In this document: piece by piece, positions 1-64,000 of the stretch
Layout: each line of letters opens with the position of its first letter
Numbering within the stretch: position 1 is the stretch's first letter
Source: Gelidibacter mesophilus DSM 14095
Lineage (GTDB): Bacteria > Bacteroidota > Bacteroidia > Flavobacteriales > Flavobacteriaceae
Direction of reading: 5' to 3'
Assembly (NCBI RefSeq): GCF_000423005.1
Contig: NZ_AUHD01000001.1
Span: forward strand, 372,001-436,000
DNA length: 64,000 bases
Notes under the pieces: generated by a model
Database searches by the model: none
Told to the model about the DNA's origin: nothing
What the model saw: the letters and a program-made list of their open reading frames with translations, nothing else
Position numbers and translations under genes: made by a program

Positions 1-1
1 G

Positions 2-1156
2 CCGATCGTGTTAACACGTATTGACGGCCATGCCATTTTAGCCAATCAAGCGGCGTTAGATTTGGGAAAAGTGACCGTGGACAGTAACGTAAGCGGAGGT
101 GAAGTGGTTATTGAAAACGGGCAGTTAACAGGTGTTTTAGTCGATAATGCTGAGAATTTAGTGATGGCACATTGGCCGAAATCTTCTAGACAAGAAACTA
201 TTAACGCACTTTTAGATGCTCAAAAAATATGTTTGGATTACGGGTTGACTACGGTTGATGACGCAGGTTTATCTCAGGAAGTGATTGAACTTATTGATAG
301 CTTGCAACAATCCGGCGATTTGAAAATTCGAATTTATGCTATGATTTCGGGATCACAGGAAAATGTTGATCATTATCTTAAAAAAGGGGTTCGCAAAAAT
401 GATAAACTGAACGTGAGCAGTTTTAAGTTTTATGCTGATGGGGCTTTGGGCTCAAGGGGCGCCATGCTAAGAGCGCCATACAGTGATAAACCAAATCATT
501 TTGGATTAATGGTTACGGATATGGAAACCTTTAATGCTGCTGCAGAACGTATTGCAAATTCTGAATTTCAGATGAATACGCATGCCATTGGCGATTCGGC
601 AAACCATGCGGTATTACAGACCTATAATAAAGTACTCAAGGATAAAGACGGTAGACGCTGGCGTGTAGAGCATGCGCAAATTGTATCTCCAGAAGATTTC
701 GAGCTCTATAAAAACGTGATGCCATCTGTTCAGCCTACCCACGCAACATCAGATATGTATTGGGCAGAAGAGCGTTTGGGTGCTGAACGTGTTAAAGGTG
801 CCTATGCTTTTAAACAGTTATTGGAGGCCTACGGAAAAGTTGCTTTAGGGACAGATTTCCCGGTGGAGCAGGTAAGTCCATTTTTAACCTTTTATGCAGC
901 AGTAGCACGTCAGGATTTGGAGTCGTTCCCAAGAGGTGGCTATCAAATGGAAAATGCATTGACCCGTGAAGAAACTTTAAAAGGAATGACCATTTGGGCG
1001 GCCTATTCCAATTTTGAAGAAAATGAAAAGGGGAGTATTGAAAAAGGGAAATTTGCTGATTTTATTATTCTGGATAAAGATATTATGACTGCTGAGATCC
1101 ACGACATCCCGAATATCAAGGTGGAGCAGACTTTTGTGGGTGGGGAGAAACAATAA
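2..1156 (+). CDS. Amidohydrolase family 3 (YtcJ-like), 5'-truncated by the window edge
   Basis: The open frame runs in from the left edge, so the N-terminus is missing. The first in-frame GTG at 8 lies inside the conserved RIDGHAILAN segment and is not a real start. Visible landmarks are that HxxxxN segment, FYADGALGSRGA, the metal-ligand stretches THAIGD and EHAQI, and GTDFPVE, which carries the conserved Asp. These are typical of YtcJ-type metal-dependent hydrolases that cleave amide or related C-N bonds. The substrate cannot be told from sequence. It ends facing a minus-strand methyltransferase across a repeat-rich gap. Confidence 0.85.
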   Translation, partial: PIVLTRIDGHAILANQAALDLGKVTVDSNVSGGEVVIENGQLTGVLVDNAENLVMAHWPKSSRQETINALLDAQKICLDYGLTTVDDAGLSQEVIELIDSLQQSGDLKIRIYAMISGSQENVDHYLKKGVRKNDKLNVSSFKFYADGALGSRGAMLRAPYSDKPNHFGLMVTDMETFNAAAERIANSEFQMNTHAIGDSANHAVLQTYNKVLKDKDGRRWRVEHAQIVSPEDFELYKNVMPSVQPTHATSDMYWAEERLGAERVKGAYAFKQLLEAYGKVALGTDFPVEQVSPFLTFYAAVARQDLESFPRGGYQMENALTREETLKGMTIWAAYSNFEENEKGSIEKGKFADFIILDKDIMTAEIHDIPNIKVEQTFVGGEKQ

Positions 1157-1168
1157 GATCTTGAGTTA

Positions 1169-1303
1169 AAGCTATATCGCGGAGATGCACAGAGGCTCTC
1201 AGAGAAGCACAGCGCTAAACAGGTGTGCACTCAGAATTTCTAATTTTAATAATATTCTCCGCGACACTCAGTGATTTCTCCGTGAATCTCTGTGTCACAA
1301 CTC
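1169..1303. repeat. Intergenic inverted-repeat element between convergent genes
   Basis: This gap holds related CTC/GTG-rich words on both sides. CGCGGAGA (about 1178-1185) is the reverse complement of TCTCCGCG (1256-1262 and next bases), and the words CACAGAG / CTCTGTG also recur. The arms could fold into a long imperfect hairpin. It may serve both neighbours as a terminator, or it may be a member of a dispersed intergenic repeat family; that needs genome-wide counting. Confidence 0.45.
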
Positions 1304-2017
1304 CTAAAATATACGCGCCAAATAATCATAATGCTCACCCTCCATCACCAATTCACAATTTAGACCTACTGACTTGCAAGCCGTCAATAAGGTATTGAAA
1401 TCCAGATAGAGCCATGTGGTAAGTGGTGCTTCTTCTCCTTTGTAGCTCAAAAGATAATCTAGTTCTCCATAGTAATTGGCATGCATATCCTGCCAATATC
1501 CGCCATCATCGTCCTCATACATATATTTGATATCTGTAGAATCTATCAAAATTTGGCCATCTGGATTTAAAAGAGATTTCAAATGTTTTAAATAATGCGG
1601 CGTTTTTGAGAGTTCTTGAAAAATTCCGGTGCCATTCATCATTAACAAAATGGTATCAAAAGTTTCTGTTTCATCTAATATGGAAGTTAAACTGGCATTT
1701 TTAACACCTCGTTTTTGGGTCACTTCTACGGCACCTTCAGAAACATCGATTGCTTTAACATCTAAACCTTTATTTTGAAGATATAAACTATGACTTCCAG
1801 CGCCACAGCCTACATCAAGCACTTTTCCTTTTGCCAGATGCAATGCTTTTTGTTCTAATTTAGACATATCCTTATATTCTCGGAACAGGTAGGCGAGTGG
1901 TAATTCATCATCATCAGAAATATTTGTGGAGGTCACAATATTTACCGTAAAATCACCGCTGAAATAATCCAATAATGCTTTTCCAAAAATGTCTTTCATT
2001 GAAATATTTTTTTTCAT
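1304..2017 (-). CDS. Class I SAM-dependent methyltransferase
   Basis: 237 residues. Motif I of Rossmann-fold methyltransferases is at residues 66-74 (VLDVGCGAG), followed by an acidic motif II (VKAIDVSEGA) and a motif-III-like LLMMNGTGIFQ with an Asn-Gly in place of the more usual acidic stretch. The enzyme would transfer a methyl group from S-adenosylmethionine; the substrate is unknown. There is no signal peptide, so it is probably cytoplasmic. Its start is only about 50 bases from the divergent Cys-cluster gene, so the two promoters must be very close. Confidence 0.8.
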   Translation of the reverse strand: MKKNISMKDIFGKALLDYFSGDFTVNIVTSTNISDDDELPLAYLFREYKDMSKLEQKALHLAKGKVLDVGCGAGSHSLYLQNKGLDVKAIDVSEGAVEVTQKRGVKNASLTSILDETETFDTILLMMNGTGIFQELSKTPHYLKHLKSLLNPDGQILIDSTDIKYMYEDDDGGYWQDMHANYYGELDYLLSYKGEEAPLTTWLYLDFNTLLTACKSVGLNCELVMEGEHYDYLARIF

Positions 2018-2065
2018 TTCCGCTTAGACGGAAATCTTATGTTTTAAATGTATTATTTTTACACT

Positions 2066-2560
2066 ATGCAAGACATTATTGATAATCTCCCAAAGCTCGC
2101 CAAAGATAAGCATAAGGAAAATAAAACCTTCTTTGCAAAGCTTAAAAAGAAGCCGCCTAAACAATTGGATTATATTATGCAGGAACTGCATGAGCAAGAA
2201 TTTGAACGCACTGATTGCCTCAAATGTGCCAATTGCTGTAAAACGACGGGGCCTTTGTTTACCGATAAAGATGTGGAGCGGATTGCCAAGCATTTCAGAT
2301 TAAAGCCATCACAGTTTATTGCGCACTATTTGAGAGTTGATGAAGATAATGATTATGTGTTACAAAGTGTGCCTTGCACGTTTTTAGGTGCTGATAATTA
2401 TTGTTCCATTTATGAAGTTAGACCAAAGGCATGTAGAGAATTTCCACATACCGATAGAAAAAAATTTCAGCAAATTTCGAATCTTACAATGAACAATGTG
2501 GCCATTTGTCCTGCAGCCTTTAATATTGTAGAGGAAATGAAAAAACGAATAAAATTTTAA
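2066..2560 (+). CDS. YkgJ-family cysteine cluster protein
   Basis: 164 residues from the ATG at 2066. An upstream in-frame ATG at 2048 would sit inside the likely promoter stretch (TATTATTTTTAC), so the second Met is preferred. The family marker CLKCANCC is followed by spaced cysteines in VPCTFLG, NYCSIYE and KACREFPH, the pattern thought to bind a zinc or Fe-S centre. Function is not established for the family. The next gene begins immediately downstream, suggesting co-transcription. Confidence 0.8.
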   Translation: MQDIIDNLPKLAKDKHKENKTFFAKLKKKPPKQLDYIMQELHEQEFERTDCLKCANCCKTTGPLFTDKDVERIAKHFRLKPSQFIAHYLRVDEDNDYVLQSVPCTFLGADNYCSIYEVRPKACREFPHTDRKKFQQISNLTMNNVAICPAAFNIVEEMKKRIKF

Positions 2561-2570
2561 AGTGATTATG

Positions 2571-3470
2571 ATGAAAAAGTTTCTGCTGTTTATAATGTTA
2601 GCCATAGCTACGTCCCAGTTATGTATGTCTCAAGAATGGTTGACATCATTGCGCGCTGCAAAGCGTGTTGCTTTGGTCCAGGATAAATTTCTCTTTGTGA
2701 TGTGGGAAAATGCTGCTCTAATACCCTATCCGGTCATTATGAATGATGCCAATGGAAATGAAATCATTTTTGATAGTATGTTTGATAATCAGGAAATAGA
2801 TAAAATCATTTGGGATTATTTTGTGCCTGTGAAGGTTAGTGAAGATCTTTACGCCGAGTTATATGATCAAATAAAGGATACTCGGAGTCAAAGTTATATC
2901 GCTCAATTTCAGGATGATAATATTAAAATAATGGATGCCAATTTCAATATTGTTAATATCTCATGGTCTCCAGAAGCATTTTTTAACTTATCGGAGTTCA
3001 TTGGGGCCTACGCTTTAAATACGTCATTTTTAAAAGCTGAATTGCAGAATTATTCAGAGCAGAGGAATTTTGGTACGGCTTTCCGATTAGGATCTAAGTA
3101 TATGAACTATGCAATCTTGGTGAATGATAAGGTCCGGGAAAATATGATAAAATTGGCTAACATATATTTGGACGAGGCTGACGGCTATTTAATGGAGGCA
3201 GATGCAGAGAATAGGACGAAATATAAAAATACAAGTAGCTTGTTCCGGCTGTCTCAATATCTCATCGAGGATAGACCGGGAAAAGTAATTCGCTCCTTAA
3301 AAAGGTTTGACACTACTGAAATTGATGACACCAATGAATCTCTCATTTCTTTTCTTTATTATACTGCTTATCAGCTGAGAAAGGATAAAAAAAATGCAGC
3401 GCTATGGAAAAATAAGGTTTCTTCAGTAAATTTGAAGAAAGCTGAATTAATTATTAATCTTCATCGTTGA
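2571..3470 (+). CDS. Secreted protein of unknown function, possibly a thioredoxin-like fold
   Basis: About 299 residues. The start at 2571 gives a clean signal peptide (MKKFLLFIMLAIATSQLCMSQ); upstream GTG 2562 and ATG 2568 are possible. The mature N-terminus (EWLTSLRAAKRVA...KFLFVMWENAA) resembles the strand-helix opening of secreted thioredoxin-like proteins, but there is no CxxC motif, so redox activity is unlikely. The C-terminal half is helical with aromatic positions and could be a repeat-type scaffold. I do not recognise the family. It is followed 4 bases later by the hydroxylase gene. Confidence 0.6.
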   Translation: MKKFLLFIMLAIATSQLCMSQEWLTSLRAAKRVALVQDKFLFVMWENAALIPYPVIMNDANGNEIIFDSMFDNQEIDKIIWDYFVPVKVSEDLYAELYDQIKDTRSQSYIAQFQDDNIKIMDANFNIVNISWSPEAFFNLSEFIGAYALNTSFLKAELQNYSEQRNFGTAFRLGSKYMNYAILVNDKVRENMIKLANIYLDEADGYLMEADAENRTKYKNTSSLFRLSQYLIEDRPGKVIRSLKRFDTTEIDDTNESLISFLYYTAYQLRKDKKNAALWKNKVSSVNLKKAELIINLHR

Positions 3471-3474
3471 TATT

Positions 3475-4314
3475 TTGGAGCCAATCTTTAACTATTTCGA
3501 AACCATTTCCTCACTTCACAGAAGTATTATTCTTGTAGGAGGTATTACCTTGTTTTGGGTTTTGGAAGGGGTGCTGCCACTTTTCAAATTTACTTACATG
3601 AAATGGAGACACGCCTTACCCAATATATTTTTCACGCTAACTACAGTGGCGATTAATTTTGGCTTAGCCTTATTGTTGTTGCATACTGCCGATTGGGTAA
3701 AGGTTAACGAGTTTGGTATTATCAATTGGTTGCCAGAAATGCCCTTATGGTTATATGCCTTAATTGGGGTGATGTTACTTGATTTTGTTGGCGCTTATCT
3801 GCCGCATTTTGTAGAGCATAAAGTAAAACTTTTATGGATGGTTCATCTGGTTCATCACACAGATCATCATGTTGACACAACTACTGCAAACAGACATCAT
3901 CCATTGGAAAGTGTTATCCGATTTGTTTTTACGCTTTTCGGAGTATTTATCATCGGTACACCCATAGCCTTAGTTTTTCTGTACCAATCCATATCACTAA
4001 TTGCCACTCAATTTACACATGCCAATATTAAAATGCCTAAGAAATTAGATCGACTCATGAGCTATTTTATAGTATCACCAGACATGCACAAAGTTCATCA
4101 TCATAATGTGTTGCCTTTTACAGATTCTAATTATGGCAATATATTTTCTATCTGGGATCGCTTGTTTGGGACTTTTATGGTTTTGGATAGAGAAAAAATC
4201 ATTTATGGTGTGGATACTTTTCCAGATGAGGTTACGAATGGTAATATTAGTGAATTGTTGGTACAGCCATTTCATAAGTATAGAAAACCAACGACTGCTG
4301 AAACGGTAAAATAA
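3475..4314 (+). CDS. Membrane fatty acid hydroxylase / sterol desaturase family protein
   Basis: 279 residues with a TTG start 4 bases after the previous stop. The di-iron histidine clusters of the family are all visible: HFVEH (111-115), HLVHHTDHH (124-132), the HHPLE pair (141-142) and HKVHHHN near 203. Hydrophobic segments at about 18-40, 52-70 and 92-110 precede the clusters, and another lies between the second and third. Members hydroxylate or desaturate lipids at the membrane using O2; the lipid substrate is unknown. Spacing suggests an operon with the upstream secreted protein. Confidence 0.85.
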   Translation: MEPIFNYFETISSLHRSIILVGGITLFWVLEGVLPLFKFTYMKWRHALPNIFFTLTTVAINFGLALLLLHTADWVKVNEFGIINWLPEMPLWLYALIGVMLLDFVGAYLPHFVEHKVKLLWMVHLVHHTDHHVDTTTANRHHPLESVIRFVFTLFGVFIIGTPIALVFLYQSISLIATQFTHANIKMPKKLDRLMSYFIVSPDMHKVHHHNVLPFTDSNYGNIFSIWDRLFGTFMVLDREKIIYGVDTFPDEVTNGNISELLVQPFHKYRKPTTAETVK

Positions 4315-4327
4315 GTCCAATCTTTTT

Positions 4328-4729
4328 ATGATTAGAAAAAACTACAGCTATATTTTATGGACGCTCATGTTCTGTTTTTGGTTCCAAAATTTTCGAGCTC
4401 AAGAAAATTATGCTGTGCTGCGAAAAAATTTAAACATATCCGCCAAAGGGCTTTCTCACGAACTCTGCAAAACTAACGACACCTTAATTTTGCAAAGTAA
4501 AGATAGAATTGATTACGTGTATTCCATAAATAACGCACAAAAGAGAGAGTTTGATAGATACGTGTTTGAAAACCTTTTAAAGATCCCGCTCACTACATTT
4601 ACTAAGGGAAGACATGTTTTTGTGGTGCGACAAGATCAAAAGCGTATTGTATTTGTCGTTCAGATACTTGATGAATTTAAAGAAGAAGCGTTACTGAAAA
4701 TTGAAAAAGGAGTTCCTGCTAATAATTAG
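4328..4729 (+). CDS. Small secreted hypothetical protein
   Basis: 133 residues. The N-terminus is hydrophobic and Trp/Phe-rich (IRKNYSYILWTLMFCFWFQ) and ends at a likely signal cleavage after NFRAQ. The rest is a small alpha/beta domain with no motif I recognise. It starts 13 bases after the hydroxylase stop, so it is probably the last gene of that operon. Confidence 0.5.
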   Translation: MIRKNYSYILWTLMFCFWFQNFRAQENYAVLRKNLNISAKGLSHELCKTNDTLILQSKDRIDYVYSINNAQKREFDRYVFENLLKIPLTTFTKGRHVFVVRQDQKRIVFVVQILDEFKEEALLKIEKGVPANN

Positions 4730-5123
4730 CCCATGGTCTATTGTTTCTCAAGTTTAAAATTTTTTTTAAAACATTTTTAGCAAACCTAAATGTACTTTAG
4801 ATTATTAATGCTATATAACTCTTTTTCTGTGTTTTTTGAAAATAACATTCAATTGATTGCCAATAATTCCAACGCATTTGTTTTTCCGTAGATTTAATTG
4901 GTTTCACTTGCGATTGGCACCGAATTTAAAAATCTATAGAGGGAAGTCGTCAGTTGATAGTTCATTCGGGGTCCGAACGCTGTGCTCTGTCTTCCTCCTC
5001 TATGTTTTATACTTCGTAGAGCGTATTCTTGATTCCATTTCTACCAGAAATCAAAATAAAAACAATCGTCATTATTATCTGGAATGATGTATTTTTGAAC
5101 AACTTTAAAGGCATCATAAAATT
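4730..5123. other. 394-bp gap with a structured segment
   Basis: No convincing gene. The plus-strand frame 4857-5087 lacks a believable start and has no recognisable domain. At 4936-5003 the arms ATAGAGGGAAG and CTTCCTCCTCTAT pair with a two-base bulge, enclosing an inner hairpin TTCGG-GGT-CCGAA. This could be a structured leader of the permease gene or a small RNA. Confidence 0.4.
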
Positions 5124-6359
5124 TTGAATTACGAGTTTTTTATAGCTAAACGCATTATAGGTAGTAAGGCTTATAAAAGTAGTGTGTCTGCACCTATCAT
5201 AAAAATTGGTATTTCGGCCATTGCTATCGGTATGGTTGTGATGCTTATCGCAATTGCTACAGGAATCGGATTACAGCAAAAAATAAGAGATAAGGTTGTT
5301 GCGTTTAATGGTCATGTCGCTATTACAAATTATGACAGTAATGCTTCCGATGAATCTGAAATTCCTATCAGTAAAAACCAAGACTTTTATCCAGAGTTTA
5401 AGGATGTTAAAGGGATTGCGCACGTTCAGGCTACAGCTACCAAATTTGGAGTAATTCGTACAGAGACTGATTTTGAGGGTATTGTGCTCAAAGGAGTTGG
5501 CTCAGATTATAATTGGCATTATTTTGAAGAGTTCTTAATGGAGGGGAGATTGCCAAATTACTCAGGAGAGATGAGCAATGAAGTTGTGATATCTCAATAT
5601 TTAGCGAGCCGATTGCAATTTAAGCTGGGCGATTCTTTCCAAACTGTATTTAAGAAAGAAAACATTGATCAGATGCCTTGGTTAAGAGCTTTTGAGATTG
5701 TGGGCATCTACAATTCTGGAATGAAGGAAATGGATGAGAAATTTGTTATGGGAGATATTCGTCAAGTGCAGCGCCTCAATAAATGGGACGAGGAGCAAGT
5801 GGGGAATTTTGAGGTGTTTCTTGATGACTTTAATCAAATGGAAACCAAAGGGATTGAAATTTATGACACTATTCCCTCAGATCTTGATGCAACCACCGTG
5901 CAGCAGAAATATATTTCTGTTTTTGAATGGATTGGTATCTTTGACAATAACACTTACGGTATTATTGGCATTATGATTCTTGTAGCGGGTATCAATATGA
6001 TTACTGCTTTATTGGTTCTTATTTTGGAGCGAACCCAAATGATTGGCATCTTAAAGGCCTTGGGAAGCAACAATTGGAGTATTAGAAAAGTATTTTTATA
6101 TAACGCTACCTATCTCATAGGATTGGGATTGTTATGGGGCAATTTAATTGGTTTGGGATTATTATTTGCACAGAAGTATTTTGGAATTGTAGCTTTGAAT
6201 CCTAAAGAATATTACGTGTCTGAAGCTCCAGTCTACCTTAGTTTAGACTATATTTTAATGCTTAATTTAGGAACATTTATCGTTTGTTTATTAATGCTTA
6301 TAATTCCTTCCATTATCATCACTAAGATTTCTCCGGTTAAGGCGATGCGCTTTGATTGA
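5124..6359 (+). CDS. FtsX/LolC-E-type ABC transporter permease
   Basis: 411 residues with a TTG start. It shows the LolC/E layout: a first membrane helix at about 25-48 (IGISAIAIGMVVMLIAIATG), a long periplasmic domain, then three C-terminal helices around 275-305, 325-350 and 375-400. It ends with the family-typical ISPVKAMRFD. Such permeases couple to an ATPase to extract lipoproteins or lipids from the inner membrane. No ATPase gene is adjacent; the partner must be elsewhere. A bidirectional-looking terminator lies about 95 bases downstream. Confidence 0.85.
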   Translation: MNYEFFIAKRIIGSKAYKSSVSAPIIKIGISAIAIGMVVMLIAIATGIGLQQKIRDKVVAFNGHVAITNYDSNASDESEIPISKNQDFYPEFKDVKGIAHVQATATKFGVIRTETDFEGIVLKGVGSDYNWHYFEEFLMEGRLPNYSGEMSNEVVISQYLASRLQFKLGDSFQTVFKKENIDQMPWLRAFEIVGIYNSGMKEMDEKFVMGDIRQVQRLNKWDEEQVGNFEVFLDDFNQMETKGIEIYDTIPSDLDATTVQQKYISVFEWIGIFDNNTYGIIGIMILVAGINMITALLVLILERTQMIGILKALGSNNWSIRKVFLYNATYLIGLGLLWGNLIGLGLLFAQKYFGIVALNPKEYYVSEAPVYLSLDYILMLNLGTFIVCLLMLIIPSIIITKISPVKAMRFD

Positions 6360-6452
6360 TTTAATTGGAAGTCTTTCTTTTTCATAACACTTACCAATAA
6401 AAGCGTATTCGAGTGGTCCACGCCAAATGTTTTGGGGAAGGCTAAAAAATTA

Positions 6453-6489
6453 AAAAAGCCTAATAAATCTTTGATTTATTAAGCTTTTT
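6453..6489. terminator. Hairpin with A- and T-tracts
   Basis: AAAAAGCCTAATAAATC pairs with GATTTATTAAGCTTTTT with one mismatch, around a short TTT loop. The T-tract on each strand suits both the plus-strand permease and the minus-strand tRNA. Confidence 0.75.
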
Positions 6490-6534
6490 CTGATAAGGAT
6501 GGTCACGCTTTTAGACGTGACGACCTCTATTTTG

Positions 6535-6609
6535 TCGGGGTGGCAGGATTCGAACCTGCGACCTCCGCGTCCCAAACGCGGCGCGATAACCGGGCTACGC
6601 TACACCCCG
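6535..6609 (-). tRNA. tRNA-Pro (TGG anticodon)
   Basis: The minus strand folds as a complete 75-nt cloverleaf. The acceptor stem pairs CGGGGTG with CACCCCG with an A discriminator, the anticodon loop TTTGGGA sits on a CCGCG/CGCGG stem, and the T arm is GCAGG-TTCGAAT-CCTGC. The anticodon TGG reads proline codons. The terminal CCA is not encoded (CAA follows). Confidence 0.97.
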
Positions 6610-6721
6610 AATTGGTTATCTTCAATCGATTTTATTTTTTAAAATCAAGGTGCAAATATATAGCTTTTCTTTGAATAGTAACAATTATTATTTATAAATT
6701 TAGAGATTAAAGACGAATTGT

Positions 6722-7828
6722 ATGAAACTCCAGAATTTTATTATTTTACTATTTGCATTTGTTGGCGTAACTTCTTGTGCTCAGGATAAGAATCCGATCA
6801 ATACTGAACATGGCCATGAGGTCGTAGTTCCAGAATTGAGCATCCCGTGGGGCTTTACATTTTTACCCGACGGATCAATGTTGATTAATGAGAAAGAGGG
6901 GAAAATGATTCATTTTAAGGACGGAAAAAAAATAGAAATTCATGGGCTGCCAGATATTTATAACAGAGGCCAAGGTGGATTAATGGATATCGTCCTGCAT
7001 CCTAATTATGAGAAAAATGGTTGGATTTACTTTACTTACGCTTCTTCGGAGGGTGATGAAGAGGGTGGAAACACTGCATTGATGCGCGCTAAATTTGAAA
7101 ACAATTCACTTATTGACAAGAAATTGCTTTACAAAGCCACTCCAAATACAACCAAAGGGCAGCATTTTGGCTCGCGTATTGTTTTTGATAACGATGGTTA
7201 TCTTTATTTTACTATTGGAGAACGAGGCGAAAGAGACGTCAATCCGCAAGATATTACGAGAGATGGTGGCAAAGTCTATCGTCTTAATGACGATGGTTCT
7301 GTGCCCAATGACAATCCATTTGTAAATGATGCAAACGCTAAAAAAGCAATATACTCCTATGGACATCGTAATCCGCAAGGCATGGTAGTGCATCCTGAAA
7401 CGGGAGAGGTTTGGACGCATGAACATGGACCAAAAGGGGGTGATGAGATTAATATCATTAAAAAGGGCGCCAACTATGGTTGGCCCGTTATTAGTTTTGG
7501 TGTCAATTATGTAGGAACAAGTTTTACTGATATAACTGAAAAAGAAGGAATGGAGCAACCGCTTCATTATTGGGACCCTTCAATAGCACCAAGTGGAATG
7601 GCGTTTATAACCAGTGAGGTTTATCCAGGTTGGAAAGGAGATTTAATGGTAGGGTCCTTAAAATTTAATTATATGGATAAAGTTGTTTTAAAAGACGGGA
7701 AAGTTGTGAAAGAAGAACGGTTTTTAGATGGATTGGGTCGTGTGAGAAGTATCAACCAGGGGCCTGATGGCTATATTTATGTAGGCATTGAAAATTTGGG
7801 AATCGTAAAATTGCTGCCAAATAAATAA
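6722..7828 (+). CDS. PQQ-dependent sugar dehydrogenase (GSDH family), lipoprotein
   Basis: 368 residues with a lipobox ending at Cys19 (GVTSC). Family landmarks include SIPWGFTFLPDG, NRGQGGLMDIVLHP, HFGSRIVFDNDG, YSYGHRNPQGMVVHP, EHGPKGGDEIN and ANYGWP. These match the soluble glucose/sorbosone dehydrogenase beta-propeller. It should oxidise sugar aldehydes or alcohols in the periplasm and pass electrons on. The next gene, 2 bases downstream, encodes a c-type cytochrome lipoprotein, a natural electron acceptor. The exact substrate is not known. Confidence 0.88.
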   Translation: MKLQNFIILLFAFVGVTSCAQDKNPINTEHGHEVVVPELSIPWGFTFLPDGSMLINEKEGKMIHFKDGKKIEIHGLPDIYNRGQGGLMDIVLHPNYEKNGWIYFTYASSEGDEEGGNTALMRAKFENNSLIDKKLLYKATPNTTKGQHFGSRIVFDNDGYLYFTIGERGERDVNPQDITRDGGKVYRLNDDGSVPNDNPFVNDANAKKAIYSYGHRNPQGMVVHPETGEVWTHEHGPKGGDEINIIKKGANYGWPVISFGVNYVGTSFTDITEKEGMEQPLHYWDPSIAPSGMAFITSEVYPGWKGDLMVGSLKFNYMDKVVLKDGKVVKEERFLDGLGRVRSINQGPDGYIYVGIENLGIVKLLPNK

Positions 7829-7830
7829 TT

Positions 7831-8238
7831 ATGAAAACAAACATAGTTCTATTTTTTTTAACTCTAATATTTTCTTGTAGCTCAGCTCCAGCGCAAACGC
7901 CAGAAATGAAAGAGAGTATTGCAAAGGGAGCCGCGGTATATGAGGATTTTTGTATGAGCTGCCATATGCCAGATGGAAAAGGCGTGCCTGAAGCGTTTCC
8001 GCCTTTGGCCAACTCAGATTATTTATTGAAAAAACGTCAAGAAAGTATCAAGGCTGTTAAACATGGAATGTCAGGAGAAATTACGGTGAACGGTATTAAA
8101 TATAACAGCGCGATGGCCGCATTAGGACTTTCCGATAATGAGGTTGCAGATGTCATGAACTATATTTTAAATTCTTGGGGAAATCAAGATGACAAAATGG
8201 TAACCGTTACTGAAGTTTCTAAAGTTGAGAGAGAGTAG
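7831..8238 (+). CDS. Cytochrome c family lipoprotein
   Basis: 135 residues. A lipobox gives Cys16 (LIFSC) and a single haem site CMSCH is at 41-45. Downstream PPLANSDYL and Met residues in HGMSG or YNSAMAAL supply a likely axial ligand. The fold is a small class I cytochrome c. It starts 2 bases after the sugar dehydrogenase and is probably its electron acceptor at the outer face of a membrane. Confidence 0.9.
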   Translation: MKTNIVLFFLTLIFSCSSAPAQTPEMKESIAKGAAVYEDFCMSCHMPDGKGVPEAFPPLANSDYLLKKRQESIKAVKHGMSGEITVNGIKYNSAMAALGLSDNEVADVMNYILNSWGNQDDKMVTVTEVSKVERE

Positions 8239-8251
8239 TTCTTTATATTTG
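8225..8251 (+). promoter_or_regulatory. Candidate Bacteroidota promoter for udk operon
   Basis: TATATTTG (8244-8251) fits TANNTTTG, with a TTG at 8225-8227 16 bases upstream. A second match, TAAATTTG, is at 8254-8261. Either would give a short leader before the udk ATG at 8285. Confidence 0.45.
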
Positions 8252-8284
8252 GTTAAATTTGCCCTGAAATTTAAACCATAGAGA

Positions 8285-8893
8285 ATGCTTATTATAGGAA
8301 TTGCTGGCGGTACAGGATGTGGAAAAACAACGGTCGTCAATCAAATTTTAAATGAATTGCCTGAGGGTGAAGTTGGGGTGATTTCTCAAGATTCCTATTA
8401 TATGGATACCACCCATTTGAGTTTTCATGAACGGGAAAAAATTAATTTTGATCATCCACGTTCTATTGATTTTGAATTATTGGAAAGCCATTTGAGAGAT
8501 TTACGCGAAGGAAAAGATGTCCATCAACCTGTATATTCGTTTCTAAAACACAACAGAACAGGAGATACCATCTTAACGCATCCACGAAAAGTAATGATTG
8601 TTGAGGGTATTTTAATTCTGACCAATCCGGAATTGCGCAAAATGTTCGATATCAAAATTTTTGTGCATGCAGATAGTGATGAACGTTTGATTAGGCGATT
8701 GAAACGTGATATCTCAGAGCGTGGTCGTGATTTGGATGAAGTGTTGGCCCGCTACAAAAACACTCTAAAACCCATGCACCAACAGTTTATCGAACCGATG
8801 AAAGAATATGCTGATATCATCATTCCAAACAATAAGTATAATACTGTGGCAGTTGATATTGTGAAATCTATTATTAACCAACGTTTAGTATAA
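8285..8893 (+). CDS. udk: Uridine kinase
   Basis: 202 residues, the usual length. The P-loop GGTGCGKT is at residues 8-15, followed by the family segments SQDSYYMD and NFDHPRSIDFELL, and RLIRRLKRDISERGRDLDEV. It phosphorylates uridine and cytidine in the pyrimidine salvage pathway, in the cytoplasm. It heads a head-to-tail run with the FtsB-like gene (1 base gap) and mutAB. Confidence 0.95.
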   Translation: MLIIGIAGGTGCGKTTVVNQILNELPEGEVGVISQDSYYMDTTHLSFHEREKINFDHPRSIDFELLESHLRDLREGKDVHQPVYSFLKHNRTGDTILTHPRKVMIVEGILILTNPELRKMFDIKIFVHADSDERLIRRLKRDISERGRDLDEVLARYKNTLKPMHQQFIEPMKEYADIIIPNNKYNTVAVDIVKSIINQRLV

Positions 8894-8894
8894 T

Positions 8895-9218
8895 TTGAAA
8901 ATCAATCGCAAACATATAAAACGATTTAAAAATCTGTACGTCATCATTTTTGTGGGATTTGGGATATGGATGTTGTTTTTTGATGCCAATTCCTTTTTGA
9001 TCCATCACGAATTGAATTCAGAAATGGACGATTTGGAGAATGAGCGGGATTTTTTCAAAAAAGAGATCCTAAAAGATAAAAAAGCCATAAAAGCCTTGAG
9101 CACTGAAGAAGGATTGGAACGATTGGCTCGGGAGAAATACTATATGAAAAGGGAGAATGAAGAAATATATATTATCGAATATGAGGATAGTATAAGTAAC
9201 CAAAATGAAAATGACTAA
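8895..9218 (+). CDS. FtsB/DivIC-like septum formation initiator
   Basis: 107 residues with a TTG start right after the udk stop. One membrane helix (about 13-32) is followed by a coiled coil (LNSEMDDLENERDFFKKEI) and the typical tail EGLERLAREKYYMKRENE. Such proteins join the divisome as bitopic coiled-coil partners. It overlaps the start of mutA by 14 bases, so translation is probably coupled. Confidence 0.88.
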   Translation: MKINRKHIKRFKNLYVIIFVGFGIWMLFFDANSFLIHHELNSEMDDLENERDFFKKEILKDKKAIKALSTEEGLERLAREKYYMKRENEEIYIIEYEDSISNQNEND

Positions 9219-10581
9219 AAAGCTATTTGATGATTTTGCTGAAGTGTCTTCCAAACAATGGAAACAACTCATTCAATATGATCTAAAAGGTGCCGATTAT
9301 AATGAAACGCTTATCTGGAAAACCGATGAAGGCATTCATGTCAAACCTTTTTACCATGCGGATAACTTTGAGGCATCTCCGGATGTTTCTGATGCAAAAG
9401 CTACTGAATGGCAAATTTGCCAAACTATTTTCGTGGCGAATGTTGAAAAATCAAATTTTAAAGCGATCAATGCTCTTGAACGCGGGGCGGAAAGCATCAA
9501 GTTCGTTTTGCCTTCTGAAGATGTCAATATCAAAGACCTTTTGGTTAATATCAATTTGACTAAAACCATTATTTTTTTTGAGTGCCATTTCCTGTCAGCT
9601 AAATTTGCTGAACAACTTAACGTCATTCCTGCCAGGGAAAACATTCATCTTCAAACCGATATTATCGGTAATCTTGCAAAATCCGGAAATTGGTTTGAAA
9701 ACCTAAAATCTGACCATTCAGAATTTGAAGCCATTGTTAGGCATACAAATTCATTTACAGTTAATGTTGGACTCTATCAAAATGCAGGTGCCAATATGGT
9801 GCAACAGTTGGCCTACGCTATGGCACAGGCTAATGAGTATTTGAACTTTTTTGATGCCCTGTTTTCTGATGCCGAAAAACGGGCTATAAAAGTCACCTTC
9901 AACGTTTCGGTAGGCACCAATTATTTCTTTGAGATCGCCAAACTTCGCACTTTAAGAAAATTATGGCAGACATTGTCAGAAGCTTTTGGTTATAATACGG
10001 ACTGTTTTATTTTTGTTGACCCAACAAAACGCAATAAGACACTTTACGATTATAATACCAATATGCTGCGGACTACCACAGAATGTATGAGCGCCGTTCT
10101 TGGTGGTGCCAATAGTATCTGTAATTTGCCTTACGATGCCTTTTACCATAAGGACAACGAGTTTGGAGAACGCATTGCAAGAAATCAATTGTTGATCTTA
10201 AAACATGAAAGTTATTTTGACAAGGTGAATAACCCTGCAGATGGCGCTTATTATATAGAAAGTCTAACTGATCAATTAGCGGAAAAGGCTTTGGATCTGT
10301 TTAAGGATATAGAAGCCAATGGTGGTTTTTTATATCAGCTTAAGGAAGGTACCATTCAAAAGAAAATTAAGGAATGTGCCGACAAAGAACAGAGACAGTT
10401 TGATACCGGTAAATTGATATTGTTGGGTACCAATAAACACCCGAACGCTAGTGATACAATGAAGCATGAGTTGGAGTTATATCCTTTTGTTAAAAAGAAT
10501 CCAGTAAAGACCTTGATCGAACCTATTATCGAAAAACGATTGGCGGAGACTGTTGAACAGAAACGATTGGAAGATGAATAG
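9205..10581 (+). CDS. mutA: Methylmalonyl-CoA mutase small subunit, short form
   Basis: 458 residues. It covers the TIM-barrel part of the small subunit ([54 protein letters not shown]). It ends before any cobalamin-like domain, whereas small subunits in propionibacteria carry a degenerate one. The subunit supports the catalytic MutB in converting succinyl-CoA and methylmalonyl-CoA. It overlaps the FtsB-like gene upstream and mutB downstream. Confidence 0.92.
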
Positions 10582-12769
10582 AAAGAATATACAACATATC
10601 ACTTTGGAGAGAAGCCAAAAGGCAAAAGAAGGAAGTTCTTCTGAAGAACAGTACCAACCAAGCACTTTTCTAACTGCCGAAGATATCGAGATAAAAGCGA
10701 CATACTCCAAAGCGGATTTGAATTCCATTGAACATCTCAATTTTATTGCCGGCGTTGCACCAAATCTTCGCGGGCCATACTCCACGATGTATGTGCGCAG
10801 ACCTTGGACCGTCCGTCAATATGCCGGTTTTTCAACCGCTGAAGAAAGTAATGCCTTTTACAGACGGAACTTGGCCGCCGGACAAAAAGGTTTATCGGTA
10901 GCGTTTGATTTGGCCACCCACAGGGGTTATGATTCTGACCATGAACGCGTAGTAGGAGATGTCGGAAAGGCGGGTGTGGCCATTGATTCTGTAGAGGATA
11001 TGAAAATTCTTTTTGATCAGATTCCTTTGGATAAAATGTCAGTTTCTATGACGATGAATGGTGCCGTACTGCCCATTCTAGCGTTTTATATCGTGGCGGC
11101 TGAGGAGCAAGGAGTGAAGCCTGAGTACTTGGAAGGCACTATCCAAAATGATATTTTAAAAGAATTTATGGTGCGGAATACTTATATTTATCCGCCTACA
11201 CCGTCCATGAAGATCATTTCTGATATTTTTGAATATACCAGCAAAAACATGCCAAAATTCAACAGCATCAGTATTTCTGGCTATCATATGCAAGAAGCAG
11301 GAGCAACGTGTGATATTGAATTGGCATATACCCTTGCTGATGGATTGGAATATATCAAAAAAGGACTAGAGGCCGGAATGGATATAGATACCTTTGCGCC
11401 GCGATTATCCTTTTTTTGGGCCATCGGATTGAATCACTTTATGGAAGTCGCCAAGATGCGCGCAGCGCGGATGTTATGGGCGAAAATAGTCCAGCAGTTC
11501 AATCCTAAAAACGATAAATCGCTTTCATTGCGCACCCATAGCCAAACGTCTGGGTGGAGCTTAACTGAGCAAGATCCTTTTAATAACGTAGCGAGAACGA
11601 CCATTGAAGCGGCGGCGGCGGCTTTTGGGGGAACTCAAAGCTTACATACCAATGCCTTAGATGAAGCAATTGCATTGCCTACTGATTTTTCAGCGCGAAT
11701 TGCCAGAAATACACAGTTATTTTTACAAGAAGAGACTCACATAACAAAAACAGTCGATCCATGGGCTGGAAGTTATTATGTGGAAAAATTGACCCATGAT
11801 ATCGCTCAGAAAGCTTGGGAGTTGATAGTTGAAGTTGAAGATCTGGGCGGAATGACAAAAGCTATTGAAGCGGGTATTCCAAAATTGAGAATCGAGGAAG
11901 CTGCAGCACGTAAACAGGCGCGAATAGATTCCGGCCAGGATATTATTGTGGGTGTCAATAGATACAGGCTAGAAAAAGAAGACCCTATTTCAACTTTGGA
12001 AGTCGATAATCAAACGGTGAGACTTTCTCAAATAGAGCGCTTGAATAGAGTAAAGGCTGAGCGAAATTCTGATAACGTTGCAAAAGCACTGTCCAATTTA
12101 ACTGCAGCGGCAAAAAACATTTCCAATTCTAGTATCAATTCCGAGCCTGATTCAACAGATTCCAACCTTGTTGGGAATGAGAATTTACTAGCCTTAGCAG
12201 TCGAAGCAGCTAGAGAACGCGCTACTTTAGGTGAAATTAGTGATGCATTAGAAGTGGCTTTCGGTCGATATAAAGCACAAATTAAATCATTTTCAGGGGT
12301 GTACAGTAAAGAAATTAAAGACGATAGCTCCTTCAAAAGAGCAAGAGAATTGGCTGATAAATTTGCCGAACAAGATGGTCGTCGTCCTAGAATCATGATT
12401 GCAAAAATGGGACAGGACGGGCACGATAGAGGCGCAAAAGTGGTCGCAACAGGATATGCTGATGTTGGGTTTGATGTCGATATTGGTCCGTTATTCCAAA
12501 CACCAAAAGAAGCTGCAAAACAGGCGGTGGAAAATGATGTCCATATCCTTGGAGTTTCATCTTTGGCGGCAGGTCATAAAACCTTGGTGCCGCAGGTTAT
12601 TGAAGAATTGAAAAATTACGGTCGTGAGGACATTATGGTTATTGTAGGTGGCGTTATTCCTAAACAGGATTATCAGTATTTATTTGATGCAGGCGCAATT
12701 GCAGTATTCGGTCCTGGAACGAGAATCAGTGAGGCTGCCATTCAAATTTTGGAGATTTTGCTAGATTGA
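10574..12769 (+). CDS. mutB: Methylmalonyl-CoA mutase large subunit
   Basis: 731 residues from ATG 10574. An upstream TTG at 10553 is in frame but overlaps mutA more. N-terminal substrate domain signatures are [20 protein letters not shown] and [14 protein letters not shown]-like sequence. The C-terminal B12 domain has [13 protein letters not shown] with His617 as the expected cobalt ligand, then SSLAAGH and VGGVIP. It interconverts (R)-methylmalonyl-CoA and succinyl-CoA, linking propionate to the TCA cycle. No meaB chaperone or epimerase gene is adjacent. Confidence 0.97.
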
Positions 12770-12864
12770 TACATTTTTTCAATTCGCTTTCACAATATTT
12801 TTATCGATACTCCTTTTATTTACATGTCATGTTTTATTCATTTTTTGAAAACCAATTCTAAATA

Positions 12865-14427
12865 TTGTTTGACAGAACCTCTTTATTGAAACAAATAGAT
12901 AATAACAAGGATTGGGATGTCATTGTTATTGGAGGTGGTGCTACAGGATTAGGAGTTGCTTTGGATAGCGCGACACGAGGTTACAGCACCTTGCTTTTGG
13001 AACAATCTGACTTTGCCAAAGGAACCTCTAGCAGAAGCACGAAGCTCATTCATGGCGGTGTGCGCTATTTGGCCCAAGGCAATATTGATCTGGTCAAGGA
13101 AGGCTTATACGAAAGAGGTTTGCTGCTAAAGAATGCCTCCCACTTGGTCAATAACCAATCATTTATTCTACCCACCTATAATTGGTGGGATACATTTGTT
13201 TATACGATTAGCCTAAAAACATACGACTTCTTATCCGGAAAATTGAGCTTCGGAAAATCCGTTAGAATATCTAAAAAGGATGCTGCTTTTCGACTTTCGA
13301 CACTTAAAAAAGAACATCTGAAAGGTGGAATTGTCTATCATGATGGCCAATTTGATGATGCACGTCTGGCAATTAATATGGCGCAAACGGCTATCGAGCA
13401 TGGCGCAGCAGTGTTAAATTACTTTGGTGTAACCCAATTGCAAAATGATGTCAAAGGAAAAGTTTATGGCGTTAACGCTGTAGATAACGAATCTCATAAA
13501 GCATATGCGTTTAAGGCTAAAGTGGTCATTAATGCTACAGGCGTATTTGCTGATAACATCCAGCAAATGGATAATAAGGATGCCAAAAATACAGTACGGC
13601 CAAGTCAGGGGATTCACTTGGTTTTGGACCGTTCTTTCTTGCCTGGTAAAGATGCCATTATGATTCCAAAAACGGCAGATGGGAGAGTGCTCTTTTTAGT
13701 GCCTTGGCATAATCGGGTAGTGGTTGGCACAACAGATACGTTGTTGAATAGCCATAGTTTGGAACCAAAACCTTTGGAGACTGAAATTGATTTTGTTTTG
13801 GAAACTGCAAATGCATATTTAAATAAAAAACTTGCGAGATCAAACGTTTTAAGTGTCTTTGCAGGACTAAGGCCTCTGGCTGCTCCTAAAGATGCTTCAG
13901 AAAAAACTAAGGAAATTTCAAGGAGCCACAAAGTTATAGTTTCTGAATCTGGTTTAATAACCATAACTGGAGGTAAGTGGACCACTTATAGAAAGATGGC
14001 CCAAGATACCATTAACAAGGGTATTTCATTAGGAAAATTACCAAATAGGAAGTGTCAAACCAAGCATATTAGTATTCACGGTGCAGGTGGTTCAGCCGAT
14101 GATACGGATCATCTTTATGTTTATGGTACCGATCAAAAACATATTAAACGATTGATAGAAAGGTCTTCAAATTTGGGAGAAAAATTGCACGGACGATTGG
14201 AGTTCCTTAAGGCTGAAGTGGTTTGGGCAGTTCAGAATGAAATGGCAAGAACTGTTGAGGATGTCTTGGCACGACGGGTGCGTATTTTGTTTTTGGATGC
14301 CAAAGCTGCACGAGCCGTGGCACCTGTAGTAGCGGAGATCTTAGCAAGTCATTTAGCAAAAGATGATGCTTGGAAGCAATCGCAAATTGATGAATTCATT
14401 AAATTGACGGCGCAGTATATATTATAA
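12865..14427 (+). CDS. glpD: Aerobic glycerol-3-phosphate dehydrogenase
   Basis: 520 residues with a TTG start. The FAD dinucleotide motif VIGGGATG is at 21-28, then KGTSSRSTKLIHGGVRYLAQ, RPSQGIHLVLD and ITGGKWTTYRKMA, all signatures of GlpD. The C-terminal cap domain is present (MARTVEDVLARR). It oxidises glycerol-3-phosphate to DHAP and feeds electrons to quinone at the membrane. The glycerophosphodiesterase gene follows, matching a lipid-glycerol recycling route. Confidence 0.95.
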   Translation: MFDRTSLLKQIDNNKDWDVIVIGGGATGLGVALDSATRGYSTLLLEQSDFAKGTSSRSTKLIHGGVRYLAQGNIDLVKEGLYERGLLLKNASHLVNNQSFILPTYNWWDTFVYTISLKTYDFLSGKLSFGKSVRISKKDAAFRLSTLKKEHLKGGIVYHDGQFDDARLAINMAQTAIEHGAAVLNYFGVTQLQNDVKGKVYGVNAVDNESHKAYAFKAKVVINATGVFADNIQQMDNKDAKNTVRPSQGIHLVLDRSFLPGKDAIMIPKTADGRVLFLVPWHNRVVVGTTDTLLNSHSLEPKPLETEIDFVLETANAYLNKKLARSNVLSVFAGLRPLAAPKDASEKTKEISRSHKVIVSESGLITITGGKWTTYRKMAQDTINKGISLGKLPNRKCQTKHISIHGAGGSADDTDHLYVYGTDQKHIKRLIERSSNLGEKLHGRLEFLKAEVVWAVQNEMARTVEDVLARRVRILFLDAKAARAVAPVVAEILASHLAKDDAWKQSQIDEFIKLTAQYIL

Positions 14428-14642
14428 TTTGCGCCTGTCTATTTTTAAAATCACATTTCACTATTTCTTTACAATACTGGACTGGTCTTTAGAACAGTCA
14501 CCTATAAAAAATGCCGGTTCATACGTCATTTTGGAAAGTGTTCAGCCTTTATCAACATACGCTTTCATAACGAAAATATAATGCTGACGTTGCCAATTGT
14601 TCTTGGAATTTTCATATTTTTAGAAGCCATAACGTTTTCATC

Positions 14643-15440
14643 ATGCGCTTCATATTCATTGTTTTGTCTTTTATAAGCTTTAATTCCTGTAAATCGACTA
14701 AGGTAGATACTATTGCATTTGCCAAAAACCCCGTCATTGCACACAGAGGCGCCTTTAAGGCTCACAATTTTCCTGAAAATTCTATTGCAGCCTTAAAATA
14801 TGCTATTGAATTAGGTTGTGCTGGTTCAGAATTTGACGTTCGTATGACTTCGGATACTGTGTTGGTCGTAACCCACGATCCGCATTTTAAGGGTTTGATT
14901 ATTGAAGATACACCCTATTCGCAATTGTCCAAACATAAATTGTCCAATGACGAGCCTCTTCCAACTCTGAGAGATTTTCTGATTGCGGGTATGGATAACA
15001 ATAGAAGCACCGGATTAGTTTGCGAAATCAAACCGTCAAAAATGGAAGGTCGGAATGCCATAATGGCGAAAAAAGTTCTAGACCTCGTGAGCGAGCTCAA
15101 AGCAGAAAGTTATATGTCATATTATATTAGTTTTAGTGATGAATTATTAAAGAGAATTATAGAAATAAATCCTAAGGCAAAAACCCAGCTTTTAGATGGC
15201 TCGATGTCTCCTGTTGCCTTAAATGACGTAGGTATTTCTGGTTTGGATTATGCTGCGAATATATATAAAAAGAATCCGGAATGGATTAAGAATACCAAAA
15301 GCCTTAATTTAAAATTGAACGTTTGGACTATTAATAAATCGGATGATATGGATTGGTATTTAAATGAGGGATTCGATTATATTACCACAAATGAACCAGA
15401 ATTATTATTTGAACGCGTCAAAATAAAATTAGCAAAATAG
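14643..15440 (+). CDS. Glycerophosphodiester phosphodiesterase, lipoprotein
   Basis: 265 residues with a lipobox at Cys16 (FNSC). The GDPD core is clear: IAHRGAFKAHNFPENS (His-Arg, Glu-Asn), FDVRMTSDTVLVVTHDP with the catalytic His, then LVCEIKP. Members release glycerol-3-phosphate and an alcohol from glycerophosphodiesters. As an exported lipoprotein it would act in the periplasm or on the surface. It sits 215 bases after glpD, which can use the product. Confidence 0.92.
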   Translation: MRFIFIVLSFISFNSCKSTKVDTIAFAKNPVIAHRGAFKAHNFPENSIAALKYAIELGCAGSEFDVRMTSDTVLVVTHDPHFKGLIIEDTPYSQLSKHKLSNDEPLPTLRDFLIAGMDNNRSTGLVCEIKPSKMEGRNAIMAKKVLDLVSELKAESYMSYYISFSDELLKRIIEINPKAKTQLLDGSMSPVALNDVGISGLDYAANIYKKNPEWIKNTKSLNLKLNVWTINKSDDMDWYLNEGFDYITTNEPELLFERVKIKLAK

Positions 15441-15500
15441 TAGAAAGGATGAATTTTTTGTTTTGGAGACAAATGATTCTTCATTAAAAATAATTGAATT

Positions 15501-16331
15501 ATGAAACGAGCTATAGTTCTGTTTTTTGTGTTTTTGATGGGATACAATGATGTTAAAAGTCAAGAAGTCAGAGTTATGACTTATAATTTACGTCTGGATA
15601 TTGCTTCTGACAATGAAAATGCTTGGCCCCATAGAAAGAGATTTTTAAGTTCCCAAATTTTATTTTTAGAACCTGACATTTTAGGAGTTCAAGAAGCAAG
15701 ACCAAATCAGGTTGCAGATTTAAAAGAAGCCTTACCCTATTATAAGTTTATAGGGAAAGGACGTGATGGCGAGCAAAAAGGAGAACATTCAGGCATTTAT
15801 TACAACAGCAAGAAAGTAAGTGTTGCACAAGAACACACCTTCTGGCTTTCAACAACTCCAGACCAGGTATCCACAGATTGGGACGCTGCTTATCCAAGAG
15901 TTTGCACATTTGGTTTGTTTACATTAAAAGAGAATAACAAGAAAATCTGGGTTTTCAATACCCATCTTGATCATATTGGGGAAGTGGCCAGAAAGGAAGG
16001 AATGAAGCTTATCTTAGCGAAAATTAAAGCGGTGAACACAAAGAATTATCCTGTGCTGATTATGGGAGATTTTAATGTAGAACCAGACTCTGAACTGGTA
16101 ACTAGTTTAAAGCTGCAGTTTTTGGATTCTAGAAATCAGGCGAAGTATGTCTTTGGACCAGAAGGTACGTTTAATGGTTTTAAATATAATGAACCTGTAA
16201 CTCAAAGAATAGATTACATCATGGTTTCAAATCAAATTGAGGTCGAAAAATATGCCGTTCTTTCAAGCGCCATCAATTTGAAATTTCCTTCAGACCATTT
16301 TCCTGTTTTTGTTCAATTTAACTTGAAATAA
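15501..16331 (+). CDS. Secreted endonuclease/exonuclease/phosphatase (EEP) family hydrolase
   Basis: 276 residues with a signal peptide (to about residue 20). EEP catalytic landmarks are VMTYNLRLD, ILGVQEARPNQ (metal Glu), NTHLDHIG, IMGDFNVEPDS and PSDHFPVFV. The fold covers nucleases and phospholipid or sugar phosphatases, so substrate is open. Placement 60 bases after the GDPD lipoprotein hints at phosphodiester or phospholipid breakdown, but this is inference. Confidence 0.85.
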   Translation: MKRAIVLFFVFLMGYNDVKSQEVRVMTYNLRLDIASDNENAWPHRKRFLSSQILFLEPDILGVQEARPNQVADLKEALPYYKFIGKGRDGEQKGEHSGIYYNSKKVSVAQEHTFWLSTTPDQVSTDWDAAYPRVCTFGLFTLKENNKKIWVFNTHLDHIGEVARKEGMKLILAKIKAVNTKNYPVLIMGDFNVEPDSELVTSLKLQFLDSRNQAKYVFGPEGTFNGFKYNEPVTQRIDYIMVSNQIEVEKYAVLSSAINLKFPSDHFPVFVQFNLK

Positions 16332-16343
16332 GATTAACTCGAT

Positions 16344-16808
16344 TTATTCAATGCGTTTATAATTCTCAGAATAAAGTCGATTGCCATCGTCGTCAATTTC
16401 AATTTGGCTGAATTTATCTTTTTCTAATACAAGTTCATAATTGAATTCTTTTTTCTCTTCAATTATTCTGCGCATCATTTCTGATCCGTATTCCAAGGTT
16501 TCATTAAGTTCATTTTCGTGAACGTTATAATTCCCATATCCAAACCATTCACTAGAATCGGACGGTACATTTTTGCTCCACATGACTTTTTTGTCTGTAT
16601 ACATTTTAACTTGCCTAAAACCGTCGTTGGTTCGAAAAGAATCAGTGACTTTATTATCCACATAATTATAATAACCGATCATTTCCCAAGTGCCATTAAG
16701 TTTTAGAGTATGATCTTCTGTCTCCGTTTTGGTCGTTATTTCCGGGTTTTTCTGATTGTTACAAGCGCTGAATGCTATAATCACTATAAATAGAAATGAG
16801 AGTTTCAT
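16344..16808 (-). CDS. Small lipoprotein, lipocalin-like
   Basis: 154 residues with a lipobox at Cys16 (FSAC). The mature part begins with a hydrophilic linker, then LNGTWEMIGYYNYVDNKV and alternating strands that resemble Bacteroidota lipocalin-like domains (a Gly-x-Trp near the start). No catalytic residues. It is convergent with the EEP hydrolase across 12 bases. Function unknown. Confidence 0.6.
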   Translation of the reverse strand: MKLSFLFIVIIAFSACNNQKNPEITTKTETEDHTLKLNGTWEMIGYYNYVDNKVTDSFRTNDGFRQVKMYTDKKVMWSKNVPSDSSEWFGYGNYNVHENELNETLEYGSEMMRRIIEEKKEFNYELVLEKDKFSQIEIDDDGNRLYSENYKRIE

Positions 16809-17003
16809 AAGGTTAAGTTTTTGATTATTATATAATTGTCTTTCTAATTTACAAAAAATAGAGGACTTATCTCATTTAATAATCAATTAACTCGCACATC
16901 TAAAGTGCATTATGATCTCAAACACAGTTTTCATTACCGATTTTAAAGTATGGACGCACCATATTCATTAATTTTAGTTAGCCTGGGACGTCTAGATCCC
17001 AAA

Positions 17004-17156
17004 TTAAAACCATTCAAAGTAAAAGCCCGATATAATGACTCCAATGATTAAAACAACCAAGACAATGGCCACAAACATGGTGGTAGACTTTGTGGTGGCA
17101 TCCTTTTGAAAAATATAATCGTTTGTTTTTTCCTCTTCCTCTTTAATAAAACTCAT
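17004..17156 (-). CDS. 50-residue single-pass membrane protein
   Basis: A 51-codon frame including stop, too short for usual ORF cut-offs. It reads MSFIKEEEEKTNDYIFQKDA, then a polar TTKSTT stretch, then one membrane helix (about 27-47, rich in Val/Ile), ending FYFEWF. The acidic, cytoplasmic-looking N-terminus and single helix suggest a small membrane regulator or anchor. It starts 11 bases after the dehydrogenase stop and is probably in the same transcript. No family recognised. Confidence 0.6.
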   Translation of the reverse strand: MSFIKEEEEKTNDYIFQKDATTKSTTMFVAIVLVVLIIGVIISGFYFEWF

Positions 17157-17167
17157 AAGTTTTTTGT

Positions 17168-18532
17168 TTAGTGGTTAATAAATACTGTTTTCTTGTTTAC
17201 AAATTCGTGAATCCCTTCTTTAGAGAGTTCCCGACCATAGCCTGATGATTTTGTACCACCAAACGGAAGTCGAGCATCAGATTTTACTAATTCGTTCACG
17301 AAATAGGCCCCATCTTCAATGGTGTCAATATAGTTTTGGGCTGTTTCAATAGATTGGGTGAATACCATCGTTCCTAAGCCGTAATTTGTATCGGAGGCCA
17401 TTCTAAAGGCTTCTTCAGAAGTTTTCACCTTCATAATTGGAGCCACTGGCCCGAAGGTTTCTTCTTTAAAAACGGGCATGTCTTTAGTAATGTTTATTAA
17501 TATTGTGGGCTCAAAATAGGCTTTATTTAGTTTGTTGCCAGTAACAACTGTTGCTCCCAACTGGATGGAATCCTCAATCTGCTTTTTCAAAGTTTCTCCT
17601 AGATCAGCTCTCGCCAAAGTGCCTATGGTGGTGTGTTTATCCATCGGGTCTCCAGATTTTAGTGCAGCTACTTTTTCTTTAAACCGTTTTAAAAAATCAT
17701 CGTAAATGTTTTCAGTAACGATAAATCGTTTTGCCGCAATGCAGCTTTGTCCTGCGTTTTGCATTCTGGCATGAACAATGACGTCCATGTATTTGTCTAA
17801 GTCCGCATCATCTAAAACAATACAGGCATTATTTCCACCCAATTCCAAAACCGTTTTCTTGAGGTGCTTTCCAGCGATGGCGGCAATGGATTGACCAGCC
17901 TTCTCACTACCTGTTAATGTGACGGCCTTAATCCTATCATTCGCTATAAGATTTTCCACGGCATCATGGCTGGCGAGGATGGTTGTAAAACAGCCTTTAA
18001 GGAAGCCTGCTTTTTCAAAAAGTTTTTCTATGGCCATGGCGCAACCCGAAACGTTGGCAGCGTGTTTTAAAATAGCCGTATTTCCTGCGGTTAAGGTTGG
18101 GATTGCAAATCGCATGACTTGCCAAAAGGGATAGTTCCATGGCATAATGGCCAAAATTGTGCCCAGCGGATCGTAACTGATAAAACTCTCCGAGGCATCA
18201 GTCTCGATGAGTTCATCAGCTAGAAAATCATCGGCGTTGGTGGCGTAAAAATCACATAAGGTCATGCATTTTTCAATTTCAGCAATGCTTTCTAAATAGG
18301 GCTTGCCCATTTCTTGGGTTATCAGTTTGGCCAAATCCCGTTTATCGTCCTCTAGAATTTGAGCCAGATTCATTAGGAGTCTACAACGCTCCTTAATGGA
18401 TGTTTGTCGCCAGTTGTAAAAGGTGGTATTTGAACACTCCAGGATATCAGACAACTGTTGAGCTGTATGCAGTTTATATTCTTTAATATCTTGATTGTTG
18501 AACGGATTGATAGTTTTAATGGATTTTTTCAT
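17168..18532 (-). CDS. NAD(P)-dependent succinate-semialdehyde-type aldehyde dehydrogenase
   Basis: 454 residues. The ALDH active site is complete: PWN at 131-133, catalytic base Glu230 in LELGGNN, nucleophile Cys264 in GQSC. PLGTILAIMPWNYPFWQVMR and EMGKPYLES place it with the short succinate-semialdehyde dehydrogenases. It would oxidise succinate semialdehyde to succinate; other aldehydes are possible. It is followed by the 50-residue membrane gene. Confidence 0.87.
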   Translation of the reverse strand: MKKSIKTINPFNNQDIKEYKLHTAQQLSDILECSNTTFYNWRQTSIKERCRLLMNLAQILEDDKRDLAKLITQEMGKPYLESIAEIEKCMTLCDFYATNADDFLADELIETDASESFISYDPLGTILAIMPWNYPFWQVMRFAIPTLTAGNTAILKHAANVSGCAMAIEKLFEKAGFLKGCFTTILASHDAVENLIANDRIKAVTLTGSEKAGQSIAAIAGKHLKKTVLELGGNNACIVLDDADLDKYMDVIVHARMQNAGQSCIAAKRFIVTENIYDDFLKRFKEKVAALKSGDPMDKHTTIGTLARADLGETLKKQIEDSIQLGATVVTGNKLNKAYFEPTILINITKDMPVFKEETFGPVAPIMKVKTSEEAFRMASDTNYGLGTMVFTQSIETAQNYIDTIEDGAYFVNELVKSDARLPFGGTKSSGYGRELSKEGIHEFVNKKTVFINH

Positions 18533-18717
18533 AATTAATTACTTTTAATGTTAAATTCGTTATAAATGGCTTTAACATTTAGGATTTCAAGCTTACATTT
18601 GTTATAATGTGAATGAGTTCTTATCGAAAATATAAGAAATATTTTGAGAGCGCAAGTGTTATCGTGTAATAGTCAAAAATTTAATGTTTTGAGACAACCC
18701 TTGTTTGTTTTCTACTA

Positions 18718-18725
18718 TAGTTTTG
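18718..18725 (+). promoter_or_regulatory. Candidate -7 element upstream of ytxH-like gene
   Basis: TAGTTTTG matches TANNTTTG 48 bases before the ATG at 18774. TTG/TTTG words at 18701-18707 are too close and the one ending 18691 is rather far, so the -33 element is unclear. Confidence 0.35.
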
Positions 18726-18773
18726 TTAAGACTCAAAAAATTAATATTAACAATTTAAAATACAACGAATATT

Positions 18774-19160
18774 ATGGGAAATAATAGCAGTAACACACTT
18801 ATTGGCATTTTAGCTGGTACAGCAATTGGCGCAACGTTAGGAATCTTATTTGCACCAGATAAAGGTGTGCATACAAGACAACGAATTTCAGATGAAGCTT
18901 TAGCGGCAAAGGATAGATTTGCTGAAGGAGCCATGGCTGCAAGAGATACTATTTCTGATAAGGCATCTCATTTAGCAGATAGAGCATCTCATTTAAGAGA
19001 TAGTTTTGTAGACTCTGTGCAAGCAAAGAAAATGACATTAGATGAAAAAGTAGAATATATTGTATCTGATGCAAGTCATAAAACTGAAGATGTAATTACT
19101 ACATTGGAAAATAAATTGGCTACTTTGAAAGAAAAAAACAAGAAACTACAAAAATCATAA
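18774..19160 (+). CDS. YtxH domain-containing protein
   Basis: 128 residues. The N-terminal glycine-rich membrane helix (LIGILAGTAIGATLGILFAP) followed by a DKG turn is the YtxH hallmark. The remainder is an Ala/Asp/Lys-rich coiled region with repeated units such as ASHLADRASHLRDS. YtxH proteins are induced in general stress in other bacteria, with unknown biochemistry. It begins a three-gene run with the next two frames (gaps of 9 and 3 bases). Confidence 0.85.
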   Translation: MGNNSSNTLIGILAGTAIGATLGILFAPDKGVHTRQRISDEALAAKDRFAEGAMAARDTISDKASHLADRASHLRDSFVDSVQAKKMTLDEKVEYIVSDASHKTEDVITTLENKLATLKEKNKKLQKS

Positions 19161-19169
19161 TTTTAAAAT

Positions 19170-19520
19170 ATGAACATTTTTGAATCTATAAATAATACCT
19201 CCAATAAAGCATCAGATATTGGTGAAAGATATATTGATAAATCTTACGAATATTTCAAATTAAAAGTCTTTCAGCAATTGTCCTACACCATTAGTATGGC
19301 AGGCAAAGCGCTTATAATTGGTGCTGTATTATTTATAGGTTTAATTTTATTGGCTATAGCTGGTGCTATTGCCATTGGTGAACTTCTACAAAGCTATGCT
19401 TTAGGTTATCTTATAGTGGGAGCACTATTTTTAATCATCGCTTTCATTATCTACAAGGTAAGATATCTAGTTGATGCCAGAATAATTAGTAAGTTACAAT
19501 CCAAATTCTTTAAATCATAA
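19170..19520 (+). CDS. Holin-superfamily-III-like small membrane protein
   Basis: 116 residues. An N-terminal amphipathic part is followed by two membrane helices (about 44-70 and 75-96) separated by ELLQSYALG, then a basic tail. The arrangement resembles the holin-X/phage-holin-family proteins often found beside YtxH in Bacteroidota. A lysis role is unlikely here; an envelope-stress role is inferred from the neighbours. Confidence 0.65.
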   Translation: MNIFESINNTSNKASDIGERYIDKSYEYFKLKVFQQLSYTISMAGKALIIGAVLFIGLILLAIAGAIAIGELLQSYALGYLIVGALFLIIAFIIYKVRYLVDARIISKLQSKFFKS

Positions 19521-19523
19521 CTC

Positions 19524-19727
19524 ATGAAAACCTATAAATCGTTTGACGAAATCGACTATGATTTAAATCGGCTGAGCCTTGAAAAACAAATTGCTTGGGA
19601 AGAGATTAAAGGTCTAAAGAATGATTTTCAGGAAGATATGAAACCTCTTAACTGGGTGAACACTGGATTGAAGTTTGCTGGAAAATATGGTGTTCTTGTA
19701 CTGCTTAAAAAGTTGATTAGAAGATAA
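19524..19727 (+). CDS. Small protein, DUF6327-like
   Basis: 67 residues starting 3 bases after the holin-like gene. It begins MKTYKSFDEIDYDLNRLSLE, has a charged helical middle, and ends in a short hydrophobic segment plus LIRR. I recall similar small proteins next to YtxH/holin genes in flavobacteria, but no function is known. Confidence 0.6.
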   Translation: MKTYKSFDEIDYDLNRLSLEKQIAWEEIKGLKNDFQEDMKPLNWVNTGLKFAGKYGVLVLLKKLIRR

Positions 19728-19741
19728 TTTTATTATCTTTT

Positions 19742-20779
19742 TTATTCAGTCTCTTCCACATTCACCATCACAACCTGCTTTCTAAATTCGTGAGGAGTCA
19801 TTTCATACTTCTCCTTGAATATTTTCGAAAAATAACTTCTACTTGTAAATCCTATGGTATATACAATTTGAGAAATGTTCAGATCGGTGGTGTTCATTAA
19901 ATCTCGCGCAGCTTCTAAGCGCACGTGCCTTATATATTCGGTGACTGTTCTTGCGTATAGAAACTTGAATCCCTCCTGTAATTTAGCTTGAGAAAGACCA
20001 GAATCTTTAGATATTTGATCTAAATTATAATTTAATGAGGGATCATCCAATATTTTCTTTGCATGACGCCTAATAATCTTTAGCTCATCTTTTAAGAGAG
20101 TGCTTGGGATGACATCGTTATTTTGGTATTTATCATGTCGAGCAATGTGCATGGAGAGTAAATGATATACTTCCCCTTCAATATGCAGAACACGTGTCAT
20201 TCCTTCCGTTTTTAAATCGCGTAAAGTTTTTACGTAGTCCTCCATTTTTAAATGAATAGGACCATAATAGGCAAATTCCTTTTCATCTTTATCATCTACA
20301 AAAACCCGATAAAGATTTTCATTAAGTTCAGAAAGTTGGTTATTACGTTTTTTAAGAAACTCCTTCCGGACAATTCGAATGTTGTTGAGAATGATATGAA
20401 TGTCCTTGGGTAAAAACGAGTAGAGTTTTAAGCCTGTTTTGGAAACGATGATGGACGAATGAAATTGTTCAACGGTTTGAAACTGCGTTTCATTCTCGAA
20501 TCTGGTTCTGTAGCACCCTTGAGAACAATACGTAAAATGTATGGGATTAGAGCTTCCGTTATCGCTAACGAACAAAACGTCTTCAAAAAAAATAGCATCA
20601 ATCTCGAGCAAGCTTACTCCCCAATCAAATGAAATACATCTCACACACCCTTTCGCGGTATCATTATCAAACGCTAAGGTGTATTCACCCCAACGTTCAG
20701 AAATCTCACCCCCAAAATAACTTTGCATTTGTTTAACTGCACCTTCGGTGGTCTCTGCACTTAGAATTACATTTATCAT
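19742..20779 (-). CDS. AraC-family transcriptional regulator
   Basis: 345 residues. The C-terminal double helix-turn-helix is clear (YNLDQISKDSGLSQAKLQEG, then NISQIVYTIGFTSRSYFSKI and FKEKYEMTPHEFRKQ). The N-terminal half is a beta-rich sensory-type domain with three cysteines (Cys41/44 in GCVRC and a later CSQGC). It is convergent with the YtxH operon and faces the DUF2383-like gene across a long gap, so it is a plausible regulator of the stress group; this is inferred from position only. Confidence 0.88.
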   Translation of the reverse strand: MINVILSAETTEGAVKQMQSYFGGEISERWGEYTLAFDNDTAKGCVRCISFDWGVSLLEIDAIFFEDVLFVSDNGSSNPIHFTYCSQGCYRTRFENETQFQTVEQFHSSIIVSKTGLKLYSFLPKDIHIILNNIRIVRKEFLKKRNNQLSELNENLYRVFVDDKDEKEFAYYGPIHLKMEDYVKTLRDLKTEGMTRVLHIEGEVYHLLSMHIARHDKYQNNDVIPSTLLKDELKIIRRHAKKILDDPSLNYNLDQISKDSGLSQAKLQEGFKFLYARTVTEYIRHVRLEAARDLMNTTDLNISQIVYTIGFTSRSYFSKIFKEKYEMTPHEFRKQVVMVNVEETE

Positions 20780-21388
20780 AACTTCTCAAAAATTAATAAA
20801 AGGTTGGTTCTTTAAATTTTAAAAATTTAGACAGGTAAAATGAAATGGGGTCAGGTACTTATTGTTAAACAAATATAAATAATGTTTAATCAAGTTCTAC
20901 ATCTGATCAATGTTCTTCACAAATTTATACTATTTCTGTCGTGTCAAAAGGTAAAATTGAATACAGTCAAACTTTTTTGGGATTAAGTACGTTCGCGAAT
21001 TCATATCTCATTAATTTTGAAATATACAAAGAGTTTCATACTCTTTACACTGGTTGGTTAGTTAGGAAGGACGACCTCAGCAACACTTCAAAAATGCTGA
21101 GGTTTTCTTTTGTTTTAAATTTAAGTTTTCTTGACCGTTTCAAATTTATTTTGCCAAGTGGGATACAGAGAATTTTAACTTTAATATCCAGATTGAAATC
21201 CTCATGCTTCAATGCTTTAACATATGGTTGGTTTTTACCTCACTTTTGAAAGTTAACTTTGCGTAATTATGATGCGATCATAACTAATTTTTTAAAGCCG
21301 TTGATAAGGGTTAATTATATTTTGTAATGGATTAATCCCTAATTTATTCGTTTGGTAGTTTTATGACAACCATAAAAACTTAAATACT
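20780..21388. other. 609-bp intergenic region with a terminator but no convincing gene
   Basis: A GTG-started frame at 20941-21249 is open but has no domain, and a strong terminator-like hairpin lies inside it (21075-21116). The region must hold the upstream control of the AraC gene and of the DUF2383-like gene. It could also encode a small RNA ending at the hairpin. Confidence 0.5.
21075..21116 (+). terminator. Orphan intrinsic-type terminator
   Basis: CCTCAGCA pairs perfectly with TGCTGAGG around a 12-base loop, followed by TTTTCTTTTGTTTT. No plus-strand gene ends just upstream, so the transcript it ends is probably a non-coding or leader RNA. Confidence 0.6.
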
Positions 21389-21838
21389 ATGAGTGCTTAC
21401 ACAGATAGATTAGGAAATAAATTAAATGATTTGTTGGAAAAGAACTATGATGCAGAAGAAGGTTTTAAAAAAGCCTCAGAAAATTCTAAGCATGTAGGTC
21501 TTAAATCTTACTTTTCAGGAAAGGCGCAAGAACGTTATAATTTTGGACATGAATTAAAGTCGGAGTTAAAGAATTTAGGACAAGAGCCTGATAAAGGTGG
21601 CAGTGTTACAGGAGCAGCCCACCGTACTTGGATGGAAGTGAAATCATGGTTTTCTTCTGATGACGATGAGTCCATGTTGGAAGAAGCAATTAGAGGCGAG
21701 AAAGCCGCGGTAGAAGAATATAAAGATGTGTTGAGTGATACCGCACTTCCTGGTTCAACTAGACAGCTTTTGGAAACGCAAAAAAACACGATTGAGCACG
21801 GTCTGGTTAATATCAAAAGACTTGAAGATTTAAGTTGA
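21389..21838 (+). CDS. DUF2383/PA2169-type four-helix-bundle protein
   Basis: 149 residues, entirely helical. Recognised by LLEKNYDAEEGFKKASEN, the ferritin-like paired helices with Glu/His positions (YNFGHELKSEL, AIRGEKAAVEEYKDVL) and the central GAAHRTWMEVKSW. These proteins are common near stress genes in environmental bacteria; the function is unknown and metal binding is possible. It is a single gene with its own terminator. Confidence 0.83.
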   Translation: MSAYTDRLGNKLNDLLEKNYDAEEGFKKASENSKHVGLKSYFSGKAQERYNFGHELKSELKNLGQEPDKGGSVTGAAHRTWMEVKSWFSSDDDESMLEEAIRGEKAAVEEYKDVLSDTALPGSTRQLLETQKNTIEHGLVNIKRLEDLS

Positions 21839-21863
21839 TCAATGTAAAAACAGAAAAAGCACC

Positions 21864-21895
21864 AAAAAGACACTAATTTAAGTGTCTTTTTTTTT
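21864..21895 (+). terminator. Intrinsic terminator of the DUF2383-like gene
   Basis: AAAAAGACACT pairs with AGTGTCTTTTT around AATTTA and continues into a run of T. Confidence 0.85.
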
Positions 21896-22020
21896 GCTGA
21901 CCACAATAGTGTGTACTTTTTAGGATTCGCTATTTTGCATTTATTTGCGTTACCAATTGATGCATTCAAGTTAAAAAACACAAGTAAATATGATTTACTT
22001 ACATGTTAATAAATATTGCA

Positions 22021-22674
22021 ATGTTTTATAAAATATCCAATATAGCCAATCGGGAATCCATTGAGAAAAAGTTTCATGTCAACTTTGAGTTTCCTAACCT
22101 TTATAAGCCTCAAGGCGTAATTGATGGCTTAATGGAATCAACGATTTCTGTGATAACTATTTCTGATCCACATAAAGCAGTTTACGCCATCTGGGGGTTG
22201 TTACCAGAAAACTTTGAAGATAATTGGAGTGTTTTTCAGGATGTAGTAAACACTTTAAATGTTAAATTCGAGACGCTTCAAAACGACAATGGATTATACA
22301 TGGATATCCTTGAGAAAAGAAGATGCATTATTTTGTCTACCGGCTTTTTTACCACGTGGCTCACCAATGGTACTGTGGAACGCTGTCATGTACATTTGCC
22401 TGATTTTGAACCATTCGCTATAGCCGGTGTGTTCAATGAACTGAATGATGGTTTTATAACCTGCTCATTAGTAGTGACTCAAATCAATGAATCTTTTAAA
22501 GATGTTCCCAATATCTCAAATTTAAAGCCCCTTGTTTTAAATGATCATGAACTCAAACAATGGTTTGATACCTCAACATCTTTAGCTCAGTTGAAACAAT
22601 TGTGCGTAGAACATCGTTCGATGAAATTTTATTATGAGCCCTATGAAAGTGGACATTTTATCATTAAAACCTGA
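22021..22674 (+). CDS. SRAP/YedK-fold protein lacking catalytic residues (pseudoenzyme)
   Basis: 217 residues from ATG 22021, the start that aligns with Met1 of the family; ATG 22003 is also in frame. The body follows the SOS-response-associated peptidase (YedK/HMCES) pattern: VYAIWGLLPENF, NVKFETL, RRCIILSTGFF, PFAIAGVFNEL and LKPLVLNDHELKQWF. The catalytic Cys2 is Phe2, the Glu of the GxFEW segment is Thr111, and the His before the RPLVL-like stretch is Ser166; Asn80 remains. It should not form the Cys2 crosslink to abasic DNA. It may still bind DNA. Confidence 0.7.
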   Translation: MFYKISNIANRESIEKKFHVNFEFPNLYKPQGVIDGLMESTISVITISDPHKAVYAIWGLLPENFEDNWSVFQDVVNTLNVKFETLQNDNGLYMDILEKRRCIILSTGFFTTWLTNGTVERCHVHLPDFEPFAIAGVFNELNDGFITCSLVVTQINESFKDVPNISNLKPLVLNDHELKQWFDTSTSLAQLKQLCVEHRSMKFYYEPYESGHFIIKT

Positions 22675-22790
22675 ATATTTTGCTTCTTTAGATACCCATT
22701 CTTTATGAGTTAAATTCTGTTTTAATTGCGTTAAGCGCATGAATCCTTATTAATTACCTTTATCATACATTAACTTAAAAACTCAAAATT

Positions 22791-22952
22791 ATGTTACGTT
22801 GGACTATTATTTTTATAGTAATTGCAATTATCGCAGGTATTTTAGGATTTGGCGGTGTCGCTGGAGCTTCTGCTGGTATTGCTAAGATTTTCTTTTTTAT
22901 TTTTATAGTCCTTTTCATTTTATCTCTATTAAGAGGAGGATTAAAAAAATAA
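22791..22952 (+). CDS. DUF1328/YtjA-like 53-residue membrane protein
   Basis: Starts [20 protein letters not shown] and continues with the [13 protein letters not shown] turn and a second helix ending [10 protein letters not shown]. This two-helix hairpin with the Gly/Ala-rich turn is the UPF0391/DUF1328 signature. Function unknown; such genes are common in stress-gene neighbourhoods. It is below normal ORF length limits. Confidence 0.85.
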
Positions 22953-22987
22953 AAATGTACTTTTAACTTCAAACCAAATATAAAATT

Positions 22988-23155
22988 ATGAAAAAACTAA
23001 TGATGACTTTTATGGTCCTATTTTCTTTAGGAACTGTAATGACAACTTTTACAAGTTGTAGAGAAACGAATAAAAGCGGTGTTGAAAAAGCGGCTGATGA
23101 CGTAGGAGATGCAATTGATGACGTTGTGGATGATGTTGAAGACGCTGTCAACTAA
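22988..23155 (+). CDS. Small acidic lipoprotein, 55 residues
   Basis: Signal peptide with a lipobox at Cys24 (TFTSC). The mature part is about 32 residues, with DD/EA repeats (KAADDVGDAIDDVVDDVEDA) that would form one very acidic amphipathic helix. Size and layout recall entericidin-like peptides, but the charge is opposite to most. It starts 35 bases after the DUF1328-like gene and is followed by a strong terminator. Confidence 0.7.
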   Translation: MKKLMMTFMVLFSLGTVMTTFTSCRETNKSGVEKAADDVGDAIDDVVDDVEDAVN

Positions 23156-23185
23156 TAAATGTAAAGTTTGCATTTATATAATAAG

Positions 23186-23222
23186 AAAAAGAGGCCATTA
23201 TTTATAAATGGCCTCTTTTTTT
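23186..23222. terminator. Bidirectional terminator
   Basis: AAAAAGAGGCCATT pairs with AATGGCCTCTTTTT around ATTTATA. It ends the small-lipoprotein transcript and overlaps the last bases of the minus-strand gene that follows. Confidence 0.9.
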
Positions 23223-23616
23223 AGTGAATACTTTTACTATCCGGTTCAATATATTTGATAAAATCAGATGGCGATTCAAGTTGCACATATTTTTTGCCTA
23301 TAATAGCAATTGGTTTAGATAATACAATAGGATTCTTATCAAGGATTTTTAACCAATCGTCAGCATCTAAATCAACGCGTTTATCGTAATGCTGAGTGAA
23401 ATCTGGATGCTCCTTGTTGATCAGTCCTGAAACAGGAACTCCTAAGCCTTTAGCCAATTCTGTCCATTGGGTTCCTGTAACCGTAGTTTTGGATATGTCT
23501 ATCGTTAAAATTTTTCTTTCTGAAGCTAATACATATGCTTGTATTTGTTTACCTATAGAACTTTCAGAATGAAAATATAATTTTATTTCATTGTTATCTG
23601 TTGAAATCACGCCCAT
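23221..23616 (-). CDS. ArsC/Spx-fold protein without the catalytic cysteine
   Basis: 131 residues. The C-terminal part matches the ArsC family (GLGVPVSGLINKEHPDF, DDWLKILDKNPIVLSKPIAI, IGKKYVQL). The N-terminal active-site loop, where ArsC has its Cys, reads HSESSIGKQ, and there is no cysteine anywhere in the protein. Arsenate reduction and Spx-like redox sensing are therefore unlikely. I recall close relatives in other flavobacteria, so the loss is probably old and the protein has another role. Confidence 0.75.
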   Translation of the reverse strand: MGVISTDNNEIKLYFHSESSIGKQIQAYVLASERKILTIDISKTTVTGTQWTELAKGLGVPVSGLINKEHPDFTQHYDKRVDLDADDWLKILDKNPIVLSKPIAIIGKKYVQLESPSDFIKYIEPDSKSIH

Positions 23617-23810
23617 TCGAATTTAAAATTAAAATTAGTTTTGATTATTATGTCAATATGTCGCTAGTAGTTAGGGTATTATTGGAATTGACATCCGGTT
23701 CCCGCCAACTACTAAATATATAAAAAAAAGTTTAAAATTTGGTATTGTCTGAACCAATTGTTACATAATAACTTTTAATGATATTAATGGAAGTATTGCT
23801 GCAAAATTTC

Positions 23811-23818
23811 TATTTTTG
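23811..23818 (+). promoter_or_regulatory. Candidate -7 element of trxB
   Basis: TATTTTTG matches TANNTTTG 23 bases before the trxB ATG at 23842. The -33 partner is not clear. Confidence 0.4.
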
Positions 23819-23841
23819 TAAGTTCTAAACTTATTATAATT

Positions 23842-24822
23842 ATGTCAGATTCAATTGAAAGAGTAAAATGCCTGATTATAGGTTCAGGGCCAGCAGGTTA
23901 TACTGCAGCAATCTATGCGGCACGAGCTAATATGTATCCCGTACTTTACCAAGGAACACAGCCAGGAGGGCAATTGACAACTACCAATGATGTTGAAAAC
24001 TTTCCAGGATATCCCGATGGTATTACAGGCCCCGAAATGATGATAGAGTTACAAAAACAAGCCGAACGTTTTGGAACTGACGTAAGAGATGGTTGGATAT
24101 CTAAAGTTGATTTCTTGGGAGATGTGCATAAGGTATGGGTTCAAGATGATAAAGAAATTCACTGTGAGACTGTGATTATTTCTACAGGCGCAACAGCAAT
24201 GTATCTTGGATTACCTTCAGAACAAAAATATTTACAATTGGGTGGAGGTGTTTCCGCTTGTGCAGTTTGTGATGGATTTTTCTATAGAAATCAAGAAGTT
24301 GTGATCGTAGGCGCCGGAGATTCTGCGTGTGAAGAAGCTCATTACCTGTCCAAACTTTGTAAAAAAGTTACAATGTTAGTAAGACGTGATGAGTTTAGAG
24401 CCTCACAAATTATGCAGGCAAGAGTAAAGAATACTCCAAATATCGAAATATTGTATAATACCAATACTGATGAAGTTCTAGGTGATGGACAAGTAGTGAC
24501 TGGTGTCAGAGTCAAAAATAATATCACAGATGAGGTGCATGAAATACCAGCAACAGGATTTTTTGTGGCCATTGGACATAAACCAAATACCGATATTTTT
24601 AAAGGCTTCTTGGATTTAGATCCAACAGGTTATATTATCAATGTACCAGGGACTTCCAAAACAAATATAGATGGGGTATTTGTTTCTGGTGATGCGGCGG
24701 ACCATGTTTACAGGCAAGCTATTACAGCAGCAGGAACGGGTTGTATGGCGGCATTGGATGCTGAACGTTATTTAGCATCGATTGACTCGACATTTGAGGT
24801 TAATACTGCTACCAACTATTAA
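23842..24822 (+). CDS. trxB: Thioredoxin-disulfide reductase
   Basis: 326 residues. FAD motif IIGSGPAGYTAA near residue 12, redox pair Cys140-Ala-Val-Cys143, NADPH-binding GAGDSACEEA and the C-terminal FAD contact GDAADHVYRQA are all in place. It reduces thioredoxin with NADPH in the cytoplasm. Length is normal. A strong terminator follows. Confidence 0.96.
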   Translation: MSDSIERVKCLIIGSGPAGYTAAIYAARANMYPVLYQGTQPGGQLTTTNDVENFPGYPDGITGPEMMIELQKQAERFGTDVRDGWISKVDFLGDVHKVWVQDDKEIHCETVIISTGATAMYLGLPSEQKYLQLGGGVSACAVCDGFFYRNQEVVIVGAGDSACEEAHYLSKLCKKVTMLVRRDEFRASQIMQARVKNTPNIEILYNTNTDEVLGDGQVVTGVRVKNNITDEVHEIPATGFFVAIGHKPNTDIFKGFLDLDPTGYIINVPGTSKTNIDGVFVSGDAADHVYRQAITAAGTGCMAALDAERYLASIDSTFEVNTATNY

Positions 24823-24862
24823 ATACCAATATATAAATTTAAAAATTTTATCCTAATAATTT

Positions 24863-24912
24863 AAAAATGCCTAAGGTTATAGTTGCAAACTATACATTAG
24901 GCATTTTTTTTT
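24863..24912. terminator. Terminator between convergent trxB and the poxB-like gene
   Basis: AAAAATGCCTAA pairs with TTAGGCATTTTT, with an inner TATAGTT/AACTATA stem, followed by a T-run. Confidence 0.9.
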
Positions 24913-25095
24913 ACACACAAAATATAAAATTTAATTCATTATACCAATGACATTTCAATGTTGAATCGCTATGATTCATCAGTTTTCTTGATGACCTCAT
25001 TTAAAAGAAGTAAATAGTCTTTTAAGGGTTTTGATGCAGATTGACGGATTTGTGAATTTGTGAATCCAGAAAGTTTTTATAATTTATTCAAACTG

Positions 25096-26835
25096 CTAGA
25101 ACAGTTCTTTCAAATATTTCATATTGGATTTTGCGGTATCAATCACGTCCGCCGCTTGGCCATTCAACATTAATTTACCCATGCTTTTTGCAAAGCCTTT
25201 TACTTGACTAAATTCAAGTTTTGGAGGCATGGCTAACGCATCTGGATCTGTAAAAATATTAACTAGGGCAGGACCATTATGAGCCAAGGCTTCCTGCAAA
25301 GTGTTTTTTACATCCTTGCATTCACTGACACTCCATGATTTAATGTCCATGGCCTCAGCAACCATTGCAAAATCTGGATTTTTCATGTCAGTTTGCCATT
25401 GGGGATATCCAGCCACTTGCATTTCCAATTTAACCATGCCTAAAGAGCGATTATTGAAAATAATGATTTTAACTGGGATGTTATATTGGCTTATAGTCAT
25501 TAAGTCGCCCAAAAGCATACTTATGCCACCGTCTCCGCATAAGGCAATAACTTGTCGATCTGGTCTGGAAAGTCCTGCACCGATAGCCATAGGCATAGCG
25601 TTAGCCATTGAGCCATGATTAAAGGAACCGGTGAGGTATCGGTCGCGTTTTCCCTTAATATAACGGGCAGCCCAGACGGCAGACATTCCTGTATCCACGG
25701 TGAAAATAGCATCGTCTGCCGCAATGTCGTCAATAACAGACGCTACAAACTCAGGATGTATATTTTTTTCCTTGGATTTTTCTTGTACATAAGATGCATA
25801 TTTTTCCTCTTGCTCATCGTGCAATTTTCGCATACCCTTTAAAAATCCATCGTCGGATTTTTTCTCCAATAAGGGAAGCAATACTTCAATGGTATCCTTA
25901 ATGTTTCCGGCATAGCCATAATCCACTTTGGCGCGGCGTCCAATGCGTTCAGGTTTATGATCTATTTGTATAATGGTATTTTCTTCTGGTATAAAATCGC
26001 TATAAGGAAAATCCGTTCCTAATAAAATGACCAAATCAGCATCGTGCATGGCTTGAAATCCTGATTTGCTGCCCAGTAAACCGTTTAAACCTATAGCATA
26101 GGGATTGTTGATTTTGTCAAAAAATATTTTTCCGCGGAAACTGTAGCCCATAGGCGCATTTAATTTTTCCGAAAGTAGCATCGCTTCTTTCTGTGCGTCT
26201 TTGCAACCGTAACCGCAAAATAACATCACTTTTTTATTGGAATTAATAACCTTAGCCAACTCTTGCATGTCTTCCTTTCCTGGAGTAAGAATAGAGTTGG
26301 TATAGTAGTTTTTATGAGAAGTGCTGACCTTTTCAACATCGGCCTCAGATACATCACCGGGCAAACCGACGACTGCAACGCCTTTCTTCTGGATAGCATG
26401 TTGAATGGCCGATTGGAATGCCTGGGCCGCTTGTTGTGGTGTGTTTGCCATTACACAGTATTTGCTACAATCGTCAAAGAGTTTGACGACATTGGTCTCC
26501 TGAAAATTTTCCACTCCAATTTTATTGGCGTTTATTGTGGTGGCAATAGCTATTACCGGGTTGCCAGAGCGGTTTGCGTCGTACAGGCCGTTGATCAAAT
26601 GGACATGACCCGGACCACTACTGCCCATACAACAACCAATACCATCAAGTTCAGCATCCATGGAAGCGGCATAGGCGCCAGCTTCTTCATGGCGCACGTG
26701 AATCCACTCCAGCCGCCCATCACGCCGCACGGCATCATTAATAGGGTTTAAACTATCTCCGGTAACTGCATATAATCTTTTAACCCCTGCATTTACCAGA
26801 TTCTCTACTAATAAATCAGCTACATTTTTTGCCAT
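25096..26835 (-). CDS. poxB: Thiamine-diphosphate enzyme, pyruvate oxidase/dehydrogenase (PoxB) type
   Basis: 579 residues, close to E. coli PoxB length. The N-terminal catalytic Glu region (IHVRHEEAGAYAASMDAE), HLINGLYDANRSGNP, GLPGDVSE and the TPP motif LCGDGGISMLLGDL with NNRSLGM are present. The C-terminus (KGFAKSMGKLMLNGQ...) resembles the membrane-associated tail of PoxB. It would convert pyruvate to acetate and CO2 with electrons to FAD/quinone. Acetolactate-synthase-like activity cannot be fully excluded. No operon partner is seen. Confidence 0.82.
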   Translation of the reverse strand: MAKNVADLLVENLVNAGVKRLYAVTGDSLNPINDAVRRDGRLEWIHVRHEEAGAYAASMDAELDGIGCCMGSSGPGHVHLINGLYDANRSGNPVIAIATTINANKIGVENFQETNVVKLFDDCSKYCVMANTPQQAAQAFQSAIQHAIQKKGVAVVGLPGDVSEADVEKVSTSHKNYYTNSILTPGKEDMQELAKVINSNKKVMLFCGYGCKDAQKEAMLLSEKLNAPMGYSFRGKIFFDKINNPYAIGLNGLLGSKSGFQAMHDADLVILLGTDFPYSDFIPEENTIIQIDHKPERIGRRAKVDYGYAGNIKDTIEVLLPLLEKKSDDGFLKGMRKLHDEQEEKYASYVQEKSKEKNIHPEFVASVIDDIAADDAIFTVDTGMSAVWAARYIKGKRDRYLTGSFNHGSMANAMPMAIGAGLSRPDRQVIALCGDGGISMLLGDLMTISQYNIPVKIIIFNNRSLGMVKLEMQVAGYPQWQTDMKNPDFAMVAEAMDIKSWSVSECKDVKNTLQEALAHNGPALVNIFTDPDALAMPPKLEFSQVKGFAKSMGKLMLNGQAADVIDTAKSNMKYLKELF

Positions 26836-27284
26836 ATTTTTGCTTTTTTCTTAAAGATACTAGCGAAAACTTTACTTTGTGTTAAGAGCGCGTTAATTGT
26901 GGGAGCGTTGATCAGGTAGTACATTTGACGGATTTTATCTTTTATTCACAAAAATCCTCATCGTAAATTAAATGGGAAAGGTCGTTTTTTAAAAGCTCTT
27001 ATGCTCAATTTAGGATTGGTCTCCTCCGTAACCACTAAATGAGAAGAGGCATCATTTATGTGGAGCTTGAAATTTTAACCTTGAGATAGCTTGAGATTGG
27101 GTGAAGTTTATAACTTCAAGGATCCGGATAGTGCTGCACTTAGTTATTATCCAATTAAAATGTGATTGAACTTCTTTCAGACGTCGCTGCAATCGAATAA
27201 CTTGAGTAAAAGGAATTTAATGAACCTAAGGTATTGAATAATACTTTATTTTCTTTAGGAATTCAGGTGGTTATGGCGAAACGA
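26836..27284. other. 449-bp gap, no gene seen
   Basis: No coding frame with a recognisable domain on either strand, and no clear terminator. It must hold the poxB-like promoter on the minus strand. Otherwise I see nothing distinctive. Confidence 0.5.
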
Positions 27285-28121
27285 TTACCGCTCTTTCATC
27301 TGCAGTTTGGAGTTTCCTACAAATTTAGTGAGTGTGATTTTTGGCTCATTGTACAAATATACCTCACTGTTTCCAGTAGCCTCAATGGTAATATTTTCGC
27401 TAACGCGAATAGTGGCAGAACTGCTTAAATCGGCAATAAGGTTGCAGGTTTTTGTCAAGAATTCCTTACCGCTAAAGCTGGAAGAATTGTCAACGCGTAA
27501 TTGAGTGGTTTCAATGGTGCCGTCTAGTTTTGCCGAAGCACGTTGATAGAGGTCTATTTTCGCAGATTTTGAATTGAGAAGCGCCTCTATCTTCACATTG
27601 TCACTTAGAACAATTACAGCATTTTCGGCATTGATATTTAATTTGGCCCTAGCTTTATCTGATGCCGTATATTTAAGCTCATTTGTTTTTATATTGAGAT
27701 ACGCACGAGATGAGCCCGTAGTGGTTAAAGTTGTATTTTTTAGTTCCAAGGAAGTCAAGGAACGGATTTCACCATTATCCAAAACTTCAATTGTCTCAAG
27801 GCCATCGGCATAATTAACTTTGATATTCATACGTTTGCTAGAGGTGATATTTTTAGTGGTCTTAAACGTGAGTGTGCCATTAACTACTTCAAACAGTATG
27901 TATTCATGCAGATTACTGTCTGCTTCTATTTCAACTGAAGCTTTGCTGTTATAAATGATTTCAACGGAAAAATCTTCACCTACAACAATTGTATTAAAAG
28001 GATCAATATAAGTTTGCTTTATGGTTACATTTCTATCACCTTTAATTTTTTCATCATCTTGTGCTGAGGCAAAGGCGGTGGAGATTAAAACCAATAAAAA
28101 TGCAAAAATGATTTTATTCAT
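27285..28121 (-). CDS. Secreted GIN-domain (DUF2807) protein
   Basis: 278 residues with a signal peptide ending near ASAQ. The mature part is a regular beta-strand repeat (VSVEI-type and IEVLDNGEIRSLTSLEL) typical of the DUF2807 putative adhesin-head fold. It is the more distal of two such genes next to PspC and PadR genes. The family is thought to be cell-envelope stress or adhesion related, with no known enzymatic role. Confidence 0.85.
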   Translation of the reverse strand: MNKIIFAFLLVLISTAFASAQDDEKIKGDRNVTIKQTYIDPFNTIVVGEDFSVEIIYNSKASVEIEADSNLHEYILFEVVNGTLTFKTTKNITSSKRMNIKVNYADGLETIEVLDNGEIRSLTSLELKNTTLTTTGSSRAYLNIKTNELKYTASDKARAKLNINAENAVIVLSDNVKIEALLNSKSAKIDLYQRASAKLDGTIETTQLRVDNSSSFSGKEFLTKTCNLIADLSSSATIRVSENITIEATGNSEVYLYNEPKITLTKFVGNSKLQMKER

Positions 28122-28232
28122 TCTGACTATTTAAAATTTATAGGAACAAATATAAACAAAAACCATCCCAAACTTTTATTAAGGTTTGAAATGGCTCTAA
28201 AAGCATGTCTTGAAATGGGCTAGTTGCCCTGT

Positions 28233-28949
28233 TTATTGTGCTCTAACGCTGCCAGAAACTTGTTTTGATTCGTTGACTTTTTCTGGATTTCCTACATAAA
28301 TTATGTCGCCTCCACTTTCAGCTTTGGCAGTCAACTCTTTTGAAACATTGACTAGAATGTCTGCACCACTTGATGATTTTGCATTTACAGTTTGGGTACT
28401 TAAATTCTTCGCATGGATATCACTGCCACTTGAAGCATTAGCAGTCAGAGAGTGTGCTGTGCCTTTTACGGTTAAGTCGCTACCACTGGATGCCGTACAA
28501 TTTAAGTTATTTACCTTTATATCCAACTCCATATCGCTTCCACTGGCAGTATAAAGTTCTAGGTTTTCGGCTGTAATTGTGTTTGTGCTATAAATAGCAC
28601 TTCCACTTGTGGACGAAATCTTAGAAACATTTTTAAAATTGACCATAATTTTTTTAGTTGTGGAAGATGCTATGTTTTCATCAGCGTAGATCTTAAGGGT
28701 GTTATTTTCTACCTCAGTCATAATAATGTCATGCAAATTCTCATCGGCCTGAACAGTGAGGTGTTCAGTTTCGCTTTGTACCAAATAAACATCCAGTCCG
28801 TGGACTACTTCAATATGGTCGAAATCACCAATGAGAGAGCGTTCTTTTGTAATGACGTTCCCATTACCCATTCTTCCCAAACCTAAATTACAGGAACTAA
28901 GGGTTAAGCTTAAAATGGAGGCGGTAATAATTTTGATGAGAGTGCTCAT
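28233..28949 (-). CDS. GIN-domain (DUF2807) lipoprotein
   Basis: 238 residues with a lipobox Cys20 (LSSC). The middle has a run of near-identical beta turns (TSGSAIYS, TASGSDMEL, SSGSDLTV, SSGSDIHA, SSGADILV, SGGDIIYV), consistent with a beta-helix. It differs from its neighbour in its lipid anchor and Ser/Asp-rich turns. It lies 95 bases after the PspC gene and probably belongs to the PadR-controlled cassette. Confidence 0.85.
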   Translation of the reverse strand: MSTLIKIITASILSLTLSSCNLGLGRMGNGNVITKERSLIGDFDHIEVVHGLDVYLVQSETEHLTVQADENLHDIIMTEVENNTLKIYADENIASSTTKKIMVNFKNVSKISSTSGSAIYSTNTITAENLELYTASGSDMELDIKVNNLNCTASSGSDLTVKGTAHSLTANASSGSDIHAKNLSTQTVNAKSSSGADILVNVSKELTAKAESGGDIIYVGNPEKVNESKQVSGSVRAQ

Positions 28950-29044
28950 GATTGTTTTAATTTTGTTACGTTATCAAATATCTTTTAAATCTTCGTCCAG
29001 TACTAATCAGATCCTCTGAACTGTTGAATTATCGCGACCAGTTG

Positions 29045-30874
29045 TTAATTGTCTTCCGTCGTGATTTCTATACCATTATTATCAATATTCACCTTTACCC
29101 GATCATTTTTTGATTGGATGCCCTCTTTGTTGATGTCAACAGAGTTATTGTCGTTTTTAATTCTAAGTCCGTTTTCGTCAAGCTTAAATTCGGAAGAATC
29201 GTCGTTGATATCCGCTTTATAATAAAAATGCTCAGGACAATCCAGACATTTGATTTCAGTGTTCATAATTTGTAAATAGTGGCCTTCCATTCCGTCTGTC
29301 AGAATAGTATTATTATTGATTTCTCTAGAGTTTTCAGCATCCCTACCATTTTTATAAAATGTTCTGTTGTAGTAATTTCGGTGAAACGAGTGCGTATTTT
29401 GATCAACGAATAAAATAGAACCTTCAGGAAGATAAATCGTTACTTCAACTTCTTGATCGCGATATTTATTTTCAAAAGCAGTGGTCAAAAACCCATCAAG
29501 TTCCAATTTGTTACCAGTGATCTTATAATTGTAATTAATGTTCTCAGCTCTCTTTTTGGCATTTTTATAATTGTTGCCTCTCGAGCTGTTGTCAACCCTA
29601 ATAGATGCGACTGAATCCTTGGTAGACTTTAAAATGAGTTCGACATCGGTTAAATAGAGGAGTTTTTTGTCGTTATGATCATAAACTGGCTTCCACTGAT
29701 TGCTATGTCTTCCAAATTGTTTACTATAAGACTTATTGTGGGACATCTCTATGTATATGGTGTCTTTACCTGTGAGGACGGTGCTTTCAGTTTGCTGCAC
29801 AAGCGCATCTTCAGCGTATTCACTGGCTTGTTTTACGCCTATAATTACCAATCCAATGATGGCCATGAGCCATAACCCTAGTAAAGAAAACTTGGCAATC
29901 TGTCCTATAGACTTAAGATTGTTGACCAATATCTTCAGTCCTAAATAGAAAATAAAGAAGAAGGGGATGCCAATGGCAAATAGAAGTAATAAGGACATCA
30001 TCCAGATAGGAATATTGGCCGCATTAGTTGCATCAATAAAATCAATGCCTGGAACATGGATCACATCTGCAACGCCAACTGAGAATAGAGCAACGATGAG
30101 TGCAATTAAAGTAGAAGCGCCAATAAGGATAAGGATAATACCAATAAATTTACCGATGACCTTTAAGAAAAAAAGAATAATTTCTCCAAGCGCATCAAAA
30201 AAACTTTTTGAACCTGATTTAATCTTGTTGCCCTGTCGGGGTAAATCTATATTCTTTACAGCATCTGAAACGTTTTGTGAAACATTCTCAAATCCGTCTT
30301 TAATTTTTTTTTCAATATTGCTTATATTGACAGGTTCTCCAGTCATGGTCAACTTTTCTGCAGTTGTTAGCGCTTCAGGCACCAAGATCCAGAACAAGAT
30401 GTATATAAAAATAAAAGTGCCACCAGAGCCAAAAGCCAACAAGATCCAAAGTAATCGCACCCAAATGGCATCAAGGCCTAAATAATGGCCTATACCTGAC
30501 GCAACCCCACCAATATAGGAGTTGTCAGTATCTCTAAATAGTTTCTTAGAAGATGTACTTTTACTTTTTTGATGGAAATCTCTTTGAGGTTCATCTTCAA
30601 AAATTTCATCATCTACAAGATAGTCTTCCGGTTGGCCCATAATGGAAATTACTTCATCAACTTCTTTTATTCTGATGACTTGCTTGTCATTTTGTACACG
30701 CTCATTAAAGAGTTCTGCAATACGAGCTTCTATATCAGCAATGATTTCAGAGCGCCCTTGCGAATCTGTAAATGAACGCTTTATAGCCTCAAGATAGCGT
30801 TGTAATTTGAGGTACGCATCTTCATCAATATGAAAAAATATACCTGCTAAATTTATGTTGACTGTCTTATTCAT
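29045..30874 (-). CDS. PspC-domain membrane protein
   Basis: 609 residues. After an N-terminal cytoplasmic region (residues 1-105 or so) the PspC domain appears (IGGVASGIGHYLGLDAIWVR, FIYILFWILVPEA). Further hydrophobic helices lie in the 230-350 range, followed by a long periplasmic, beta-rich part ending in VDINKEG/VKVNIDNNG repeats. Such fusions are common in Bacteroidota. A role in membrane stress sensing is inferred from PspC. It overlaps padR by 8 bases, so the two are translationally linked. Confidence 0.9.
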   Translation of the reverse strand: MNKTVNINLAGIFFHIDEDAYLKLQRYLEAIKRSFTDSQGRSEIIADIEARIAELFNERVQNDKQVIRIKEVDEVISIMGQPEDYLVDDEIFEDEPQRDFHQKSKSTSSKKLFRDTDNSYIGGVASGIGHYLGLDAIWVRLLWILLAFGSGGTFIFIYILFWILVPEALTTAEKLTMTGEPVNISNIEKKIKDGFENVSQNVSDAVKNIDLPRQGNKIKSGSKSFFDALGEIILFFLKVIGKFIGIILILIGASTLIALIVALFSVGVADVIHVPGIDFIDATNAANIPIWMMSLLLLFAIGIPFFFIFYLGLKILVNNLKSIGQIAKFSLLGLWLMAIIGLVIIGVKQASEYAEDALVQQTESTVLTGKDTIYIEMSHNKSYSKQFGRHSNQWKPVYDHNDKKLLYLTDVELILKSTKDSVASIRVDNSSRGNNYKNAKKRAENINYNYKITGNKLELDGFLTTAFENKYRDQEVEVTIYLPEGSILFVDQNTHSFHRNYYNRTFYKNGRDAENSREINNNTILTDGMEGHYLQIMNTEIKCLDCPEHFYYKADINDDSSEFKLDENGLRIKNDNNSVDINKEGIQSKNDRVKVNIDNNGIEITTEDN

Positions 30875-31211
30875 TTCTTGATTTTTTTGAGTTGGTTACT
30901 AGGTTGACTGCATTTTGTAATTCATTCCAAGTGGTGGTTAATTCCTGAAGGAATAATTTGCCCGTTTCTGTGAGGCCATAATATTTACGTGGTGGGCCAG
31001 ACGTAGATTCTTCCCATCTGTAATTTAAAAGACCAGCATTTTTTAGCCTTGTCAGTAGCGGATAGATAGTTCCTTCCACTACGAGCATCTTTGCGTCTTT
31101 AAGGGTGCCTAAAATTTCGGCAACATAAGCATCTTCATCTTTCAGGACCGAGAGGATGCAGTATTCTAAAACACCTTTCCGCATTTGTGCTTTCGTATTT
31201 TCAATTTTCAT
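30867..31211 (-). CDS. PadR-family transcriptional regulator
   Basis: 114 residues. Recognised by MRKGVLEYCILSVLK, the winged-helix core (VVEGTIYPLLTRLKNAGLLN) and RKYYGLTETGK. PadR proteins are repressors that usually control a neighbouring membrane or efflux gene. Here it heads the cassette with pspC and the two GIN genes and overlaps pspC. Confidence 0.92.
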   Translation of the reverse strand: MKIENTKAQMRKGVLEYCILSVLKDEDAYVAEILGTLKDAKMLVVEGTIYPLLTRLKNAGLLNYRWEESTSGPPRKYYGLTETGKLFLQELTTTWNELQNAVNLVTNSKKSRNE

Positions 31212-31342
31212 AGTTCTTTTCTGTGTTTATTGTCTCATGCTTTTAGGACTTTGCGCAGGAAACTTTTTGCGTTTTAATCGAAGATATTTGACAATGTTTT
31301 TGTTAGGTCGTCACTTGATTTGATAATGGAAAACTGTTTGAT

Positions 31343-31394
<52 letters not shown>

Positions 31395-31405
31395 TGTCAA
31401 ATTTA

Positions 31406-31852
31406 TTATTTTAAAAAATTAATAGTTAGAGGATATTTGTAAAGTTCACCGTCTCTAGCCTTTAAACTCGCCACTACAATAAATACTATTTCTAAAATAA
31501 ATCCTGTAATGGCCAAAACTCCAAAGCCCCCAGTAATATAAAGTAGGGGAGAAGGTTTACCTATATTGATATGAAAATTGTCAAATCCATTAAAATCTAA
31601 AAGATTAATCTGGCCTAGAATACCGAAAATAAAAAATGGAATGGTTAATGCTCCCAAGATGATGGCATAAAGTAAGATACTGATTTGAAAATTTATGGCT
31701 TGTTTACCGTGTTCATTAACAAATTCAGATTTGTCCTTATTGGTGACCCATAAAATGATTGGCCCTATAAAATTTCCAAAAGGAAATATGAATCTCGAAA
31801 ATGTTGATAAATGGATAAAAGTGGCGATGTTCTTTTGGTGATTGTCGATCAT
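31406..31852 (-). CDS. DUF4870 membrane protein
   Basis: 148 residues with hydrophobic segments at about 15-35, 55-80 and 105-130. FIHLSTFSRFIFPFGNFIGP, VNEHGKQAINFQISILLY and FIVVASLKARDGELYKYPLT are the family markers. Function unknown. A consensus promoter sits upstream (31881-31913). Confidence 0.85.
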   Translation of the reverse strand: MIDNHQKNIATFIHLSTFSRFIFPFGNFIGPIILWVTNKDKSEFVNEHGKQAINFQISILLYAIILGALTIPFFIFGILGQINLLDFNGFDNFHINIGKPSPLLYITGGFGVLAITGFILEIVFIVVASLKARDGELYKYPLTINFLK

Positions 31853-31880
31853 TTTTAAGGATATATAATAGTTGCTAATG

Positions 31881-31913
31881 CAAATATATATCTAAAAGAA
31901 GGTATTATGCAAA
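31881..31913 (-). promoter_or_regulatory. Bacteroidota promoter of the DUF4870 gene
   Basis: On the minus strand TTTG, 21 bases, then TATATTTG. Spacing and both elements fit the flavobacterial consensus, and the ATG at 31852 lies 28 bases further. Confidence 0.65.
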
Positions 31914-31996
31914 ACACAGTACTGTAATTTAACATAAAATTAACAAATTGGGAATTGGATTTAAATTGATAAATTAGCACTTAACAAATCTTGAAA

Positions 31997-32452
31997 ATGG
32001 AAATATCACCAAGAAAACTCAATGCTTTTTTAAGTTTTAAACTCCCATCAGCATTTTTTTGTGGGGTTAGGGCAAAATATATTGATGACCAACAGTGTAA
32101 AGTTAGCGTCAAACACCGATGGATCAATCAAAACCCCTTCAATTCTATGTTCTGGGCGGTTCAGGGCATGGCAGCAGAGTTGACTACAGGTGCTTTGGTA
32201 ATGTCAAAAATTAAAGAAAGTGGGAAGCCAATTTCTATGTTAGTGGCCACCAATAATGCTTCATTTACGAAAAAAGCAACAGGGCGCATTAATTTTATTT
32301 GTATTGATGGCCATAAAGTTGATGCAGCAATAAAGAAAACCATTGAAACTGGTGAAGGCCAAACTATTTGGATGAATTCCGTTGGCACCAATCAAGAAGG
32401 GATTGAAGTTTCAAATTTTAATTTTGAATGGACGATAAAAGTTAGAAGTTAG
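31997..32452 (+). CDS. DUF4442-type hotdog-fold protein
   Basis: 151 residues from ATG 31997 (an in-frame TTG lies at 31991). KVSVKHRWINQNPFNSMFWA, AAELTTGALVMSKI and ATGRINFIC match the DUF4442 thioesterase-like family. It may hydrolyse or bind acyl thioesters; no substrate is known. It is a single gene divergent from DUF4870. Confidence 0.75.
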   Translation: MEISPRKLNAFLSFKLPSAFFCGVRAKYIDDQQCKVSVKHRWINQNPFNSMFWAVQGMAAELTTGALVMSKIKESGKPISMLVATNNASFTKKATGRINFICIDGHKVDAAIKKTIETGEGQTIWMNSVGTNQEGIEVSNFNFEWTIKVRS

Positions 32453-32727
32453 AATTTATTGTTGTTCAATAATGTATCTAGACCATTTCGTTTATAGAAT
32501 AAGGAACAAAGACTTGATTGCAATTAATTGATAAATACCAAGTGTTTACACTAAAATTGACCATTCACTCTTCATATCAATAGTTTCTAAAATTATGGTG
32601 TTATTTTAAAACTCCGAGGAAACTTTTATTTTTAAATGGAATCATTGACTTCAAATATTTTTCACTAGACGGCTGTAATAAAATATTATCATCCGTTTCG
32701 TGTAATTTAAAAAGCAAGAGATGACTT

Positions 32728-34317
32728 CTAGGTTACTTTTGGTTTTCTAAACATAGTGATAAGAAATACGAATAACGCAATAAAAATTGCGATACGGGCA
32801 ATATAATCGCCAGCCCAGGTGTAGAAGGTCATTTTTTCATTAGCCGTAACTTTACCTGATAAAGCCCCCTGGGTTCCGTACGGCAATGATGACATGATCT
32901 CTCCTTTGGCATTGATAAGCGCAGAAATCCCAGTATTCGCGCTTCTGACAATATCTCTACGGGTCTCAATTGCTCTTAAGCGCGCATAACTCAAATGTTG
33001 TTTATGCCCTTGTGTTTCGCCCCACCAAGCGTCATTGGTGATAATGGTCAATATTGTGGCACCATTTCTCACGTAGCCTGTTACAAATTCGCCGTATACC
33101 GATTCATAGCAAATAATGGGAGCCGGTTTTAAAGCTGGATTGGAGGTAACAAATACATCACGTTCGTCTTGTGTGGTTTTCATGGCTAAGGTTCCACCCA
33201 AATCGATCATAAAATCACCAATTAAGGGCTTTAAAACGTCTTGATAAGGGAGGGTTTCCACACCCACCACTAATTTCGATTTGTGATAAAGTTGTACGCT
33301 GTCGCTCGTATTAAGAAGCATTGCCGAGTTGTAATCATCATACCAAAATCCACTTTTGTGGTAATTGGATTGTTTTTTGACCAACGCCTTATCCGTAATA
33401 AAATTCACGAAAGAAATACCAGTTAAAATATTGATATTGGGATGTTCGGAAATATACACATCCAATTTTCTTTTAAAATAGGCGTTACTCAACTCATGGA
33501 TTTTAACATTGTCTGCAAACACCGTTTCTGGAGCGACTACAAGGTCTGTTTGGGGCTTTATTCTTGTGTCCGCCAAGTTCACTAAAAGATCAGCAATAGC
33601 GTCATTGGGAACATTGTATTTTTCAGAATAGGGATCGATATTGGGTTGTAGAGCAATCACATTAAGCTGTTGTCCTTCAATTTTATAAGTGTAATACAGT
33701 GTTAAAGAAACTATAATTGGCACAATGATTACACTTAAAATAATGATACTATTGGTTTTAATTTTCTTTACTGATTTTTGAAGTTGATATTTTAAAATGA
33801 CCTTAAAGAACAATATATTTAAAATCCAGATCCATAATGTGCCTCCAAACGTTCCCGTATATTCATACCATTGGATCCAACTAAAATATTCTGAAAATGC
33901 ATTGCCTAAATTCAACCATGGCCACGAAAAATCCCATCCTAAATGTAATTTTTCGAAAGCCATCCATAAACACATCAAAAATAGGAGACTGATGTTAACT
34001 GTGGCTCTTTTAGCAATACTATGATAAATGACCATCATTAGTGCCATGAGCATTGAATTTACCAATACGGCAAAACTGGCACCAAAGATATCGGCATATT
34101 GTAACCAATTGGTGGTGATGAAATTCCAAATGACAAAACTGAGGTAGCTGTATCCAAAGAGTCTCAATTTTTTCCATTTGATATTGGAGAGCCTGATTTG
34201 GCGTTCCACCAATAAAATTGGAACAAAACCTAAAAATAGTACTACTGGAAATCCGTAAGTAGGCCATCCAAATGCTAAAAGTAATCCTGAAAGTATGGCA
34301 AAAATGAAGTTTTTCAT
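32728..34317 (-). CDS. lnt: Apolipoprotein N-acyltransferase
   Basis: 529 residues. An N-terminal block of six hydrophobic helices is followed by a nitrilase domain with the triad segments VVAPETVF (Glu), YHKSKLVVGVE (Lys) and PIICYESVYGEF (Cys). It transfers an acyl chain to the N-terminal Cys of lipoproteins in the inner membrane. A final membrane helix lies at about residue 500. The window has many lipoprotein genes that would be its substrates. Confidence 0.95.
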   Translation of the reverse strand: MKNFIFAILSGLLLAFGWPTYGFPVVLFLGFVPILLVERQIRLSNIKWKKLRLFGYSYLSFVIWNFITTNWLQYADIFGASFAVLVNSMLMALMMVIYHSIAKRATVNISLLFLMCLWMAFEKLHLGWDFSWPWLNLGNAFSEYFSWIQWYEYTGTFGGTLWIWILNILFFKVILKYQLQKSVKKIKTNSIIILSVIIVPIIVSLTLYYTYKIEGQQLNVIALQPNIDPYSEKYNVPNDAIADLLVNLADTRIKPQTDLVVAPETVFADNVKIHELSNAYFKRKLDVYISEHPNINILTGISFVNFITDKALVKKQSNYHKSGFWYDDYNSAMLLNTSDSVQLYHKSKLVVGVETLPYQDVLKPLIGDFMIDLGGTLAMKTTQDERDVFVTSNPALKPAPIICYESVYGEFVTGYVRNGATILTIITNDAWWGETQGHKQHLSYARLRAIETRRDIVRSANTGISALINAKGEIMSSLPYGTQGALSGKVTANEKMTFYTWAGDYIARIAIFIALFVFLITMFRKPKVT

Positions 34318-34333
34318 TGGGGAAATTTACGAA

Positions 34334-34341
34334 CAAATTTA
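34334..34341 (-). promoter_or_regulatory. Candidate -7 element of lnt
   Basis: Minus-strand TAAATTTG fits TANNTTTG 16 bases before the lnt ATG at 34317. A TTTG lies 25 bases further upstream, longer than usual. Confidence 0.4.
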
Positions 34342-34499
34342 GTAAATAAGTAGCATGTGTTTAGAACAAATAATAAAGAAACAGGAGTCAAGACAAGAAG
34401 ATAGTACGGCAAGATTTGAGAATCAGAGCTCACAGTTACCGCCTTCGCTAATGTTGCGTATAGGTAAATAGGCTTCAAAAACAAAAATGCTTTTAGAAT

Positions 34500-35597
34500 T
34501 TATCGAAAGATGCTAAAATCTAATTTTAAGGAAAAGACGTTAGAGTAGAGCGCAGCACTTTGGTCGCCTATATCCGTAAATGCATAATCAATTTCAATAC
34601 CTCTGTATTTAAAACCAACCCCAAAATTAGGTTGAAAGGTAATGTTTTCAGAGTTGTCAATTTGTAATTCATTCTGGAAATTGCCAATCCCAGCTCTTAG
34701 GAACACCAAATCTGTATACCCAAACTCAAAGCCTAAAGAAGGCGTAATACTGGCAAAAGAAGTAGATATGACATCATTATTTTGCTCAAAACGCACATTG
34801 AGATCTAAGGCAGTCACTAAGGAATAGTCATAACGGAATATGAACTTTTTGGACATTCCCAATTGTAGTTTTGGAATAGTAATCTCAGTAGCTTCAGGAA
34901 CGTCTTGGTTTTGCCCATCAACAGCGTCTTTTATGGTTTCTAACTTATCTTTGTCAAAGGTCCATGCATTGAAAGTGGTCGTGATATCACGTGCCATCAA
35001 ACCGAATTTCCAATCATTTTGCGATTGAAATTGGATGCCCAAATCGAGCCCAAAGCCCCATGAAGAGGCAAAATCACCAATTATACGTCGGATGACCTTT
35101 GCATTGACACCATAACTAAATCCGTCAAGTGGAATTTTGCGCGCATAAGAAAAGGTCACACCGTAGTCCGCAGTAGAAAAAAGACTTATTCTATCGTAAT
35201 TAATATTGCCCTGATCATCAATTAATTGTGTAGTATCCAAAATGTCATCCACTCCAAACCGGATCAACGAAATTCCTATTGCACTTCTATTGTCCAATGG
35301 CATTGCAAAAGCCGCATAGTTGTAGTTGGCGATATTTGCAAAATAACTAGAATGCATTAAGGCAATTTGGCTGTCTTCAATAAAAATTAGGCCTGCTGGA
35401 TTCCAATATCCAGAATTGACATCTGCAGATTGTGATACAACGGCATTGCTCATCCCTAATGCCGCGGCATCTACACCAATATTCATAAATTCATTGGAGT
35501 ATTTACGGGCTGTTTGACCGTAGGTAATCATGGTCAGAAGCAGGAGGGCCAAAATACTGGTTGTTTTCAATCGCAAAATTTTTACAAAGATGCACAT
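34500..35597 (-). CDS. PorV/PorQ-like outer-membrane protein
   Basis: 365 residues from ATG 35597, which gives a good signal peptide ending TYGQ; the frame stays open to ATG 35639, but that falls in a repeat. The mature part starts NEFMNIGVDAAALGMSNAVV and has NSGYWNPAGL, both hallmarks of the PorV/UPF0164 beta-barrel family, and ends with alternating strands. PorV takes part in the type IX secretion system; paralogues have unclear roles. No other T9SS genes are adjacent, so I call it PorV-like only. Confidence 0.8.
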   Translation of the reverse strand: MCIFVKILRLKTTSILALLLLTMITYGQTARKYSNEFMNIGVDAAALGMSNAVVSQSADVNSGYWNPAGLIFIEDSQIALMHSSYFANIANYNYAAFAMPLDNRSAIGISLIRFGVDDILDTTQLIDDQGNINYDRISLFSTADYGVTFSYARKIPLDGFSYGVNAKVIRRIIGDFASSWGFGLDLGIQFQSQNDWKFGLMARDITTTFNAWTFDKDKLETIKDAVDGQNQDVPEATEITIPKLQLGMSKKFIFRYDYSLVTALDLNVRFEQNNDVISTSFASITPSLGFEFGYTDLVFLRAGIGNFQNELQIDNSENITFQPNFGVGFKYRGIEIDYAFTDIGDQSAALYSNVFSLKLDFSIFR

Positions 35598-35610
35598 TAT
35601 TTTTATTAGT

Positions 35611-35752
35611 GAAACCCAAAACTTAAGAGCGGAGCGCATTAGGTTTTGATGGCAGGACTAATCCCGCATTCCTGCGGGATGGAAACCCAAAACTTAAAAG
35701 CTGAGCGCATTAGATTTTAATGGAAGAACTAATCCCGCACTTCCATGGGATA
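35611..35752. repeat. Two tandem 71-bp palindrome-bearing repeats
   Basis: Unit one is 35611-35681 and unit two 35682-35752. Both begin GAAACCCAAAACTTAA and carry GAGCGCATTAG. Unit one ends in a perfect palindrome ATCCCGCA-TTCC-TGCGGGAT (35661-35680); the unit-two palindrome is degraded. They lie just upstream of the porV-like gene and look like an interspersed intergenic element. Confidence 0.8.
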
Positions 35753-36056
35753 TGAGCTAAATATATAAACAAGGAGCATGTTGCCTTTTTCAATATTAAG
35801 TCATTTCCTTTATAACTTTAGGACTTCTAAAGATTTCAACAATTTAATCTCTACGCTTGTTTTATAGAATATCCTGAGTATAACATATTTTATTAAAACA
35901 TGATATTATTTTAGATTGTGCACTTTCTCTTGATTTTACTTAGACCACTGTAGTTATAGGAACGCTGATCAACAATTTGAGTATTTAAGGTTTCAATAAT
36001 TGCTTATAAGCATATTCTTATAAAAATAGTTTGCTATTTTTACACAAACTTATATT
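35753..36056. other. 304-bp gap upstream of pssA, no gene seen
   Basis: AT-rich, with no open frame of merit. TATTTTTA preceded by TTTG about 20 bases before the pssA ATG is a weak promoter-like match. Confidence 0.4.
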
Positions 36057-36818
36057 ATGGCCTTTAGAAGACATGTTCCCAATATCATTACGCTGCTCAA
36101 TCTGTTCAGTGGAAGTATTGCGGTATTATTTGCTGTACAGAACAATTTTGTGGCTGCCGCCTTATTTATGTTTCTCGGAATTTTCTTTGATTTCTTTGAT
36201 GGACTTGTCGCTCGAAAACTGAATGTGCAGAGTCCCTTGGGATTACAACTGGATTCTTTGGCAGATATGGTAACTAGTGGTTTGGTGCCAGGGATTGTGA
36301 TGTTCAAACTTCTGAACTTGTCTGTAGGCCATTCAGTTTCGGAAAGATCTGAAGCATTATGGAGTAGCTCTTCCTTATTTGAAGGTCTTGAGCATTATGC
36401 ACCATTAGCATTTGTTGGTTTTTTTATCACACTGGCGTCTGCATATCGATTAGCAAAATTTAATCTGGACGAAGACCAGCAGTCTTCATTTAAAGGATTG
36501 CCAACGCCTGCCAATGCCTTGTTGATTATTTCCTTACCCTTGATTATGGAATTCCAAAATAGCAATGCCATTAATACGGTGATATTAAATCCGTGGTTTT
36601 TGGTGGCGATGACTTTTTTAAGCTGCTATTTGCTAAATGCAAATGTCAATCTCTTTGCCTTAAAGTTCAAAGAATGGAGTTTTAAAACAAATGCCGTACG
36701 TTATGTTTTTATCATTATGAGCGTGATATTTATAGTTCTATTCCAGTTTTTGGCGATACCCATGATCATTATTTTTTATGTCTTATTATCTTTGTTTTCA
36801 AAATCATTGACGAAATAA
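36057..36818 (+). CDS. pssA: CDP-diacylglycerol-serine O-phosphatidyltransferase
   Basis: 253 residues. The CDP-alcohol phosphotransferase motif DG-x2-AR-x8-G-x3-D-x3-D is exact: D48, G49, A52, R53, G62, D66, D70. Around eight hydrophobic helices surround it. It makes phosphatidylserine, the precursor of phosphatidylethanolamine, at the inner membrane. The DUF808 gene follows after about 50 bases. Confidence 0.93.
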   Translation: MAFRRHVPNIITLLNLFSGSIAVLFAVQNNFVAAALFMFLGIFFDFFDGLVARKLNVQSPLGLQLDSLADMVTSGLVPGIVMFKLLNLSVGHSVSERSEALWSSSSLFEGLEHYAPLAFVGFFITLASAYRLAKFNLDEDQQSSFKGLPTPANALLIISLPLIMEFQNSNAINTVILNPWFLVAMTFLSCYLLNANVNLFALKFKEWSFKTNAVRYVFIIMSVIFIVLFQFLAIPMIIIFYVLLSLFSKSLTK

Positions 36819-36870
36819 GTGATCTATTTCATCACACCAATTTCATTCTTTAACTAAATCACAATTATTA

Positions 36871-37746
36871 ATGGGTTCAGGATTTTTTGCACTTTTAGAT
36901 GATATCGGCGCTATTATGGACGATGTGGCCTCCATGGCCAAGATTTCAACAAAAAAAACGGCTGGTATTTTAGGAGATGATTTGGCAGTAAATGCCGAAA
37001 AAGCATCTGGCTTTGTCGCATCAAGAGAAATTCCCGTGTTATGGGCCATTACTAAAGGTTCATTTATCAATAAACTTATAATACTGCCGGTTGCTTTTTT
37101 GTTAAGTGCTTTTTTTCCAATTGCGGTTACCGTAATATTGGTGCTGGGCGGTATATATTTGGCTTATGAAGGCGCGGAAAAGGTTTATGAATATTTAGTG
37201 CCTCATCATCATAATTCTGACATATTAGATAAAGCAGACCTGAGTCCGTCTGAAATTGTAGAACTTGAAAAGTCGAAAATAAAATCAGCCATTGTCACCG
37301 ATTTTATTTTATCCGTAGAAATTGTAATTATCGCGTTGGGCAGCGTAATGGGTATACCACTGCTCAATCAGATTTTGGTGGTAACCATAGTGGCTATGAT
37401 TGCAACTGTTGGCGTTTATGGAATTGTGGCGCTAATTGTGAGAATGGACGATTTTGGATATAGCTTGATTAACTTTAATGATAGAGAGAAAAGCATCTCA
37501 GACTTCTTTGGTCATTTATTGGTTAATGCTTTACCCTGGGTCATCAAGAGTTTAGGAGTTATTGGTACCATTGCCTTGTTGCTTGTGTCCGGTGGTATTT
37601 TTGTACACAATCTGGACTTTTTTCATCACTTTTTAGAAACTTGGCCTTCTTTAATTAGAGAATTTATTGTAGGTGTGGCTATTGGCTTTGTGGCCTTATT
37701 GATGTTTAACGGAATGAAAAAGTTGATTGGTGTATTTAAGAAGTAA
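36871..37746 (+). CDS. DUF808 (YedI-like) membrane protein
   Basis: 291 residues. GFFALLDDIGAIMDDVA, AGILGDDLAVNAEKASGF and AKIS/KTAG near the N-terminus are the family signature, followed by about five hydrophobic helices (including ALPWVIKSLGVIGTIALLL). Function unknown. It may share a transcript with pssA, 52 bases upstream. Confidence 0.9.
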   Translation: MGSGFFALLDDIGAIMDDVASMAKISTKKTAGILGDDLAVNAEKASGFVASREIPVLWAITKGSFINKLIILPVAFLLSAFFPIAVTVILVLGGIYLAYEGAEKVYEYLVPHHHNSDILDKADLSPSEIVELEKSKIKSAIVTDFILSVEIVIIALGSVMGIPLLNQILVVTIVAMIATVGVYGIVALIVRMDDFGYSLINFNDREKSISDFFGHLLVNALPWVIKSLGVIGTIALLLVSGGIFVHNLDFFHHFLETWPSLIREFIVGVAIGFVALLMFNGMKKLIGVFKK

Positions 37747-37946
37747 TCAAGCGCAATTTTATTAAGTGTTCAATATATTCTGGCAGAATCAGATAAAATA
37801 TATCACTTAGCGCGTGGTTATTTAATCAGCTTTTTGGGGAAAATAGTCATATATCTTAAATGAATTACGATTTGATCCATTACAGATACTCCAGAATGAC
37901 TTAACTTGTATCTTTGCAGTATGTATAATTTAAAACTTAACCTACG

Positions 37947-38438
37947 ATGAAGAAAATGATCAAATTTACAGGAAATTTAAAAAAGGTAAGCATGTTTATT
38001 CTTCCAATTGTTCTTCTCTGTTTCTTAGGATGCAGCAGTGACGATGACAATAATCATGTTGAAGAGCAAGATCTAACTTATTTAGAAGGTAATTATGTGG
38101 GAACTTGGAATTCCACAACTCCTACAAAAGAGTATGTTGATTTTGGAATTTCTGCGAAAGTGGAAAGCTCAGAAAATAACGAGTTGACAGGAACATTTTT
38201 TTACACATCAAATTTTAAAGTGTGCTGTAGTGATGCTGAATACGATGGAACTTTTTTAATCAAAGTAGATGGAACCAAGTTGACTTCATTTCGTTTAGAT
38301 GACGTTCAAAGAAACTGTGAAGCTGTCTTTACAGGTAGTGGAGTTTTGAGAGAAGGGGATAATGCCATGGTAATTGATTTTACTGGTACTGATTGTGCTG
38401 GAGCTCACGTTGGACAAATCATATTGGTGAAACAGTAA
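37947..38438 (+). CDS. Hypothetical lipoprotein
   Basis: 163 residues. A lipobox at Cys29 (FLGC) is followed by an Asp/Asn-rich linker (SSDDDNN). The mature domain is beta-rich (LEGNYVGTWNSTTPTKEYVD, TGTFFYTSNFKVCCSDAEYD) with four cysteines (a Cys-Cys pair plus two) that could form disulfides. No family recognised. It ends at a strong terminator. Confidence 0.6.
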   Translation: MKKMIKFTGNLKKVSMFILPIVLLCFLGCSSDDDNNHVEEQDLTYLEGNYVGTWNSTTPTKEYVDFGISAKVESSENNELTGTFFYTSNFKVCCSDAEYDGTFLIKVDGTKLTSFRLDDVQRNCEAVFTGSGVLREGDNAMVIDFTGTDCAGAHVGQIILVKQ

Positions 38439-38454
38439 TCATTCTATAATATAT

Positions 38455-38490
38455 AAAAAGAGCCAATTCTTATTTGAATTGGCTCTTTTT
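38455..38490. terminator. Strong bidirectional terminator
   Basis: AAAAAGAGCCAATTC pairs with GAATTGGCTCTTTTT around TTATTT. It suits the lipoprotein gene and the convergent lptB. Confidence 0.92.
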
Positions 38491-38592
38491 ATATATTAAA
38501 TAGTTGTTTAACGATAGTGTGGGTGATTTATAATAATTGGATTTGCAATAACCTTAAGGATGGTTAGAAATATCTATTAAAGATCCGTCAAT

Positions 38593-39333
38593 TTAGAATA
38601 GAATTTTCTTCTTGCGCAACTCAAAATTCTGACCCAAATATACTTTACGTACCATCTCGTCTTCAGCCAATTCTTCTGGTTTACCGGCCTTTAAAATATT
38701 GCCTTCAAACATTAAATAAGTTCTGTCTGTAATGGCAAGGGTTTCCTGAACATTATGGTCTGTGATCAAAATACCAATATTCTTTTTGGTCAATTGGGCA
38801 ACGATTCTTTGAATGTCTTCTACAGCCACAGGATCCACACCGGCAAAAGGTTCATCCAATAAAATAAAGTTAGGGTTTGTAGCGAGTGAACGTGCAATTT
38901 CTGTTCGCCGACGTTCTCCACCAGATAATAAATCGCCTCTACTTTTTCTGATATGCTCTAAACCAAACTCGTCAATCAGCGATTCCATTTTGTCAAGCTG
39001 CTCTTTTTTTGACAGCTTTGTCATTTGTAGTACGCTTAGAATATTATCCTCAATACTCAGTTTTCTAAATACGGAAGCCTCCTGTGCCAAATACCCAATG
39101 CCGTGTTGCGCGCGTTTGTACATCGGATATTTAGTGATTTCCTTATCATCCAAATAGATTTTACCACCATTAGGTTTAATCAATCCAACAATCATATAGA
39201 ACGACGTGGTTTTACCAGCACCATTGGGACCGAGAAGTCCAACAATCTCTCCTTGATTAACTTCGAGAGAGACATCTTTGACCACTTGGCGCCCGCCGTA
39301 GGATTTCATTAAATTTGATGCACTTAATTTCAT
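38593..39333 (-). CDS. lptB: LPS export ABC transporter ATP-binding protein
   Basis: 246 residues. Walker A GPNGAGKT (35-42), the ABC signature LLSGGERRR, Walker B FILLDEP and the family segment [15 protein letters not shown] are clear. LptB powers LPS extraction from the inner membrane. It is near kdsD, which feeds KDO synthesis, in line with LPS assembly. lptFG are not in view. Confidence 0.95.
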
Positions 39334-39565
39334 AAATTCAATTGTAGGTATAAAAATAGTAAAATACTAGAGCACACCTAACAAACCAATTCCTTTTTAT
39401 AAAAAGTTTAACCTTGAAGCTCCAAAGTTTCCGGAAAATCGTTGGTACCGCTTAAGTTTGGAATCACTAAAGGACCGGCAACTAAGATTGAAATGCAAGA
39501 GCTTTATTTATTTTAGCTTTGTAATATCCTGTTATTAGCTTGTTTCTAGATAGTGTTTTTTACAA

Positions 39566-40402
39566 TCAGGCCTTTTTGGCTTTATTTCTCTTAGCTTGAC
39601 GGTTTTGGTTCCTGACTACGATGGCCGAAATATAGATGCTTACCTGATATAGAATTAAAATTGGAATAGCTACAATAACTTGACTGGCTACATCTGGCGG
39701 TGTAATGACGGCAGAAATGATAAGTACGCCTACCAAAGCATATTTTCTATATTTCTTAAGGATTTGCGGCGTCACCAGTCCAATTTTTGTCAAGAAATAA
39801 ATAATGATTGGCAATTCAAATACAAAGCCAGCCGCAATAGAAGACGACCTTACCAAACTTATATAGGAACTGATATCAAATTGGTTGGTAATTTCACTAC
39901 TAACAGAATAGGTGCCTAAAAAGTTGATGGATAATGGGGTGATGACATAATATCCAAATAGTACACCAACAAAGAACAATAATGACGAAACGATGATGAA
40001 ACCACGTGAGCTTTTCCGTTCGTTCTCCATAAGTCCAGGACTGACAAAGCGCCATAATTGATAGATGATGTATGGAAAAGCAATAATAAACCCCGCATAT
40101 ATGGAAGTCCATATGTCTGCAGAAAATTGGCCTCCCATGGTTCTACTCTGAATGCTGAAGGGAAAAGATTCAGCACAAAACGTAGAATCAAAATTGAAAA
40201 AAGTGGCTAGTTTGCACAAGTATTTATAGGTTGGAAAATCCATGCTTTTCGGTCCGAAAATAATGACGTCAAAAATCCATTTTGAAAAAATAAATGCGAC
40301 GGATCCTGCAATAACAATGCTGAGTACGATCCGAATTAAATGCCAGCGTAATTCTTCGAGATGGTCCAAAAAAGACATCTCGTTTGTGGTTGTTTTAGTC
40401 AT
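39566..40402 (-). CDS. tatC: Sec-independent protein translocase TatC
   Basis: 278 residues. SFLDHLEELRWHLIR is the N-terminal TatC motif; six hydrophobic helices follow, with AFPYIIYQLWRFVSPGLMENER in the first cytoplasmic loop. It recognises twin-arginine signals and forms the Tat channel. tatA/B are not adjacent. Its start overlaps the kdsD stop by one base (TAATG). Confidence 0.95.
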   Translation of the reverse strand: MTKTTTNEMSFLDHLEELRWHLIRIVLSIVIAGSVAFIFSKWIFDVIIFGPKSMDFPTYKYLCKLATFFNFDSTFCAESFPFSIQSRTMGGQFSADIWTSIYAGFIIAFPYIIYQLWRFVSPGLMENERKSSRGFIIVSSLLFFVGVLFGYYVITPLSINFLGTYSVSSEITNQFDISSYISLVRSSSIAAGFVFELPIIIYFLTKIGLVTPQILKKYRKYALVGVLIISAVITPPDVASQVIVAIPILILYQVSIYISAIVVRNQNRQAKRNKAKKA

Positions 40403-41394
40403 TAGATAATTCCTTCTTTGATAAGGTCTTGTATATGCACTACACCTGCATATTTGCCTTTATGTTCAACCAAAAGTTGGGTGATTTTATTGTTTTCCAT
40501 AAGTTCCAAGGCTTCCACGGCCATAGCGTTTTCGTCTATCCGTTTAGGGTTAGAACTCATAATATCTTTTGCGGTTAATTGAATAAAAGCTTCGTTCTTG
40601 GTCAGCATCCGTCTTAAATCACCGTCTGTAATAATCCCAATAATTTGTCCGTCTTCAACAACCGCGGTAACGCCCAGCATTTTTTCGGAAATTTCAACAA
40701 TAACCTGCTTCACATTGGTATCCATATTAACCTGAGGCTTTTCATTGATGGAAGATAGGTCTCGCACGCGTAAGTACAAACGCTTGCCCAACGCACCTCC
40801 CGGGTGATATTTGGCGAAATCTTTACTCGAAAACCCTCGTAATTCCACTAGTGCAATGGCAAGAGCATCTCCCATAACCAATTGGGCAGTGGTACTAGTG
40901 GTAGGTGCTAAGTTATTTGGGCAGGCTTCCTTTTCAATAAAAGTGTTTAAGACATAGTCAGCTTGCTGCCCTAAGAAGGAGGTGATGTTTCCCGTAATGG
41001 CAATCATTTTGTTATTCGCGCTTTTAATTAATGGGATCAGTACCTTAATTTCTGGAGTATTTCCACTTTTAGAAATACAAATGACCACATCATCCTGTAA
41101 AATAAGTCCTAAATCACCATGTATTGCATCTGCGGCATGCATAAAAACAGCAGGGGTACCTGTTGAGTTGAGCGTCGCAACAATTTTATTGGCAATAATG
41201 GCACTTTTTCCGATTCCGGTAATGATCACTCTGCCTTTGGAGCTGTAGATCAATTCTACGGCATTTGCAAAATCATCAGTCAACAAGGTAGCAAGATTCG
41301 AGATTGCGGAGCTTTCTAAGTCAATAGTTTTTTTTGCCGTAGCTAGGATAGAATTTTTAATATTCAAAATTTGTGATTTTTGGGTTTGATGCAT
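40402..41394 (-). CDS. kdsD: Arabinose-5-phosphate isomerase (KpsF/GutQ type)
   Basis: 330 residues. An SIS domain (RVIITGIGKSAIIANKIVAT, SKSGNTPEIKVLI, HPGGALGKRLYLRV) is followed by two CBS domains near 210 and 280. It makes arabinose-5-phosphate, the first step toward KDO for LPS. It overlaps tatC and faces recQ across a 59-bp divergent gap. Confidence 0.93.
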   Translation of the reverse strand: MHQTQKSQILNIKNSILATAKKTIDLESSAISNLATLLTDDFANAVELIYSSKGRVIITGIGKSAIIANKIVATLNSTGTPAVFMHAADAIHGDLGLILQDDVVICISKSGNTPEIKVLIPLIKSANNKMIAITGNITSFLGQQADYVLNTFIEKEACPNNLAPTTSTTAQLVMGDALAIALVELRGFSSKDFAKYHPGGALGKRLYLRVRDLSSINEKPQVNMDTNVKQVIVEISEKMLGVTAVVEDGQIIGIITDGDLRRMLTKNEAFIQLTAKDIMSSNPKRIDENAMAVEALELMENNKITQLLVEHKGKYAGVVHIQDLIKEGII

Positions 41395-41423
41395 CTAAAG
41401 AAATTAGTATCTTTAATCCTATG

Positions 41424-41431
41424 CAAATGTA
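41424..41431 (-). promoter_or_regulatory. Candidate -7 element of kdsD-tatC
   Basis: Minus-strand TACATTTG fits TANNTTTG 29 bases before the kdsD ATG at 41394. It sits inside the short kdsD/recQ divergent gap, so the recQ promoter must overlap it. Confidence 0.4.
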
Positions 41432-41453
41432 TATAAAATACTAATAGGGATTA

Positions 41454-43655
41454 ATGAGTAAAGAAGAAATTGACTTACATGCAGCACTAAAAAAATACTT
41501 TGGATTTTCTAAATTCAAGGGTCTTCAAGAAAGCGTTATTAAGAGTTTAGTAAGGGGAGACAACACTTTTGTAATTATGCCTACAGGTGGAGGAAAGTCG
41601 TTGTGCTATCAGTTGCCAGCATTAATAAAAGAAGGAACAGCAATTATCGTGTCACCTTTAATTGCGTTAATGAAAAACCAGGTGGATGCCATCAGGGCGG
41701 TATCTTCAAATGATGGTGTGGCGCACGTCTTAAACTCATCATTGAACAAGACCGAAATCAAGCAAGTAAAGGAGGACATAAAGAACGGGATCACAAAATT
41801 GCTTTATGTGGCTCCAGAATCGCTCACAAAGGAGGAGAATGTTGAGTTTCTAAGAAGTGTCACCATTTCTTTTATGGCAGTCGACGAGGCACATTGCATT
41901 AGTGAATGGGGTCATGACTTCAGACCTGAATATAGAAATCTTAGACATATTATTAAGCGCATTGGAGATAATATACCTATTATAGGGTTAACAGCCACTG
42001 CGACACCTAAAGTACAGGAAGATATTCTTAAAAGTTTGGATATTACAGATGCCAACACGTTTAAGGCATCTTTTAATAGGCCAAATTTATATTATGAAGT
42101 TCGTCCGAAAACCAAAAATGTTGATTCTGATATAATCAGATTTGTTAAACAAAATGAGGGAAAGACCGGTATTATTTACTGCCTGAGTCGTAAACGTGTA
42201 GAAGAGTTGGCCCAAGTGCTACAAGTAAACGGTATTAAAGCAGTGCCGTATCATGCAGGGTTAGATGCAAAAACAAGGGTGAAACATCAGGATATGTTTT
42301 TGATGGAAGATGTTGATGTAGTTGTGGCCACTATCGCTTTCGGAATGGGTATCGATAAACCTGATGTACGCTTTGTAATTCATCATGATATCCCCAAAAG
42401 TATAGAAAGTTATTATCAAGAAACAGGTCGTGCAGGTCGGGATGGAGGTGAAGGTCATTGCTTGGCATTTTATGCCTACAAGGATATTGAGAAATTAGAA
42501 AAGTTCATGTCTGGAAAACCTGTTGCCGAACAGGAAATTGGACATGCTTTGCTCCAAGAAGTAGTTGCTTTTGCTGAAAGTTCCATGTCTAGACGAAAAT
42601 TCATTCTTCATTACTTTGGTGAGGAGTTTGATAACGAGACAGGTGATGGTGGCGATATGGATGACAACGTACGCTTTCCAAAGAAACAGCATGAAGCGCA
42701 AGATGATGTCGTGGTTTTATTGAATACGGTAGAGCAAACCAACGATAAATACAAATCCAAAGACTTGGTGCACGTCATTACAGGAAAGTCCAATGCCCTG
42801 ATCGTTTCTCATAGAACAGACGCATTACCATTTTTTGGTATAGGAAAAGATAAGGATAAGCGCTATTGGATGGCGTTGATCCGTCAGGTGTTAGTAGCTG
42901 GACTACTGAAGAAAGATATTGAGACCTACGGCGTGTTGCGTTTGACGGACAAAGGAAAAGAGTATTTGAAATCGCCATTTTCTTTTATGATGTCAGAAGA
43001 CCATGTGTTTGATGAAACCACAGACGAAAGTATTATTACAGCCTCAAAAAGCGAAGGTGCAGTAGCGGATGAGCGATTAATGAATATGCTAAAGGATCTA
43101 AGAAAGCGTAATGCTAAAAAATTGGGAGTACCACCTTTTGTCATTTTTCAGGACCCATCGTTGGAGGATATGGCTCTAAAATATCCAATTACTTTGGAAG
43201 AGTTGAGTAATGTTCATGGGGTGGGAGATGGAAAGGCCAAAAAATATGGTAAGGATTTTGTCGCATTTATTGCCGACTATGTAGAGGAGAATGACATCAT
43301 CAGACCTGACGATCTGGTTGTGAAAAGCACAGGAACCAATTCCGCTTTAAAACTCTATATTATTCAGAATATTGATCGGAAATTACCATTGGACGATATT
43401 GCTTCAGCCAAAGGGATGAACATGAAAGACTTTATCAAGGAGTTGGAAGCTATCGTTTTTTCAGGTACCAAATTGAATATTAATTATTGGATCGATGATA
43501 TTCTAGATGAAGACCAGCAAGAAGAAATCCATGATTATTTTATGGAATCAAAAACCGATAAAATTGATGTGGCGATAGATGAGTTTGATGGCGATTATGA
43601 TGATGAAGAGTTACGTTTATACCGAATTAAATTTATAAGTGAAGTGGCGAATTGA
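41454..43655 (+). CDS. recQ: RecQ-family ATP-dependent DNA helicase without zinc-binding cysteines
   Basis: 733 residues. Walker A TGGGKS (44-49), DEAH (144-147), LTATATP, the motif VI region SYYQETGRAGRDGG, an RQC domain and a C-terminal HRDC domain (ITLEELSNVHGVGDGKAKK). It unwinds DNA 3' to 5' and works in repair. In E. coli RecQ four cysteines after the helicase core bind zinc (first before RR, then CGNCDxC). Here they read SRRKFILHYFGEE and ETGDGGDMDDN, so none remain. A negatively charged loop takes their place. Confidence 0.92.
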   Translation: MSKEEIDLHAALKKYFGFSKFKGLQESVIKSLVRGDNTFVIMPTGGGKSLCYQLPALIKEGTAIIVSPLIALMKNQVDAIRAVSSNDGVAHVLNSSLNKTEIKQVKEDIKNGITKLLYVAPESLTKEENVEFLRSVTISFMAVDEAHCISEWGHDFRPEYRNLRHIIKRIGDNIPIIGLTATATPKVQEDILKSLDITDANTFKASFNRPNLYYEVRPKTKNVDSDIIRFVKQNEGKTGIIYCLSRKRVEELAQVLQVNGIKAVPYHAGLDAKTRVKHQDMFLMEDVDVVVATIAFGMGIDKPDVRFVIHHDIPKSIESYYQETGRAGRDGGEGHCLAFYAYKDIEKLEKFMSGKPVAEQEIGHALLQEVVAFAESSMSRRKFILHYFGEEFDNETGDGGDMDDNVRFPKKQHEAQDDVVVLLNTVEQTNDKYKSKDLVHVITGKSNALIVSHRTDALPFFGIGKDKDKRYWMALIRQVLVAGLLKKDIETYGVLRLTDKGKEYLKSPFSFMMSEDHVFDETTDESIITASKSEGAVADERLMNMLKDLRKRNAKKLGVPPFVIFQDPSLEDMALKYPITLEELSNVHGVGDGKAKKYGKDFVAFIADYVEENDIIRPDDLVVKSTGTNSALKLYIIQNIDRKLPLDDIASAKGMNMKDFIKELEAIVFSGTKLNINYWIDDILDEDQQEEIHDYFMESKTDKIDVAIDEFDGDYDDEELRLYRIKFISEVAN

Positions 43656-43742
43656 GTTTTCAGGCCTCAGGTTCTAGTCTCAGATTTTAGTCTGAAGTCA
43701 TCCGTTCTTGCTTCCTCAATTTTGCGTCTTTGTCTGAGATCA

Positions 43743-44204
43743 TTATTCCTCTTCGTCTTTTGCTATATCAATAATGCTAAAAAGCACTTGTTCTTTTTTA
43801 GCGGAAAGCTGAAGGGATTGAATTTTAGACTTAGAGACTTTTGAAAGATCTTCTTCATTGATTTCAAAATCAATTTGAGTGATGCTTCGTCTGGAAACAT
43901 TGGAAAAATCCGATGCCAATTCCTCCATATCTGATTTCAATTCCAACTTAAAATCTTCGCCCACAACAGTCAGTTTTGCACCTTTAAATGTTTTAATCTG
44001 AAAGGTCCCTATAATAATGGTTTTAAAATAATGATAACCTGCCAATTCACTAAAGCCAGCATACATCACATTGGTCTCTGAAATGGCAAAAGGTTCGCCT
44101 TCAACATCATTAATAATATCCTCAGTATAGGTGTCAACATGCAACTTCTCCATTGCCTTAATATCTCCCAAGGCGGCTCTTAACTTTGTAATAGAAAATT
44201 TCAT
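43743..44204 (-). CDS. Hypothetical protein of about 153 residues
   Basis: Start chosen at ATG 44204 (MKFSITKLRAALGDIKAMEK), because the longer frame to 44267 has an unlikely N-terminus. The protein is soluble, with mixed charge and beta strands (FQIKTFKGAKLTVVGEDFKLEL) and a C-terminal KKEQVLFSIIDIAKDEEE. No domain recognised. It is convergent with recQ, 87 bases apart. Confidence 0.55.
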   Translation of the reverse strand: MKFSITKLRAALGDIKAMEKLHVDTYTEDIINDVEGEPFAISETNVMYAGFSELAGYHYFKTIIIGTFQIKTFKGAKLTVVGEDFKLELKSDMEELASDFSNVSRRSITQIDFEINEEDLSKVSKSKIQSLQLSAKKEQVLFSIIDIAKDEEE

Positions 44205-44476
44205 TGTAATCAATTTATGTAAAACTAATCTTATAAGGTTAAAAATCCAAGTTTCCCTCCTAAACAAAAGTTACAGACAGGTTGAGACATTTCAAGTTTG
44301 CTTGTTCTTGACTAAATAATGGTAACTGTATTTATAGTTCTGGATGCCAATTTGTAGCAAAAATCCATCCTTTATTGTAACTTCTTTTTAAATCGTAGGT
44401 GAGTTTGTGCGATCATAAGAACAATTCCCAATCATATTCCCAAATTCATAATCCCTCATTCCTATCAACAATTAAT

Positions 44477-44484
44477 TATATTTG
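44477..44484 (+). promoter_or_regulatory. Candidate -7 element of lplA
   Basis: TATATTTG matches TANNTTTG 19 bases before the preferred ATG at 44504, which supports that shorter start. Confidence 0.45.
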
Positions 44485-44503
44485 TATAAAACATAACAAA
44501 AAC

Positions 44504-45505
44504 ATGATTTTTATAGAAAACGAAGGCAACACCAATCCGAAGTTAAATTTAGCTTTGGAAGAATATGCGTTGCGTAATTTTAGTGTGGACCATGATTATC
44601 TGTTGTTTTATATCAATGAGCCATCCATAATAATAGGGCGTAATCAAAACACACTTGAAGAAATTAATCATAATTACGTTGCTGAAAATAATATCCACAT
44701 TGTCCGGCGCGTGTCCGGTGGTGGCGCGGTATATCACGATTTTGGAAATCTTAATTTTAGTTTCATTACCAATCACGATGGAAAAAGCTTAAATAATTTC
44801 AAGAAATTTACGGCGCCTGTAATTAAGGTGTTGAATAAATTGGGTCTTAATGCTGAGTTAAAAGGCAGAAATGATATTCAGGTTGACGAAAAGAAAATTT
44901 CTGGAACTGCCCAATTTTCTACTGGCAAGCGGATGGTCAGCCATGGCACTTTATTGTTGGATACAGATTTAGGTGAAGTTGCCAATGCGCTCAATGTAAA
45001 AATGAGTAAAATCCAATCTAAAGGTCATAAGTCGGTACGAAGTCGTGTGGCAAATATTTCAGAATATTTAAAAACGCCATTGGATATTAATGAGTTCCGG
45101 CAACTCCTGCTTGAGGGCCTTTATGAGGAAAGTGAACCTTTTGAAAGCTATCATTTAACGCCAGAGGAATGGCAAGCCGTACACCACCTAAAAGAAGAGA
45201 AATACGACACTTGGGATTGGAATTACGGACGTTCACCAAAATTTAATGTCCAACGTAACAAGCGTTTTCCTATTGGAGAAATTGATTTAAGAATTTTTGT
45301 GGAAAAAGGACATATTATCGACTTTAAAATCTTTGGAGATTTCTTTGGAAAGGAACCCGTGGAAAACCTTGAACACTTATTAATTGGTGCACGCTATGAA
45401 AAAGAAGATATCTCTGGGCTATTAAAAGATTTAGAAATCAAGGAATATTTTGGTGATATAGCAAAAGACGAATTTATAGATTTAATCTATGGCGAAGATG
45501 AATGA
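44504..45505 (+). CDS. lplA: Lipoate-protein ligase A
   Basis: 333 residues from ATG 44504, where the family alignment begins (MIFIENEGNTNPKLNLALEE); an upstream in-frame GTG at 44399 adds an unlikely leader. The lipoyl-AMP site is seen as IIGRNQNTLEEIN, RRVSGGGAVYHD, GRNDIQVDEKKISGTAQ and SHGTLLLD. It attaches scavenged lipoate to 2-oxoacid dehydrogenase E2 subunits. The C-terminal accessory domain is present. Confidence 0.93.
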   Translation: MIFIENEGNTNPKLNLALEEYALRNFSVDHDYLLFYINEPSIIIGRNQNTLEEINHNYVAENNIHIVRRVSGGGAVYHDFGNLNFSFITNHDGKSLNNFKKFTAPVIKVLNKLGLNAELKGRNDIQVDEKKISGTAQFSTGKRMVSHGTLLLDTDLGEVANALNVKMSKIQSKGHKSVRSRVANISEYLKTPLDINEFRQLLLEGLYEESEPFESYHLTPEEWQAVHHLKEEKYDTWDWNYGRSPKFNVQRNKRFPIGEIDLRIFVEKGHIIDFKIFGDFFGKEPVENLEHLLIGARYEKEDISGLLKDLEIKEYFGDIAKDEFIDLIYGEDE

Positions 45506-45543
45506 AGTTCCAGTTGTCATAAATAGCCGAAGATTATAAAACT

Positions 45544-45575
45544 AAAAATGCCGTAATTTTCATTACGGCATTTTT
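45544..45575. terminator. Terminator shared by lplA and azurin genes
   Basis: AAAAATGCCGTAAT pairs with ATTACGGCATTTTT around a TTTC loop; T-runs on both strands. Confidence 0.92.
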
Positions 45576-45598
45576 GGTTTTTTTATTAAATTGAGTAA

Positions 45599-46105
45599 TT
45601 ACTCAACAATAAATTTACCTTGCATCAAAGCGTAGTGCCCTGGGAAAGTACACATATACGTATAAGTTCCTGCTTCTGGAGCATCAAATTCAATAGTAAC
45701 AGATTCACCTCCACCAATCATTTTCGTGTGAACAATGAATTTGTCAGTCATGTCTGCAGGGATATAATCATTATCCTTTGCCATGGCAGCTGCGTTACCA
45801 ACAGTGGCAACATCAGCATCTTGGGTAAGTAATGCCCAGTTATGTCCCATAACTGCTTTTTCCATTTTACCTACATGCTTCAATGTAAGTTTCACTTTTT
45901 GACCCGCTTTAACGCGAATTTCTTTTTTATTGAATTGCATTTGATCGTTACCTTCAATGGATACAACCGCTTCTTTCGAATCGGCTGCAGCAGGAGCTGC
46001 TTTTTCCACTTTGGTTTCCGTTTTCATTTCTGTTTTTTGCTCTTTTTTGTCTTCACCACAGCTAAATGCAAGGGCTGCTAAACATACTACAACTAACTTT
46101 TTCAT
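45599..46105 (-). CDS. azu: Azurin, membrane-anchored form
   Basis: 168 residues. A lipobox at Cys16 (LAFSC) and a Lys/Glu-rich linker (about 20-50) precede the cupredoxin domain. Copper ligands are His88 (MGHNWALL), Cys152, His157 and Met161 (CTFPGHYALM), with the same spacing as classical azurin. It is a type 1 copper electron carrier, tethered to a membrane. A consensus promoter lies upstream. Confidence 0.95.
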   Translation of the reverse strand: MKKLVVVCLAALAFSCGEDKKEQKTEMKTETKVEKAAPAAADSKEAVVSIEGNDQMQFNKKEIRVKAGQKVKLTLKHVGKMEKAVMGHNWALLTQDADVATVGNAAAMAKDNDYIPADMTDKFIVHTKMIGGGESVTIEFDAPEAGTYTYMCTFPGHYALMQGKFIVE

Positions 46106-46139
46106 TATTTTAGTATTTATATTAAAATTGTGTGAAATA

Positions 46140-46170
46140 CAAAATTAACCCGAATTTTGCGATTTTCAAA
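46140..46170 (-). promoter_or_regulatory. Consensus promoter of the azurin gene
   Basis: Minus strand: TTTG, exactly 19 bases, TAATTTTG. Both elements match the Bacteroidota consensus. The ATG at 46105 is 34 bases beyond the -7 element. Confidence 0.8.
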
Positions 46171-46305
46171 CCATCCCTACCTTTATTTTTAACTGTAATT
46201 ATTGAAAAGCATTCAGTTTAGAACACGGCGTAAAACGTTCTACAAACTTCCTAAAACATAACATCATATTATTTCTGTCCAGAATTGCAACCTCTTTAAA
46301 TAAAA

Positions 46306-47637
46306 TCAAAGCAATCCTCTTGATTTAATTTCCAAATATTTATTTATCGTGTCAATCGTCAAGTTCTTTGGCGTCGTTAAAATGGAGTAGATACCATATT
46401 TTCTTAACTCTTGGACAATCAATCTTTTTTCAAAAGCGAATTTTTCAGCAATTACTTTATCGTAAACCTGCTGAATCGTATCTGCTTTCTCCTCAACAAG
46501 ACTGTTCAATTTTGTGTTTTTAAAGAAAATCACCACAATAAGATGATTTTTCGCAATGGCTTTTAAATAGGCCAATTGTCTGTTTAAACTGTCTAAGGTT
46601 TCAAAATTGGTATAGAGTAAGATTAGACTGCGCTGGGTAATATTGCGTTTGATGTGGGCGTAAAGTCGGCTAAAATCACTTTCATAATAATCAGTTTTAA
46701 CGTTGTAAAGTGCTTCTAAAATCAATCGCATTTGTGAGCTTCGTCGCTGTGCGACTACCATGTTTTCTACTTTTTTTGAAAAGGAAAGCATTCCAGCTTT
46801 GTCGTGCTTTTTCAATGCAATACTACTGAGGACCAATGTGGCATTGATAGCATGGTCCAATAAGCTTAATCCATCAAAAGGCATTTTCATGACACGCCCT
46901 TTATCAATAATAGAATAGATAGGTTGTGATTTTTCATCTTGGAATTGGTTGACCATCAAACTGTTTTTCTTAGCTGTCGCTTTCCAATTAATGGTTCGTA
47001 AATCATCACCTAAAACATAGTCTTTAATTTGCTCAAACTCTATGGTATGACCAATCCGCCGTGTTTTTTTTATTCCATACTCCTGAAGACTGTGGTTGAT
47101 ATTCAGTAATTCAAATTTGCGCAGTTGCTTGAAACTAGGGTAGGTGGGCACCATGGCTTCATTCTCAAAACGGAAGCGTTTGGCAACAAGTCCTATTTTG
47201 GTTGAAGCATAGATGTTAAGATTCCCGAAATGATATTCCCCTCGTTCCGTTGGTTTGAGAATATAACGAATCCGATTTTCTTTCTTAGGTCTTACTTTTA
47301 ACTTAAGCTCAAAGTCACGCACTTGAAATTGAATAGGCACTTCATCAATAATGGTCAGATAAGTTTCAAACGGATACGTGTTTAGAATGTTGATTTCTAT
47401 TTCGTTATTATCGCCATTTGAGAATTTATCAGGTAAAATACGATGGCCAATAATTTTATTATTTCCTAGAAATACGATTAAAACATCAAGAAAAAGTAGC
47501 AAAAGCACCACTAAAATTGAGAGTTGGGCAATCCCAAATAAAATTGGAACAAAATAACTGAATACAAAGAGAGCTATAATGAATAATCCACTATAGAAAA
47601 ACCGAGGCTGTATGTAAAATGGTTTAAAGATTTTCAA
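46306..47637 (-). CDS. DUF58 domain-containing protein
   Basis: 443 residues. Two hydrophobic helices at about 15-55 are followed by the DUF58 core (DDLRTINWKATAKKNSLMVNQFQDEKSQ) and a vWA-like remainder (YSIIDKGRVM, RSLILLYTNF). DUF58 proteins work with MoxR ATPases. It lies 71 bases after the MoxR gene in a five-gene minus-strand cluster. Confidence 0.9.
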   Translation of the reverse strand: MKIFKPFYIQPRFFYSGLFIIALFVFSYFVPILFGIAQLSILVVLLLLFLDVLIVFLGNNKIIGHRILPDKFSNGDNNEIEINILNTYPFETYLTIIDEVPIQFQVRDFELKLKVRPKKENRIRYILKPTERGEYHFGNLNIYASTKIGLVAKRFRFENEAMVPTYPSFKQLRKFELLNINHSLQEYGIKKTRRIGHTIEFEQIKDYVLGDDLRTINWKATAKKNSLMVNQFQDEKSQPIYSIIDKGRVMKMPFDGLSLLDHAINATLVLSSIALKKHDKAGMLSFSKKVENMVVAQRRSSQMRLILEALYNVKTDYYESDFSRLYAHIKRNITQRSLILLYTNFETLDSLNRQLAYLKAIAKNHLIVVIFFKNTKLNSLVEEKADTIQQVYDKVIAEKFAFEKRLIVQELRKYGIYSILTTPKNLTIDTINKYLEIKSRGLL

Positions 47638-47708
47638 GCTTATTTTGTGATTTTATCTCAAATTATACATTTTTTTTGCCGCAGACTTCTTCGACTGAAG
47701 ATAGAAAA

Positions 47709-48752
47709 TTATCTCGGTATCTCAACATTCTCAATAATCTGTTTAATCACGTCTGAACTGGTGATGCCTTCCATCTCGCGTTCTGGCGTAACAATAACTC
47801 GGTGATGCAAAACAGGAATTGCGGCACGTTTGATATCTTCAGGCGTTACAAAATCCCGACCAGACATTGCTGCAAAAGCTTTACTGGCTTTTAAAATCGC
47901 AATGGACGCCCGTGGTGACGCTCCCAAATACAAAAACTGATTGTTTCTGGTTGCGATAATCAAATCGGCAATATATTTTAACAAATGTTCTTCTACTAAC
48001 ACTTGAGTCACCAATGCTTGATATGTGGTGATTTGTTCGGCAGTTAAAAATGGGGTGATCGCATCTGTTTTAACTCGGTCTTGTAAATTATGTTCGCGCA
48101 TTAAAATCTCAATTTCTTCTTCAAGATTAGGGTAGCCTACCTCAATCTTGAATAGAAAACGATCTAATTGTGCTTCTGGCAAACGATAAGTTCCTTCTTG
48201 TTCTATCGGGTTTTGAGTTGCCAAAACCATGAACGGCGATTCCAATTTGTAATAATTGCCATCAATGGTGATTTGCTGTTCCTCCATAACCTCAAACAAT
48301 GCTGCCTGTGTTTTTGCAGGCGCTCTATTGATTTCGTCTATCAATATCATATTGCTGAAAATAGGGCCCTTTTTAAACTCAAACTCTGTCGATTTTAAGT
48401 TGAATACTGAAGTGCCCAAAATATCACTGGGCATTAAATCTGGCGTAAATTGAATTCGGCTAAACTCAACACTGAGTGATTTTGCCATCAATTTTGCAGT
48501 AATAGTTTTAGCCACACCAGGGACGCCCTCAATTAAGGAGTGTCCTTTCGCAAGTAAGGATGCTAAAAGCATATCAACCATGTCTGTTTGTCCAACAATG
48601 ACTTTTCCAATTTCCGCTTTCATCTTTTGCACATTTTCCTGTAACTCAGAAAGATCCAAACGATTGGTGAATATTAAATCCTGTGAGGTTGCTTCGTGAT
48701 TGATTTCTGAATCTGTAGGGGGTTGTCCTTCAAAAAGGTCTTGGTTTTCCAT
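47709..48752 (-). CDS. MoxR-family AAA ATPase
   Basis: 347 residues. Walker A GVPGVAKT (76-83), Walker B MILIDEINRAP, sensor MVLATQNP and the family segment RLPEAQLDRFLFKI. MoxR ATPases act as chaperones for neighbouring vWA/DUF58 proteins. The first 30 residues are a variable, acidic leader. Four bases separate it from the DUF4350 gene upstream. Confidence 0.95.
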   Translation of the reverse strand: MENQDLFEGQPPTDSEINHEATSQDLIFTNRLDLSELQENVQKMKAEIGKVIVGQTDMVDMLLASLLAKGHSLIEGVPGVAKTITAKLMAKSLSVEFSRIQFTPDLMPSDILGTSVFNLKSTEFEFKKGPIFSNMILIDEINRAPAKTQAALFEVMEEQQITIDGNYYKLESPFMVLATQNPIEQEGTYRLPEAQLDRFLFKIEVGYPNLEEEIEILMREHNLQDRVKTDAITPFLTAEQITTYQALVTQVLVEEHLLKYIADLIIATRNNQFLYLGASPRASIAILKASKAFAAMSGRDFVTPEDIKRAAIPVLHHRVIVTPEREMEGITSSDVIKQIIENVEIPR

Positions 48753-48756
48753 AAGT

Positions 48757-49962
48757 TTATGAATAAAATTCTTCGATGTGTTTATTGAGTTTTAAAAGAT
48801 TGTCTTCAAAAAACTCATTTTTAGTCCGTAACCAATTGATGAAATTAATGGTTTTTTTAACGGTTTCTTTGTTTTTGCCAGATTTTTGGGAGAGTTTGAT
48901 TATAAACTCTTCGTTTAAATTGGTAGTGTCTAAATTGTAATCAGCTCTTATTTTCTCTAAAAAATAGGTGATTTTCTTATCAATGAGGTTTTTATGATCC
49001 TGGGTTTCATAATAAAGGTTGGAAATTGTTTTCACAAATCCCACGGTGGTGTTTTCTAACGGCTTTATTATGGGGATGATGCGTTGTCTTCTTTTTGCAT
49101 TGAAAATCATAAATAACACCGTTAAAATTAGGGCTAGATACCAAGCCCATTTAAAGGAGGTTTGTTGCAGAAACCAGCTCAAATTTGACCTCTCTTCAGC
49201 ATCGCCATAATACGAATCGAAGTATTTTGTGTAGGAATCAAAATAGATAGTGGCATTTGGTAGATAGGAGAGGACGCCTTCAACGTAAAGGTAGCGATCA
49301 TCCTTCAGGATATTATAATTTGTAAAAACCTTAGGTTCTAAATGCAGATAGATATGCCCATCTTCAAAAGGGATTTTCAGAAAATTGATCAAATTAAGAT
49401 CTTCGTTTACATACCCCAAAGTTTTGTATGATTCAGCTTCAAATTTTGAAAAATAGGCTGTACTTTCACTTTTGTCAATGGTTGTGTTTTTAGAGCTGAA
49501 ATTCCTGTTATTAAAGCCCAACATTGCAACGCTGTCTTTGTTTTTTAAAACTTTAACCGCTAAGTTCAAAGTGTCCAACAACGGTTGAGGAAAAGTGTAG
49601 TCTGACATAAAAACCGTATTGCCGTTTCCTGCAAAAATGAGCAGCTCCTCAATATCTCCAATTTCCAAATAGCTGGAATTTCCAATTAAAACATAATTTC
49701 CTGCTGCTATGTGATCGCCATAGCCTTCATCTGAGTTGGCATAAAAATAGTTATAAGGTGAATAGTAGATGGTTTTTAATTTCTGGCCATCAAAAAGGTT
49801 TGGTAATTCCTTATAAAGCACACTAACGCCATAAGGCTTGTTACTTTTCTCATTAAAACTTTCTTCCCAATCAATTTTCCGATTGCTATTATAGTCTAAC
49901 GTAATGGCAACCGTAATGATGGTTGCTGCAATAATTAATAGGGTAATTACCGTTTTGTTCAT
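48757..49962 (-). CDS. DUF4350 domain-containing protein
   Basis: 401 residues with an N-terminal helix (VITLLIIAATIITVAITLDY), a periplasmic domain with SNKPYGVSVLYKELPNLF, and a second helix around 275-295 followed by KRRQRIIPIIKPLENTTVGF. The family is found with DUF4129 and MoxR genes. It overlaps DUF4129 by 4 bases (ATGA). Confidence 0.8.
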   Translation of the reverse strand: MNKTVITLLIIAATIITVAITLDYNSNRKIDWEESFNEKSNKPYGVSVLYKELPNLFDGQKLKTIYYSPYNYFYANSDEGYGDHIAAGNYVLIGNSSYLEIGDIEELLIFAGNGNTVFMSDYTFPQPLLDTLNLAVKVLKNKDSVAMLGFNNRNFSSKNTTIDKSESTAYFSKFEAESYKTLGYVNEDLNLINFLKIPFEDGHIYLHLEPKVFTNYNILKDDRYLYVEGVLSYLPNATIYFDSYTKYFDSYYGDAEERSNLSWFLQQTSFKWAWYLALILTVLFMIFNAKRRQRIIPIIKPLENTTVGFVKTISNLYYETQDHKNLIDKKITYFLEKIRADYNLDTTNLNEEFIIKLSQKSGKNKETVKKTINFINWLRTKNEFFEDNLLKLNKHIEEFYS

Positions 49963-50687
49963 GAGTTGACCTCTTTAATTAGTTGAACAAAGCTTTTTTT
50001 TGCCAATTGGTATTGTTCTAAGTTTAGGGTAAACTCGCCATACCAGGTGTAGTTATAAATATAAGAGGTGTATGAAAAATCCTTGCTGAATTTGTGTGAT
50101 GCAATGGCATTCATGTAATCCGCATTGGTCTTGTCGTCCTCATATTTAATGAAATTTTTAAGAGTCAGCTGTTTTAAAACTAATAAATAATAATATCTAA
50201 TGGCCAATCTATAATCGTTAGTGTTTTCCGCATTGGTAATCAGCGCCTTGATGTCAGCATGTTCTATATTGGCAGCCGTAATTTCACCATAGGCTTTTAA
50301 TTTTTCGTTATTTCTTGAAGAAAACAATCGGCTACTGCCATCATTTAAAAGGGTATAGGCCAAATAAGCCACGGCTACGATTAGAATAAGAATAAAAACC
50401 CAATTGAATACGTTGAAATCGAAAGAAGAACTGTCAGTAGTATCATCTTCTTTAATATTGGGGGTTTCTTCAGAATACTTTGAAGCATCACCATATTTTG
50501 AAGGTGTAGAGCGCACCACGGCTTTACCTTCATAATTGTATTTTCTACCTGAATAGTTGTCTTTAAACCCTTCGTTAAATTCACGTTTGGTTTGGGGTGG
50601 CTGCAAAGAAGTATTGGCCCAGAGTGACGTATTCACATGGAGCAGAAGCATGCAGGCGATAAAAATTAAGGACAGGTTAAGTTTCAT
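49959..50687 (-). CDS. DUF4129-type membrane protein
   Basis: 242 residues with a signal-like N-terminus, a second helix (VFNWVFILILIVAVAYLAYTLL, approximately 92-113) and a C-terminal helical domain (NTNDYRLAIRYYYLLVLKQL, TWYGEFTLNLEQY) typical of DUF4129. Function unknown. It starts one base after the SpoIIM stop and overlaps the DUF4350 start. Confidence 0.75.
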   Translation of the reverse strand: MKLNLSLIFIACMLLLHVNTSLWANTSLQPPQTKREFNEGFKDNYSGRKYNYEGKAVVRSTPSKYGDASKYSEETPNIKEDDTTDSSSFDFNVFNWVFILILIVAVAYLAYTLLNDGSSRLFSSRNNEKLKAYGEITAANIEHADIKALITNAENTNDYRLAIRYYYLLVLKQLTLKNFIKYEDDKTNADYMNAIASHKFSKDFSYTSYIYNYTWYGEFTLNLEQYQLAKKSFVQLIKEVNS

Positions 50688-51671
50688 TTAAGTTATTATG
50701 GGCACCAATTGCGCATCACGTTTTTTCTTTACAACAAATGGATAAATTAGATAATAGTAACTAATACATCCTAAAGTTGCCAAGATAATACCAACCGAAA
50801 TCAATTTGGGCATTTCTTGGGAATATCTTGTGATAAATCCTTCTAGAAATCCAGCGAAGAACGTAAATGGAAAGGTGCTGATCACTATTTTAACACCTGT
50901 TTTGGCCCCTTGCTTAAAGGATGTGAATCTTGAGTGCGTTCCCGGAAATAAGATACTTGCACCTAAGATTAGTCCTGCAGCGGCTTCAATGACGATGGCA
51001 AAAATCTCCATGGAGCCGTGAATCCAGATGCCTCTTACGCTTTCCCAAAAGACTTGCTTTTCGTAAAAAAAATATTGAAAAGAGCCCAACATAATACAGT
51101 TCTTAAATAAAATATAGACGGTCCCAAGTCCGCCAAAAACGCCAAGAACGAAAGCAATAATGCCAACCCGTAAATTATTTACGGTTATGCCTATAAAACT
51201 CCCCCAGTTACTGCCACTTTTATAAACTGCCACGGGATTACCAGCTTCAATATTTTCTAAGGTCATATTGACATATTCGTCACCTAAAATCGAACGGACG
51301 AATTCGCCATCATTCGCCGCTGAAAATGCGCCAATGGATGTAAAAATGGTAAAGATGATGAAGGCGATATAAACAAACCTTCTGTATTGATACATAATCA
51401 ACGGAATTTCCGTTTTCCAAAATGCGACAATCCTATTGGTGTCTTCGCGCTTCGTTTTATAGATTTTCTGAAAAGCTTTTGCCGCTAATTGATTTAAATA
51501 TGTAATTACTTTACTTTTGGGGTAGTAAGTTTGCGCATAGGCCAAATCATTGATCAATTGAATATATTGAGAAGCGAGTTCGTCTGGATTTTTAAAATCA
51601 TTATTGAAAATGGCGGTTTCAAAACTCAGCCATTTTTCTTTATTTTGTTTAATAAACGCAACTTCTCTCAT
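50688..51671 (-). CDS. SpoIIM-like membrane protein
   Basis: 327 residues. Starts MREVAFIKQNKEKWLSFE, as usual for the family, then five or so hydrophobic helices with GVFGGLGTVYILFKNCIMLG and GIWIHGSMEIFAIVIEAAAG. Related to stage II sporulation protein M, although flavobacteria do not sporulate. It heads the cluster, with only 24 bases to the divergent RDD gene. Confidence 0.9.
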   Translation of the reverse strand: MREVAFIKQNKEKWLSFETAIFNNDFKNPDELASQYIQLINDLAYAQTYYPKSKVITYLNQLAAKAFQKIYKTKREDTNRIVAFWKTEIPLIMYQYRRFVYIAFIIFTIFTSIGAFSAANDGEFVRSILGDEYVNMTLENIEAGNPVAVYKSGSNWGSFIGITVNNLRVGIIAFVLGVFGGLGTVYILFKNCIMLGSFQYFFYEKQVFWESVRGIWIHGSMEIFAIVIEAAAGLILGASILFPGTHSRFTSFKQGAKTGVKIVISTFPFTFFAGFLEGFITRYSQEMPKLISVGIILATLGCISYYYLIYPFVVKKKRDAQLVPIIT

Positions 51672-51695
51672 ACAGTTGTTAAAATAAAATATAAT

Positions 51696-52412
51696 ATGTC
51701 AGAGTTACAAATTAACACTACCCAAAATGTAAAAATTAATTTTACCGCTTCAGGGGTTGGGGAACGTTTGTTGGCGTTTATTATCGATATGCTTATCAAA
51801 ATTGGCTATATCACTTTGTTGAACATGAGTATTGGAGCTTTTCAGGACATGGATCAATGGTCGCAGATTGGTATTAATACATTGCTAGGTCTACCTGTTG
51901 TGTTTTATACCTTGATCTTGGAAGCGCTCCTGGAAGGGCAGACCATTGGTAAAAAACTGATGAAGATAAAAGTGGTGAAAATTGATGGGTATCAAGCCTC
52001 CCTCGCTGATTATGTAGTGCGTTGGTTTTTTAGAATTGTGGATATTTATATATTCGGGCTGGGGTTCTTCGTCATTCTTTTTAGTAAACGGTCACAGCGC
52101 TTGGGAGATATGGCCGCTGGAACCTCTGTGATAATGTTAAGGGATAAAGTGAGTATCAGACATACAATTTTAGAAGATTTACAAGATGATTACCAGCCCA
52201 CATATCCAACAGTGATAAAGCTTTCTGATAATGATGCGCGGATTATTAAAGACACTTTCTCAACAGCGAGATTAGCCAATGATTATCAAACCTTGATTAA
52301 ACTTCGCAACAAAATCACAGAGGTTATTGGCGTAAAGGCGATTCATGGCAATGATATTCAATTTATAGATACCATTTTAAAAGATTATAATTACTATACG
52401 CAAAGTATGTAA
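51696..52412 (+). CDS. RDD-family membrane protein
   Basis: 238 residues from ATG 51696; the open frame extends to 51531 inside the SpoIIM gene but the shorter start fits the family (TASGVGERLLAFIIDMLIKI). RDD segments: helices at about 30-50 and 65-85, then GQTIGKKLMKIKVVK and QRLGDMAAGTSVIM. Such proteins occur with SpoIIM/MoxR clusters; the role is unknown. A C-terminal cytoplasmic tail of about 80 residues follows. Confidence 0.88.
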   Translation: MSELQINTTQNVKINFTASGVGERLLAFIIDMLIKIGYITLLNMSIGAFQDMDQWSQIGINTLLGLPVVFYTLILEALLEGQTIGKKLMKIKVVKIDGYQASLADYVVRWFFRIVDIYIFGLGFFVILFSKRSQRLGDMAAGTSVIMLRDKVSIRHTILEDLQDDYQPTYPTVIKLSDNDARIIKDTFSTARLANDYQTLIKLRNKITEVIGVKAIHGNDIQFIDTILKDYNYYTQSM

Positions 52413-52721
52413 GCAGCGAACCATATTTTCCTTTTCGGAAAATGTGTGTGAGTCACTTATCTTGTCCTGATCCCAGTTGAAGGGCTTATCCTGATTTTGT
52501 TATGGACTTACGATTCTGAAATTTTATTATCTATTAAAGCATATAAAAGTCTCATATTTCAGACCTCATCAAGATTTTGAACTTACTGTTTTCAATCCTT
52601 TCATCTCTAGAGGTTTTGTAAAAACATAAAACACGCAAATTGATATTTTAATCCCTTAAAATTTCTGATTGCTCAACAGGTGTTGTTATCTTTGACCGCT
52701 AAATAACTTTCTAGAAAAACT
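52413..52721. other. 309-bp gap, promoter only
   Basis: No gene seen. TATCTTTG (52687-52694) matches TANNTTTG and has a TTG at 52669-52671, 15 bases upstream. This is the likely promoter of the TRIC-like gene. Confidence 0.45.
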
Positions 52722-53348
52722 ATGTTTCTACAAACCCTTGACATTCTCGGTACGATTGCCTTTGCAATTTCTGGTGTATCGGTAGCGATGAGTAAAAAAA
52801 TGGATCCTTTTGGCGTGCTGATAATCGCTTTCGTGACGGCAGCAGGCGGGGGTACTTTAAGGGATATTTTAATTGGGTTGACGCCAGTAACCTGGATGAC
52901 CAACATGACTTATGTTTACGTCATTTTTGGAGCTACTGTTTTTACAATTATTTTTAAACAGAAAATTAATTATTTGCGTACGTCGTTGCTGCTTTTTGAC
53001 AGCATCGGAATTGGGCTTTATACAGTTGTGGGTATTGAAAAAGGTTTGACGGCCGGGTTGCATCCGATTATCTGTATTTCACTGGGAACAATAACAGCTT
53101 GTTTTGGTGGAGTGATCAGAGATATTTTGTCAAATGAAATTCCTGTCATATTTAGAACAAAGGAAATTTATGCCACAGCTTGTATATTGGGAGGCATCAC
53201 CTATTTTCTTTTAAGACGCTTTCCAATAGAAGATAACGTGATTTTCATGATTGCGGGTGCTGTGGTTATATCGGTCAGGTTAATTGCCTTAAAATTCAAT
53301 ATCAGTTTACCGAATTTGTATAAGAGTGACAACAAAAGTAAAGCGTAG
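52722..53348 (+). CDS. TRIC/UPF0126 cation channel family protein
   Basis: 208 residues with about seven hydrophobic helices. Two inverted repeats bear the family motif: GGGTLRDILIGLTPVTWM near residue 42 and FGGVIRDILSNEIPVIF near residue 128. Bacterial members are predicted potassium-selective trimeric channels. It is a single gene. Confidence 0.9.
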   Translation: MFLQTLDILGTIAFAISGVSVAMSKKMDPFGVLIIAFVTAAGGGTLRDILIGLTPVTWMTNMTYVYVIFGATVFTIIFKQKINYLRTSLLLFDSIGIGLYTVVGIEKGLTAGLHPIICISLGTITACFGGVIRDILSNEIPVIFRTKEIYATACILGGITYFLLRRFPIEDNVIFMIAGAVVISVRLIALKFNISLPNLYKSDNKSKA

Positions 53349-53515
53349 TTTAGGTGGGCTTTGAAATGACATATAGATATCTAGTTGAGGGAGTCTTGCT
53401 TAACTTCTAAAAATTTTGACACGGATTTTACTGATTTTCACAGACCCTTTGCTGAAAAGTCATGAGTACATATTTTGCTTGATATTTCACTAATGCAACA
53501 GACCTACAGTCGGTA

Positions 53516-53701
53516 TTAAAAGTATTTTTCAAATGCCTCTATTGCGGTTTGCCCAATAATTTTATCAGGTAAGTTTCCCTACCATTTATTGTGGCGGGCT
53601 TGTTCTTCCGGTTGCTTTAAACATCTTCCTTCAATATTGGAATCAAGAATTTTTTAAATCTCACAAGCTTTTTTTAGCCCGTTCCCGTTGTAATAGTCTG
53701 A
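53516..53701 (-). pseudogene. Decayed C-terminal gene remnant
   Basis: A minus-strand frame reads NGNGLKKACEI, stop, KILDSNIEGRCLKQPEEQ, then ARHNKW, stop, GNLPDKIIGQTAIEAFEKYF and a natural stop at 53516-53518. Amino acid make-up is protein-like but there are two in-frame stops and no start. I cannot name the parent gene. Chance is possible. Confidence 0.35.
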
Positions 53702-53705
53702 ATAA

Positions 53706-53733
53706 GAAAGCCACGCTTTTTAGCGTGGCTTTC
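53706..53733 (-). terminator. Hairpin after the M3 peptidase gene
   Basis: GAAAGCCACGCT pairs with AGCGTGGCTTTC around TTTT. A short T-rich tail on the minus strand suits the peptidase transcript. Confidence 0.75.
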
Positions 53734-53754
53734 AATTTATGAGAAAATTAAAAT

Positions 53755-55911
53755 TTAACTTTTTGGAACAGGGAAACCTCTGTCTCTTAATAGAGCTTCA
53801 ATTTTTGCGTCGCGACCTCTGAACAAGCGATAGGCTTCTGCGGGATCCATAGAGTTTCTTGGTGCAAATAAGTATTTCACTAATTTATCAGCCATTTCTT
53901 TGTCGTAAAAACCACCTGGTGCATCTTTAAATGCTTCTGACGCATCTGCCGTTAAAACATCTGCCCACATATACCCATAATATGCTGTAGCGTAACCTTC
54001 ACCTGAAAAGACGTGGCCAAACTGAGGGGTTCTGTGACGCATCACCAATTCTTTTGGCATGCCCATTTCGTTTAATGTTTCACGCTCAAATTTGTCGATA
54101 TCAATATTTTCGGGATCAGCCAAATGCAATTTCATGTCCATCAAAGCTGATGCTAAAAACTCTGTCGTTCCAAATCCTTGGTTAAACGTGGATGCTTTTT
54201 TAATTTTTTCAACCAATGCTGTCGGGATAGGTTCACCAGTTTTGTAGTGTACCAAAAATTGGTTGATCACTTCGTCAGTAGATAACCAGCGCTCTAATAA
54301 TTGCGACTGGAATTCTGTATAATCTCTAACCCCACCATTTAAAGTTGGGTATTTTACATTTGAAGAAAAGAAATGCAAGGCGTGACCGAACTCATGGAAA
54401 AATGTCGTCGCATCATCCCAAGACACTAAAACAGGCTCACCAGGAGCAGGTTTTACAAAATTGGAGTTGTTTGACGCCAAAACGGTTTCGTCGCCATCAT
54501 AAGTCGTATGACTACGGTATGTGGTTGCCCAAGCGCCAGAACGCTTTCCTTCACGAGCAAACGGATCCAAATACCATAAGCCAATATGTTCGCCTGAATC
54601 CTTATCGGTAACATCCCAGACTTTTACATCTTCATGAAAAACGGGTACGCTGCCTTCCTTTACTGGCGTAAAGTTATAATTGAACAAACGTCCGGCAGTG
54701 TAAAACAAGGCTTGAGTCAATTGATCAAGCTGTAGATATTGTTTAACTTCTTCACTATCCAAATCATATTTCTTTTGGCGTACTTTTTCGGCGTAATATC
54801 TGTAATCCCAAGGTTCAATGGTAATTTTGTCGCCGTTGGCATTGGCTACAGCTTGCATATCCGCTACTTCTTCCTTGACCCGTGCAATGGCAGCTGGCCA
54901 AACAGCCATCATTAAATCCATTGCGTTTTCTGGGGTTTTAGCCATCCTGTCCTGTAAGCGCCATTCTGCATAATTGTCATTGCCCATCAGCCCAACGCGC
55001 TCTTTACGAAGTTTCAAGATTTGTGCAATCAAATCGTTGTTGTCATATTCGTCACCATTGTCACCACGGGAATAATAGTTGGTCCATACCTGCTTGCGCA
55101 GTTCGCGTTCAGTAGAATAGGTCAAATACGGATCCATGGAAGAACGTGTGTTGGTAATGGCATATTTTCCATCTTCGCCCTTATCTGAAGCTATTTTAGC
55201 AGCTGATTTGATAAAAGATTCTGATAGTCCACCCAATTGATCTTCATTTAAATAAGTCACATAATTCTCTTCGTCATGTAAAATGTTGTTCGAAAATTTG
55301 GTATAGATTGATGACAGTTCCTTGTTGATTTCAGCGTAGCGTTTCTTTTGCTCAGCGTTTAAATTAGCGCCATTCATTTCAAAGCTTTTGTAAGTCAAAT
55401 CAACCACACGCTGCTGGTCGGCTTCTAGAGGTGTTTTTTGTGAGGCGTCATAGACGGTTTTAATCCGTTGGAACAGTTTTTCGTTTTGGGATATTTTAGA
55501 ACTGTAGTCCGACAGCTTAGGGGCTAACTCGGCTTGAATGTCCCTAAATTCTGGAGAGGACATATTGCTGCTCAAAATTCCGTAGTATGTAAAAACGCGA
55601 TTGAGCTCTTTTGCTGAGCGTTCCATGGCAACTATTGTATTTTCAAAAGTTGCAGGTTCAGGATTGTTGGCTATTTTCTCAATATCTGCCAAGCCTAGCT
55701 CCATTCCTTTTTCAACAGCTTCCTTAACATCTTCTACATTCATCTTGTCAAATGCCGGAACACCATCATAAGGGCCTGTCCATTCTTGTAGGAGGACATT
55801 ATCATTTGTAGCCATAGTGTTTTCCTTTTTTTCTTCTTCTTTACAGCTTGAAAAAGCAATAAGCGCAAATAAACTCAAGGTTTTAATGTGTTTCAGGTTG
55901 TTTTTTGTCAT
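53755..55911 (-). CDS. M3-family metallopeptidase (peptidyl-dipeptidase type), lipoprotein
   Basis: 718 residues with a lipobox Cys23 (FSSC). The zinc motif HEFGH is at 506-510 (FFHEFGHALHFF) with ESxL-type downstream Glu region. Length matches Dcp/OpdA enzymes, which trim oligopeptides. A lipid anchor points to the periplasm or surface, unlike cytoplasmic E. coli OpdA. It is convergent with nothing downstream and runs 62 bases after the cyclophilin gene. Confidence 0.93.
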   Translation of the reverse strand: MTKNNLKHIKTLSLFALIAFSSCKEEEKKENTMATNDNVLLQEWTGPYDGVPAFDKMNVEDVKEAVEKGMELGLADIEKIANNPEPATFENTIVAMERSAKELNRVFTYYGILSSNMSSPEFRDIQAELAPKLSDYSSKISQNEKLFQRIKTVYDASQKTPLEADQQRVVDLTYKSFEMNGANLNAEQKKRYAEINKELSSIYTKFSNNILHDEENYVTYLNEDQLGGLSESFIKSAAKIASDKGEDGKYAITNTRSSMDPYLTYSTERELRKQVWTNYYSRGDNGDEYDNNDLIAQILKLRKERVGLMGNDNYAEWRLQDRMAKTPENAMDLMMAVWPAAIARVKEEVADMQAVANANGDKITIEPWDYRYYAEKVRQKKYDLDSEEVKQYLQLDQLTQALFYTAGRLFNYNFTPVKEGSVPVFHEDVKVWDVTDKDSGEHIGLWYLDPFAREGKRSGAWATTYRSHTTYDGDETVLASNNSNFVKPAPGEPVLVSWDDATTFFHEFGHALHFFSSNVKYPTLNGGVRDYTEFQSQLLERWLSTDEVINQFLVHYKTGEPIPTALVEKIKKASTFNQGFGTTEFLASALMDMKLHLADPENIDIDKFERETLNEMGMPKELVMRHRTPQFGHVFSGEGYATAYYGYMWADVLTADASEAFKDAPGGFYDKEMADKLVKYLFAPRNSMDPAEAYRLFRGRDAKIEALLRDRGFPVPKS

Positions 55912-55973
55912 TGGTTTTAGTGTTAATTTTTAAAGTCTTCCAAGATATCGAAATTAAAGGGCAATTTTCTTAA

Positions 55974-56681
55974 TTATTTTATAATTTCAACGTTACGGAT
56001 GTAGATGTTTTTTAGAGGCCATTCTGAGCCATCGGTTTCTTGAGCAGCAATTTCATCAACCACGTCCATGCCATTGGTCACTCTTCCAAAAACAGTATAA
56101 CTGCCATCAAGATGATGGGCACCTCCTTGTTGTTGCACAATAAAGAATTGATAGGGTGAGGCCAATTTATAGGCATTGTCAATTTCGCTACTGGGCATGC
56201 TAATCGCACCTCTGTCATGCACGTAACCACGATTGGTATCTGGAGGCAGCAGGTATTGGCCAATTTCTTGTCGTCTTTCTGCTATCGACATGTCGTCACT
56301 ATTGCCTCCTTGGATGACAAAGTTATTGACGATGCGATAAAATTGTGTGTTGTCAAAATAGTGCTGTTTGGTCAAGAAGATGAAATTGGCACGGTGGAAT
56401 TTGGTTTCATCATACAGAAGAATATCTATAGTTCCAAAATCGGTAGTAATGCGCACTTTGTTTTCCTTGTGTTCTTTGTCGTATTTCAAGAAAAAATCCA
56501 TTGCATTCTGATCCGTAAGTTTTGGGAACTTCCGTTGTTTTTTTACGGAAGGCTCTTTTTCAGTGTGATGGGTTTCTGTGGTTAAAGAATCTTTAGGCGA
56601 ATCATTTTTGTTTTGACGAGATTGTTTATCTTCACAATTAAGAAACATGATACATACACCCACGAACATTAAAATTCTCAT
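55974..56681 (-). CDS. Cyclophilin-type peptidylprolyl isomerase, lipoprotein
   Basis: 235 residues with Cys16 lipobox (FLNC) and a charged linker to about 55. The cyclophilin core shows FYRIVNNFVIQGGN, RGAISMPSSEIDNAYKLASP, QFFIVQQQ and HHLDGSYTVFGRVTNGMDVV. It would help proline isomerisation in exported proteins. The start is 6 bases from the divergent NUDIX start; a second Met at residue 5 is an alternative start. Confidence 0.92.
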   Translation of the reverse strand: MRILMFVGVCIMFLNCEDKQSRQNKNDSPKDSLTTETHHTEKEPSVKKQRKFPKLTDQNAMDFFLKYDKEHKENKVRITTDFGTIDILLYDETKFHRANFIFLTKQHYFDNTQFYRIVNNFVIQGGNSDDMSIAERRQEIGQYLLPPDTNRGYVHDRGAISMPSSEIDNAYKLASPYQFFIVQQQGGAHHLDGSYTVFGRVTNGMDVVDEIAAQETDGSEWPLKNIYIRNVEIIK

Positions 56682-56687
56682 ATCTGA

Positions 56688-57329
56688 ATGGATTTTGATA
56701 CATTTTTAAAATCTATCTCAAAAATAGAACATATTCCACTCCCAGGAAATGATTCACAGATTAAAATGTCCCCTTCCTATCGGTTAAAGCTGATTGAAAG
56801 ACAGGGCGAGCTAATGAAAAATTCTAGAAAGGCGGGTGTAATGGCATTATTTTATCCTGATTTGGAACATCAAACCAAATTGATTTTGATTTTGAGAAAA
56901 ACCTATAGTGGCGTACATTCTGCGCAAGTAGGTTTCCCTGGAGGAAAGTTAGAACCTGAAGACCCGTCGTTGGAATATGCAGCGCTCAGGGAGACTTTTG
57001 AAGAAGTAGGGGTTCCTATTGGTGCCATCAAGGTTTTAAAGGCAATGAGCACCTTGTATATTCCGCCAAGTAATTTTACGGTCTATCCTTTTTTGGGCAT
57101 AACTCAGCAAACACCAGAATTCATTAAACAAGATGATGAGGTGGAGGACTTGATTGAGGTGAGCTTCAACGATTTTATAAATGAAGATCATGTGGGTACC
57201 CAAATGCTCATGACTTCTTTAAATAAGGAGGTAGAGGTGCCAGTTTTTAAATTGAATGGCCATACGGTTTGGGGAGCAACAGCCATGATGCTCAGCGAAA
57301 TAAAAGACTTGATAAAAACTGTGCTCTAA
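56688..57329 (+). CDS. NUDIX hydrolase, CoA pyrophosphatase type
   Basis: 213 residues. The NUDIX box spans about 85-108, with GGKLEPEDPSLEYAALRETF and EEVGV; the preceding QVGFPGG is typical of CoA/NADH pyrophosphatases such as NudL. It would hydrolyse CoA to phosphopantetheine and 3',5'-ADP. The start sits 6 bases from the divergent cyclophilin start. Confidence 0.9.
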   Translation: MDFDTFLKSISKIEHIPLPGNDSQIKMSPSYRLKLIERQGELMKNSRKAGVMALFYPDLEHQTKLILILRKTYSGVHSAQVGFPGGKLEPEDPSLEYAALRETFEEVGVPIGAIKVLKAMSTLYIPPSNFTVYPFLGITQQTPEFIKQDDEVEDLIEVSFNDFINEDHVGTQMLMTSLNKEVEVPVFKLNGHTVWGATAMMLSEIKDLIKTVL

Positions 57330-57416
57330 GTTGAGGTTTTTACTAAATTTGTTTTCTGAAATATATTGAAGTTGCCTAGTGAATTGACTAGTAAATTATA
57401 ATACATAAATAAAATA

Positions 57417-58226
57417 ATGGGATTATTTAAGAGAAACCCTTTTGGACACATACTTTTTGTGAAAAAATGGCTTATCCGCATATTGGGTGCCATGACTCAC
57501 AGACGTTTTAGAGGGTTTAATGAACTTCATATTGAAGGGTCTGAAATTATCAGAAACCTACCGGACACGAACGTACTTTTCATTTCCAATCATCAAACTT
57601 ATTTTGCAGATGTTGTGGCGATGTTTCATGTCTTTAATGCGAGTTTGAGTAATAGGGAGGATAATATTAAGAATATCGGTTATTTATGGGATCCAAAATT
57701 GAATATTTATTATGTGGCGGCCAAGGAAACCATGAAATCTGGTTTGTTGCCAAAAATATTCGCGTATGTCGGTTCAATCAGTATTGAACGCACATGGAGG
57801 GCCGAAGGAAAAGAAGTGAATCGGCAAGTGAAAATGAGTGACATTACGATGATCTCTAAGGCTCTGGACGATGGATGGGTCATTACCTTCCCGCAGGGCA
57901 CAACGACACCATTTAAACCTATTCGAAAAGGGACCGCACATATTATTAAACGCTACAAACCCGTTGTGGTGCCCGTGGTGATTGACGGTTTTAGACGCTC
58001 TTTCGATAAAAAAGGCCTGCGCGTTAAAAAGAAAAATATTCTACAATCAATGGAAATAAAAGCCCCATTGGATATCGATTACGAAAACGAAAGTATTGAT
58101 CAAATCGTGGAGAAAATTGAATATGCCATTGAGCAGCATGCATCATTTCTAAAAGTAATTCCTCAAGAGGAGATCATGGCTCAAGAAGAGTTGAACAGAC
58201 TTCGCAGATATAAGATTGAGGATTGA
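57417..58226 (+). CDS. PlsC-like lysophospholipid acyltransferase
   Basis: 269 residues. The acyltransferase motif SNHQTYFAD (H-x4-D) is present. The second signature is FPQGTTTPF rather than the common FPEGTRS, so a key Glu is Gln. PVVVPVVIDGFRRSF follows. It most likely acylates lysophosphatidic acid or a related acceptor at the membrane. Single gene, 87 bases after the NUDIX gene. Confidence 0.85.
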   Translation: MGLFKRNPFGHILFVKKWLIRILGAMTHRRFRGFNELHIEGSEIIRNLPDTNVLFISNHQTYFADVVAMFHVFNASLSNREDNIKNIGYLWDPKLNIYYVAAKETMKSGLLPKIFAYVGSISIERTWRAEGKEVNRQVKMSDITMISKALDDGWVITFPQGTTTPFKPIRKGTAHIIKRYKPVVVPVVIDGFRRSFDKKGLRVKKKNILQSMEIKAPLDIDYENESIDQIVEKIEYAIEQHASFLKVIPQEEIMAQEELNRLRRYKIED

Positions 58227-58424
58227 TAGGTTTCTGATTTAATCAACTTTTCATACTAAAGTTTTTAGACAAGAATTTTAGTGTTTTTTGAAGTTCATTT
58301 ATTAAGAAACTTCTATAAGAATCAAGCGAAGAAGGGTTCTATCTAGCCATCTGGCAAATATGCATATCTAGCTCAAACCTAACATTCAATAGGGAATATT
58401 GATAACTTCTGAATTGCCAGTGAC

Positions 58425-59066
58425 CTACATTTCCAGCTTCTTCAATTCTTTATAGTTTCTATTTAGCTTTCTTAACAACAAGCCATAAATTAGCCAGTAA
58501 AAGAACAGTAAAACCGCTCCAAAAACGGCCAGAACCCCGGCCACAATCAAAATTGTCTTAGCATAAAACATAAAGACTTCTCCGTTAGCGGCAGCCGTTT
58601 GCGCTTTGCTGATGAAGGCTTTGTCCTGATCAAATTCAATATACAGAACGGCAACAAAAGTAATGGCCATGAACGCTAAATTGAAAAACACATAGTTTTT
58701 TACTGTTCTCCGCGTTTTAAGAATGTTCTCCATCAAAACCTTGGCACTGTCGGTAACGGAAATCCTTTTGAAATTTCTGTAGAATAAATAGAAAAAATAA
58801 ATCAATATGATATAACCTAAAACAGTTAATGGGATTAGAAGAAAGTCTGAATCAAATTTATCGAAATGTTGTGCGTCTTTATGATCTTTTAAGAAAAAGG
58901 AAAGAAACGTCCATAAGGCAAATTCTAATATACTGATGATAAAAATCCACTTAACAATGGACGATGACCGCTTTAGGATCATTTTATAGATGTCATTGGC
59001 GGAAACCTGAGGGTATTCGGTATCCTGTTTCTTCCAATGCTTTTTTAATAGTTCTAATTCATCCAT
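58425..59066 (-). CDS. Membrane protein paired with the ECF sigma factor
   Basis: 213 residues: a cytoplasmic N-terminus (DELELLKKHWKKQDTEYPQV), then helices near 38-58, 75-95, 122-142 and 170-195. It starts 4 bases after the sigma gene and so shares its transcript. It lacks a ZAS-type His-Cys motif, so an anti-sigma role is likely only by position. Confidence 0.65.
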   Translation of the reverse strand: MDELELLKKHWKKQDTEYPQVSANDIYKMILKRSSSIVKWIFIISILEFALWTFLSFFLKDHKDAQHFDKFDSDFLLIPLTVLGYIILIYFFYLFYRNFKRISVTDSAKVLMENILKTRRTVKNYVFFNLAFMAITFVAVLYIEFDQDKAFISKAQTAAANGEVFMFYAKTILIVAGVLAVFGAVLLFFYWLIYGLLLRKLNRNYKELKKLEM

Positions 59067-59070
59067 ATAA

Positions 59071-59565
59071 TTACGGATTTAATATTGTTCTTAGTTTGTT
59101 CTTGATCCTGTTCATTTTTACTCTCGCATTCACCTCGCTGATTCCCAAGGTTTCACTTATCTCTTTATAATCTTTATCCTCTAAATAAAGCAAGACAAGT
59201 GCTTTTTCAATATCATTTAATTGATGGACTGCTGAATAGAGTAGTTTTAATTGCTGCTCTTCCGTGTCATCATAATCTTCCGCTTTTATCTTAAACTGAT
59301 AGATGTCCAGTTCGTACGTATTAATTGTACGCTTAGATTTCCGATATAAAGTAATGGCTGTGTTTAAACCCACACGGTACATCCACGTGCTAAATTTAGC
59401 ATCACCACGAAACTTCGGGTAGGCCTTCCATAATTGGATGGTGATTTCCTGAAATAAATCATTATGCGCCTCTCTATGGTTAGTGTAGAGTCGGCAAACT
59501 TTGTGCACAATATTTTGATGCTCTTCAAGCAACGCAACAAAATTATGTTCTAATTCTTTGTCCAA
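59071..59565 (-). CDS. ECF-type RNA polymerase sigma factor
   Basis: 164 residues. Region 2 (HNDLFQEITIQLWKAYPKFR, FSTWMYRVGLNTAITLYRK) and region 4 (DIEKALVLLYLEDKDYKEIS, LGISEVNARVKMNRIKNKL) are complete. It redirects RNA polymerase to a stress or envelope regulon. The following membrane gene is probably its control partner. Confidence 0.93.
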   Translation of the reverse strand: MDKELEHNFVALLEEHQNIVHKVCRLYTNHREAHNDLFQEITIQLWKAYPKFRGDAKFSTWMYRVGLNTAITLYRKSKRTINTYELDIYQFKIKAEDYDDTEEQQLKLLYSAVHQLNDIEKALVLLYLEDKDYKEISETLGISEVNARVKMNRIKNKLRTILNP

Positions 59566-59722
59566 ATCAATTAGTTAGTTGCAGTATTAGTAGTTGGTTT
59601 ATGGGGATTGTTACAGATTTTTTAGTTTATTTTTACCTCAATATTGAGTTGAATTAAAACTTTCTATAATATGGTTTAAATGTTTTATATGCAATTATTT
59701 AGTTGTTCAGTATTGATAAAGC

Positions 59723-60391
59723 CTATGGTTGTTTTAAAAGTCCTAAGACGATAAAATACTGCGCCAAAGCATAAGTTAGCATGATGCTAAAGCTTGCAAA
59801 ACCGAAAGGCATATAAAATTTGTTTAAGGCTAGGATACTGTCCGAAACTACAAATAATATAGCGCCCACTAAAACCAACATGTAACTATTTGAAGCAGGT
59901 GTCCTATATCTCAAAAATGCGGTTACGGTCATTAATAAAATGAAGAGCATATAAATAATTACGGGAATCAATAAGTCTTGTAAGCCATCTTTCATCAGAT
60001 AAAAAAGGCCAATGGCATAAATGAGTAAAACCAAAATTAAGCCCATTGGATTCTTTTTAGAATTTCTATTGGTGAGAAAAATATAACAATAAAAAATGTG
60101 TGCCAGCAAAAATGAAATCAAACCAAACATAAAGAAGTTTTGGGATTGGTCCACAAACATTAATAAAATATCGCCCAATAAGGAAAAACCCAAAGCTGTT
60201 AGGGTGAAAATTCTTGTTTTTAAATTCAGGGTTTTGCTTTGGTTGTTGAAATAGAAAATCAAAGCAATCAGCAACGACGGTTTTGTAATATAATGCCATG
60301 TTGAAAGACGTTCTACACTTCCACAGACGAGCTCCGCAACGATAAGTAGGAAAAATAATACTGCGAAATGTTTATCGGTCTTGGTCAACAT
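59723..60391 (-). CDS. YhhN-family lysoplasmalogenase-like membrane protein
   Basis: 222 residues, about seven to eight membrane helices. TKPSLLIALIFYF, LGFSLLGDILLMF and ALFVVSDSILALNKF-like segments (here ILFVVSDSILALNKF) match the TMEM86/YhhN family. In animals members hydrolyse lysoplasmalogens; the bacterial substrate is uncertain. Confidence 0.85.
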   Translation of the reverse strand: MLTKTDKHFAVLFFLLIVAELVCGSVERLSTWHYITKPSLLIALIFYFNNQSKTLNLKTRIFTLTALGFSLLGDILLMFVDQSQNFFMFGLISFLLAHIFYCYIFLTNRNSKKNPMGLILVLLIYAIGLFYLMKDGLQDLLIPVIIYMLFILLMTVTAFLRYRTPASNSYMLVLVGAILFVVSDSILALNKFYMPFGFASFSIMLTYALAQYFIVLGLLKQP

Positions 60392-60549
60392 GGGCTGGAA
60401 TTTGCTTCTAATATACTAAAATGATCGTATAAAAGGCTAAATTCTTCAATCTGCAATTCATCCTTAAATTATAACAGTTCGGGACTTCTGAATTTTCATT
60501 CTGCCTGATTCGCTCCACATTTGTGCCATCAATAAATCAGACCGTCATT

Positions 60550-62703
60550 ATGAAACTTCTAATTACCTTATTACTACTTTTGATTGCTTCAATTAGCAAT
60601 TCCCAAACGAAAATTTCAGGCAGGGTTACCGATTTCAAAGGATTGCCAATTGAAGGTGCCAATGTGTTTTTGGAAGGGGCTTACGATGGTGGCACAACAA
60701 ATACTTTAGGTGCGTTTTCCTTTACGACATCCGAAACTGGCACACAAATGCTTATTGTTTCCTTTCTCTCCTTTGAGACCTATAAAAAACTTGCAGAGGT
60801 TAAAACCATGACTGAGATGCAGATTAAACTTCGGGAAGATGTCAATACCTTGGATGCCGTAGTTCTTTCGGCGGGCACTTTTGAAGCTGGAGATAACAGC
60901 AAAGTTTCGGTATTAAAACCTTTGGATGTGGTAACTACTGCAAGTGCCTTAGGCGATTTTGTAGGAGCGCTGCAAACTTTACCGGGAACAACGACCGTAG
61001 CTGAGGACGGACGTTTATTTGTGCGCGGAGGAGAAGCTGAAGAAACCCAAATTTTTATTGATGGCATCCGTGTGTTTACGCCTTATAGTCCAACGACTAA
61101 TGATGCGCCAACTCGTGGGCGCTATTCTCCATTTTTGTTTGATGGGATAACATTTTCAACAGGTGGTTATTCTGCTGAATATGGTCAGGCACTCTCAAGC
61201 GTTCTTTTGCTCAATACGATCGATGAAGCGGATCAGAATAAAACGGACATTTCGTTAATGACCTTGGGGGCTGGAGTTGGAAATACCCAAAAATGGAATA
61301 AAAGCTCGCTAAGTGTGAATGCGTCATATATTAATTTGGCACCATATATTGCGCTTTTTCCGGATCGAAATGAATGGGAGAAGCCTTTTGAATCGGCTTC
61401 AGGAGAAGCAGTTTACAGACGTCATTTTGATAAAGGACAACTAAAACTTTACACGGCTTTTGATGTGTCCAACTTTGAATTGACCCAAGAGGATATCAAC
61501 TATTCTGAAGGCGTCCATTTCAAACTCAACAATAAGAACCTCTATTTTAATGGCTCCTATCAAGGCATGTTGACCAACGTCTGGTCTGTTTTTGGTGGCT
61601 TAAGTTACACACACGGCCCAACTGACGTAAGCATTTTGGATAGCGATATCGACAATGTTGAAAATTCGTATCACGCAAAATTTAAATTGAAACGCCGATT
61701 TAGCAACCGATTTAAACTAAATTTTGGTGCAGAGTATTTTTCCAGTCGCTTTAATGAAGCTTTTCAGGACGAAGTAAATCCTACTACGGTGTATGGTTTT
61801 ACCAATAACATTACAGCTGCCTTTGTTGAGACGGATGTTATTTTCTCAAAAAAGTTGGCATTGAAGGCTGGTCTGCGGGCAGATTATAGTCAGTTACTGG
61901 AGGCTACAGATGTTGCGCCACGTGTATCATTGGCTTACAAGACCACTAAAAGCAGTCAGGTATCATTGGCGTATGGCAATTTTTATCAAAATCCGAGTAA
62001 CGACATTTTAAAGTTCGATCAAGCGCTCAGTCCGCAAAATACAACCCATTATATTTTTAATTATCAATTCAATGTCGAAGGTCGGATTTTTAGGGCAGAA
62101 GCTTACTACAAACAATATAAAGGTTTGGTAAAATACGATTCAGAATTTATAAATTTTGATACTAATTTTGACAATTCAGGCAGTGGTTATGCCAAGGGGA
62201 TCGATATGTTTTGGCGTGATAATAGAAACATCAAGAATGTCGATTATTGGGTGAGCTATTCAATTTTGGACACTGAAAGAGATTACAAGAACTATCCTTA
62301 TGCCACACAGCCAAATTTTGTCAATACGCACAATATTTCCGTTGTGGGCAAATATTGGATAGATGCTCTAAAAAGTCAAGTAGGGTTCAGTTATGCATTT
62401 GCTTCTGGTAGAAATTATACGGATCCGAATCAGGATGGATTTTTGAATGCCAAAACGAAATCCTATAATAATTTAAGTCTGAATTGGGCGTATTTATTAA
62501 GTCCTCAAAAGATTCTATATTTTTCGGTGAACAATGTCTTAGGGTTTAAAAACATCAATGGGTATCAATATGCGAATATGGCAGATGCAACGGGAGAATT
62601 TGTAAGAAGACCTTTACGGCCGGCTGCTGATCAGTTCTTTTTTGTAGGCTTCTTTTGGACCATAAGTGACGATGGAACCGATAATCAATTGGATAATTTG
62701 TAA
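60550..62703 (+). CDS. TonB-dependent receptor with carboxypeptidase-regulatory-like N-domain
   Basis: 717 residues from ATG 60550, giving a signal peptide ending SISNSQ; the open frame begins at 60523. Mature N-terminus is a CarboxypepD_reg-like domain (ISGRVTDFKGLPIEGANVFL), then a plug (GALQTLPGTTTVAEDGRLFV, IFIDGIRV) and a 22-strand barrel ending in the C-terminal aromatic/NL pattern. It imports a large substrate across the outer membrane, with TonB. No SusD partner or substrate clue nearby. Confidence 0.9.
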   Translation: MKLLITLLLLLIASISNSQTKISGRVTDFKGLPIEGANVFLEGAYDGGTTNTLGAFSFTTSETGTQMLIVSFLSFETYKKLAEVKTMTEMQIKLREDVNTLDAVVLSAGTFEAGDNSKVSVLKPLDVVTTASALGDFVGALQTLPGTTTVAEDGRLFVRGGEAEETQIFIDGIRVFTPYSPTTNDAPTRGRYSPFLFDGITFSTGGYSAEYGQALSSVLLLNTIDEADQNKTDISLMTLGAGVGNTQKWNKSSLSVNASYINLAPYIALFPDRNEWEKPFESASGEAVYRRHFDKGQLKLYTAFDVSNFELTQEDINYSEGVHFKLNNKNLYFNGSYQGMLTNVWSVFGGLSYTHGPTDVSILDSDIDNVENSYHAKFKLKRRFSNRFKLNFGAEYFSSRFNEAFQDEVNPTTVYGFTNNITAAFVETDVIFSKKLALKAGLRADYSQLLEATDVAPRVSLAYKTTKSSQVSLAYGNFYQNPSNDILKFDQALSPQNTTHYIFNYQFNVEGRIFRAEAYYKQYKGLVKYDSEFINFDTNFDNSGSGYAKGIDMFWRDNRNIKNVDYWVSYSILDTERDYKNYPYATQPNFVNTHNISVVGKYWIDALKSQVGFSYAFASGRNYTDPNQDGFLNAKTKSYNNLSLNWAYLLSPQKILYFSVNNVLGFKNINGYQYANMADATGEFVRRPLRPAADQFFFVGFFWTISDDGTDNQLDNL

Positions 62704-62718
62704 ATGATAGCCTTTCGC

Positions 62719-63321
62719 TTATAGTTTGATAAGAGTATCATAAATAGCTTTTAGATCGATAAAACTTTGTACAGGCTCATCGCTTTCCCAGATGCTTTTA
62801 GATATAACAGCGCCTTTGAAGCCTAAATCAAGGACTTCACGAATATGATTTTTATTAATATCTCCCATAGCAATAATTGCCTTATCGATAAGGTTGACAT
62901 CCGGTTCTTTGATCGTGTGATTTGGATTGGAGGTCGAAAATGTTCCAAGGTCTAGGATATGATAATCAAATTCAAAGTCGCTAGCATCTAATTCCTTTAA
63001 TTCATGAAAAGAAGAACTGATCGTTTTCCCGAACAGATTCAAATCTTTAAAATAGCGGGTAGGGGTTTCAATATAAGCTCTTCGTATCTCTTCTTCAAAA
63101 TGGATTCCTTTTATATCAAATTCATTGGTTAACTCATGAAAATTGTGGAGGACAATTCTATTCAGGTAATTTGAATCTATTTCATTTAAAAAATCGGTAT
63201 GTTCTTGATGGTTTTTATAAGGTTTACTTAGATGATAACACTCTAAACTAAACTCAAAAAGCTGATTCAGAATTTGTGCTTCATTTTTTATGTCTTCTTG
63301 GGAGGCTAAAAGTATGATCAT
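62719..63321 (-). CDS. ThiE/TenI-like TIM-barrel protein
   Basis: 200 residues. Short strands and turns match thiamine phosphate synthase-like barrels: RIVLHNFHEL, GIHFEEE, KTISSSFHELKEL, DYHILDLGTFSTSN, AIIAMGDINKNHIREVLDLG and GAVISKSIW. The phosphate-binding Gly/Ser region near the C-terminus is partly kept (GAVISKSIW). Stand-alone with no other thiamine gene nearby, so its role as ThiE is uncertain; TenI-like regulation or another activity is possible. Confidence 0.7.
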   Translation of the reverse strand: MIILLASQEDIKNEAQILNQLFEFSLECYHLSKPYKNHQEHTDFLNEIDSNYLNRIVLHNFHELTNEFDIKGIHFEEEIRRAYIETPTRYFKDLNLFGKTISSSFHELKELDASDFEFDYHILDLGTFSTSNPNHTIKEPDVNLIDKAIIAMGDINKNHIREVLDLGFKGAVISKSIWESDEPVQSFIDLKAIYDTLIKL

Positions 63322-63562
63322 TATCTAAAAATATATTTGTAACCTGAATTTTGAACAATTCAGGACTGCTATTCTCTATTGATATCAGAGATTACAAATA
63401 TCTTCAAAGATTCTCGAAAACAAGACAAGGAAGTTTTCAAAATAATAAATTTTGGGGAATTGGTGATGCAGGACAATAGGATAAGTGAAAAGAGTTAAAG
63501 CTTTTATTAATTGCAACACTATGCCATGTGTAAATTAAAGATATTGCGTAAAACTATTTATT

Positions 63563-63880
63563 ATGAAAACAGCGTATCAAAAATGTATCGAAGCCTGCCA
63601 AAAATGTTTGGTAGATTGTCAAAACTGCCTCGTTGAAATGGCGGGAATGAAAAGTATGAATGATTGTCCAAAGTGCTGTATAGAATGTATAGATGCGTGT
63701 TTGTTGTCCATCAAAATGATGGCTGCAGATAGTGATCATGCAGCAGAATATTGTAAACTATGTGCAGAAATTTGCGATTGGTGTGCGGAGCAATGTGGTC
63801 AACATGAGCATGAACATTGTCAAAAATGTGCAGAATCTTGCAAAAGATGTGCTGAAGAATGTCGAAAAATGGCAGCATAA
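63563..63880 (+). CDS. Four-helix-bundle cysteine-rich copper-binding protein (DUF326/Csp-like)
   Basis: 105 residues with 20 cysteines, spaced CxxxCxxC along each helix, plus His-rich HEHEH near residue 81-85. This is the Csp copper-storage layout, in which Cys side chains line the bundle and hold many Cu(I) ions. There is no signal peptide, so it is predicted cytoplasmic (Csp3-like). It would buffer copper; azurin elsewhere in the window uses copper. Confidence 0.88.
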   Translation: MKTAYQKCIEACQKCLVDCQNCLVEMAGMKSMNDCPKCCIECIDACLLSIKMMAADSDHAAEYCKLCAEICDWCAEQCGQHEHEHCQKCAESCKRCAEECRKMAA

Positions 63881-63906
63881 TTTTATCTTATTTTTATTTT
63901 TAGCCC

Positions 63907-64000
63907 ATGGCAATACTAGGCAATATTATTAAAGGATTCATTGATGTCAAAGATTCCTTGTCTTCAGAAAAAAATCCTGTTCAAGAACAGAAAGAAGTTT
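63907..64000 (+). CDS. Start of a probable GH3-family protein, cut by the window end
   Basis: 31 residues visible, starting MAILGNIIKGFIDVKDSLSS. The opening resembles what I recall of the N-terminus of flavobacterial GH3 auxin-responsive-type acyl-adenylate enzymes, but too little is present to be firm. It starts 26 bases after the copper-protein stop. Confidence 0.4.
   Translation, partial: MAILGNIIKGFIDVKDSLSSEKNPVQEQKEV

Follow-up and report, generated by a model that had tools for sequence, protein, structure and literature searches.

What can a protein of the SRAP type do once the residues of its abasic-site chemistry have been replaced? The question is raised by a gene of Gelidibacter mesophilus DSM 14095 that lies in the window analysed here, that is, the whole stretch of 64,000 nucleotides. 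We use the name SRAP* for the SRAP-fold protein of this window and for the branch to which it belongs. The following features, with positions counted along the window, are referred to throughout:

18774..19160, plus strand: YtxH-like stress protein (Pfam)
19170..19520, plus strand: Phage_holin_3_6-type membrane protein (Pfam)
19524..19727, plus strand: small protein with a weak DUF6327 match, below the cut-off
19742..20779, minus strand: AraC-family regulator of 345 aa, with an AraC helix-turn-helix domain behind a barrel-like N-terminal domain; 79 of 81 SRAP* loci contain a member of its cluster
21389..21838, plus strand: DUF2383 / PA2169-type four-helix-bundle protein, directly 5' of SRAP*; 58 of 81 loci contain a member of its cluster
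21942..21976, plus strand: conserved element TATTTGCGTTACCAATTGATGCATTCAAGTTAAAA, a putative operator/promoter whose TGCGTTA begins 75 bp before the SRAP* start
22021..22674, plus strand: SRAP* gene, 217 aa, a putative SRAP-fold pseudoenzyme with Phe2, Asn80, Thr111 and Pro163 at the catalytic columns
22791..22952, plus strand: hydrophobic ORF of 53 aa downstream of SRAP*, which we take by its look to be a stress-type small membrane protein
23221..23616, minus strand: ArsC/Spx-like small protein (weak match, below the cut-off, and without a Pfam family at E<=0.001); 37 of 81 loci contain a member of its cluster

Fold and active-site residues of SRAP*

The preliminary description of this DNA had recognized an SRAP-type body with an intact fold, and both observations hold. 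In a profile search, residues 35-200 score 67.8 bits against Pfam SRAP PF02586 (cut-off 27.1), and the AlphaFold model, based on a 77-row alignment from which three loci with alternative start codons (L067, L084 and L111) were left out, reaches a mean pLDDT of 90.5 and a pTM of 0.88. A Foldseek search with this model returned 21 PDB chains at E<=0.001, SRAP proteins in every case, comprising HMCES, BT_1218, YedK and structural-genomics entries; the entries 1zn6, 2bdv and 2aeg are named as SRAP in the available part of PMC3765255. The top match was HMCES (6oov, 2.3e-14), and the match to BT_1218 (2f20) has a TM of 0.81. Membership in the SRAP superfamily is therefore evident at the level of both profile and fold, and the sole NCBIfam match of the protein, PqqD with 20.4 bits where the cut-off is 101, is taken as chance. 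SRAP* is acidic, with a pI of 5.2 for the window protein and a clade median of 5.6 versus a canonical median of 6.3, although the ranges overlap.

A misread start could in principle hide a Cys2, as the preliminary description had cautioned, and an alternative in-frame ATG does exist at 22003, six codons 5' of the SRAP* start. This explanation was rejected on three grounds: the conserved N-terminus of SRAP* starts at MFYK, a stop lies at most one codon ahead of the MFYK methionine in four relatives (L063, L074, L108 and L121), and the open frame 5' of the start contains no Cys in the window.

As had been proposed, Phe2, Asn80 and Thr111 align with the Cys2, Asn and Glu columns, the Glu being that of the GWFEW motif and the Asn being kept. 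The loss of the catalytic His was also correctly recognized, but its assignment to Ser166 was not, since the column falls three residues away on Pro163. All 23 flavobacterial canonical homologues carry a VHN..RMP motif with the His at this point; the length of the His loop differs between subgroups, its alignment is uncertain, and BT_1218 itself has no His in that column. Because residues 125-176 of the window protein contain no His at all, the loss stands whichever loop alignment is used.

The same losses run through the clade. They were counted in 80 rows (the window and 79 loci, with the broken copy L082 omitted here and from the tree) and in 23 canonical rows, which are 25 non-clade homologues minus the broken L001 and L022. 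Residue 2 is Cys in 2 of 80 clade rows versus 23 of 23 canonical rows, the catalytic Glu (YedK Glu105) is kept in 0 of 80 versus 23 of 23, the catalytic His (YedK His160) in 20 of 80 versus 23 of 23, and the conserved Asn (YedK Asn75) in 51 of 80 versus 23 of 23. Similarly, the 90 clade rows of the tree described below hold Cys in 3 cases, Asn in 57, Glu in none and His in 24, whereas all four residues are present in 27 of 27 canonical rows. Three members (L066, L073 and L133) keep Cys2, Asn and His, with Thr replacing Glu. In 77 of the 80 clade rows, the second residue is Phe, Tyr, Ile, Lys, Leu or Asn, and after any of these Met1 normally stays.

In YedK, according to the available part of PMC9436759, the reaction is carried by Cys2 and Glu105, His160 aids ring opening, and Asn75 is of little weight. 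Since the window protein has lost Cys2, Glu and His and keeps only the Asn, cross-linking of abasic sites by this protein is very improbable, judging from its sequence and by analogy with YedK.

Distribution and selection of the clade

A peptide-pattern scan of one genome per species matched 169 stretches; 82 of these contain the gene of a relative, and 80 were retained. By their record titles, the carriers are mostly Gelidibacter, Psychroserpens, Aquimarina, Winogradskyella, Flagellimonas, Kordia and Tenacibaculum, among others, genera that we take to belong mostly to Flavobacteriaceae; two metagenome-assembled genomes (L077 and L102) are named only to Bacteroidia. Another metagenomic contig, L069, is titled Algicola, a gammaproteobacterial name in NCBI, and carries SRAP*. 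Its pairing with Psychroserpens in the tree raises the suspicion of a misnamed bin, which is the probable explanation. In viral contigs, a scan based on a 15-row alignment gave 34 pattern matches and 0 relatives, and a viral origin was rejected.

To place the clade, we used a quick maximum-likelihood tree of 117 rows, two of them identical (L120 and L135), from which the four active-site columns had been removed and for which branch support is SH-aLRT only. One branch splits the 90 clade rows from the 27 canonical rows with an SH-aLRT of 100, so that the preliminary description's question of whether the change marks a conserved clade can be answered with a separate branch, mainly of Flavobacteriaceae. 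The three members that keep Cys2, Asn and His cluster together within this clade. From this grouping, Glu seems to have been lost before the clade diversified, and Cys2 would have been either lost repeatedly or regained.

Full-length profile scores from 397 genomes sampled within the family are bimodal, with a gap from 213.6 to 169.1 bits, and 48 genomes have an SRAP* match above 200 bits; this threshold and the 210 bits used for AraC below were chosen by eye at the score gaps. Five matches under the gap that were examined in full (L141, L142, L143, L145 and L146) are canonical. Both halves of the broken L082 copy (G001) and a truncated piece in G178 (L144) with the DGF motif of the clade also fall there, so the figure of 48 of 397 counts high-scoring copies and not every trace. 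Matches at E<=1e-40 were found in 3 of 345 genomes sampled from the class and in 10 of 345 sampled from the phylum, the window's genome included each time and all from the window's family. The sources of the species scan and of the 397 genomes overlap, and the two sets of counts should not be taken as independent.

When the 48 carrier genomes were searched with Pfam SRAP, 17 had a sole match, at the SRAP* position. SRAP* therefore needs no catalytic twin, and the idea that it generally relies on a catalytic SRAP elsewhere in its genome was rejected. The window's own genome has a second SRAP of canonical type (contig C4, L001 1338-2067), with the motifs MCYS..., GFFE and HNKKKRMP. It is spread over two overlapping frames and is either a broken gene or a sequencing slip.

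The preliminary description had also suggested that the protein is kept under selection, and the results agree. The dN/dS of the SRAP* gene alone is 0.05-0.17 among the listed Gelidibacter pairs with finite dS, which is often near saturation, and two pairs involving the window have no finite dS. New residues have become nearly fixed in the clade: Glu39 (80 of 80 clade rows versus 0 of 23 canonical rows), Ile57 (80 versus 3), Trp69 (80 versus 2), Gln73 (80 versus 1), Asp143 (80 versus 6), Gly144 (80 versus 2), Phe145 (79 versus 0), Asn7 (78 versus 1) and Phe72 (77 versus 3). At the sequence level, the clade is under purifying selection. Chance or decay in a single genome is ruled out by the homologue scan, the clade-wide residue losses and the dN/dS values. 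SRAP* is nevertheless dispensable in places, as broken copies attest: L082 5983-6635 in Gelidibacter salicanalis IC162 is in two frames, L147 7443-8069 in genome G341 has an in-frame stop, and L144 1458-1811 in genome G178 was read as a late piece alone. In L058, another G. salicanalis record, the SRAP* frame is open.

The stress-gene island and its AraC regulators

The location within a stress-gene cluster, as first described, is supported: in the window, SRAP* comes after DUF2383 and close to the YtxH-like, holin-like, DUF6327-like and AraC-type genes. Neighborhoods were counted over the window and 80 loci, 81 in all. The AraC cluster is absent from L111 and L114, even under a looser search, and its members are short in L104. 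In 45 loci the nearest AraC gene is encoded upstream, on the other strand; in 34 it lies downstream, 33 times on the other strand. No called ORF separates it from SRAP* in 50 loci. Further recurrent clusters, identified by Pfam from one member each, are PLD-type, cardiolipin-synthase-like proteins (35 loci), MscS channels (24) and topoisomerase IB (16). Two more clusters, in 15 and 9 of the 81 loci, are by their look presumably hemerythrin-like and Dps-like, respectively. No SOS gene (LexA, ImuA/B or DinB) was seen among the seven window neighbors scanned, and the recurrent clusters elsewhere are only partly identified.

The neighborhood as a whole, comprising window positions 18774-24822 and loci L053-L132, has the appearance of a recurrent flavobacterial stress island containing AraC, DUF2383, YtxH, holin-like, MscS, PLD-type, topoisomerase IB, hemerythrin-/Dps-like and ArsC/Spx-like genes. 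A search of the open-licence literature by gene names found no paper on such an island, which seems to be little described. In the window, positions 22988-23155 hold a small ORF that resembles a lipoprotein and has an acidic tail (DDVGDAIDDVVDDVEDAVN), and ORFs that resemble it by eye recur in other islands (cluster 25, 8 loci). In the Gelidibacter locus L059, four ORFs lie between the DUF2383 gene and SRAP*, and the order of the neighboring island is unchanged. Many Aquimarina loci (e.g. L067 4715-9419) have three different AraC-type paralogues around SRAP* in constant order, and a small protein with a weak ydhR-like match frequently separates SRAP* from the next AraC. At L100, L103, L111, L114 and L118, a same-strand PLD-type, cardiolipin-synthase-like gene begins on the last base of the SRAP* stop (TAATG), and this one-base overlap suggests a joint operon of the two genes there.

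A profile of the AraC N-terminal domain scores at least 210 bits in 51 of the 397 family genomes, that is, in 34 of the 48 SRAP* genomes versus 17 of the 349 others (odds ratio 47, p 2e-25, kinship ignored). An AraC match lies within 15 kb on the same contig in 44 of the 48 SRAP* genomes when the weaker listed matches are included, and within 6 kb in 35; for G385, G206, G210 and G396 none is nearby among the AraC matches listed. SRAP* is thus seldom far from an AraC-type regulator, and the regulator does not need SRAP*, as 17 of the 51 genomes with a strong AraC match have none. A second SRAP* group (L125, L126 and L128-L132), found in Gelidibacter and a single Aquimarina, has Leu2 or Ile2, lacks Asn80 and adjoins a shorter AraC-type protein of 314-324 aa in six cases and 265 aa in one. 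In a midpoint-rooted FastTree, the six long proteins fall in a 30-row group with divergent SRAP*-adjacent AraC proteins of Aquimarina (local support 0.99), their immediate join having a local support of 0.53.

A conserved element of 30-35 bp stands about 75 bp ahead of the SRAP* gene in Gelidibacter and in the 16 Aquimarina-type loci scanned. Eight Gelidibacter genomes (L059 is excluded from this alignment) share a 35-bp block about 80 bp ahead of the start, in surrounding DNA that is poorly conserved, and a related element occurs at about the same distance in Subsaxibacter and Aquimarina. Of the 79 stretches of 250 bp taken from upstream of SRAP* (one locus, whose sequence there is too short, is omitted), 18 contain an exact TGCGTTA versus 0.93 expected after shuffling, a contrast that relatedness inflates; 15 of the 18 copies, in these three genera, lie 72-75 bp 5' of the start. 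A ten-site Aquimarina matrix detected a site in 16 of 16 Aquimarina-type loci scanned (ten training loci included; L078, L116, L119, L127 and L132 excluded), with scores of 20.4-44.8 and no second site above 15.4.

Within the window, a matrix of eight sites, including the window's own, scores that site at 45 bits by construction and the next best at about 0. A pattern drawn by eye from the upstream regions of SRAP* and DUF2383 gave 0 matches in the window and missed the SRAP* site itself, and a second pattern gave 6 matches where 3.16 were expected (6 were reached in 7 of 100 shuffles), with an exact match at the SRAP* site alone. On these pattern and matrix searches of the window, a single operator common to the whole island was rejected, and the element looks specific to SRAP*. 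An AraC protein may bind it; against control by the island's AraC stands that the searches did not find the element at other promoters of the window or of the Aquimarina-type loci.

Candidate roles and known systems

With about even confidence, we propose that SRAP* is a pseudoenzyme that persists because it binds a partner non-covalently in a stress response linked to AraC. SRAP* belongs to a separate flavobacterial SRAP branch that has lost residues of the abasic-site chemistry and is retained by selection. The bulky residue 2 would leave Met1 in place, and the N-terminus may then plug the old reaction pocket. Plugged in this way, the protein could act by non-covalent binding, being made from its own conserved promoter element within a stress-gene island that includes AraC-type regulators; it would be controlled by AraC and induced by stress. 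As its partner, a protein of the AraC circuit or a small ligand seems more likely than an abasic site to which it is covalently bound. A bolder version, which we hold only tentatively, is that in Flavobacteriaceae a suicide DNA-repair fold has become a dedicated protein for signaling, or an effector, within a general stress response under AraC control. It would bind a ligand or regulator through a remodeled pocket (Glu39, Gln73, Trp69 and the Asp-Gly-Phe loop), and the Gelidibacter/Aquimarina paralogue group, together with its shorter AraC-type neighbor, would be a duplicate of this two-part module.

The DNA-structure sensor and the decoy suggested in the preliminary description are conjectural roles. 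Alternatively, the SRAP cleft of SRAP* might still bind single-stranded or abasic DNA, with no cross-link formed, and so shield it under stress, which we regard as possible but rather unlikely. The retained SRAP fold is in keeping with such a cap, as are the topoisomerase IB (Pfam, 16 of 81 loci) and presumed Dps-like (by look, 9 of 81) genes of the islands. The charge pattern points both ways. Two conserved arginines of 1zn6 are flagged as likely DNA contacts in the available part of PMC3765255, and we infer that they correspond to positions 82 and 168. Position 82 is Lys or Arg in 8 of 80 clade rows versus 20 of 23 canonical rows, and position 168 is Arg in 3 of 80 versus 23 of 23. These losses argue mildly against plain DNA binding, as does the acidity of the protein, but a Lys or Arg at position 4 (71 of 80 versus 1 of 23) speaks for it, and position 100 is likewise basic in 73 of 80 clade rows.

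The remaining explanations would assign the protein either an activity or no function. New chemistry is improbable in our estimation: Glu39, Gln73, Asn7 and Asp143, polar residues that hardly vary within the clade and are uncommon in canonical rows, could together make up a new active site, or Glu39 and the amine of Met1 could act as a lyase on another substrate. In the available part of PMC9436759, YedK without the Cys2 thiol remains an AP lyase, but the C2A E105Q change lowers its lyase activity 25-fold, and Glu is absent from all 90 clade rows. A weak, slow abasic-site enzyme, at least in rows with Cys2 and His, seems less probable still. A slow reaction could continue in L066, L073 and L133, which keep Cys2, Asn and His and lack Glu only, and YedK E105A still reaches 50 percent after 1 h in the same part of that source. 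The window protein, however, lacks Cys2, Glu and His together. In 77 of 80 rows, moreover, residue 2 should prevent removal of the methionine. That SRAP* is merely a decaying duplicate without function is very improbable: the broken copies in Gelidibacter (L082) and in L147 and L144 are what decay would leave, but the selection result speaks against it, as do the columns invariant over 80 rows, the conserved promoter element and the island linkage.

Compared with canonical SRAP proteins (E. coli YedK, human HMCES and Bacteroides BT_1218; PF02586), SRAP* shares the fold and the core motifs W58-G59, P62, R101-C102, G108, A135-G136, P170 and W181, and in the window protein also Asn80. It differs in lacking Cys2, Glu and His, in having mostly lost the two basic positions and in its new invariant residues. 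The family-naming paper, in the available part of PMC3765255, describes Cys2 as absolutely conserved and Glu as nearly so (the Glu in a reply), makes no mention of an inactive SRAP clade in that part, and reports SOS genes (LexA, ImuA/B and DinB) as neighbors of SRAP genes, unlike the seven window neighbors scanned. A search of the open-licence literature likewise found no paper on inactive SRAP clades. The neighboring regulator, whose predicted model (pLDDT 85, pTM 0.66) combines a barrel-like N-terminal domain with an AraC helix-turn-helix domain, finds its best Foldseek matches in ToxT, Rns, CsvR and CuxR. It resembles ToxT, Rns and CuxR in these two domains; unlike them, it is flavobacterial and tied to stress islands, and the whole-chain TM is low (0.25-0.33).

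Retention of the SRAP fold under selection in a whole clade that has given up residues of the abasic-site chemistry suggests that the fold can be kept for something else. SRAP* also draws attention to a stress island, linked to AraC and little described, in a major family of marine bacteria. The clade would also offer natural, long-evolved "dead" versions of the fold for separating binding from chemistry. Although ImuB and ImuA, described as inactive DNA-repair paralogues in the available part of PMC3765255, have different folds and belong to SOS operons, of which none was seen at SRAP* among the seven neighbors scanned, SRAP* resembles them in keeping a catalytic fold whose chemistry has been lost.
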